From: Polyangiaceae bacterium
GTDB lineage: Bacteria > Myxococcota_A > Polyangia > Polyangiales > Polyangiaceae
Reading direction: 5' to 3'
DNA length: 34,331 nucleotides
Assembly (NCBI GenBank): GCA_020849655.1
Contig: JADLFU010000106.1
Location: forward strand, 1 to 34,331
Below, one piece after another: positions 1-34,331 of the stretch; within the stretch, counting starts at the first letter, position 1; each line of letters starts with the position of its first letter. A model generated the notes under the pieces. It saw only the letters and a program-made list of their open reading frames with translations, had not been told where the DNA came from and made no database searches. The position numbers were made by a program, and so were the translations under genes.

Positions 1-150
1 GCAATCCTGCTGCTGCGCGCCGCCGTCATGTCGGGCGACTTCGACGACTACTGGAAGTTCCACGCGGCTCAGGTGTACGCGCGCACCCACGGCGAGACGT
101 CCAGGGGCAGGGTGCCGAACACCCGCCCCGCGCTGAAAGTGGTAAAATGA
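1..150 (+). pseudogene. C-terminal tail of a truncated ORF, possibly a transposase
   Basis: Frame 1 is open from the first base of the window to a TGA at 148-150 and encodes about 49 residues (start outside the window). The stretch with FDDYWKFHAAQ followed by a basic tail ending LKVVK resembles the C-terminus of ISKra4-like transposases, as I recall that family. The resemblance is weak and could not be tested here. It directly abuts an ISL3-type remnant on the other strand, which fits an IS scar. It may instead be the end of an unrelated gene. Confidence 0.35.
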
Positions 151-466
151 GGGGGTTTCGGTCCGTCACAGAAGAGCGGCTCCCATGGAACAAGGCGATC
201 TGCGCATGCTTCTCGGTGCAGAACCCGTGCGCCATCTCGGAGATCAGCCTCGCCTTGTTGTTGAGGCACGGTGGCGGCCCACTCGTCCAGGAACCGATCG
301 GCCAGCGTGGGGTCATGTGGGACCAGCAGTGACGCAGCGGCTCCTTCAGCAGGTACGCCTCCACCGTGGCGATGTTGATCTTCAGCAGGTCCCCAGCCTG
401 GAAGACTGTCGCTCGTCCAGGTTCTCGCGGTTCTTGAGCAGCAGGTAGCGCGCGTCGGCCAGGACC
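135..466 (-). pseudogene. Decayed ISL3-family transposase remnant
   Basis: The minus strand carries three ISL3 transposase blocks in different frames. They are ADARYLLLKNRENLDERQ (about 466-405), INIATVEAYLLKEPLRHCW (about 385-325) and a C-terminal block with NNKARL, GFCTEKHAQIALFH (about 275-185). In ISL3 enzymes these lie in the same order near the C-terminus, ahead of the conserved NxKAKL...YGFR segment. Here they are separated by frameshifts, and the block between the second and third is shortened. There is no start, no N-terminal zinc finger or HTH, and no intact DDE set. The element is dead. Confidence 0.75.
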
Positions 467-539
467 GGGGCCTCTCCGCTCGCCTTCCGCTCGCACGGCG
501 CCCCCCGAGGCCGCGCACGCGTCGACCTGAGCAGGTCCG

Positions 540-1235
540 TCAGGTGAGGAGCGGCACGGCGGCCGAGGCGCGCGCCCAGCCGAGGGCGCCCGCGAGGGCG
601 TCCTTCCCGCCGCGCTCCACGATCTCCCCGTGGGCCATCACCACCCTGTCGAAGTGGGCATCGAGGAGCGCGTCGAACGAGCGCGCCAACGCCGCGCGGT
701 CCTTCACCATGAAGCGGACCGCGCGGCTCTGCGCGAACCGCCCGCGCGCGCCGACGAGCGTCAGGATGAGCGGCGTCAGGAAGCCTCGCGTTGCACGGAG
801 GTTGAACACGAGGTCCGTCACGACGAGCGTGCGGGAGGGCGCGTGGAGGATCGCCACCTCGCTCATCGCGGGCGCCCCGTGGATGGCGAAGGACGTCACC
901 TCCGACCCGAGCGGCGTGGACGCGAGCGGGACCGACGCGAGCGGCTCACGCAGCTTGTCCGCGACGCCGTCCGCGAGCGCGAGCTTCGCCTCGGGGAAGC
1001 GCGCGGCCGCCGCGGCGACGTGCATGTGATGCATCCGGTTCGGCGCGACGACCCAGGCGACCTTGCCCAGCGACTCGATCGCGGCCACGTCCGCGTCCGC
1101 GAGGGGCAGCGGCGACACGAGCGCGACCGCGCCGGCGCCGCACGAGAGCGCCGTGGCGCGCGCCGGCATCCAGAAGCCGGCGCCGAGGCGGAGGTCCCCA
1201 GTCGTCGCGAGGAGGCCTTCGGCGATCTCATGCAT
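540..1235 (-). CDS. DUF4336 domain protein (metallo-hydrolase-like)
   Basis: This encodes a 231-residue protein that fits the DUF4336 family, which is distantly related to the metallo-beta-lactamase fold. Family features visible are VAPNRMHHMH (about residue 70), the NEV-like SEVAILHAPSRTLVVTDLVFN segment in mid-protein, and the C-terminal FDRVVMAHGEIVERGG. The substrate and reaction are unknown for the family. The ATG at 1235 was chosen because the family's N-terminus (MHEIAEGLLATTG) begins there. Longer in-frame extensions run through the divergent promoter region. The gene is divergent from the MarR gene at 1349, with palindromes between them, so it is probably that regulator's target. Confidence 0.8.
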   Translation of the reverse strand: MHEIAEGLLATTGDLRLGAGFWMPARATALSCGAGAVALVSPLPLADADVAAIESLGKVAWVVAPNRMHHMHVAAAAARFPEAKLALADGVADKLREPLASVPLASTPLGSEVTSFAIHGAPAMSEVAILHAPSRTLVVTDLVFNLRATRGFLTPLILTLVGARGRFAQSRAVRFMVKDRAALARSFDALLDAHFDRVVMAHGEIVERGGKDALAGALGWARASAAVPLLT

Positions 1236-1257
1236 GGCACGACATCGTAAACCAAGG

Positions 1258-1286
1258 TTGACCATGTGGTCAACCATGAGTGACCA
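1258..1286. promoter_or_regulatory. Palindromic operator between the DUF4336 and MarR genes
   Basis: Bases 1258-1273 form a perfect inverted repeat, TTGACCA-TG-TGGTCAA. The right half (TGGTCA, 1267-1272) pairs again with TGACCA at 1281-1286, giving two overlapping inverted repeats. They lie 23 bp upstream of the DUF4336 start and 63 bp upstream of the MarR start. MarR dimers bind 16-20 bp palindromes in exactly this divergent layout, so autorepression plus control of the neighbour is likely (inference). Confidence 0.55.
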
Positions 1287-1348
1287 AATCGGACGGCGGC
1301 ACGCGGAGCCGTTGACCGCGCGGTTCGCGCGCCTCACGCTGCTCCCCC

Positions 1349-1927
1349 ATGCCGCCTGCGAAGCCCGCGCCGAAGAAGGCTCCACGTCAGGACGGGCGGG
1401 CGCGCTCGGCGCCGCCGCGCGGGGAGCGCGTGAGCGCCCGGCGGCACGAGCCGCCGAGAGGGCACGCGCCGCCGATCGGTCCTCACGAGCTCGAGGCGAA
1501 GAAGCGTGGGAGCCTCGCGCAGCTACTCTTCCGCTGCGCGCGCCGCCTCAACGAGCGCACGCTCGAGGGGCTGCGGAGCCGCGTCGGCTTCGCCATCCGG
1601 CCCGCGCACACCGACCTCTTTCCGCACATCGACCTGGAGGGGACGCCGCAGACGCTGCTCGCAGAGCGGCTGGGCATCTCGAAGCAGGCCGTCCACAAGC
1701 GCGTCACCGAGCTCCGCGACGCGGGCCTCCTCGAGGTGGAGCCCGACCCCGCGGACGGCCGCACGACGCGCGTCCGGTTCTCGAGCAAGCGCGGGCGCAC
1801 GCTGATGGACGGCCTCGCGGTCCTCGTCGAGCTCGACCGGGAGCTCGCGCGGACGCTCGGGGAGGCCCGAGCGCGCGCCCTCCATGACACCCTGAAGGAC
1901 CTCGACGACTGGCTCGGGCGCGCGTGA
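1349..1927 (+). CDS. MarR-family winged-helix regulator
   Basis: This is a 192-residue protein. Residues 1-50 are a basic, proline-rich tail unlike ordinary MarR proteins. The rest matches the MarR fold. It has a long first helix (LAQLLFRCARRLNERTLEGL), a recognition region LLAERLGISKQAVHKRVTELRDAGLLE, the beta-wing PDPADGRTTRVRFSSKRGR and a C-terminal dimer helix. The D-x-R-x-R wing motif is typical. It probably represses itself and the divergent DUF4336 gene through the palindromes at 1258-1286. An internal start after the basic tail is possible. Confidence 0.82.
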   Translation: MPPAKPAPKKAPRQDGRARSAPPRGERVSARRHEPPRGHAPPIGPHELEAKKRGSLAQLLFRCARRLNERTLEGLRSRVGFAIRPAHTDLFPHIDLEGTPQTLLAERLGISKQAVHKRVTELRDAGLLEVEPDPADGRTTRVRFSSKRGRTLMDGLAVLVELDRELARTLGEARARALHDTLKDLDDWLGRA

Positions 1928-1979
1928 CCGTCAGCGGACGATCGGGTCGATGCGCTCGATGCCCTTGCGGGAGACGACT

Positions 1980-2267
1980 GGTCGCTGCGAAGGTGAAGAG
2001 GGCCACCATCTCCCTCGCGGCTCTGCCGCACGTAGCCGATGTCGTCCAGGGTCACCGCGTCGCATCCAGCAGCGGCTCCGCGGCGAGCCGCGCCTCCACG
2101 GCCGGCCAGCGCTCGGCGAACGCGTCCGCCCGCGTCCGCCAGTCGCGTACCCCGGCCAGCTCCGACGGCAGCAAGCCGCCCTTCACGTACTTCCTCGTCG
2201 TCTTCCGATCCATGCCGGCCCGCGTCGCCGCGAGCCCGACACGGCCGTGCTTCGTCATCTCTTCCAT
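1980..2267 (-). pseudogene. IS21-family remnant: IstA N-terminus fused to IstB fragment
   Basis: From the ATG at 2267 the minus strand reads an IstA-type N-terminus. It contains HGRVGLAATRAGMDRKTTRKY (an HTH segment) and the following DWRTRADAFAERWPAVEARL linker, stopping at 2052. A new frame then opens directly with IstB Walker-B-region sequence, LDDIGYVRQSRE, and continues after a frameshift as EMVALFTF, as in functional IstB proteins. The middle of istA and the start of istB are therefore deleted. It lies next to the MarR stop codon. Confidence 0.75.
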
Positions 2268-2359
2268 AGCTTCCTCACCTGTCCGTCCGCCGTCTTCACC
2301 GACCCAGCTTCCGCTCGCGCGGGCGCCGGGCGAAGCCCGGCGGCGGGCTCTGAAATTGG

Positions 2360-2424
2360 GGCGATGTAGTTGTCGTCCTTGGGGAGGTGTAGTGTCGTTC
2401 AGCATGAATGTGCACAGCGGCCCC
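2360..2424. repeat. Probable IS21-like terminal region
   Basis: The stretch contains two related short repeats, ATGTAGTTGTCG (about 2365) and GTGTAGTGTCG (about 2386), followed by a TGCACA-containing segment. It sits between the IstA/IstB fusion remnant (minus strand, starting 2267) and the IstB C-terminal remnant (minus strand, ending about 2440). This is where an IS21 element's terminal repeats would be. The assignment rests on position and repeat structure only. Confidence 0.35.
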
Positions 2425-2439
2425 AGGATCGAGGCGTTT

Positions 2440-2671
2440 TCACGTTGTCCACACGCCGCTGCACGCGTCCTGGGTGAACCAGATCGCGACCGCGATCGAG
2501 GATGCGGTCGACGATCTCCTCGGCGAGATCGCCGTGGAGGAGGGCACCCCAAGTGGGCTTCGTGTGGTTGTTCGTGGTGAAGACCATCGCGCGGCGGCGG
2601 ACGTGGCGCCCGTTGACGACGTGGTAGAGGACGCTCGTGGCGTCGTCGCCGCAGGTGAGCGTGCCGACCTT
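2440..2671 (-). pseudogene. IS21-family IstB C-terminal remnant
   Basis: The minus-strand frame ending at 2399 contains a recognisable IstB helper-ATPase C-terminus. It reads SVLYHVVNGRHVRRRAMVFTT, then a WGALLHGDLAEEIVDRILDRG block, equivalent to the family's LFhVVneRh...TTN...WGxvLHD..lAxxivDRvlERG. The Walker A and B parts are absent and the last residues are frameshifted into unrelated sequence. Together with the remnant at 1980-2267 it indicates two IS21-like scars or one deleted element. Confidence 0.75.
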
Positions 2672-2867
2672 CGTCGACGACGTGGACGAAAGAGGCCCTC
2701 GCGCGGCCTCGCGGTCAAGCGAGCGGCGGCCTCGGCGACGCGAGAGACGCGCCTCGTGGGCGGACGAGCGCAGGACGAGCGGATCCGCGCGGGCCTCGCG
2801 CCGCGGGCGAATGCCAGGGCATCGACGGCCGCGCGACCCCCCCTGACGACGAGCTATCCTTCTCTCC

Positions 2868-3518
2868 ATGAGGCACTGCTTCTCGACGATCCTCGGCGTG
2901 GCCTCCTGCGCGCCAGGGCTGCAAGTGACCACGCCCGAGCCGGTCGCGCCGAACGAGGTGAACGGAGGGTTCATCGCGCCGGGCTGGTCTCGCTCCCGCA
3001 GCACCACCAGCGAGGGCTCCGCGCCGTTCGCCGCGCGGCGCATGAAGAAGGACGCCGAGGGGGCGCTCGGCGGCGTGTTCGCGCGCCTGGGTCTCGGGCG
3101 CGGCGTGGACACCGGGGTCACGTTCACCGCCGACGGCGCGGCGCTCGACGTCAAGGTGCGCCTGGCGCAGCGCTCGACCGGCAGCGGCGCGGCCGCGATC
3201 GCGCTCGATCCCGTGGTCGAATCCCTCGGGATGGTCCCCGCGACCGCGGCCGCGTTGCCAGTGATGGTGGGCGACAGGTGGGGCAGGTTCGGCGTGGTCG
3301 CGTCAGCCGGCCCTGGGTACTCGCGACGCCGCGACCCGGGGGACGACGACACTGTGCACGATCCACAGGGGCCGTTCCTCCGCGCGTCGCTGGCGGTGAG
3401 GGTCCGACTCTCCACGCACTTCGCGCTGCAGCCCGAGTACCAGCGGCGCGACTGGCTCCGCGGCGGCACCTACACGCAGGGCGCGGGCGTCGGCTTCGTC
3501 TGGGGGGCGCTGCCATGA
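2868..3518 (+). CDS. Hypothetical exported protein, outer-membrane-barrel-like
   Basis: This is a 216-residue protein with no recognised domain. The N-terminus (MRHCFSTILGVASCAPG) has a short hydrophobic segment ending in a cysteine and could be a poor lipoprotein signal. Alternating hydrophobic and polar strands (LRASLAVRVRLSTHFALQPEY and GAGVGFVWGAL) at the C-terminus resemble the last strands of small outer-membrane barrels. The start ATG at 2868 is the first in frame. Its stop overlaps the next start as ATGA (3515-3518), so the two genes are translationally coupled. Function unknown. Confidence 0.6.
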   Translation: MRHCFSTILGVASCAPGLQVTTPEPVAPNEVNGGFIAPGWSRSRSTTSEGSAPFAARRMKKDAEGALGGVFARLGLGRGVDTGVTFTADGAALDVKVRLAQRSTGSGAAAIALDPVVESLGMVPATAAALPVMVGDRWGRFGVVASAGPGYSRRRDPGDDDTVHDPQGPFLRASLAVRVRLSTHFALQPEYQRRDWLRGGTYTQGAGVGFVWGALP

Positions 3519-3787
3519 CGCGGGCCTCGACCCTCGCCTCCGTGCTCGGCGCGGCGCTCACGCTGTCGACCTCGTGCACCTCGACGGTCCAGCGCGACTA
3601 CATCCACTGTGAGCCGGCGCAGAGGCCCAACTGCGCGAACCAACCTCGGCCAGCTCTGGGCCTCTGCCACGAGCCGGTGTCCGTCGAGGGGCCGATGCCG
3701 CACGGCGGCCAGTGTTGCTTCCTGGTGACCGTCGAGGAGACGGATCGCGTGCCATCGCAGGGCGCGACCTGCGCGAGCGGTGACTGA
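3515..3787 (+). CDS. Small Cys-rich lipoprotein
   Basis: This is a 90-residue protein. The first 21 residues (basic start, hydrophobic core, then TLSTSC) look like a lipoprotein signal with a non-ideal lipobox. The mature part is short and contains seven further cysteines (for example HGGQCC), suggesting a disulfide-linked extracytoplasmic peptide. It overlaps the upstream gene by four bases (ATGA), so the pair is probably expressed together. No family is recognised. The stretch around VQRDYIHCEPAQR resembles the translation of a fragment just downstream (see 3808-3963). Confidence 0.6.
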   Translation: MTRASTLASVLGAALTLSTSCTSTVQRDYIHCEPAQRPNCANQPRPALGLCHEPVSVEGPMPHGGQCCFLVTVEETDRVPSQGATCASGD

Positions 3788-3807
3788 GCCAGGCTAGCGC
3801 GACTTGA

Positions 3808-3963
3808 CTCGGCGCTCAGGTGGCGACCGTCGAGGCACACGAGGTCGAGCGCGACTGGATTCGTCGTGAGCCGGCGCTCCGCTTCGAGTGGGGCTTCCCG
3901 TTCAGGCCGCTGCCGTACGAGGAGAGCTACACGTTCGAGCTCACCATCGGCAACTTCTTCTGA
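3808..3963 (+). pseudogene. Fragment resembling the C-terminus of BamA/Omp85
   Basis: The frame is open from 3808 to a TGA at 3961-3963 and ends in ALRFEWGFPFRPLPYEE followed by FELTIGNFF. The LRFEWGxP...F.iGnFF pattern with a terminal phenylalanine is the last-strand beta-signal of BamA/Omp85 proteins. No start codon or upstream barrel or POTRA sequence is present, so this is an orphan tail, probably left by recombination. It could alternatively be the end of another outer-membrane protein. Confidence 0.5.
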
Positions 3964-3973
3964 GCGCTGACGA

Positions 3974-5221
3974 TCAGAAGGGACACGCGAACGTGCCGGG
4001 CTGACACGAGCCGTGCGTGTCGCTGGTGCAGGAGTAGAACGTCTTCGCGCAGTCGCCGCCAGGGCACGTGCACGGCGCCCCGCAGCCCTTGCCCTGACAG
4101 GCGCACGCCGACTCGGCGTCGAGGCATTGCTGCAGCGAAGGGTAAAGCTTGTTGCAATCTGGGCCTACGCACGAGCAGCCCCCGATCCCCACGCACCGGG
4201 CGCCGTCCCACGCAAACCCGAAGAACGCGTCACAGAGTCCATCTCCGTCCGCCTTCATCGCGTCACAGTTCGCCACGTCGCAGACGGGGCTACCGGGCGA
4301 GCACAGACCGGCGCCGTTGCACATACCCTTCGTCGGCGCGCAGCCAGGCGCGTCACAGTCTACGACGCATGGGGTGCCGCACGACGCGCCGAAGCAGGGG
4401 TTCTTCTGCGCGGTGCACACAGGGAACGCCGGGCCGCACTCGCCGGTCGGGCCGCAGTACTCGACGACCGGCGGGCAGGGGCCACCCGGCACGCAGTTGG
4501 AGCATGTGTCGCCGCACAGCTTGCCCGCGCAGGGCGGCTGCGAGACGCACGACGCGTGGACCTTCATGCAGTGCTCGTGGGTCTTGTAGAGCGAGCCGCA
4601 GTCGGCGCCGACGCAGTCGCACCCCGTGACCTTCTCGCAGGTCGCGCCGCTCCAGGCAAACCCGAGGGAGCCGAAGCAAGTCCCCCCACCCGCCGCATCC
4701 TGGGCCGCGCACGGCGCCGGCTTGCAGCCTTCACCCGACGAGAAGACGCACGCGCCGCCGACGCACTCGACCGACGGGCAACTGAACGAGCCGTCGGGAC
4801 ACGGTTGGCAGGCCCCGCCAGGCTGCGGGCAGTCGGCGGCGGTCTTGCACTGTGGGCCGACCTGGCAAGTTGGCTGAGACGTCGTGCAGACGCCCGATGC
4901 GCACTTCGCGACAGGGCACGCCTTCGAGCCGTCGGGGCAGGTCGCGCAGGGTCCCACAGGACACTGAAAATCCGACGTGCATGGACTGGGCGATCCGCTG
5001 GCGCCGGCCTTTCCCGAGCCAGCGGAGCCAGCCGTGCCCGTGCCCGCGGTGCCAGAGCCCGCGGTGCCGGAGCCCGCGGTGCCGGAGCCCGCGGTGCCGG
5101 AGCCCGAGCCTCCCACACCTCCCGCGCCCGCCGCGGGCAAGTCATCGACAGTCGCGCCTCCGCAAGCGGCGAGCGGGGCGACCGAGAGCAGCAAGGCGGG
5201 GAGCGCACGGCGGAGTGTCAT
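3974..5221 (-). CDS. Cys-rich Gly/Ser/Ala-linker lipoprotein (paralogue of 16216-17520)
   Basis: This is a 415-residue secreted lipoprotein. The signal peptide ends in the lipobox LAAC (Cys20). Residues about 30-75 are a low-complexity linker with repeated GSGTA units, encoded by a tandem DNA repeat around 5030-5105. The rest is extremely cysteine-rich. It contains paired CPDGS-type cysteine units and two copies of a longer module ending GFAW.G..C....GC.C.G.DC..LY.....C, first near residue 185 and again near residue 340. The ATG at 5221 is fixed by the signal peptide. Most similar in the window is the protein at 16216-17520, which has the same module order. Likely surface-exposed and disulfide-stabilised; function unknown. 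It shares an upstream 14-bp motif with its paralogue. Confidence 0.85.
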   Translation of the reverse strand: MTLRRALPALLLSVAPLAACGGATVDDLPAAGAGGVGGSGSGTAGSGTAGSGTAGSGTAGTGTAGSAGSGKAGASGSPSPCTSDFQCPVGPCATCPDGSKACPVAKCASGVCTTSQPTCQVGPQCKTAADCPQPGGACQPCPDGSFSCPSVECVGGACVFSSGEGCKPAPCAAQDAAGGGTCFGSLGFAWSGATCEKVTGCDCVGADCGSLYKTHEHCMKVHASCVSQPPCAGKLCGDTCSNCVPGGPCPPVVEYCGPTGECGPAFPVCTAQKNPCFGASCGTPCVVDCDAPGCAPTKGMCNGAGLCSPGSPVCDVANCDAMKADGDGLCDAFFGFAWDGARCVGIGGCSCVGPDCNKLYPSLQQCLDAESACACQGKGCGAPCTCPGGDCAKTFYSCTSDTHGSCQPGTFACPF

Positions 5222-5285
5222 GGTGCGAAGCGTACCAGCAAGCTCGGCGCCACGCAGGTTCTCGGGCGGCGCCTGCCGTGGACGA

Positions 5286-5299
5286 GTGGCACATGGCAC
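5286..5299 (-). promoter_or_regulatory. Conserved motif upstream of Cys-rich lipoprotein gene A
   Basis: The 14-mer GTGGCACATGGCAC (plus-strand reading) lies 64 bp before the ATG at 5221. The identical 14-mer occurs 63 bp before the start of the paralogous gene at 17520. Flanking bases are partly conserved too (CCGGCG, GATCA, GGG on the distal side). It contains the direct repeat GGCAC-AT-GGCAC. It may be a regulator site or promoter element, or simply an ancestral leftover of the duplication. Confidence 0.45.
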
Positions 5300-5359
5300 A
5301 CCGGCGACCGGCGGGATCACGGGCGGCCGACGTGACACGACGGAACTCCCGACGCCTGA

Positions 5360-5536
5360 GCATGGATTTCGGGAGCCCAAGGAGCAAGCGTCGGAGTCCG
5401 AAGCGGAATTCGAGCCGAATTGGGCTGAAATCCGCGCGCAGGCGTGGCCGTGCCACGTCGAGCACGGTTTCAGCCAAGACGGCCGAAGGACGCTAGGAAT
5501 CCGGCGCTCGCGACGAAGGGCTCCCGAAACCCATGC
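5360..5536. repeat. 177-bp imperfect foldback (long inverted repeat)
   Basis: The outer arms 5360-5378 and 5518-5536 are complementary at 18 of 19 positions. Inner arms GGCTGAAA (5423-5430) and TTTCAGCC (5468-5475) pair. The centre CGTGGC-CGT-GCCACG (5443-5457) is a perfect hairpin. All three pairs share a midpoint at about 5449, so the whole segment can fold into one long stem. It lies in the 463-bp stretch (5222-5684) between two minus-strand lipoprotein genes, where no coding sequence is evident. Candidates are a MITE-like element, a structured RNA or a strong terminator for the upstream gene. Confidence 0.6.
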
Positions 5537-5684
5537 TGAGACCCCGACGATCCTCGCCTGGCATGCCCGATGCTCCGCACCGCCATGCGCGCCCCCGCTG
5601 CCTTCGCGCCGTCCGTCCCGCTCGCCGCCGGCCGCACCCTTGCCCACGGACGCGCGGCACGGCCCGACCGCCCCGCCGTCGGCG

Positions 5685-6275
5685 TCAACCGTCGCAGAAG
5701 ACGACGCGCTCGTCCTGCGGGAGGGAGGCGATGAAGCGGCCGGGCGATCGGCTCGTCCCGACTCCCGGGAGGAAGGACTTGGCGGCGCACTTGGTGAACA
5801 GCGACCCTCGCCACGTCTTGCCGTCACACGAGAGCACGAGATCGCCGTTCGATGAATCGGAGGTCATCGTCAGCGTCGTGGTGCCGCTCGCGAACGTCGC
5901 CGGCGTCCCGGAGCTGCCAGGCCCGCGGTACGAGAAGCACAGCTCGGAGCCGCGCCGCACGGCGAAGTCCAGCGTGGAGGACTGCGCGTCGCGCGGCGAA
6001 GCCCCGAAAGTCACCGCGAGCGCGCCGTCCGACGACGAGCAGGCCAGCCCGTCGGCAGAGAGCGCGCCGGGCTGCGTGAACGAGTCGGCCACGCAGACCT
6101 CCGCGTCGGCGACGATGCGCAGGAAGCAGTTCGAGGTGTTCGAGGTGTCCTCCACGAACTCGCACAGCCTGAGTGAGGGGCCGGTGCCGCCGCCGCTGTC
6201 GCCGCCGTCGCCGCAGGCCCCGAGCAGAGAGAGGAGAGTGCACGACAGGATGGCCGCGGCGCGGGGTCGGATCAT
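5685..6275 (-). CDS. Hypothetical lipoprotein
   Basis: This is a 196-residue lipoprotein. The n-region (MIRPR), hydrophobic core and lipobox LGAC (Cys21) are clear, followed by a short GDGGDSGGG linker. The mature part has nine cysteines and a beta-rich composition (SELCFSYRGPGSSGTPATF, TTTLTMTSDSSNGDLVLSC), suggesting a small beta-sandwich. No family is recognised. The start at 6275 is set by the signal peptide. It is the last gene before the foldback at 5360-5536. Confidence 0.75.
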   Translation of the reverse strand: MIRPRAAAILSCTLLSLLGACGDGGDSGGGTGPSLRLCEFVEDTSNTSNCFLRIVADAEVCVADSFTQPGALSADGLACSSSDGALAVTFGASPRDAQSSTLDFAVRRGSELCFSYRGPGSSGTPATFASGTTTLTMTSDSSNGDLVLSCDGKTWRGSLFTKCAAKSFLPGVGTSRSPGRFIASLPQDERVVFCDG

Positions 6276-6912
6276 CCGCCCCGCATACCACCGCGTCCCC
6301 GCGGAGTCCTCGCCTCGCAGGCGCGCGTGGCCTGGCGTCGCGGCGACGGCCGCGCTGTCCGTCTTCGCTCGGTGTCGCGTCAACTCAATGGCAAGTCCCG
6401 ATGCTCGGCCCGATGGTCCGATCCCGCGGCGCGACGTCGCCCGCGAACGTGATGCACCCGTCCGTGTGTGCGCTGGACAAACCAAACATTCCTGCCGTGA
6501 CCAGCTCTCGCTCCATTCCGAACGTGAAGCACTGGCGCGCGCCCGCGGGCAGCCCTGGCGCTGGAGGCAGGCGGTAGCGGGATCCTCCAGCAGGGAATCG
6601 GCTCCCCTTCGATGCCGAGGCGCGGCTGCAGCGCTTGCTGCCGCTCGAGACGTCCTCGCAAGAACGACTGCGCCTGCGCAGGCGATACGGACGCGCGCGT
6701 GGCGGGGCGGCGGCGGGGCGTCGACACGTCTCGCTGCGCGAGCACCTCGGGGCCACCGGGGCCTGTCACGACCATCGCGCCATCGGCGCGTCGTACCGCG
6801 GACGGGCGCGGACGTCGCAGCGACAGCGTCCCCGTGCCCGTCTCCTCTGGCCGCGGCGTGATCTCGGCTACGCTGCGACGATGACCGCCCCTCCTCGCAA
6901 CGCCTCGCCACG
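6276..6912. other. Intergenic stretch with one possible gene fragment
   Basis: Apart from the fragment at 6385-6600, no coding frame here has a convincing start, family pattern or ribosome-binding site. The region separates the minus-strand lipoprotein gene (start 6275) from the plus-strand gene starting at 6913, so both promoters should lie within it. No clear -10/-35 pair was seen. Confidence 0.5.
6385..6600 (-). pseudogene. Possible C-terminal gene fragment
   Basis: The minus-strand frame ending at 6385 reads sensibly over its last 70 or so codons. Examples are the segment ARQCFTFGMERELVTAGMF and the ending with DGCITFAGDVAPRD, TIGPSIGTCH. It has balanced composition and two closely placed cysteines, unlike the Arg/Ser-rich shadow frames. 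Upstream the same frame degenerates into low-complexity arginine-rich sequence without a start. It may be the tail of a decayed lipoprotein gene. No family match is claimed. Confidence 0.3.
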
Positions 6913-7452
6913 GTGCTCTTCGCGCCCCTCCTCGCCCTCTCCGTCGCCGCGTTGGCGTGCGGGGGAGACAGTGACGGCGACGGGGCAGGCGCCGCTGGCA
7001 GCCCGGGCGCGAGCAACCAGGCGGGCGCCGGCGGGTTCGGCAAGCCCACGTGCAACAGCAGCTCGTCGGAGGGAGACGGGTGCGCCGCGGAGGTCGCGGG
7101 GTGCGCGCTCGACGGCACGTGGGACATCGCGACCACGACGCCTTGCCAGCCGCCGATCGCCAGCGCGAGCCCGCCGACCCAGGTGACGTTCGCGACGGCG
7201 GGCGGAACTACGTGCGCGACGACCGCGGCGAGCGGCGTGAAGCTCGAGATCGGCGCGGGGTGCGCCGCGAAGCTCACGTGGTCGGACAGGTCGGCGTCGT
7301 CGATGGGGAGCCAGTGCTTCTCGTGCTCCACGTACCGCGAGCTGACGCTGACGGTCGCGAGCGACGGCACGGCGACCGGAACGTGGGACTGGCGCCAGCT
7401 CGGCGAGTGCGGCGGCACGTGCGCGAGCTCGCTGACGCTGACGAAGAAGTAG
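6913..7452 (+). CDS. Hypothetical secreted protein/lipoprotein
   Basis: This encodes about 179 residues from a GTG at 6913. It starts with a hydrophobic signal-like segment (LFAPLLALSVAALAC) and then an acidic/Gly-rich linker, GGDSDGDGAGAAG. The mature domain begins GCALDGTWDIATTTPCQPP and is beta-rich with paired cysteines (CFSCSTY, GECGGTC), resembling a small lipocalin- or META-like exported domain. The GTG start lacks the usual basic n-region. An ATG at 6881 in the neighbouring frame would supply one if a single indel lay between, so a frameshift or assembly error near 6900 is possible. Confidence 0.6.
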   Translation: MLFAPLLALSVAALACGGDSDGDGAGAAGSPGASNQAGAGGFGKPTCNSSSSEGDGCAAEVAGCALDGTWDIATTTPCQPPIASASPPTQVTFATAGGTTCATTAASGVKLEIGAGCAAKLTWSDRSASSMGSQCFSCSTYRELTLTVASDGTATGTWDWRQLGECGGTCASSLTLTKK

Positions 7453-7878
7453 GGTCACCGCGAGAATCTGTGGGTGAGCCACTCCGGCTCCCGGAGGTTG
7501 CCGAGCCACGGCGAAGAGCGGGCGGCGGGGATGATGCGTGGCTCACCGCGCTCTCGCGGCAAGAGCGCGCCGCGGGCTCGCGCCGAGAGGCCGCGCTCCG
7601 GCGGCTCCGCAAGGACGAGGTCCTGTCGCGGGGTCTCCGAGCAGGTCGTCTCGCCGGGGCACGCTGTCGACGCGCTCGCGATGCGCGCACCGGCGAGCGG
7701 TTGCTGCGTGCCCCCGCGAGCGCGGCGCGAGGCGACTGACGAGCGCGCGGCACCGTCTCAGGTGCGGCGACGGCGGCGGGACGTGTGCCGACTTGTGCCA
7801 GAAGCCACGGGCCTCTCGTGCAGGAATTCCGGAACTCCTGCCTGGTGTCGATGGAACGGCTGTTGAAAAGCGTCGAGC
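7453..7878. other. Intergenic stretch with a near-perfect palindrome
   Basis: No supported coding sequence was found here. Frames are Arg/Ala-rich shadows. A 22-bp near-palindrome lies at 7820-7841 (GCAGGAATTCCGGAACTCCTGC, 20 of 22 positions symmetrical), about 38 bp before the VWA gene. Its core TTCCGGAA is also the core of the IS terminal repeats near 10.2-10.7 kb. It may be an operator for the VWA gene or an IS-end relic. Confidence 0.4.
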
Positions 7879-9798
7879 ATGCCTCACTCCCAGCTCCGGC
7901 ACGTTCGCCGCTCTCTCCTCGCGCTCGCGCTGTTCGCCGTCCCGATATCGGGGGCTTGCTCTGCGTCCGACTCGGGCTCGGACGCCGCGGGCTCCGCTCT
8001 CGACTCGGACGCCGGGGGCTCGGGCGACCCTCCGGGGTCGGAGTTCGCGTCGCTCTCGGCGCCGCTCGCGCCTCCGGCGCTCTGCCAGGGCGCGTCCAGG
8101 CGCGGGACCGACGACGCGAAGGGCGGCATGGGTGGTGCCTCCGTCGGAACCGGCGCCGGCGGCTCGAGCGGCTCGAGCGGCTCGAGCGGCGGTGTGAACT
8201 GGGGAGGTGGCAAGGGCGGCGCGTCAGCCGGCGGGCCCGGCGGTCCTGGCGGCGCGGGGGGCTCGGGAGGAGCGTCCGCGGGAGCCGGGGGGACGCCAGA
8301 CCCTGGATGCGGAGGCGCGGCCGGCGGGGCTGGCTACGCGGGCGCCGCGCCTTCGATGGGCTGCGCGGGCAGCGGCGGTTCGAGCGGCGCCGCGGGAGGC
8401 GCGGGAGGCGCGGGAGGCGCGGGAGGCGCCGGCGCGGCAGGCGAAGCGGGCTCGCCGTCGACGCCGCCTCCGCCGCCTCCACCCGACGGAACCCCGCAAG
8501 CGTGCCGTCAGCTCGACCTGACGCAACCTTACACTCTCTACATGTCGCCGGACGACTCGAACTCGATGGCGTCGCCCGCGATCGTGCGCTCGTTGCTGCG
8601 CGCGCACAAGTCGGTGCCGCGCTCGATGGTGCGGACGCACGAGTTCTTGAACTACTACCGCGTGCCGCTCCCGACGCCGCGCGCGGGCAGGCTCGGCCTG
8701 ACGGCGCAGCTCGGCAGCTGCGATCTGTCGGCCGACCTCGCGTTTCAGATCGGCGTGCGCGCGCCGGCACAGCCCACGCGCGAGCCGATGCACGTCGTGC
8801 TCGTGCTCGACACCTCCGGGTCGATGGGCGGTCAGCCCATCGCGAGGGCGCGCGCCGCGGTCCGCGCGATCGCGAAGGCGCTGCGGGCGGGCGACAAGGT
8901 GAGCGCCGTCACGTGGAGCACGACGCAGACCGCGCTGCTGTCCGGTCACGACGTGAGCGGCCCGAACGATCCCTCGCTGCTGACGCTCGCCTCCGGGCTC
9001 TCGGCGAGCGGCGGCACCGATCTGTCGGCAGGGCTCCACGCGGGCTACGCACAGGCGGCAGCGCACAGGGCGCCGGGCGTGCAGACACGCGTCGTGTTGA
9101 TCAGCGACGGGGAAGCGAACGTCGGCGTCACCGACGAGGCGACGATCGGCAAGAACGCGGACGACGCCGAAGGCGCGGGCTCCTACCTCGTGGGAGTCGG
9201 CGTCGGCGCGGGCATCAACGACACGCTGATGGACGTGGTGACGGACGCGGGGCGGGGCGCGTACGTCTACCTCGACACCGAGGAGGAGGCCGAGCGCATG
9301 CTCGTCACGCGCTTCGACGAGACGATGCGCGTGTTCGCGCGCGACGTGCAGATCGCGGTCACGCTCCCGCCCTACTTCGGCATCGCCAAGTTCAGCGGTG
9401 AGCTCTTCTCGACGGACCAGGCGAAGGTGCGCCCGCAGCACCTCGCGCCCGACGACGCGATGGTCCTCTATCAGCTGCTCACCCCCTGCGACGCGTCCCT
9501 CGTGAACGCGAACGATCGCGTGAGGGTCGACGTCACCTGGAAGGACGTCGAGACGAACGCCCCGCAGAAGCTGACCCGCGACGCGACGCTCGGTGAGCTC
9601 GCCGCCGCGCCCGCTGACCTGACGAAGGCCGCGGCGATCGTCGCGTACGCCGCCGCGGCGCGCTCGATCGCGGAGGGCACCGTCGACGAGCGCGCCGCGT
9701 TGAAGGCGACCGCGCTCGACGCGGTGGTGGCGGCCGATCCGAGCGGCGTCGATCCCGAGCTGGTCGAGATCCGCGAGCTCGTCGGGCTGATCCCGTGA
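7879..9798 (+). CDS. VWA-domain lipoprotein with long Gly-rich linker
   Basis: This is a 639-residue protein. A signal peptide with a weak lipobox, SGAC (Cys27), is followed by a very long Gly/Ser/Ala linker (about 80-195, including tandem GGAGGAGGAG) and a proline run (196-202). An N-terminal module (about 210-265, LDLTQPYTLYMSPDDSNSMA and EFLNYY) resembles the domain preceding VWA in YfbK-type proteins. The VWA domain (about 303-480) has an intact MIDAS: D311-x-S-x-S, T380 and D410 (VVLISDGEAN). The C-terminal part matches the YfbK-like C-terminal domain (AAAIVAYAAAARS). It likely binds a partner or ligand at the cell surface through a divalent metal. The partner is not evident from the neighbours. 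Confidence 0.85.
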   Translation: MPHSQLRHVRRSLLALALFAVPISGACSASDSGSDAAGSALDSDAGGSGDPPGSEFASLSAPLAPPALCQGASRRGTDDAKGGMGGASVGTGAGGSSGSSGSSGGVNWGGGKGGASAGGPGGPGGAGGSGGASAGAGGTPDPGCGGAAGGAGYAGAAPSMGCAGSGGSSGAAGGAGGAGGAGGAGAAGEAGSPSTPPPPPPPDGTPQACRQLDLTQPYTLYMSPDDSNSMASPAIVRSLLRAHKSVPRSMVRTHEFLNYYRVPLPTPRAGRLGLTAQLGSCDLSADLAFQIGVRAPAQPTREPMHVVLVLDTSGSMGGQPIARARAAVRAIAKALRAGDKVSAVTWSTTQTALLSGHDVSGPNDPSLLTLASGLSASGGTDLSAGLHAGYAQAAAHRAPGVQTRVVLISDGEANVGVTDEATIGKNADDAEGAGSYLVGVGVGAGINDTLMDVVTDAGRGAYVYLDTEEEAERMLVTRFDETMRVFARDVQIAVTLPPYFGIAKFSGELFSTDQAKVRPQHLAPDDAMVLYQLLTPCDASLVNANDRVRVDVTWKDVETNAPQKLTRDATLGELAAAPADLTKAAAIVAYAAAARSIAEGTVDERAALKATALDAVVAADPSGVDPELVEIRELVGLIP

Positions 9799-9899
9799 GA
9801 GGGTCGCCCGCCTGAACGGGAGAGCGCACGCGCGCTCGGGCGTTCGTCGCCCCTCGACCAGAGGCCGAGCACGTGCCAGCGAATCGGCGAACGTGCTCG

Positions 9900-10187
9900 G
9901 CCCGCGGCGCTCCGCAGCGCACCGAAGCCGTCTCGGTCGACGTTGGCACGGAGCCTCTGGACCGACGACAGCCGCAGGAGAGCGTCGAACAGCGCCCCGA
10001 CGGGCTCGTCCGCATCCCGCTGAAGCGCGCCTTGACGACGGCATCGTCGCCGTCGACATGGACCCGCTCTCGCTCGTCGCGCGCCTCGCCGCCGGCGTGC
10101 CGCCACCGAGGTTCCACACAGTCAAGTACGCCGGCCTGCTCGCGTTCGCGCACAGGTGGCGCGTTCGCATCGCGCCAGACAAGCGGC
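9900..10187 (+). pseudogene. IS91-family transposase C-terminal remnant
   Basis: The plus strand reads DGLVRIPLKRA (about 9990-10028) and, after a frameshift, DGIVAVDMDPLSLVARLAAG then VPPPRFHTVKYAGLLA. This is the conserved DG..alDmtP.ellaRLaalVPPPR.H.vrYhGvla block of IS91/ISCR-type (Y2) transposases. The catalytic tyrosine region lies earlier in the family and is missing. The fragment is cut at 10188, where the end of a second IS-like element begins. Confidence 0.75.
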
Positions 10188-10429
10188 TGGAGGTTCCGGA
10201 AATTCTGACACCTTCTTTCCGGAAAGTCTGAGCACCTCGTCGCTCCGCGCATCCTCGCCGACGGCCTCGTCCGCGGGCAAGTGCTTCGAGCGGACCGACG
10301 CAGGAGCTGTTCCGGCGTGGCCGGACACGCGCAGAGGTGCGTGGAGGATCTCGGCGTCATTCTGATTTCTCCTTTCGGGAGCGCTCAGATTTTCCGGAAC
10401 GGGAGCGCTCAGATTTTCCGGAACCACCA
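10188..10429. mobile_element. 242-bp miniature IS21-like element with inverted ends
   Basis: The left end reads TGGAGGTTCCGGAAATTCTG on the plus strand from 10188. The right end reads TGGTGGTTCCGGAAAATCTG on the minus strand from 10429. Each end has a second internal TTTCCGGAA repeat 20-25 bp inward, as IS21-type ends have multiple terminal repeats. Inside, 10321-10352 (plus) is an inverted copy of the IstA HTH-coding DNA at 10506-10537 (31 of 32 identical), and no functional gene remains. It looks like an internally deleted and rearranged copy. Exact family membership needs comparison with a full element. Confidence 0.5.
10351..10429 (-). repeat. IS terminal direct repeat, copy 1
   Basis: This 79-bp unit differs by one base from 10619-10697 and is in the same orientation. 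It contains two TCAGATTTTCCGGAA subrepeats and, on the minus strand, an AAAGGAG ribosome-binding site just before an ATG. In this copy the ATG is followed by rearranged sequence rather than istA. Confidence 0.8.
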
Positions 10430-10628
10430 CTCTCGCCCCGTCGTCGACGTCCGTGACCGCGACCTCGCGCTGCACGCGCCGCACCGTGGCGGGCGACACG
10501 CCCGCGAGATCCGCCACGCACCTCTGCGCGTGTCCGGCCTCGAGAAGCACCTGAACCTTGTGGCGTACGAGCAGGGGCAGCCTCTCGCTCCCCTGCTCCA
10601 CGCGCAGATCTCCGACCATCGGCGTCAT
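10430..10628 (-). pseudogene. IstA N-terminus of a truncated IS21-family element
   Basis: From the ATG at 10628, preceded by AAAGGAG (AAAGGAGAAATCAG-ATG), the minus strand encodes about 66 residues. They include LLVRHKVQVLLEAGHAQRCV and the HTH segment ADLAGVSPATVRRVQREV, which match IS21-family IstA N-termini. The frame then runs into another copy of the element's own left terminal repeat at 10429 (TGGTGG), so the rest of istA and istB is missing. This indicates insertion of, or recombination with, a second copy of the same IS. Confidence 0.7.
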
Positions 10629-10697
10629 TCTGATTTCTCCTTTCGGGAGTGCTCAGATTTTCCGGAACGGGAGCGCTCAGATTTTCCGGAACCACCA
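10619..10697 (-). repeat. IS terminal direct repeat, copy 2 (left end of the IS)
   Basis: This is identical to 10351-10429 except for one base (GAGTGCTC against GAGCGCTC). The minus strand reads TGGTGGTTCCGGAAAATC from 10697, starting with the TG dinucleotide expected of IS21-type tips. It is followed by a second TTCCGGAAAATCTGAG subrepeat, then the ribosome-binding site and ATG of the IstA remnant. The sequence immediately outside (10698 onwards) is a truncated methylase gene. Confidence 0.8.
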
Positions 10698-10787
10698 ATC
10701 GAGGACGGTGCGCGCGTCAGGGAGGGATCGGACAAGGCTGACGATCCCCGGGACGAGGACGCGCTTCGAGCCGATGTACTTGATCAC
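10698..10787 (-). pseudogene. First 30 codons of a Dam-type DNA adenine methylase, truncated by an IS
   Basis: From a GTG at 10787 the minus strand encodes VIKYIGSKRVLVPGIVSLVR then SLPDARTVLD. The KYIGSKR..L...I segment is the N-terminal SAM-binding lead-in of D12-class (Dam) N6-adenine methyltransferases, whose next residues would be a LFSGTG-type motif. Here the frame runs straight into the IS left end at 10697 (TGGTGG). No catalytic DPPY motif is found elsewhere in the window. The gene has been broken by the IS, and the distal part is lost or elsewhere. Confidence 0.65.
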
Positions 10788-10964
10788 CCCGTCATGTACC
10801 CGACGCGACGCTCCCCCGGCAAGGTCCGGTGGATGCGCTGAGGCTGACGCTGGACGCTCCCGGGATGCGCTTGGCCAAGGTGAGGTTCTTCTGGTCGTCT
10901 CCGCGGACACAAACCTATCCCTCTCACGCACGCTCGACCTCGCGCACCGAAGGGCGCGCGCTGG

Positions 10965-12512
10965 TCACCCGAGCGCCTGGGAGAGGACGGCGCCGACGGC
11001 GGGCGCGAGCACGAGGTGCCCCTGCTCGACGGTGATCAGCGCGGAAGACGCGTCGGGCGCGACGCCGACGTGCGACGCGACGCCCCTCGTCAGCCGGACC
11101 ACCGTGGTCCCGCGATCCTGGCGATCGAGCGCGTACGCCTCCTGCCCGATCTGCAACAGGAAGATCCTGCGCCGTGGGAACGACAGCGTCGAGCGCGCGC
11201 CGTCCTGGTCCACGTGCACGAGCTGGGGATCCGCCTCGTCGCGCCAGAACACGCAGCCCTCGCTCGCGGCGACCCAGGTAGCGCTGGCGAGGGGCGTGAG
11301 GAGCCGCGCGGAGCCGTCGCGCTTCGACACGAGGGCGATCCCCGAGGGTTGCTCGATCCTCATCGGGTCGGGCGGGCCGAGCGGCCAGCCGGGCACGACG
11401 AGCGCGGCGCCCGCGTCCACGAGCGCGCCCATCCCGGACTGCAGGGACGTGTCGGGCGTGAGCGACGTGATCTCGCCGGACGCCTTGTCGACGCGCCGCA
11501 CCCCGGCGCTCGTCGTGAAGTACACGTGGTCGGCGTCCTGGGTGACGTCGTGGACGCCGCGCATCCACGGCGCCCGGGCGACCGTCTTGGTCGCGCCGCT
11601 CCCGTCGCGAGCGAAGCGCTGCAGCGACGTCGCCGCGCAACAATAGACGTGCGTCGCGTCCACGAGGAGCGTGTGGTGCCCGCGGACGCTGTGCCGCGCG
11701 AACGCGCGGCCGCGCTCCCCGTCCGAGCACCAGATCACCCAGAGATCGTCGTCGGGGTTCGCCCCGAGCGACATCGACCCGATCAGGCCGTGCGCGTCGG
11801 CGTGGCTCCACGAGATCCGCGCGCCAGTGGCCCAGCGCTTCCCCTGTGCGTCGCGCGTGTGTCGGAGGAGCGCGGGCAGCCAGGACTTGTGGGCGTCCGG
11901 GGCCTTCTCGCGCTTCGGGCGCGCTTCGGGCGCGCTCGGTGCACGCTCGCGGGCGGGAGGCTTGCGCGACGGCGGCGTGCGCGGGGCCGCGCCGGGCGCC
12001 CAGTCATCGAGGGCGCACCAGTCGAGCGCGCTCTCCGACACGTCGACCTCGTCGGCGATCCGCGCGTCGCGCGTGAGGGGGCCGTCGATCCTACCGTAGG
12101 ACGCCCAGCCGGCGCGCGCCTCGCCGTACGCGTGGTCGACCCCCGTCACGTACGCGCGACGATCCGCGGGCGAGAAGAGCTCGGCGATCACCGCGTCGTC
12201 GCCTTCGTCCGCTGTCTCCCGCGTGAGCGCGACCTTTCGCCCGCGCCAGGCGAGCCGGCGGATCGACGCGAACCCCGCGGCGTCCTCGGTGATCACCACC
12301 ACCAGCTCGCCGAGCGCCCGGACCAGCTGCACCAGCGTGGCCTCGACGCCTCGCTCCCCGCAACCATGCAGGAAGAACCACCGGAGCAGGCGGGTGGCGC
12401 TGCGGTGGGTCTCCACGCGCACCCCGAGCGGGCCCGGGAGCGCGTCGCACGCCGCGACGATCGCGCGGGCTGTGATCGCCGCGGGTGCGGCCAGCATCGC
12501 GCGAGTCGTCAC
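10965..12512 (-). CDS. Unknown protein with propeller-like C-terminus, in the radical SAM operon
   Basis: This is a 515-residue protein. It begins at a GTG (12512) preceded by AGGAG six bases upstream. An ATG five codons later is an alternative. Residues 1-170 form an unrecognised mixed domain (for example RLLRWFFLHGCGERGVEATL). A charged Pro/Arg/Lys linker spans about 175-215. From about 220 to 510 there are repeated beta-blade-like segments: LLVDATHVYCCAATSLQRFA, DADHVYFTTSAGVRRVDKAS, ASEGCVFWRDEADPQLVHVD and GQEAYALDRQDRGTTVVRLT. These resemble DUF5050/YVTN-type propellers. There is no signal peptide, so it is probably cytoplasmic. It follows the radical SAM gene by 40 bp on the same strand and probably shares its transcript. 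Possible roles are substrate binding or scaffolding (inference). Confidence 0.75.
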   Translation of the reverse strand: MTTRAMLAAPAAITARAIVAACDALPGPLGVRVETHRSATRLLRWFFLHGCGERGVEATLVQLVRALGELVVVITEDAAGFASIRRLAWRGRKVALTRETADEGDDAVIAELFSPADRRAYVTGVDHAYGEARAGWASYGRIDGPLTRDARIADEVDVSESALDWCALDDWAPGAAPRTPPSRKPPARERAPSAPEARPKREKAPDAHKSWLPALLRHTRDAQGKRWATGARISWSHADAHGLIGSMSLGANPDDDLWVIWCSDGERGRAFARHSVRGHHTLLVDATHVYCCAATSLQRFARDGSGATKTVARAPWMRGVHDVTQDADHVYFTTSAGVRRVDKASGEITSLTPDTSLQSGMGALVDAGAALVVPGWPLGPPDPMRIEQPSGIALVSKRDGSARLLTPLASATWVAASEGCVFWRDEADPQLVHVDQDGARSTLSFPRRRIFLLQIGQEAYALDRQDRGTTVVRLTRGVASHVGVAPDASSALITVEQGHLVLAPAVGAVLSQALG

Positions 12513-12552
12513 ACGTGGCTCCTGGAGGGAGGGCGCCTCGACGCGGCGGAGG

Positions 12553-14223
12553 CTAGCCCTCGATCGGCCGCAGCTTCGCGAAGCCGTGCGCGCGGATCCA
12601 GTTGATGTGCATCCCGTCGCAGGTGGCCGTCTTCGCGCAGTCGCGGCAGCGCACGCTCTTCGCGAAGAACCGCGACTCGGCGTAGCGCGCGGCGTAGCGG
12701 GTCATGTCGATGCGCCCGTCGCCGCCGAGCATCTCCGCGTCGAGCCGCGAGCCCTGCGGCGAGGCGTCGCGACCCGAGAGGCACGGCGCCACGCCCTCGA
12801 CGCGAAACCCTCCGCGCAGCGTCGCGAAGAGCGCGGGCAGATCCACGTCCTCTGCCTTCGCCTCGGTCACGCGGCCGTAGGTCGGCTGCACGAGCACGTA
12901 GCGCGCGCCCAGCTCGCCCCGCGCCGTCAGCCAGGGCGCCGTGCTCGCGCACAGCCACACCGCGACCTCGATCGGCTCGGGCAGCCGGGAGAGCCGCTCG
13001 GCGTCGTCGGCCGTCCTCGCCACCACGCGCCGCACGGCGCCCGCCAGCGGCCCGCTCGTGAGCGCGGCGTCGAGGCCGTCCCAGGTGTCGAGCTCCAGCG
13101 ACACGCCGTCGTGCTCGGTCACCGCCGCGAGGCGCAGGGCGGCCGCGAGATCCGCCGCGCGGACGTCGAGCCGGCCCGCGCGCGGCAGCACGCCCGGCCG
13201 CGGCGCGGGCTCCCGCACCTCGACCACGTCGACGCGCTCGCTCTTGCGGCGGTCGATCACCTCGTCGAGCGTGTCGCAGAGGTTCTGCAGGTAGCACTGC
13301 GGACAGCGCTCGGGCTGGCGACAGTCGAGCTTCCTGCCGAGCGTCAGATAGCGGTCGTACTCCTCGCGTCGACCGCGCACCTCGTCGTTGAGTTTATAAG
13401 GATCCTGGATGAGGTGCTCGTAGCCCTCGGTGTACTGGGGGGGGAACCGGTTGAGCCACACGTGCACGTCGGGGCGGTTCGACAGATCGAGCGCGCGGCG
13501 GATGGCGGCGGCGATCTGCGGATCGTCGAGGTCGTAGAAGAGGTGGTGGCGCGCGTCCGTCCACGCGTTGCCGAACGGGATCACATGCAACAGATCGAAC
13601 TCGCGCACGCCCCACTCGAGGAACGTCTCCAGCATCTCGGGCAGCACGCGGACGTTCTGCTTGTTGATGACGACGTCGACGTTGACGATGACGCGCCCGG
13701 TGGCGAGCGCCGCCTTCAGCCCCTCGACCTCCTCGACGAAGGCGCCCGGCGTGCCGACGAGCGCGTCGTGCAGCTTCGCGGTGTGGCCGTGCAGCGAGAA
13801 GGTGATCTCGTCGAGGCCGTGCTCGAGCGCCTTCGAGAGGAACTCCGGGTACGCGAACATCCGCCCGTTGGTGACCGTCTGCACCTTGCGGTACCCGGCC
13901 CGCTTGCCGAGGCGCACGTACTCGAGGAACAGCGGGTTCATCGTCGGCTCGCCGCCGGAGAGGATGAGCCGGTCGGCGCCCTTCTTGCGGCCCTCGACGA
14001 TCTGCACGCGCACCTCGCGGTCGTCGCGCATCGTGCCGTCGTGCGCGTTGGAGTCGAGGCAGAACGTACAGTGGTTGTTGCAGTCGAAGCTGAGGCGCAC
14101 CCAGTTGCGCTTCTCGTGCGCGGCGTCCTCGTGGGCGTAGAGCTTCTGCTGCTCGTCGGCGCGCGTGGTGTCGGGGGCGGCGATCGGCAGGTGTCGCTTC
14201 GCCGTGGGGGCGGCCTGGGTCAT
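12553..14223 (-). CDS. Radical SAM protein with SPASM-like and extra C-terminal Cys motifs
   Basis: This is a 556-residue protein. The radical SAM core has C48-x3-C52-x2-C55 (CNNHCTFC), GGEP at 90-93, TNGR at 118 and the SLHG strand at 143. An auxiliary cluster region follows (C301, C307, C310, C316). After about 160 residues without recognised motifs there is PCLSG (C481) and a final motif with C526-x2-C529-x5-C535. That is enough cysteines for one or two auxiliary iron-sulfur clusters besides the SAM-binding one. The start ATG at 14223 overlaps the stop of the upstream radical SAM-methyltransferase gene as ATGA, so the two are translationally coupled. The enzyme class is clear. The substrate is unknown, and no small precursor-peptide gene is obvious nearby. 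Confidence 0.85.
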   Translation of the reverse strand: MTQAAPTAKRHLPIAAPDTTRADEQQKLYAHEDAAHEKRNWVRLSFDCNNHCTFCLDSNAHDGTMRDDREVRVQIVEGRKKGADRLILSGGEPTMNPLFLEYVRLGKRAGYRKVQTVTNGRMFAYPEFLSKALEHGLDEITFSLHGHTAKLHDALVGTPGAFVEEVEGLKAALATGRVIVNVDVVINKQNVRVLPEMLETFLEWGVREFDLLHVIPFGNAWTDARHHLFYDLDDPQIAAAIRRALDLSNRPDVHVWLNRFPPQYTEGYEHLIQDPYKLNDEVRGRREEYDRYLTLGRKLDCRQPERCPQCYLQNLCDTLDEVIDRRKSERVDVVEVREPAPRPGVLPRAGRLDVRAADLAAALRLAAVTEHDGVSLELDTWDGLDAALTSGPLAGAVRRVVARTADDAERLSRLPEPIEVAVWLCASTAPWLTARGELGARYVLVQPTYGRVTEAKAEDVDLPALFATLRGGFRVEGVAPCLSGRDASPQGSRLDAEMLGGDGRIDMTRYAARYAESRFFAKSVRCRDCAKTATCDGMHINWIRAHGFAKLRPIEG

Positions 14224-16013
14224 GGTGCGGTCCGTTCGTAGTGCAAGAGCCATTGGTTCGACGTCGTGGGGCCGACGTCGTCGCGGCGGAGGAGGGTGAG
14301 CGGGAGGTCGCGCGTCTGGGCGTGCGCGCGCGAGGCGTCGTCGTTGCGGCGGTGCTCGAGCCGCCCCGGGCCCTGCTCGGCGCGCGTCGCCTGGCGCCGA
14401 TCGCGCAACAGGCCGAACGCGACGTTGTCGACGAGCGTCAGCGTCCCGCCCGGGCGCAGGGCGGCCGCGAGCCGCTCGAGGACGAGGCGCGGGGACACGA
14501 GGTGGTTGTAGCTCCGTAGCACGAGCGCGTGATCGAGCGACGCGGGCGCGACGTCGAGCGCCTCGATCTCGGCCGCGACGAACCGCGCCCAGGGGTGCAG
14601 GCGCGCGAGGCGCTCGACCAGCGCGGCGTCGGGATCGACGGCGGTGTAGCGCACGCGCTCGTGCGGGACGGACGCGAGGTAGCGCCCCTCGCCCGCGCCG
14701 ACGTCGAGCACGTCGCCCGAGAGGCCGCGCAGGAGGGCGTGCACGGCCTCGTCGTCCCGCGTGAACACGTCGATCGGGAGCGGCCGGTAGCAGCCGGTGC
14801 ACACCGGGCGCGCCTCGCACGCGCGGCACTCGTCGAGCAACGCGAGCTTGCGCAGATCGGTCGAGAAATCGTCGGGCGCGAGCTTCCTCGAGACGTCGAG
14901 GTACACCTGCCCCTGCTCCTCCTTCGCGCGCAACAGCTCGACGTCGGCGAAATCGCGCGTCTCCGTCTCGTAGAGGCGCATGCGGTCGCGCAGCCGCAGG
15001 AACAGCGAGCGCCCGCGATCGTAGCTCGTCGTGCCGTCGGCCTTCACGGGGCACGGCGCGCCGGGCGGGCGGGCGACGTCGCGCGTGGGGACGAGGTTCC
15101 ACGAGTTGCTGCGCGTGCCCTCGACGCGCGGCGAGAGCAGCGCGGCGTCGCCGGGGTACGCGTCGAGGTACCCGCGAAACAGGCCGGGGCACGGGCCGCG
15201 CAGCGCACAACCCTCACATGCCTCGGGCTGGACCTTGATGACGTCGTCGACGGGGAAGAAATCTGGCTCGCCGACCTCGCTCATCGTCCGGAACGCGTTC
15301 GTGCGCAGATCGTCGTAGAGGTGCTCGAGGCCGGGCAGCAGGCAGAGCGGCACGCCGTCGTGCCCGAAGCGGGGCCCCGGCGCGTCGCCTCGCCGCTCGA
15401 TGCCGTGGCGCAGCGCCGCCGCGATCTCGGCGGCCACGACGTCGACCTTCTCGACGACGTGCTCGAACGTGCGCGCGCCGCCGCCCTTCGGCGCCGTCAT
15501 CGAGAGCTTCAGCGTGAGCTCGGGGAACGGCAGCATGAGCTCGACGAGGCGAGTCAGGTGCGCCGCGTTCGCGCGGGTGACGACGCAGTTGACGGTGAGC
15601 GTCGCGACCTTGCCGTGCAGCTCGCGCACGCCGCCGAGCGACTGCGCGAACGCGTCCGAGCGCACGAGGCTGTTGTGCGTCTTCGCGTCCGGCCCGTGCA
15701 ACGAGAGGTACACGTACGAGAGGCCGCGCTCGAGCATCGCGCGGGCGAACGCCGGATCGGAGAAGCGCCGGCCGTTCGTGATGAACCCGAGCCCGAGGCC
15801 GAGCTTCTTGACGTGGGTCGCCCACTCGACGACCTCGGGGCGGATGGTGGCCTCGCCGCCGGAGAACACGATCATCGTGTGCCCGAGCTGCCTCGCGCGG
15901 TCGATCTTCGCGTGGACGCTCGCGGACGTGTCGTCGATGTGCCGGACGTCCTGCGTGTGGCAGAACGTGCAGTGGTCGTTGCACGAATAGCCGACCTTGA
16001 TGAGCGCCTTCAC
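14220..16013 (-). CDS. Radical SAM / class I methyltransferase fusion protein
   Basis: This is a 597-residue protein. The N-terminal radical SAM core has C11-x3-C15-x2-C18 (CNDHCTFC), GGEA at 52-55 and TNGR at 79. It is followed by a Cys-rich region (C224, C266, C269, C275, C321) and a second one (C396, C399, C405, C408). Residues about 420-535 form a class I SAM-dependent methyltransferase domain with motif I DVLDVGAGEGRY (434-445), an acidic residue after strand 2 (TAVD, 457-460) and LRPGGTLTLVDNV (519-531). The methyltransferase appears to end with a basic tail. The GTG at 16013 was chosen for the GGAG six bases upstream and because the core starts there. A single polypeptide carrying radical chemistry and methyl transfer, coupled to another radical SAM enzyme, suggests sequential steps on one substrate (inference). 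Confidence 0.85.
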   Translation of the reverse strand: MKALIKVGYSCNDHCTFCHTQDVRHIDDTSASVHAKIDRARQLGHTMIVFSGGEATIRPEVVEWATHVKKLGLGLGFITNGRRFSDPAFARAMLERGLSYVYLSLHGPDAKTHNSLVRSDAFAQSLGGVRELHGKVATLTVNCVVTRANAAHLTRLVELMLPFPELTLKLSMTAPKGGGARTFEHVVEKVDVVAAEIAAALRHGIERRGDAPGPRFGHDGVPLCLLPGLEHLYDDLRTNAFRTMSEVGEPDFFPVDDVIKVQPEACEGCALRGPCPGLFRGYLDAYPGDAALLSPRVEGTRSNSWNLVPTRDVARPPGAPCPVKADGTTSYDRGRSLFLRLRDRMRLYETETRDFADVELLRAKEEQGQVYLDVSRKLAPDDFSTDLRKLALLDECRACEARPVCTGCYRPLPIDVFTRDDEAVHALLRGLSGDVLDVGAGEGRYLASVPHERVRYTAVDPDAALVERLARLHPWARFVAAEIEALDVAPASLDHALVLRSYNHLVSPRLVLERLAAALRPGGTLTLVDNVAFGLLRDRRQATRAEQGPGRLEHRRNDDASRAHAQTRDLPLTLLRRDDVGPTTSNQWLLHYERTAP

Positions 16014-16215
16014 CCGGCGCTCCGGGACGCGCGACGCGCCGGGGACACGCGCCCAGCCTAGCGCGCGCCGCCGCGCCGCGTCCAGCCCGCGTGGCCTCCC
16101 GGCGTCGGCGTCTCGAGCACCTCGCGCACGTGGCGACGCACCGGGGCCCCCGCGGCCGGCGAGGGCGCCCCAGCCGACACCTGGGTCGCGCGGCCTCGCG
16201 CCGCCGCGGCCTTGC

Positions 16216-17520
16216 TCAGAACGGGCAGGCGAACAGCCCCGGCTGACAGGAGCCGTTGAAGTCGGAGGTGCACGTGTACGGCGTCGGCGCGCAGTCCTTG
16301 CCCAGGCAGTCACAGGGCGCGCCGCACGCCTTGCCCTGGCACGCGCACGCCGCCCTCGCGTCGACGCAGGCGTCCATCGACTTGTAGAGTTTGTTGCAGT
16401 CGGGGCCCTGACAGGAGCAGCCGCCGAGACCCACACACTGCTGGCCGTTCCACGCGTACCCGAAGAAGAGAGCGCAGGGGCCCTGGCCCTCGGCCTTCAT
16501 CGCGTCGCACTTGGCGCCGCTGCACACTGGATCACCGAGGGTGCAATCGCCCGCCGCGTTGCAGGTGCCGGGCTTCGGCATGCAGCCGGGCGCGTCACAC
16601 ATGTACGTGCAGGACGCCCCGCACTGCGCGCCCGTGCACGAGCCGCTGGGCCCGGAGCAGACCGGGAAGGCGGGCCCGCACGAGCCCGACGCGCTACAGT
16701 ATTCGATCACCGGCGGGCAGGTGCTCCCCGGCGGGCAGTTGGAGCAGGTGTCTCCGCACGTCTTGCCGGCGCAGGGGCCGCCGGTCGAACACTGAACGTG
16801 CGCCTTCTCGCACTTATCGACGCTCGCGTACAGGGCGCCGCAGTCGGCGCCGAGGCACTGGCAGCCAGTGACGTTCTCGCACGCGTCCCCCGTCCACCGC
16901 ACCCCCAGGAGGCCGAAGCACAGGCCGTCGCCCTTGGCGTCCTGGGCGGCGCACGACACCGCGGGGCAGCCGCCGCCCGCGTCGAACACGCACACGCCCC
17001 CCACGCAGTCGACCGTCGGGCAGCTGACCGAGCCGTCGGGGCACTGCTGGCAGGGCGCGTCGAGCTGAGGACAGTCGCTGGCGGTCTTGCACATGGGGCC
17101 GACGCTGCAGGTGGGCTGGGAGGTCGTGCAGGTGCCCTGGACGCACTGCGCGGACGGGCAGGCGAGCGAGCCGTCGGGGCAGTGCTGGCAAGGCCCGACC
17201 GGACACTGCGCCGACGAGGTGCACTGCCAGGGCGTGCCGCCTGCGCTCCCGGCGACCCCACCGCCCCCGTGACCGGCGACCGGCGCGCCGCCGCTGCCCG
17301 CGACAGGCGCGCCGCCGCTGCCCGCGACCGACGCCCCGCCGCTGCCCGCGACCGACGCCCCGCCGTTGCCGGCGACCGACGCCCCGCCATTGCCGGCCAC
17401 GCCCGATCCGGAGCCGCTCGCTCCACCGGCGCCTCCTGCGGGCAGCTGGTCGACGACGGAGCCGCCGCAGGCGGCGAGGGGCAGCACGAAGGAGAGGCTG
17501 AGGAGGGTAGGGCGCAACAT
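16216..17520 (-). CDS. Cys-rich Gly/Ala-linker lipoprotein (paralogue of 3974-5221)
   Basis: This is a 434-residue lipoprotein with signal peptide and lipobox LAAC (Cys18). A linker of about seven VAGxGGAx repeats (about 35-95) is encoded by a tandem DNA repeat near 17260-17400. Next come CPDGS cysteine pairs and two copies of the module ending G..W.G..C....GC.C.G.DC..LY.....C (for example FFGYAWNGQQCVGLGGCSC). The order and spacing match the 415-residue protein at 3974-5221 closely throughout, including the C-terminal QPGLFACPF/QPGTFACPF. It lies 202 bp upstream of the radical SAM-methyltransferase gene on the same strand. Co-transcription is possible, but the paralogue has no such neighbour. 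Confidence 0.85.
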   Translation of the reverse strand: MLRPTLLSLSFVLPLAACGGSVVDQLPAGGAGGASGSGSGVAGNGGASVAGNGGASVAGSGGASVAGSGGAPVAGSGGAPVAGHGGGGVAGSAGGTPWQCTSSAQCPVGPCQHCPDGSLACPSAQCVQGTCTTSQPTCSVGPMCKTASDCPQLDAPCQQCPDGSVSCPTVDCVGGVCVFDAGGGCPAVSCAAQDAKGDGLCFGLLGVRWTGDACENVTGCQCLGADCGALYASVDKCEKAHVQCSTGGPCAGKTCGDTCSNCPPGSTCPPVIEYCSASGSCGPAFPVCSGPSGSCTGAQCGASCTYMCDAPGCMPKPGTCNAAGDCTLGDPVCSGAKCDAMKAEGQGPCALFFGYAWNGQQCVGLGGCSCQGPDCNKLYKSMDACVDARAACACQGKACGAPCDCLGKDCAPTPYTCTSDFNGSCQPGLFACPF

Positions 17521-17583
17521 GGCGACAGCGTACAGCAAGGACGACGCCAGCGCTGGATCGCTCGCGGGAGCGCGCTCCTTCGC

Positions 17584-17597
17584 GTGGCACATGGCAC
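17584..17597 (-). promoter_or_regulatory. Conserved motif upstream of Cys-rich lipoprotein gene B
   Basis: GTGGCACATGGCAC (plus-strand reading) lies 63 bp before the ATG at 17520. It is identical in sequence and almost identical in distance to the site upstream of the paralogue (5286-5299). The bases between motif and start are much less conserved than the motif, apart from a GCGTAC..GCAAG stretch nearer the gene. This favours a functional site. Confidence 0.45.
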
Positions 17598-17615
17598 AGC
17601 CACCCCCCGGCGCGA

Positions 17616-18092
17616 TCAGGGGTGGTGGTGCGCGCGGTGGGCGCGCCCGAGGCGGGTCGTGTCGACGCGCAAGCCGAACACCAGCGTGAACAGCCGCCGG
17701 CACGTCGCGTGGTCGATCGCGACGGGCTGGCAGAGCGCGGCGAGGGTGCGCGCCGCGTCGTCGTGGGCGAGCTTCTTCGCCATGTCGAGCGCCTCCAGCC
17801 GCTGCCCCGCCGAGTCCTCGTCGAGCGATCCGAGGCGCCGGCAGACCGCCTCGTACTCGTCGAGGTGGCGGCGAAGACTGGCATCAGAGACGGGCGTCCG
17901 CGCGAGCGCCTCGCCGCCGCGCAGCCAGACGAGCAACAAGCCATCGGGCGCGACGTCGACGAAGAGCGCGAGGGTCGACGGATCGGCCGCGTCGACGTCC
18001 TCGACGAGCGCCTGGATGGCGAGGCGCCGCTCGTCGAGGCGAGCCGCGTCTGCCGCCGCGAGCGCCGGGTGCAGATCGACGCGCCCGATCAC
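17616..18092 (-). CDS. UPF0262 family protein
   Basis: This is a 158-residue protein matching the UPF0262 family in its whole C-terminal half. It shows the long helix ending EALDMAKKLAHDDAARTLAA, then IDHATCRRLFTLVFGLR, equivalent to the family's IEAIDMGRRGlHNEg...vDfdTARRLFTLiCvL. Function is unknown for the family, which was named from alphaproteobacterial genomes. The GTG at 18092 overlaps the P450 stop codon as GTGA and gives the family's N-terminal IxxIdld start (VIGRVDLHPAL). The longer frame is less likely. The protein is probably cytoplasmic and co-translated with the P450. Confidence 0.8.
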   Translation of the reverse strand: MIGRVDLHPALAAADAARLDERRLAIQALVEDVDAADPSTLALFVDVAPDGLLLVWLRGGEALARTPVSDASLRRHLDEYEAVCRRLGSLDEDSAGQRLEALDMAKKLAHDDAARTLAALCQPVAIDHATCRRLFTLVFGLRVDTTRLGRAHRAHHHP

Positions 18093-19546
18093 GCGCGCAC
18101 CCCTCGCGGCGTGACGCGGGCCCACACCTCACCTTTCGGCCGGAGCGTGGCGAACCGGTCGGGCTCGATCGGCCGGCCGAGCTCGACGTCGAGGGTCGCG
18201 CGCTTCATCCACGTCGCGAGGACGATGGGCCCCTCGAGGAGCGCGAAGTGGTTGCCGATGCACACGCGAGGGCCGACCCCGAAGGGGATCCACGCCGACT
18301 TGTGGCGAGCGGCCTCCGCCTCGGGGGTGAACCGCTCGGGATCGAACTCCTCGGGCCTCGCGAACAGCTCCTCCCGGAAGTGCAGCGCGTACGGGCTCGC
18401 GAACACGATCGCGCGGGCGGGCAGCGCGACGCCGCCGAGGACGACGGGCTCGAGCGCGCGGCGCGCGATCATCACGAGCGGCGGGTAGAGGCGCAGGGCC
18501 TCCTTGAACACGCGGGTCGTGTAGACGAGCGTGGAGGGATCGTGCGCCGCGTCGGGGCGCTCGTCGAACGCGTCGGCCTCGGCCTGCACGCGCGCGCGCG
18601 CCTCGGGATGCCGCGCGAGCAGGTAGAGCGCCCACGTCAGCGCGGTCGCCGTCGTCTCGTGGCCGGCGACGAACAGGGTCTTCGCCTCGTCTCGGATCTG
18701 CCGGTCGGACATCCCCTCGGCCGCGCCGTCCGGATCGCGCGCGCCGAGCAGCTTCGTCAGCAGATCCCCGCGCGCGAGGCCCTGCGCGCGCCGCGTCTCG
18801 ATGAACCCTTGCACGTGGCGATCGAGCGACGCTATCGCGCGGCGAAACTCCGGCGCCCGCGCGCCCGGCAACAGCACGGGCTCGCGCAGCCTGGCGGCGC
18901 CTCGCTCCCCGAGCGCGCGCAGCCGCGCCGGACCCCGATCGCGCGCCGTCTCCGCCAGCTCCACCAGCATGATCTGCAGCGACAGCCACGGTGACGCGAG
19001 CGCGTCGCCGGTGAACCCGAGCGCGACCGTCAGCGCCTCGCCGAGCGCGTCGGCGTCGGCCGCGGTGTCCGTCCCGAAGAGCGTCGAGGCGACCACGCCC
19101 ATCGTGATGCGCGTCATCTCGCGGGCAAGATCGACCCGGGCGCCGGCGGGGACGCGGTCGAGCGCGCGGTTGGCCTCGAACCGCATCGCGCGCGTGTACT
19201 CGTCGAGCCTGTCGGCGTGGAACAGCGGCGCCATCAGCCGCCGCTGCCGCCGCCACAGCTCGCCCTCGCTGGTGAACAGCCCCTCTCCCGCGAGATCGCG
19301 CAGCAGGATGCGGATCCCAGGTGATTTCTCGAACGATCGCGCGCGCTCGACGAGCAGCTCGTGGGTCGTCTCGACGCTGTTCGCGACGTACACCTCGCGG
19401 TGCAGGAACCTCGCGCGCACGAGCGGGGCGCTCATCCGCGCGAGCGCGCGCATCGTGCCGATGCGGTCCTCGTCGAAGGCGCGCAGGTGACCGAAGCGGT
19501 TGGCGCCGGGGGCGAGCGGGAGATCGTGCGGTGCTGCGTGGGGCAT
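18089..19546 (-). CDS. Cytochrome P450
   Basis: This is a cytoplasmic class I-type bacterial P450 of about 485 residues. It has the I-helix oxygen-binding motif AGHETTATA, the K-helix ExxR in KEALRLYPP, the PEEFDPERF meander and the heme-binding loop FGVGPRVCIGNHFA with the cysteine ligand. The C-helix WRRQRR (WxxxR) is also present. The overall pattern (LYPP, PFGVGPRVCIG) is nearest the CYP102/CYP4-like fatty-acid-hydroxylase side of bacterial P450s, but the substrate cannot be deduced. ATG 19546 was chosen. A GTG at 19555 is an in-frame alternative, and neither has an ideal ribosome-binding site. Redox partners are not encoded nearby. Its stop overlaps the UPF0262 start. Confidence 0.92.
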   Translation of the reverse strand: MPHAAPHDLPLAPGANRFGHLRAFDEDRIGTMRALARMSAPLVRARFLHREVYVANSVETTHELLVERARSFEKSPGIRILLRDLAGEGLFTSEGELWRRQRRLMAPLFHADRLDEYTRAMRFEANRALDRVPAGARVDLAREMTRITMGVVASTLFGTDTAADADALGEALTVALGFTGDALASPWLSLQIMLVELAETARDRGPARLRALGERGAARLREPVLLPGARAPEFRRAIASLDRHVQGFIETRRAQGLARGDLLTKLLGARDPDGAAEGMSDRQIRDEAKTLFVAGHETTATALTWALYLLARHPEARARVQAEADAFDERPDAAHDPSTLVYTTRVFKEALRLYPPLVMIARRALEPVVLGGVALPARAIVFASPYALHFREELFARPEEFDPERFTPEAEAARHKSAWIPFGVGPRVCIGNHFALLEGPIVLATWMKRATLDVELGRPIEPDRFATLRPKGEVWARVTPRGVRA

Positions 19547-19687
19547 CGGCCTCACCGCTCGTATCAGATGCCTCGCCAGCGTTCACGCGCGTCGGGCCCG
19601 GAGCGCGCCAAATTCTCGCGCCCGCTTCGCAATCTCTTCGCTTGCGAGCCCGGGAAGAGTGGCCAGAGTCCAGCGAGGAGGCGCGCC

Positions 19688-19795
19688 GTGCATCCCCAGA
19701 CTCCCCACAAGCAAAATGACGCCGGGCTGCTGTTCGGCGCCGTGCTCTTCGTGCTCATCGTCGGGCTGTTGTCGGGCCTCCGCCAGCTGCTTTGA
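19688..19795 (+). CDS. 35-residue single-pass membrane peptide
   Basis: A GTG at 19688 is preceded by AGGAGG exactly six bases upstream, one of the best ribosome-binding sites in the window. The peptide has a polar start (MHPQTPHKQNDA) and one 18-20-residue hydrophobic helix (GLLFGAVLFVLIVGLLSGLRQLL). The frame continues upstream without a better start. It precedes the GH13 gene by 31 bp on the same strand and is divergent from the P450. Function unknown. Possible roles are a membrane-anchored regulator or the small subunit of a complex. Confidence 0.6.
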   Translation: MHPQTPHKQNDAGLLFGAVLFVLIVGLLSGLRQLL

Positions 19796-19826
19796 CGCCG
19801 TCGCCCTCCGGCGCTCTCGTCACGTG

Positions 19827-21296
19827 ATGCCGCGCGCGCCGCTCCTCCTCGAGGTCTACCTTCGCCAGTGGCTGGGCGAGCGGTCGCGTCGGGCCGGGCG
19901 CCGCGTCGAGCTCGGGGTCGTCCCCGAGGAGGAGCTCGATCGCTGGGTCGCGCGCGGCGTCACGCACCTCTGGCTGATGGGCGCGTGGACGACGGGCCCG
20001 GCGTCGCGCGAGGTGTCGGGAGCGAGCCCCGAGCTCCGGCGCGCGTACGACGACGCCCTGCCCGGCTGGACGGACGCAGACGTCTGCGGCTCGCCGTACG
20101 CCATCCAGGCGTACTCGGTCCCCGAAGCGTATGGGGGAGACGACGGCCTCGCGAGGCTGCGCGCCCGGCTCGCCGACCGCGGGATCAAGCTGGTGCTCGA
20201 CTTCGTCCCGAACCACACGGCCCTCGACCACCCGCTCGCGCTCGAGCGGCCCGAGCTGTTCGTCGCCGGCGCGGGGCCAGGGGACGCGGCGCGCGTGGGA
20301 GGGCGCTGGCTCTCGCACGGCAAGGATCCCAACTACCCGGGCTGGACGGACACGCTGCAGCTCGACTACCGGCGGGCGGAGGCGCGTCGCGCGGCGACGG
20401 AGGCGCTCTCGTCGATCGCGGAGCGCTGCGACGGCGTGCGCTGCGACATGGCCATGCTGGCGCTGTCCGACGTCTTCGCGCGGACGTGGGCCCACGCGCC
20501 GCCCACGCCGCGCGAGCCCGGTCCCGAGTTCTGGGAGGCCGCGATCGCGGAGGTGCGGGCGCGGCACCCGGGGTTCCTGTTCCTGGCGGAGGCCTACTGG
20601 GGGCTCGAAGCGCGCCTGTGCGAGCTCGGGTTCGACGTCGCCTACGACAAGCACCTCACCGATCTGTTGCACCGCGGAGACTGGGGGGTCGCCGCGCACC
20701 TGCGCGCGCTCGGCCCCGCCAACGAAGCGCGCGCGCACTTCCTCGAGAACCACGACGAGCCGCGGGCCGCCGCGATCTCACCCCTCGCCCGCCACCGCGC
20801 GGCCGCGCTGCTCACGCTGTCGCTGCCAGGAGTGAGGTTCGTGCACGATGGGCAGCGCGAGGGGCGGCGTGTGTTCGCGCGCATCCAGCTGTCCCGGCGC
20901 GCCGAGGAGCCCGTCGACGCCGAGATCGCGGCGATGTACGACGAGCTCGCGCGCGCGCTGGCTTCGGCGCGCGTCGGCGACGGAGGCTGGTCGCTCGTGG
21001 AGGCCGCGCCCGCCTGGCACGACGATCCGACGAACGGCGCGTTCGCGCTGCTCACGTGGTCGTCCCCTGACGATCCGTCACGCTTCACGCTCGTCGTCAC
21101 CAGCCAATCCACGGGACGCGCGCGGTGCTGGGCGCGCCTCGCGTGGCCGGGGCTGCGAGGCCGGATGTGGGCGCTCGAGGATCTCCTCTCCGACGAGCGC
21201 TACGTCCGCGACGGCGACGAGCTGGCGGCGCGCGGCCTCTACCTCGACGTCGGCGCGCACGCCGCGCAGCTGTTCGTGTTCCGCGCGCTCGGCTGA
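19827..21296 (+). CDS. GH13 (alpha-amylase family) enzyme
   Basis: This is a 489-residue protein with the GH13 conserved regions. They are region I LVLDFVPNHTA (122-132), region II DGVRCDMAM with nucleophile D207, region III FLAEAYW with acid/base E255, and region IV FLENHDEPR with D310. All three catalytic carboxylates are present. A C-terminal beta domain (about 390-489, LLTWSS, FTLVVTSQSTG, DVGAHAAQLFVF) follows. No signal peptide is seen, so it is probably intracellular. GH13 covers amylases, trehalose- and glucan-modifying enzymes, and the subfamily cannot be assigned by eye. The start is the ATG at 19827, with a GTG immediately before it in frame. It is likely co-expressed with the small membrane peptide. 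Confidence 0.85.
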   Translation: MPRAPLLLEVYLRQWLGERSRRAGRRVELGVVPEEELDRWVARGVTHLWLMGAWTTGPASREVSGASPELRRAYDDALPGWTDADVCGSPYAIQAYSVPEAYGGDDGLARLRARLADRGIKLVLDFVPNHTALDHPLALERPELFVAGAGPGDAARVGGRWLSHGKDPNYPGWTDTLQLDYRRAEARRAATEALSSIAERCDGVRCDMAMLALSDVFARTWAHAPPTPREPGPEFWEAAIAEVRARHPGFLFLAEAYWGLEARLCELGFDVAYDKHLTDLLHRGDWGVAAHLRALGPANEARAHFLENHDEPRAAAISPLARHRAAALLTLSLPGVRFVHDGQREGRRVFARIQLSRRAEEPVDAEIAAMYDELARALASARVGDGGWSLVEAAPAWHDDPTNGAFALLTWSSPDDPSRFTLVVTSQSTGRARCWARLAWPGLRGRMWALEDLLSDERYVRDGDELAARGLYLDVGAHAAQLFVFRALG

Positions 21297-21328
21297 CGCT
21301 ACGGCCCGACGGCAGATTTCCAGGCGCT

Positions 21329-21353
21329 TGACCGAGCGGTCGCTCGGCGGTCA
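21329..21353. promoter_or_regulatory. Inverted repeat upstream of the Cys-repeat lipoprotein gene
   Basis: CCGAGCG-GT-CGCTCGG (21332-21347) is a perfect inverted repeat with 7-bp arms, inside a looser TGACC...GGTCA frame (21329-21353). It ends 11 bp before the ATG at 21365. The GACCGAGCGGTC core resembles TetR-family operators. It could alternatively act as a hairpin terminator for the GH13 gene (stop 21296), although no T-run follows. Confidence 0.35.
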
Positions 21354-21364
21354 GGCTCCGCTGT

Positions 21365-23059
21365 ATGAGGTCTTCCGCTTGGCTGGTGGCGTCGCTGTTG
21401 TCATGGGGCGTCGCCGCGTGCGCCGAGGGGATGGCCGCCACCCCCGACGACGACTCCCAGGGCTCCGCGGGCCAGGCCGCCGGGGGCGCGGCAGGCGACG
21501 CGGGATCGGCGGGGACGAGCAGCGGCGGCGCGGGGACGAGCAGCGGCGGCGCGAGCGCAGGGACGAGCAGCGGCGGCGCGAGCGCAGGGACGAGCAGCGG
21601 CGGCGCGGGGACGAGCAGCGGCGGCGCGGGGACGAGCAGCGGCGGCGCGAGCGCGGGCACGAGCAGCGGCGGGGGAGGTACGAGCAGCGGCGGGGGAGGT
21701 ACGAGCAGCGCCGGCGCGAGCGGCAGCGCCGGCGCGCCCTGCGTGTGCGACAACCCGCCCGCGGCGGTGTGCCTGCCGGACGGGATCACGCGGCGCGAGT
21801 TCGCGAGCCCCGGCACGTGCTCGGGGGGCTCGAGCTGCACCTACCCCAACTCGGACTCCACGTGCCCGTTCGGCTGCGCGGGCGGCGCGTGCACGACGGA
21901 TCCCTGCACCTCCGTCTCGTGCAGCTCTCCGCCGGCGCCAGTGTGCAATGGCGCGTCGGTGCGCACCTACAGCGGCCCCGGCACCTGCGGCGGCTCGGGC
22001 GCTTGCGTGTACCCGTTCACCGACGGCGCCGCGTGTCAGTTCGGCTGCACGAGCGGCACGTGCGACGTCGATCCCTGCGCAGGCGTGACCTGCAACGCGC
22101 CGCCGGCGCCGGAGTGCAGCGGCTCGGCCGTGCGCACGTACGCCGCGATGGGTACCTGCGACGCCGGGGCGTGCAAGTATGGCTTCACCGACGGCCCCGC
22201 GTGCCCGTTCGGCTGCGCCGGCGGCGCGTGCAAGGCCGATCCGTGCGCGGGCGTCAGCTGCGCCGTGCCTCCCCCGCCGAGCTGCGTCGACGCGAGCACG
22301 CTGCGCACGCCCTCCGGCGTCGGGACGTGCCAGCCCGCGACCGGCACCTGTCAGTTCACGTCATCCGACCAGCCGTGCCCCGGCGGGTGCACCGGCAGCA
22401 CCTGCAAGCAGTGCGCGACCGCCGCCAACTGCCAGGCCAATCAGTGGTGTGACGCGGGCTCCTGCGCCGCTTGCGGCCCGGCGGCCTGCGGCAACAAGGC
22501 GTGCGACTGCGGGGAGACGGCGGCGAGCTGCGCCTCCGACTGCGCGCCGTGCCCCGCGGGCCTCGTCATCGGCGACTGGGGCGCGGGCGCCGACGGGTGG
22601 ACGTACGACGGGCTCTGGAGGCAGAGCGGCGGCGCGATGGTCGCGGGCTCGGCGAACAAGTACTGCAACGACTACACGCAGAACCTCACGTCCGGCGCCG
22701 ACGTCGATCTGTCGACCTGCGCCGCTGCGACGCTGTCGTTCCAGGTGAAGCTCGACGACGATCTCTGGACGCCGCGGTCGGACAAGTCCGAGCGATTGTT
22801 CGTCATGTGCTCCGGCGACGGGGGCGCCAACTGGACGACCCTGACGCCCTCGCCCTTCCCTGCCAACCAGGGGCCGTGCATCACCAGCTACTGCAACGGC
22901 GGCAACACCGAGCGCTCGTTCCCGCTCACCGCTCAGTCCATCACGCTGCCCGCGGCGTGCCGGACGAAGCAGGCGCGCTTTCGGTTCCAGGCGAAGGGCG
23001 AGTGCGCCTGGCGCATGGAGAACCCGGGCTGGACGGTCGACGGCGTGAAGGTCAATTGA
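21365..23059 (+). CDS. Cys-repeat lipoprotein with C-terminal beta-sandwich-like domain
   Basis: This is a 564-residue lipoprotein. The signal peptide has lipobox VAAC (Cys19). A linker of nine GTSSGG-type repeats (about 49-120) follows. Then come four cysteine repeats of about 50-55 residues with the pattern DPCxxVxC..PP.P.C....R....GTC....C.Y......C..GC..G.C, and a CDCGE-type Cys cluster (about 355-400). The last 165 residues form a galactose-binding/MAM-like beta domain (VIGDWGAGADGWTYDGLWRQ, WTVDGVKVN). The combination is typical of predatory or surface lipoproteins of Polyangia. Function unknown, but adhesion or polysaccharide binding is plausible. The stop overlaps the next start. Confidence 0.85.
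   Translation: MRSSAWLVASLLSWGVAACAEGMAATPDDDSQGSAGQAAGGAAGDAGSAGTSSGGAGTSSGGASAGTSSGGASAGTSSGGAGTSSGGAGTSSGGASAGTSSGGGGTSSGGGGTSSAGASGSAGAPCVCDNPPAAVCLPDGITRREFASPGTCSGGSSCTYPNSDSTCPFGCAGGACTTDPCTSVSCSSPPAPVCNGASVRTYSGPGTCGGSGACVYPFTDGAACQFGCTSGTCDVDPCAGVTCNAPPAPECSGSAVRTYAAMGTCDAGACKYGFTDGPACPFGCAGGACKADPCAGVSCAVPPPPSCVDASTLRTPSGVGTCQPATGTCQFTSSDQPCPGGCTGSTCKQCATAANCQANQWCDAGSCAACGPAACGNKACDCGETAASCASDCAPCPAGLVIGDWGAGADGWTYDGLWRQSGGAMVAGSANKYCNDYTQNLTSGADVDLSTCAAATLSFQVKLDDDLWTPRSDKSERLFVMCSGDGGANWTTLTPSPFPANQGPCITSYCNGGNTERSFPLTAQSITLPAACRTKQARFRFQAKGECAWRMENPGWTVDGVKVN
21512..21720 (+). repeat. In-frame tandem repeat coding GTSSGG linker
   Basis: There are nine units built on ACGAGCAGCGGCGG, with periods of 21 or 27 bp (a 6-bp GAGCGC insertion distinguishes the longer units). 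All period lengths are multiples of three, so gain or loss of units keeps the frame. This is a likely site of length variation between strains. Confidence 0.9.
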
Positions 23060-24237
23060 CCGGCGAGGCGCCCCCGCCAGCCCCACGGCGGGCGTGGTCG
23101 CTCGGCATGGGAGGAGGCGCGGGCCTCGCGCTCCTGTCGCTGCTCGTCGCGATCGATCTGTGGGCGATGTCGTCCACGGACCCTGACTACTACCTGCCGG
23201 ATCCGTTCCGTCCGCTCGGGCTGGCGCTCATCGCGCTCTTCCTGGCGACGGGGCTGCTCGGCCTGCGGGCGCGCAGGATCACGCGCAGGCTCGGCCTCGT
23301 GCTGACGGTCGTGCTGCTCGTCCTCGAGGCGCGCATGCGGTGGTCGGACGACGGGTCGTCCGGGCTGGTCGTGAAGACCGAGGACGTGCTGCTCAGGTAC
23401 AAGTACAAAGCCGGCGCCCACTTCTCGGGCCCCGGCGTCGACCAGCACCGCACCATCAACCACCTCGGGCTGATGGACGGTGAGCACGAGGTGCCGAAGC
23501 CCGCCGACGTGTTCCGCGTCGTCGTGCTCAGCGGCTCGATCGCGAACGACGGCAGCGTGCCCTACGATCAGCGGTTCTGGAGGGTGCTCGAGCGCGAGCT
23601 CGCGGGGGTCCGCGAGGGCAAGCGCGTCGACGTCGTCAACCTCTCCGTGCACGGGTACAGCGAGGTGCAGCAGGTGCGCATGCTCGAGAAGGTGGGGCTC
23701 GACTACCAGCCCGATCTCGTCGTCGCGGCCTTCATGCTGACGGCCGCGACCATCCAGAACGGCGGGTACCGGCGCGTCGGGGACAGCTTCTTCCTGTTCC
23801 GCTTCCTGCCGCCGATGAAGGTCGCGATGAGCGGCTCGATCTGCTCGATGTTCGCGCCGCTGTACGAGCGGTACACGTACGATCTCGTCGTGCGCAACTC
23901 GTTCGAGCGGCTCGCGATGCTCCGGCGCCTGCACGGGTTCCGCGCCCTCGTCGCGGTGCTGCCGGTCGTCGAGGAGTTCGACGATCCCGTCTGCGGGCGC
24001 ATCTACGATCAGGTCGTCGCGACGGCGCGCGACGCCGGGCTGCCCGCGCTGCGCGTGCCGGACGCGTTCCGCGGCGCGCGCGCGGAGGACTTCGCGAAGC
24101 CCGACGGCCGCTGGGACGTGTGCCACCCGAACGCCGCCGGCCACGCGAAGATCGCGGCGGCCATCGCGGCGGGCGTGCGCGCAGAGGAGGCGGCCGCGCG
24201 CCCCGACGCCCCCCGCGCCGGTCAGAACAGCGAGTAG
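23056..24237 (+). CDS. Membrane-anchored SGNH/GDSL-hydrolase-like protein
   Basis: This is a 393-residue protein. Three hydrophobic segments lie near the N-terminus (about 17-35, 50-68, 72-90), followed by a periplasmic SGNH-like domain. Block I is VVVLSGSIANDG, where the usual GDS is SGS: the nucleophile serine is kept and the preceding Asp is lost. Block V is DVCHPNAAGH, with the catalytic Asp and His kept (DxxH). VVNLSVHGYSEVQQ corresponds to the middle blocks. Such proteins often act in acyl transfer or removal on surface polysaccharides. The TTG at 23056 overlaps the preceding stop (TTGA) with GAAGG upstream, and an ATG at 23107 is the alternative. The 3' end overlaps the convergent DUF5989 gene by 16 bp. 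Confidence 0.7.
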   Translation: MTGEAPPPAPRRAWSLGMGGGAGLALLSLLVAIDLWAMSSTDPDYYLPDPFRPLGLALIALFLATGLLGLRARRITRRLGLVLTVVLLVLEARMRWSDDGSSGLVVKTEDVLLRYKYKAGAHFSGPGVDQHRTINHLGLMDGEHEVPKPADVFRVVVLSGSIANDGSVPYDQRFWRVLERELAGVREGKRVDVVNLSVHGYSEVQQVRMLEKVGLDYQPDLVVAAFMLTAATIQNGGYRRVGDSFFLFRFLPPMKVAMSGSICSMFAPLYERYTYDLVVRNSFERLAMLRRLHGFRALVAVLPVVEEFDDPVCGRIYDQVVATARDAGLPALRVPDAFRGARAEDFAKPDGRWDVCHPNAAGHAKIAAAIAAGVRAEEAAARPDAPRAGQNSE

Positions 24238-24413
24238 ACGAACGGCGCGAGCGGCGCGACCGTGTTGATGACCCAGAGCAGCGCGGAGCCGATGAGCAGG
24301 TACATCACGAACGGGATGAACGCGCCGAGCCGGTGATCGCGCAGCGCCCCGAGCGTGCGCGTGGAGGTCTTCGAGATGACGACGAGGCCCGAGTACCAGC
24401 GGCGGCGGCTCAT
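24222..24413 (-). CDS. DUF5989 family small membrane protein
   Basis: This is a 63-residue peptide with a basic N-terminal half (MSRRRWYSGLVV) and a single C-terminal membrane helix ending APLAPFVYSLF, the hallmark ending of DUF5989. In many genomes DUF5989 peptides sit next to NodU/CmcH-type carbamoyltransferases. Here the ATG overlaps the carbamoyltransferase stop as ATGA. It probably tethers or regulates that enzyme at the membrane (inference). Confidence 0.8.
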   Translation of the reverse strand: MSRRRWYSGLVVISKTSTRTLGALRDHRLGAFIPFVMYLLIGSALLWVINTVAPLAPFVYSLF

Positions 24414-26281
24414 GACTGTTTCCACACGAGTGTATCGTTCAACACGAGGCTGTCCATGTCCGTCCGCGCGAACATGCTGAGCGCCTCGGCCGGCGTCTGC
24501 ACGATCGGGTACCCGCTCGCGTTGAACGAGGTGTTCAGCACGGCGCCGAGGCCGAGGCGCTCGCCCACCTCCGTCAGGAGCGCGTGGTACGCGGGGTTCT
24601 CGTCGGCGTGGCAGATCTGCACGCGGGTCGAGCCGTCGACGTGCACCGCCGACGCGAGCCTCGGGCGGGCCTCCTCGCGCACGGGCACCGCGACCTGCAT
24701 CCAGCGGTTCATCCGCGCCTGATCGGGGGTCAGATCGACGGCGCGCGGGGCGTCCTCGCTGGTGATGGAGAACGCGTAGGGTCGGAACGGCGCGCGGTCC
24801 TTCACGTGTCGGCTGAGGCGCGTCGCCAGGGCCGTGTCGTCGGGCCGGATGAGGATCGACCGGTTGCCGAGCGCGCGCGGGCCGAGCTCGGCGCGCCCGC
24901 GGTACCACCCGACGATCTGCCCCGCGACGAGGCGCTCGGCGACCGCCCGCGCGAGCGCCGCCCGGTCGTCGAAGGACTGGTGCTGGAGGCGCGCGCCCGA
25001 CGTCGGGCGCTCGAGGCCGCGCTTCAGGTACTGCAGCACGTGCTTCGGATCGAGGTGGTCGAGCATCGCGACGTCGTCGGCCTCGTCGAAGGCGGCGCCG
25101 ACGTACGGGCCGTACGGCATCTCGGCGGGCGCGCCGTGCCCCGCGAGCGCCGACGCGTAGAGCGCGACCCCGACCGAGGTGCCGCCGTCGCCGGGATCGG
25201 GCGGGATGAACAGCCGCTCGAAGGGGGAGCGGGTCATCAGCTCGTAGTTCGCGACGCAGTTGAGGCTGACGCCGCCGGCGAAGCAGAGGTTCTTCGAGGG
25301 CACCTTGGCGTGCAGCTGCCGCGCGAGCCCGAGGATGCGCTCCTCCAGCACCAGCTGCACGCTCGCCGCGACGTCGGCGAAGCGCTGCATGTCGGGGCTG
25401 ATCTCGCCCGGCTCCCCGAAGCAACTGAACGGCAGCTTGTCGCGGAAGTGCCGCGGCGGGCCGAACACGTCGACGAACCGCTGCGTGAACGCGCCCTTGT
25501 AGAAGTTCGCGAAGTTGAAGTAGCGCTGGTCGACCTCGTACGAGTCGTCGTCGAGCGCGCGCACGATCTCGCGCACCCGGTCGGCGTAGACGGGCCTGCC
25601 GAACCCGCCGAGCGCCATCGTGCTGCACTCGCTGTCGTTGGGCGTGAACCCGAGGAACGCCGTGAACGCCGAGTACACGAGGCCGAGCGAGTTGGGAAAG
25701 GCGACCTCGACGACGCGCTCGACGACCGGCTTGCCGTCGCGCCACGCGCCCGAGTACATCGCCGAGCACGCCCAGTCGCCGACGGCGTCGACGATGAGGA
25801 TGGCGGCCTCGTCGAAGCCGGAGCCCATGAACGCCTGGACGGCGTGTGAGAAATGATGGCTGAGGTAGCCGATCTTCTCCGGGCCGACGTCGAGCCGAGA
25901 AGAGATCTGGTTCAGCGACCAGAGCTTGCGCCCGAGCCACGCCTTCAGCGAGTTGACGAACTCGAGCCGCGACGACGGGAAGGGCGCGAGCACCGTCGTC
26001 AGCACCCGCGCGAACTTCACGTGCGGATCCTCGTGGAACACGACCTGATCGAGCTCGTCGGGGCGGACCTTCGCGACGTCGAGCACGTACTCGATCGCGT
26101 ACGTGGGGAAGTTGGCGTCGTGCTTCTGCCGCGTGAAGCGCTCCTCGGCCGACGCCGCGACGACCTTGCCGTCGACGACCAGGCACGCCGACGAGTCGTG
26201 GTAGCCGTACGACACGCCGAGCACGCGGTGCGGCGCGCGCCCCGTCACCTCGTCGACCGGGGCCTCTCTCACGCGGACCAC
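24410..26281 (-). CDS. Carbamoyltransferase (NodU/CmcH family)
   Basis: This is a 623-residue protein. The N-terminal Kae1/TobZ-like domain (about 20-360) has GYHDSSACLV, the metal-binding SHHFSHAVQAF histidines, VDAVGDWACSA and CFAGGVSLNCVAN. The C-terminal domain (about 430-620) has GWYRGRAELGPRALGNRSIL, PFRPYAFSI and LNTSFNASGYPIVQTP. These enzymes form carbamoyl-adenylate from carbamoyl phosphate and ATP and O-carbamoylate a hydroxyl of a sugar or natural product. Lacking a biosynthetic cluster, the acceptor here is unknown. The GTG at 26281 directly follows the ferritin-like stop, with AGAGG seven bases upstream. The gene is the middle of a three-gene operon. Confidence 0.93.
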   Translation of the reverse strand: MVRVREAPVDEVTGRAPHRVLGVSYGYHDSSACLVVDGKVVAASAEERFTRQKHDANFPTYAIEYVLDVAKVRPDELDQVVFHEDPHVKFARVLTTVLAPFPSSRLEFVNSLKAWLGRKLWSLNQISSRLDVGPEKIGYLSHHFSHAVQAFMGSGFDEAAILIVDAVGDWACSAMYSGAWRDGKPVVERVVEVAFPNSLGLVYSAFTAFLGFTPNDSECSTMALGGFGRPVYADRVREIVRALDDDSYEVDQRYFNFANFYKGAFTQRFVDVFGPPRHFRDKLPFSCFGEPGEISPDMQRFADVAASVQLVLEERILGLARQLHAKVPSKNLCFAGGVSLNCVANYELMTRSPFERLFIPPDPGDGGTSVGVALYASALAGHGAPAEMPYGPYVGAAFDEADDVAMLDHLDPKHVLQYLKRGLERPTSGARLQHQSFDDRAALARAVAERLVAGQIVGWYRGRAELGPRALGNRSILIRPDDTALATRLSRHVKDRAPFRPYAFSITSEDAPRAVDLTPDQARMNRWMQVAVPVREEARPRLASAVHVDGSTRVQICHADENPAYHALLTEVGERLGLGAVLNTSFNASGYPIVQTPAEALSMFARTDMDSLVLNDTLVWKQS

Positions 26282-26968
26282 TCAGAGCCTCTTCAGCTTG
26301 CAGTTGTCGAACTCGACGAAGCGGGCGGCCAGCCTTCGTCGCGCGAACAGGAACAGGAACGGCCCGATCAGGAAGTACGACACGCTGAGCAGCACCGTGC
26401 TCAGCCGGTCGACGACGCGCTTGCCGACCCGCAGCCACGCCTCCCACAGCCGCGCGAGCCGCACGCGCCGCACCTCGCCGCGGATCTGGCGGTCGGTCGC
26501 GCCCATCTCGATGAGCATGCGGTGCGTGAGATCGACGTGGCCCTCCTCGTCGCTGACGATGCGCGAGAGCGCGCGCTTCAGCAGGCTCTCGTCGAGCGTC
26601 TGCTGGATGAGGCGAAACCTGTCGGTCGCGTCGCGCTCCCCGACGTGGACGTACGCGAAGAGCTTCCAGGTGGGCTCGGCGGCGCCGTAGAGATCGGAGC
26701 GCTCGTACGTCGCGGGGGTCATCGCGCGCTCGCCGATCTGGTTGTAGGTGTACGCGAACTCCTCCGCGTGGGCCTCCTCCTCGAGCGAGTGCGCGAAGAG
26801 GATCGCGCGATGACGCGGATCACGGACGCGCGCGAGGCCGCGGTGCAGGTGCCACACGCCGTCGGCCTCCGTCGCCTGGAACCCGCGCACCGCCTCGGCG
26901 AGCCGCGCCTCGTCGGACCACGCGAGCTTCACGGCGAACCAGACCTTCAGCTTGTCGAGCAGCGCCAT
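26282..26968 (-). CDS. Membrane-anchored ferritin-like (di-iron) protein
   Basis: This is a 228-residue protein. A four-helix ferritin-like domain occupies about 20-165. Its putative di-iron ligands are E64-x2-H67 (EEEAHAEEF), E111 and E141-x2-H144 (SDEEGHVDLTHR). A hydrophobic segment at about 187-208 (VLLSVSYFLIGPFLFLF) anchors it to the membrane, an unusual feature for the family. The ATG at 26968 follows from the domain start, as the longer frame is low-complexity arginine-rich. It stops exactly where the carbamoyltransferase starts. It may be an oxidase or hydroxylase acting on the carbamoyltransferase substrate, or a di-iron oxygen sensor (inference). Confidence 0.75.
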   Translation of the reverse strand: MALLDKLKVWFAVKLAWSDEARLAEAVRGFQATEADGVWHLHRGLARVRDPRHRAILFAHSLEEEAHAEEFAYTYNQIGERAMTPATYERSDLYGAAEPTWKLFAYVHVGERDATDRFRLIQQTLDESLLKRALSRIVSDEEGHVDLTHRMLIEMGATDRQIRGEVRRVRLARLWEAWLRVGKRVVDRLSTVLLSVSYFLIGPFLFLFARRRLAARFVEFDNCKLKRL

Positions 26969-27048
26969 CGACGAGGCACGGACCGTAGCGCAAGCGCGCC
27001 GGTCGGTCCATTCGGCGCCCTCGCCGGATCGACTATACGCGCGAGGGC

Positions 27049-27699
27049 ATGCGCCGCCGCACGACGTTCGCCTTGCTCGCCTCGCTCGCCGGGTGCGCCC
27101 GCGCGCCCTCACCGCCGCCCGCCGCGCCGCCGCCCGAGGAGCCCGCGGCCGAGCCCGAGACCAAGTTTGCGCCGCTGCTCGACATCGACGATCCTGCGCG
27201 CGAGCCCGACGTCGTGTTCTGGCCGACGCCGCCGTCGGTCGTCGAGAAGATGCTCCTCGCCGTGAAGGTGACGAAGGACGATCTCGTCTACGATCTCGGC
27301 AGCGGCGACGGGCGCATCGTCATCGAGGCCGCGAGGCGGTTCGGCGCGCGCGGCGTCGGCTACGAGATCGACGCGAAGCTCGTGGAGGAGTCGCGCAAGA
27401 AGGCGAAGGAGGCCGGCGTGGATCACCTCGTCAGCTTCGAGCGCAAGGACATCTTCACCCTCGACCTGACCCCGGCGACCGTCATCACGCTCTACATCCT
27501 GCCGGGGATGATCGAGCGGATGCTGCCGCAGCTCGCGCGGGTGCGCCCGGGCACGCGCATCATCTCGCACAACTTCCCGATGAAGGGCGTGGAGCCCGAC
27601 CAGGTGATCAACGCCGACGAGCCCGGCCGCGCGCACTCGCTGCTGCTCTGGACGGCGCCGTTGAAGCTCCCGCGGCGCGCGCCGGCCGCCGCGCCGTAG
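27049..27699 (+). CDS. Class I SAM methyltransferase with lipoprotein-type signal
   Basis: This is a 216-residue protein. The N-terminus MRRRTTFALLASLAGC is a lipoprotein signal (Cys16), followed by an alanine/proline linker to about 40. The catalytic domain has motif I LVYDLGSGDGRIVIEA (79-94), GVGYEID (post-I) and ITLYILP (motif IV region). It belongs to the widespread methyltransferase group with VVxxML.lAkVtkdDlVyDLGsGDGRi, often annotated only by fold. SAM is cytoplasmic, so an export signal on a methyltransferase is odd. Either the signal is an uncleaved anchor or an internal start is used. It is divergent from the ferritin-like gene (80 bp). Confidence 0.8.
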   Translation: MRRRTTFALLASLAGCARAPSPPPAAPPPEEPAAEPETKFAPLLDIDDPAREPDVVFWPTPPSVVEKMLLAVKVTKDDLVYDLGSGDGRIVIEAARRFGARGVGYEIDAKLVEESRKKAKEAGVDHLVSFERKDIFTLDLTPATVITLYILPGMIERMLPQLARVRPGTRIISHNFPMKGVEPDQVINADEPGRAHSLLLWTAPLKLPRRAPAAAP

Positions 27700-27786
27700 C
27701 GGGGCGCGACACTCGGCGCGCGTCAGAGCCCAGCCCGCTCGACCCACCCGTGGATCGCGATCCGCCGGGCCGCCGCACGAGCCGGC

Positions 27787-28428
27787 TCAGCGGAAGGCGC
27801 GCACCACCTCGAGGGCTGGCTCGATCGCCTGCGCGCCGGGCATCGAGACCTCGAGGCTCGCGGAGGAGCTCGACACCTTCACGATCCCGAGGCACTTCGC
27901 CGGCAAGGCCGGCTTCACGCCCGCCGCAGGGCACGCGAGCGCTGAGATCTCGGCCTGGCACTCGGGGAACGACGGCGAGATGCCGATGGCGTTCGCGCAG
28001 TTCAGCGAGCTGGACGCCGACGCGACGCAGGCCGCCTTGCTCTCCAGGTTGCACCGCTCGCCGAAGCTGCACCAATCGTCGATGAACTGCTTGCAGAGAG
28101 CCTGCGCGGGCGCGGGATCGGCGATGCCGAGGCACGCGGCCGGGGAGTCCGCGCAGCCGGCCAGCGGCAGCGCGTCGAGGCAGGGCTGCACGATCGCGTC
28201 GCTGCGGCAGAAGAGCGACTGGGCGGAGTCGTCGCACTCCGCGCGCGCCGAGCTGTGGCAGCGGTCCGCGCTCCGGTCGCACAGCGCGTCGAGCGTGGCG
28301 AGGCACGTCGGCGTGCGCGTCGTGGGGGTGGGCCCGGCCGAGCCGGAGGAGCTGGAGTCCGAGCAAGCGAGCAGCAGCGAGGCCGAGAGCGCGCCGAGCA
28401 GCGCGCGAGAGAGAGGAAGGATGGACAT
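27787..28428 (-). CDS. Hypothetical Cys-rich lipoprotein
   Basis: This is a 213-residue lipoprotein. The signal peptide ends LLAC (Cys22) and is followed by a Ser/Gly/Pro linker (about 24-40). The mature part has more than a dozen cysteines in a regular pattern, C..LD.LC....C......EC (for example FIDDWCSFGERCNLESKAAC). This resembles all-alpha disulfide-stabilised repeats common in myxobacterial lipoproteins. The final 40 residues lack cysteine. No family was recognised. It is convergent with the methyltransferase gene (87 bp). Confidence 0.75.
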   Translation of the reverse strand: MSILPLSRALLGALSASLLLACSDSSSSGSAGPTPTTRTPTCLATLDALCDRSADRCHSSARAECDDSAQSLFCRSDAIVQPCLDALPLAGCADSPAACLGIADPAPAQALCKQFIDDWCSFGERCNLESKAACVASASSSLNCANAIGISPSFPECQAEISALACPAAGVKPALPAKCLGIVKVSSSSASLEVSMPGAQAIEPALEVVRAFR

Positions 28429-28459
28429 CCGCCCTCCCTCCGTCGGCTCCGCGCGCGCG

Positions 28460-29029
28460 TCACGCGCTCTCGAGGAAGGGCGCCCACTCTGGATCGGTCG
28501 CGCCGGCGCCCAGCATGATCCGCGCGACGCACGTCCACCGCGGCCGCGCGGGCTCGCGCAGGAGGCGCATCCCGGCGTCGTCGGGCAGGCGCGCGCCCTT
28601 CTTCAGGTTGCAGGACTTGCACGACGTGACGAGGTTCTCCCAGGTGTCGCCGCCGCCGCGCGAGCGCGGCACGACGTGGTCGAGGTTGAGATCCCGGGTC
28701 GGCGGGCGTTTGCCACAATACTGACACTGGTGCCCGTCGCGCAGCATCACGTTGCGCCGCGACAGCCTGACGGCGCTGCGCGGGCGCTTGTCGTAGCGGC
28801 CGAGGTGCACGATCCGCGGCACCTTGATCGCGCCGGAGACGATCGGCACCGCGGGGTGCTGCTCGGGCGGCCGTCTGCGCCACGCCTCGAAGTCGTACAG
28901 CTCGCCGTCCTCGAGCGCCCTCGCGGTGCCGCCATAGAGGAGCACGAACGCGCGGCGCGCGGTCGTCACCTGCACGGGCTCATAGAACCTGTTCAGCACC
29001 AGCACCGGCAGCGACAGCACGTCGGGCAT
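28460..29029 (-). CDS. HNH endonuclease family protein
   Basis: This is a 189-residue protein. The N-terminus LPVLVLNRFYEPVQVTTARRA and the VPRIVHLGRYDKR region are standard for the single-gene bacterial HNH proteins found in many genomes. The HNH motif is complete: CxxC (C102, C105) zinc ligands, LNLDHVVPRSRGG with H118, WENLVTSCKSCN with N132 and N141, and the second CxxC (C137, C140). The biological role is usually unassigned. There is no neighbouring restriction, intein or phage gene, so this is probably a host gene. Confidence 0.9.
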   Translation of the reverse strand: MPDVLSLPVLVLNRFYEPVQVTTARRAFVLLYGGTARALEDGELYDFEAWRRRPPEQHPAVPIVSGAIKVPRIVHLGRYDKRPRSAVRLSRRNVMLRDGHQCQYCGKRPPTRDLNLDHVVPRSRGGGDTWENLVTSCKSCNLKKGARLPDDAGMRLLREPARPRWTCVARIMLGAGATDPEWAPFLESA

Positions 29030-29095
29030 TCGGACCTCTCTCGCGGCGCGATTGTGTCACGAACGCCGGCGCCCGCCAGCCCTCGCGGGCGGCGC

Positions 29096-31089
29096 TCACG
29101 ACAGCGCCAGCATCCGCACGGATCGCTCGGCGACGCGGGCCTCGACGCGACCGCCGACGACGCTCACCGCCGCGCCCGTCAGCGCGTCCTCGGCCGCGAC
29201 GACGCCGGGGAGCGTGACCGACGCGACGACGTCCGCCTCCGTCGGGTTCAGCAGGAAGGCCACGCGCGGCGCGCCGGCGTCGTCCTCGTGGACGGTCACG
29301 GCGAGGCCGTCCGGCTCGACGACGAAGGTCGGCAGGGACAGCGCGCCCACCGCGTGGGCGACGGCGCGCGCCGCGGAGGCGACGTCGAGCACCGCGGGCA
29401 CGCCCCGATCGCCGAGGCGTGACAGATCGAGCGGCGCGTCGAGCGGTCGAAACGATCCGTCGAAGGTCGGCACGACGGGCCCGAGCGTCACCGCGGCGCC
29501 CCCGCTCCCCGCCGCGACCAGCGCCTCGAAGAGCGCGGGCTTCATCGCGCCCGTCGTCGCGCACACGATCCAGCTCGCGCCGTCGAGCGTGACGTCCGCG
29601 TCCTCGCCGCCCACGTGCGCGAACGGCACGCCCTGCGCCTCGAGCGCCGCCTCGACCGCGCGCAGGAACCTGTCGCCCTCGATCGCGATCGGCACCGACA
29701 GGGACAGGGTGTCCTCGCGGCAGCGCTCCTCCGGGCCGCGGCCCAGCACCGAGAACAGGGCGCCGGTGGCGGGCCCGAACGCGTTCATCACCCGCGTCAG
29801 CCTGCGCAGCGAGCGCGGCGTCACCAGCCGCACCGGCGCGCGACGCCGCAGCGACGCGAGGCGCGTCCGCTCGATCGCGAGGAAGAGCGCGCTGTACCGC
29901 TCCGCGACCGGGCGTCGCTGCCCCCACGGATCGATCGGCCCGCCTATCCACCGATCGCGCGACACCGCCATGTACAGATTGAAACCTGACAATCCATACG
30001 CGAGCGCCGCCAGCAGGGTGAACATCGAGTCGGCCTCGTCGAGCGGCGGGAAGAACGGCGGGAACCCCGCGCCCAGCTCCGCGGCGAACGCCGGCTGCGA
30101 CAGCGCGGCGGACCGCGTGGAGAGCTCCGTCGTGCGCCGCGCGATCACCCGCCGATCGGCCGGCGCGGCGCGGTGGTAGTAGTCGAGCGCGACCAGATCG
30201 ACCGCGCCCCGCAGCCGCCGCGCGTTCAGCGCCGTCGTGTCCTCGCCGAAGGGCAGGTTGTGCATCGTCGGCACCCCGGACAGCCCGCCCTCGAGGAGCG
30301 CCTCGTTGAACTCCCCGAGCGCCCGCGCGAGCAGGTGCTCGTGCGCCTCCGCCCAGTCGAGGTGGCGCGCGAGGTCGGCCGGCGTCGTCGCGTCGAAGCG
30401 CCGAGGCGGCTCCACCTCGTCGAGGCTGCGGGCAGAGACGCCGGTCGCCCGGGCGAGCGCGTCGACGTCGCCGTACTTGTCGGCGAGCGTCGCCCGGTAC
30501 GCTGCGAGCGCGTCGGGGTGGTAGTCCTGATCGTAGATGCCGTCGCGAAAGTAGAGCGCCCCCTCGTTGTCGATCTGCACGAGCACGATCGGCCCGCGCG
30601 GGTGGACGTACGGCGCGAGCACCCCGGCGACCCGCGTCAGCCACCCGCGCGCCTCGCGAAAGAACGCCCGCGACGCGTAGCTCGGCACCGGGAACCCCAC
30701 CGGCACCATCGGCAGGAACACGGGGTTGCCCTTCGGCGAGCGCGCCTGACAGTCGGCGTCCCACACGACGCGCGCCGGGATGCCGAAGTGGGTGAGCTCG
30801 GCGTTGATGTGCGGGCCGGGCCGCACGATGGCCTTCATCCCGAGGTCGGCGATCTCCGTGAGGAAGGCCCCGACGTCGCGGTCGCCCGTGAAATCGTGCT
30901 CACCCGGCCCGACCTCGTGCACGCTCCAGGGCACGTACAGATCGACCAGGTGAAAGCCGACGCCCTTCATCGCCGCGAGGCACGAGGCCCACGTCCGCCG
31001 CTCGTGGCGCCAGTAGTGCATCGATCCGGAGACGAGCGGCAGCCGCGCGCCGTCGACCAGCAGACCCTCCCTCGTCAGCGAGACGCCCA

Positions 31090-31090
<1 letters not shown>
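29096..31090 (-). CDS. GH35-family beta-galactosidase-like enzyme
   Basis: This is a 664-residue protein. The N-terminal TIM barrel matches GH35: SGSMHYWRH, VDLYVPWSVHE, GMKAIVRPGPHINAELTHFG, VQIDNEGALYF with acid/base E176, and FAAELGAGF with nucleophile E338. The C-terminal 300 residues are beta-rich with a glutamine-amidotransferase-like middle (VTLDGASWIVCATTGAMKPA), as in many GH35/GH42 enzymes. There is no signal peptide, so it is probably cytoplasmic. The start ATG at 31090 shares one base with the serS stop (TGATG), implying translational coupling to serS, an unusual partner. Confidence 0.85.
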
Positions 31091-34058
<2,968 letters not shown>

Positions 34059-34088
34059 GGGCTGCGGTCTACACCCGCGAGAAGGGGC

Positions 34089-34117
34089 TTGACAGCCGGT
34101 TTTCCAGGTTCTACATG
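34089..34117 (+). promoter_or_regulatory. Sigma-70-type promoter for the tRNA genes
   Basis: TTGACA (34089-34094) is a perfect -35 box. A 17-bp spacer leads to TACATG (34112-34117) as the -10 box, and transcription would begin about 30 bp before tRNA-Arg. It is the clearest promoter in the window. Confidence 0.65.
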
Positions 34118-34154
34118 CGCGCTCCCTCCCCCGTGGAGGGTCGGCCTCGGCCGG

Positions 34155-34228
34155 GCGCCTGTAGCTCAGCTGGATAGAGCATCGGACTTCGAATCCGACG
34201 GTCGCCCGTTCGAATCGGGCCGGGCGCA
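34155..34228 (+). tRNA. tRNA-Arg (anticodon TCG)
   Basis: A complete cloverleaf is visible. The acceptor arm is GCGCCTG/CGGGCGC with one G-T pair. The D-arm is GCTC...GAGC. The anticodon arm is TCGGA-CTTCGAA-TCCGA, giving anticodon TCG. The T-arm is GCCCG-TTCGAAT-CGGGC. Discriminator A; CCA is not encoded. Decodes CGA and probably other CGN codons. Confidence 0.97.
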
Positions 34229-34257
34229 CAGGCGGTTTGACAAGGTGTGTTGTGACC

Positions 34258-34330
34258 GGGCCAATAGCTCAATTGGTAGAGCAGCGGACTCTTAATCCGT
34301 TGGCTGACAGTTCAAGTCTGTCTTGGCCCA
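34258..34330 (+). tRNA. tRNA-Lys (anticodon CTT)
   Basis: A complete cloverleaf is visible at the right edge of the window. The acceptor arm is GGGCCAA/TTGGCCC. The D-arm is GCTC...GAGC. The anticodon arm is GCGGA-CTCTTAA-TCCGT, giving anticodon CTT. The T-arm is GACAG-TTCAAGT-CTGTC. It lies 29 bp after tRNA-Arg and is probably on the same transcript. It decodes AAG, the favoured Lys codon in GC-rich genomes. Confidence 0.97.
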
Positions 34331-34331
34331 C

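Follow-up and report, generated by a model that had tools for sequence, protein, structure and literature searches.

A variant HXS system of Myxococcota contains two new radical SAM enzyme families and has a candidate target domain in surface lipoproteins

Introduction

The closest described relative of the locus studied here is the His-Xaa-Ser (HXS) system, given as HxsA, HxsB, HxsC and HxsD (Haft and Basu; mentioned in PMC9062424). Family models for HXS have existed for years, with no known product in the literature searched. Two other described systems bear on the comparison. In MYXO-CTERM/myxosortase the tag is a short motif that includes a transmembrane helix, and an intramembrane protease cuts it (PMC11980579). 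MopE has an oxidised tryptophan (kynurenine) in a copper site (PMC3423442). Searches of PMC returned no described link between radical SAM (rSAM) enzymes and C-terminal domains in Myxococcota, and HXS came up only in passing.

The window, that is, the whole stretch of DNA analysed, is 34,331 bp from contig C106 (JADLFU010000106.1) of a Polyangiaceae draft genome of 6.56 Mb in 307 contigs, with 45 rSAM matches. A sequence-only reading of the window had singled out three tightly packed genes as a candidate maturation operon, namely two overlapping rSAM genes, one of them an rSAM-methyltransferase fusion, and a 515-residue, propeller-like protein taken to be the binding partner.

Results

The overlapping rSAM genes are as that reading described them. 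Gene 1 (P0001; 14220-16013, minus strand) has a GTG start and encodes 597 residues, comprising an HxsC-like rSAM domain, a second four-Cys module and a C-terminal class I SAM methyltransferase domain (14223-14744, minus strand; Methyltransf_11/25/12 in Pfam). Gene 2 (P0002; 12553-14223, minus strand) has an ATG start and encodes 556 residues, with an HxsC-like rSAM domain and two more four-Cys groups. The genes share four bases in an ATGA stop/start overlap (14220-14223, minus strand), the arrangement of translational coupling. Both proteins score well above the PF04055 gathering score of 29.5 bits (60.4 and 60.8 bits for genes 1 and 2, respectively) and have an invariant CxxxCxxC, so that their assignment to the rSAM class stands.

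The minus-strand cysteine motifs are likewise conserved. In gene 1 the AdoMet-cluster motif is C11-x3-C15-x2-C18 (15960-15983), followed by two predicted auxiliary [4Fe-4S] sites, the first made up of C224, C266, C269 and C275 (15189-15344) and the second of C321, C396, C399 and C405 (14799-15053). The corresponding features of gene 2 are C48-x3-C52-x2-C55 (14059-14082) and predicted auxiliary sites at C301, C307, C310 and C316 (13276-13323) and at C481, C526, C529 and C535 (12619-12783). All 11 cysteines of each protein (3 + 4 + 4) are kept, in 23/23 orthologs of gene 1 and 13/13 of gene 2. One CxxxCxxC core and two four-Cys groups are thus invariant in each protein, which bears out the earlier count of two such cores plus four or more further Cys groups. 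Judged from these residues, each enzyme would bind one AdoMet cluster and two auxiliary clusters.

The best NCBIfam profiles for both genes were HxsC4 (NF038332) and HxsC (TIGR03977), at scores far below the cut-offs of 500 and 267.9 bits: 80.6 and 67.2 bits for gene 1, and 112.7 and 80.7 bits for gene 2. A C-terminal C..C....C-G motif of HxsC4 and HxsC resembles that of genes 1 and 2; unlike HxsC4 and HxsC, the two genes carry extra modules and form clades of their own. In a tree of rSAM domains, gene 1, gene 2, HxsC4 and HxsB were four separate clades, each with 100% bootstrap support, and neither gene was linked to any characterised rSAM subgroup. Because of long branches, the deeper joins of this tree are unreliable, as are the positions it gives to classic HxsC, MoaA and several of the island rSAMs. 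Genes 1 and 2 are two new, fully supported clades beside the HxsC4 and HxsC of HXS systems. The sequence-only reading had matched the set to no named pathway. This was correct for PQQ, mycofactocin, heme d1 and MoaA, whose families PqqE, MftC, NirJ and MoaA scored far below cut-off, and NifB was absent from the best 25 NCBIfam matches of either gene; it was not correct for HXS, a named if uncharacterised family to which the set does match.

Full-length orthologs of gene 1 exist in other genera at 46-86% identity, a conservation beyond chance, and gene 2 was present in 27/27 genomes with gene 1. Both genes occur together in 17 genomes of the same family. The two are adjacent in 11 (this genome, G001, G002, G004, G007, G015, G022, G029, G031, G033 and G034) and fused in three (G016, G017 and G024), with the gene 1 rSAM domain followed by gene 2. 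The G024 fusion was verified directly: residues 1-308 resemble gene 1 and residues 299-840 resemble gene 2, a Rosetta fusion. Some relatives encode the Cys-plus-methyltransferase half of gene 1 separately, in a gene lying directly before gene 2. Co-occurrence, adjacency and fusion support the earlier proposal that both rSAM enzymes serve a single maturation system.

The same search across relatives gave a different outcome for the third gene. ORF 3 (P0003; 10965-12512, minus strand) lies 40 bp downstream of gene 2 and encodes an orphan of 515 residues that matched no Pfam or NCBIfam family; its single-sequence structure model was uninformative (pLDDT 36.8). Because no ortholog was found among 58 related genomes, the same genus included, and because gene 2 has another downstream neighbour in locus L029 of the same genus, ORF 3 is a bystander outside the system, and its proposed role as binding partner is rejected. 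A Cys-rich lipoprotein gene adjacent to the pair on its upstream side (16216-17703) was also rejected, as a substrate; it matched no Pfam family, had no match to the lipoprotein domain described below and is not a neighbour of the pair in L029.

In other families, gene 1 orthologs are surrounded by rSAM-rich islands. An example is G048, with about a dozen rSAM-type genes in some 50 kb; its island also has a cobalamin-type rSAM, a methyltransferase and dioxygenase-like genes. Neighbours of gene 1 orthologs exceeded the curated cut-offs for HxsD (67 bits against 50), HxsD-like (HxsD'; 72 against 41), HxsB (584 against 370), HxsC4 (602 against 500) and an alpha-ketoglutarate HExxH peptide beta-hydroxylase (93 against 40). 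The order gene 1-HxsD-HxsD'-HxsB was kept in seven loci (L037, L038, L039, L040, L042, L044 and L045). A second recurring order was a ClpB-like gene (so called by sequence reading), a gene termed F4, a short rSAM-like gene, a lipoprotein gene, HxsD, HxsD' and HxsB. These neighbourhoods rest on home-made gene calls, in which gene starts are approximate.

In the genome studied here, the same parts are spread over contigs C60, C178 and C222; in some other genomes they are compact. HxsD (TIGR03976) is at C60:23445-23705 (68.7 bits, cut-off 50) and adjoins HxsD-like (NF038315) at C60:23885-24067 (57.2 bits, cut-off 41); HxsB (TIGR03978) is outside the window, at C178:27099-28502 (538 bits, cut-off 370), and HxsC4 is on C222. 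It is because of this scatter that the sequence-only reading saw no partner, and the three packed genes are not the whole operon that it took them to be, with HxsB, HxsD, HxsD-like, HxsC4 and others on other contigs. In a set of 59 genomes, HxsD-like was found in 28, all of which also have gene 2, and 27 of which have gene 1; two more genomes bring the total with gene 2 to 30. The variant system consists of HxsB, HxsD, HxsD-like and HxsC4, to which as many as a dozen or so other rSAM genes are added, and membership of genes 1 and 2 in it is strongly supported.

The variant shares with the classic HXS system an HxsB and an HxsD over cut-off, paired rSAM enzymes and, immediately upstream of hxsD, a gene for the presumptive substrate. 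Unlike the classic system, it adds HxsD-like, HxsC4 and genes 1 and 2, and no HxS-repeat HxsA was found at the variant loci examined: no protein with at least four HxS triplets was found among the called genes of C60, C178 and C222 or of L044 and L045. A genome of the same family, G020, served as control and has an intact classic locus, with an HxsA containing HRSHRSHQSHRSHSSHYS, HxsD, HxsB and an HxsC-like gene. G020, G021 and G041, which have only classic HXS, are without HxsD-like, genes 1 and 2 and any full-length match to the lipoprotein domain described next.

Upstream of or near HxsD in many islands is a lipoprotein gene, often with MopE-like Cys repeats, and the lipoprotein-HxsD order mirrors the HxsA-HxsD order of the classic locus. 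Common to these secreted lipoproteins is a C-terminal domain of about 165 residues, here called GCEC, in which C1, C6, the GCEC motif, C95 and C162 are invariant and C32, W114 and V151 nearly so (numbering of the first row). The domain had no match in Pfam, NCBIfam or PDB sequence searches. Its distance from the C-terminus is 0-13 residues in every assembled hit except that of L098 (58 residues), and the N-termini before it differ greatly in length and repeat type. Positive genomes in the 59-genome search have one to seven copies, as dispersed paralogs. The window contains no GCEC gene.

Since the domain was found by proximity, its distribution is a fair test of the link. Among the 59 genomes, full-length GCEC was present in 29/30 gene 2-positive and 0/29 gene 2-negative genomes. 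Across 284 Myxococcota genomes, 92 had both, 9 GCEC only, 3 gene 2 only and 180 neither (Fisher 1e-59, a value that ignores shared descent, which inflates the correlation); for the 260 genomes outside the first set the counts were 81, 9, 3 and 167. HxsD-like gave the same picture, with both present in 90 genomes, out of 101 GCEC-positive and 95 HxsD-like-positive. Five of the nine genomes with GCEC but without gene 2 keep HxsD-like, and four have neither. In the sample from family f1 nearly all genomes agree, though about half are negative; the one exception is G002, an 80% complete draft. All genomes with gene 1 lie in the GCEC-positive set; because they make up only 38 of its 101 genomes, gene 1 is not obligatory.

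In 20/29 genomes, against 0.55 expected, a GCEC gene and a core gene were no more than 12 kb apart, a count that is biased because the seed alignment of the domain came from the islands. Of the 20 genomes without a seed sequence, 10 showed this proximity; these include G001, which is closely related to a seed genome.

Discussion

The target of the variant HXS system, genes 1 and 2 included, is probably the GCEC domain rather than an HxS-repeat HxsA, to judge from gene order, distribution and conservation. The machinery comprises HxsB (an rSAM/SPASM protein), HxsD, an HxsD-like protein of about 74 residues, HxsC4 and the gene 1 and gene 2 products. Many genomes add more HxsC-like rSAMs, a cobalamin-type rSAM and the alpha-ketoglutarate HExxH peptide beta-hydroxylase. 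In the cytoplasm, HxsD and HxsD' would recognise and bind the unfolded GCEC domain of the lipoprotein precursor. HxsB, HxsC4 and the coupled gene 1 and gene 2 enzymes would then introduce radical modifications at conserved residues, for which the invariant Cys and the near-invariant Trp are candidates. Products of genes 1 and 2 may be coupled in dose and perhaps act one after the other, with a methyl group probably added by the methyltransferase domain of gene 1. Export and lipidation of the modified lipoprotein would come last. Counting against this reading are the nine genomes that have GCEC but no gene 2, the presence of gene 1 in only 38 of 101 GCEC-positive genomes, the absence of a GCEC gene from the window, and the recurrent F4 protein as a competing substrate.

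A different substrate within the same system is an unlikely alternative. Genes 1 and 2 would still belong to the variant HXS system, which would act on another member, such as F4 or a short peptide, and the GCEC lipoproteins would be receptors or carriers co-inherited because they serve the same physiology. F4 (about 190 residues, mostly with a TAT signal) does recur: ten members of the first island set have it, and it is directly upstream of an rSAM gene on contig C60 of this genome and in G007, G015, G024, G033 and G034. Against F4, the one to seven dispersed GCEC paralogs, with diverse N-termini before a common C-terminal domain, show the many-to-one pattern of a target.

We consider it improbable that the rSAM islands instead make a small diffusible cofactor, as for PQQ, mycofactocin or heme d1, with the GCEC lipoproteins as binding apoproteins. 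The G048 island, with its many rSAMs and its cobalamin-type rSAM, methyltransferase and dioxygenase-like genes, would suit such a pathway; however, HxsB scores as a peptide maturase and is accompanied by HxsD and HxsD-like, and no named cofactor pathway reached cut-off for gene 1 or gene 2. Least credible is that the pair alone is an ordinary two-gene rSAM unit for natural-product tailoring, tied to HXS by shared descent only, for although its own contig has no HXS genes, gene 1 directly adjoins HxsD, HxsD' and HxsB in other families and the co-occurrence is phylum-wide.

With the GCEC domain retained as the preferred target, the broader proposal is a new phylum-wide post-translational modification, in which an HXS-derived multi-enzyme rSAM machine, to which genes 1 and 2 contribute new enzyme families, would act on the GCEC domains of several unrelated surface lipoproteins per genome to give a metal- or redox-active or cross-linked module; we rate this fuller proposal about as likely as not. 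Parts of the system have been seen by curators, as NCBIfam has models for HXS, HxsD-like and HxsC4. The sources searched describe neither the families of genes 1 and 2 nor the GCEC domain, nor a link between them. A variant HXS system and two new rSAM families are now tied to a concrete candidate target domain, which roughly one in three of the sampled Myxococcota genomes encodes, and mass spectrometry of a surface lipoprotein could directly test the function of HxsB, HxsC and HxsD. The arrangement suggests, unexpectedly, that extracellular protein domains and not small peptides undergo the radical modification.

Like MYXO-CTERM, GCEC is a many-to-one C-terminal tag of Myxococcota surface proteins whose enzymes were linked to it by phylogenetic profiling. 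Unlike the short MYXO-CTERM motif, GCEC is a Cys-rich domain of about 165 residues, predicted to fold, and is linked to rSAM enzymes. MopE offers another likeness, since the GCEC lipoprotein of L045 carries the MopE motif (PF11617) and others have similar CNGxDDDC repeats, whereas Pfam gave no match for the GCEC domain itself.

A shallow AlphaFold model of the GCEC domain was of low confidence (pLDDT 58.6, pTM 0.61). The best fold match of this low-confidence model was to the ColG CBD, with a Z score of 10.3 and an rmsd of 2.5 Å over 103 aligned residues. It resembles the collagen-binding/PPC beta-sandwiches, and its Cys-rich first 27 residues lie outside the match.

Variant HXS islands and a classic locus

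F4, a recurrent protein of the variant His-Xaa-Ser (HXS) islands, is about 130–250 aa long and carries an RR-type signal in most copies, and no strong family match was obtained for it. Its gene usually sits immediately ahead of an rSAM-like gene that is short and sometimes motif-less; copies in three loci are at L045:13088-13678 and L040:6872-7474 (both minus strand) and L075:1983-2366 (plus strand). F4 is a possible second substrate or scaffold. A useful contrast to the variant, from the same family of organisms, is offered by the classic HXS locus L094 (G020:C7:266001-286000), whose HxsA has seven HxS triplets. In another relative, about 50 kb of a large rSAM island, L047-L050 (G048:C1:405001-485000), holds about a dozen rSAM-type genes, including a cobalamin-type + HxsC-like fusion and proteins with two rSAM motifs, together with phytanoyl-dioxygenase-like genes and GYPxCCVEA-motif proteins.

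Surroundings of the rSAM pair

A gene for a putative Cys-rich and Gly/Ser-rich lipoprotein (16216-17703) shares the minus strand with gene 1 and lies about 200 bp upstream of it; the protein matches no Pfam family and is not conserved in this position within the same genus. Farther upstream, also on the minus strand, is a cytochrome P450 gene (18089-19555; PF00067, 239 bits), for which nothing in relatives points to linkage with the rSAM pair. Downstream of ORF 3, copies of an 82-bp direct repeat (10351-10432 and 10619-10700; 98% identical) flank a short HTH-containing ORF (10122-10628, minus strand). Adjoining these is a segment (10677-10931, minus strand) that, by eye, looks like the first part of a truncated adenine-DNA methylase gene, though it has no Pfam match. 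Repeat, ORF and fragment are probably transposable element remnants. The window also encodes an intact carbamoyltransferase (24410-26281, minus strand) with Carbam_trans_N and _C domains.
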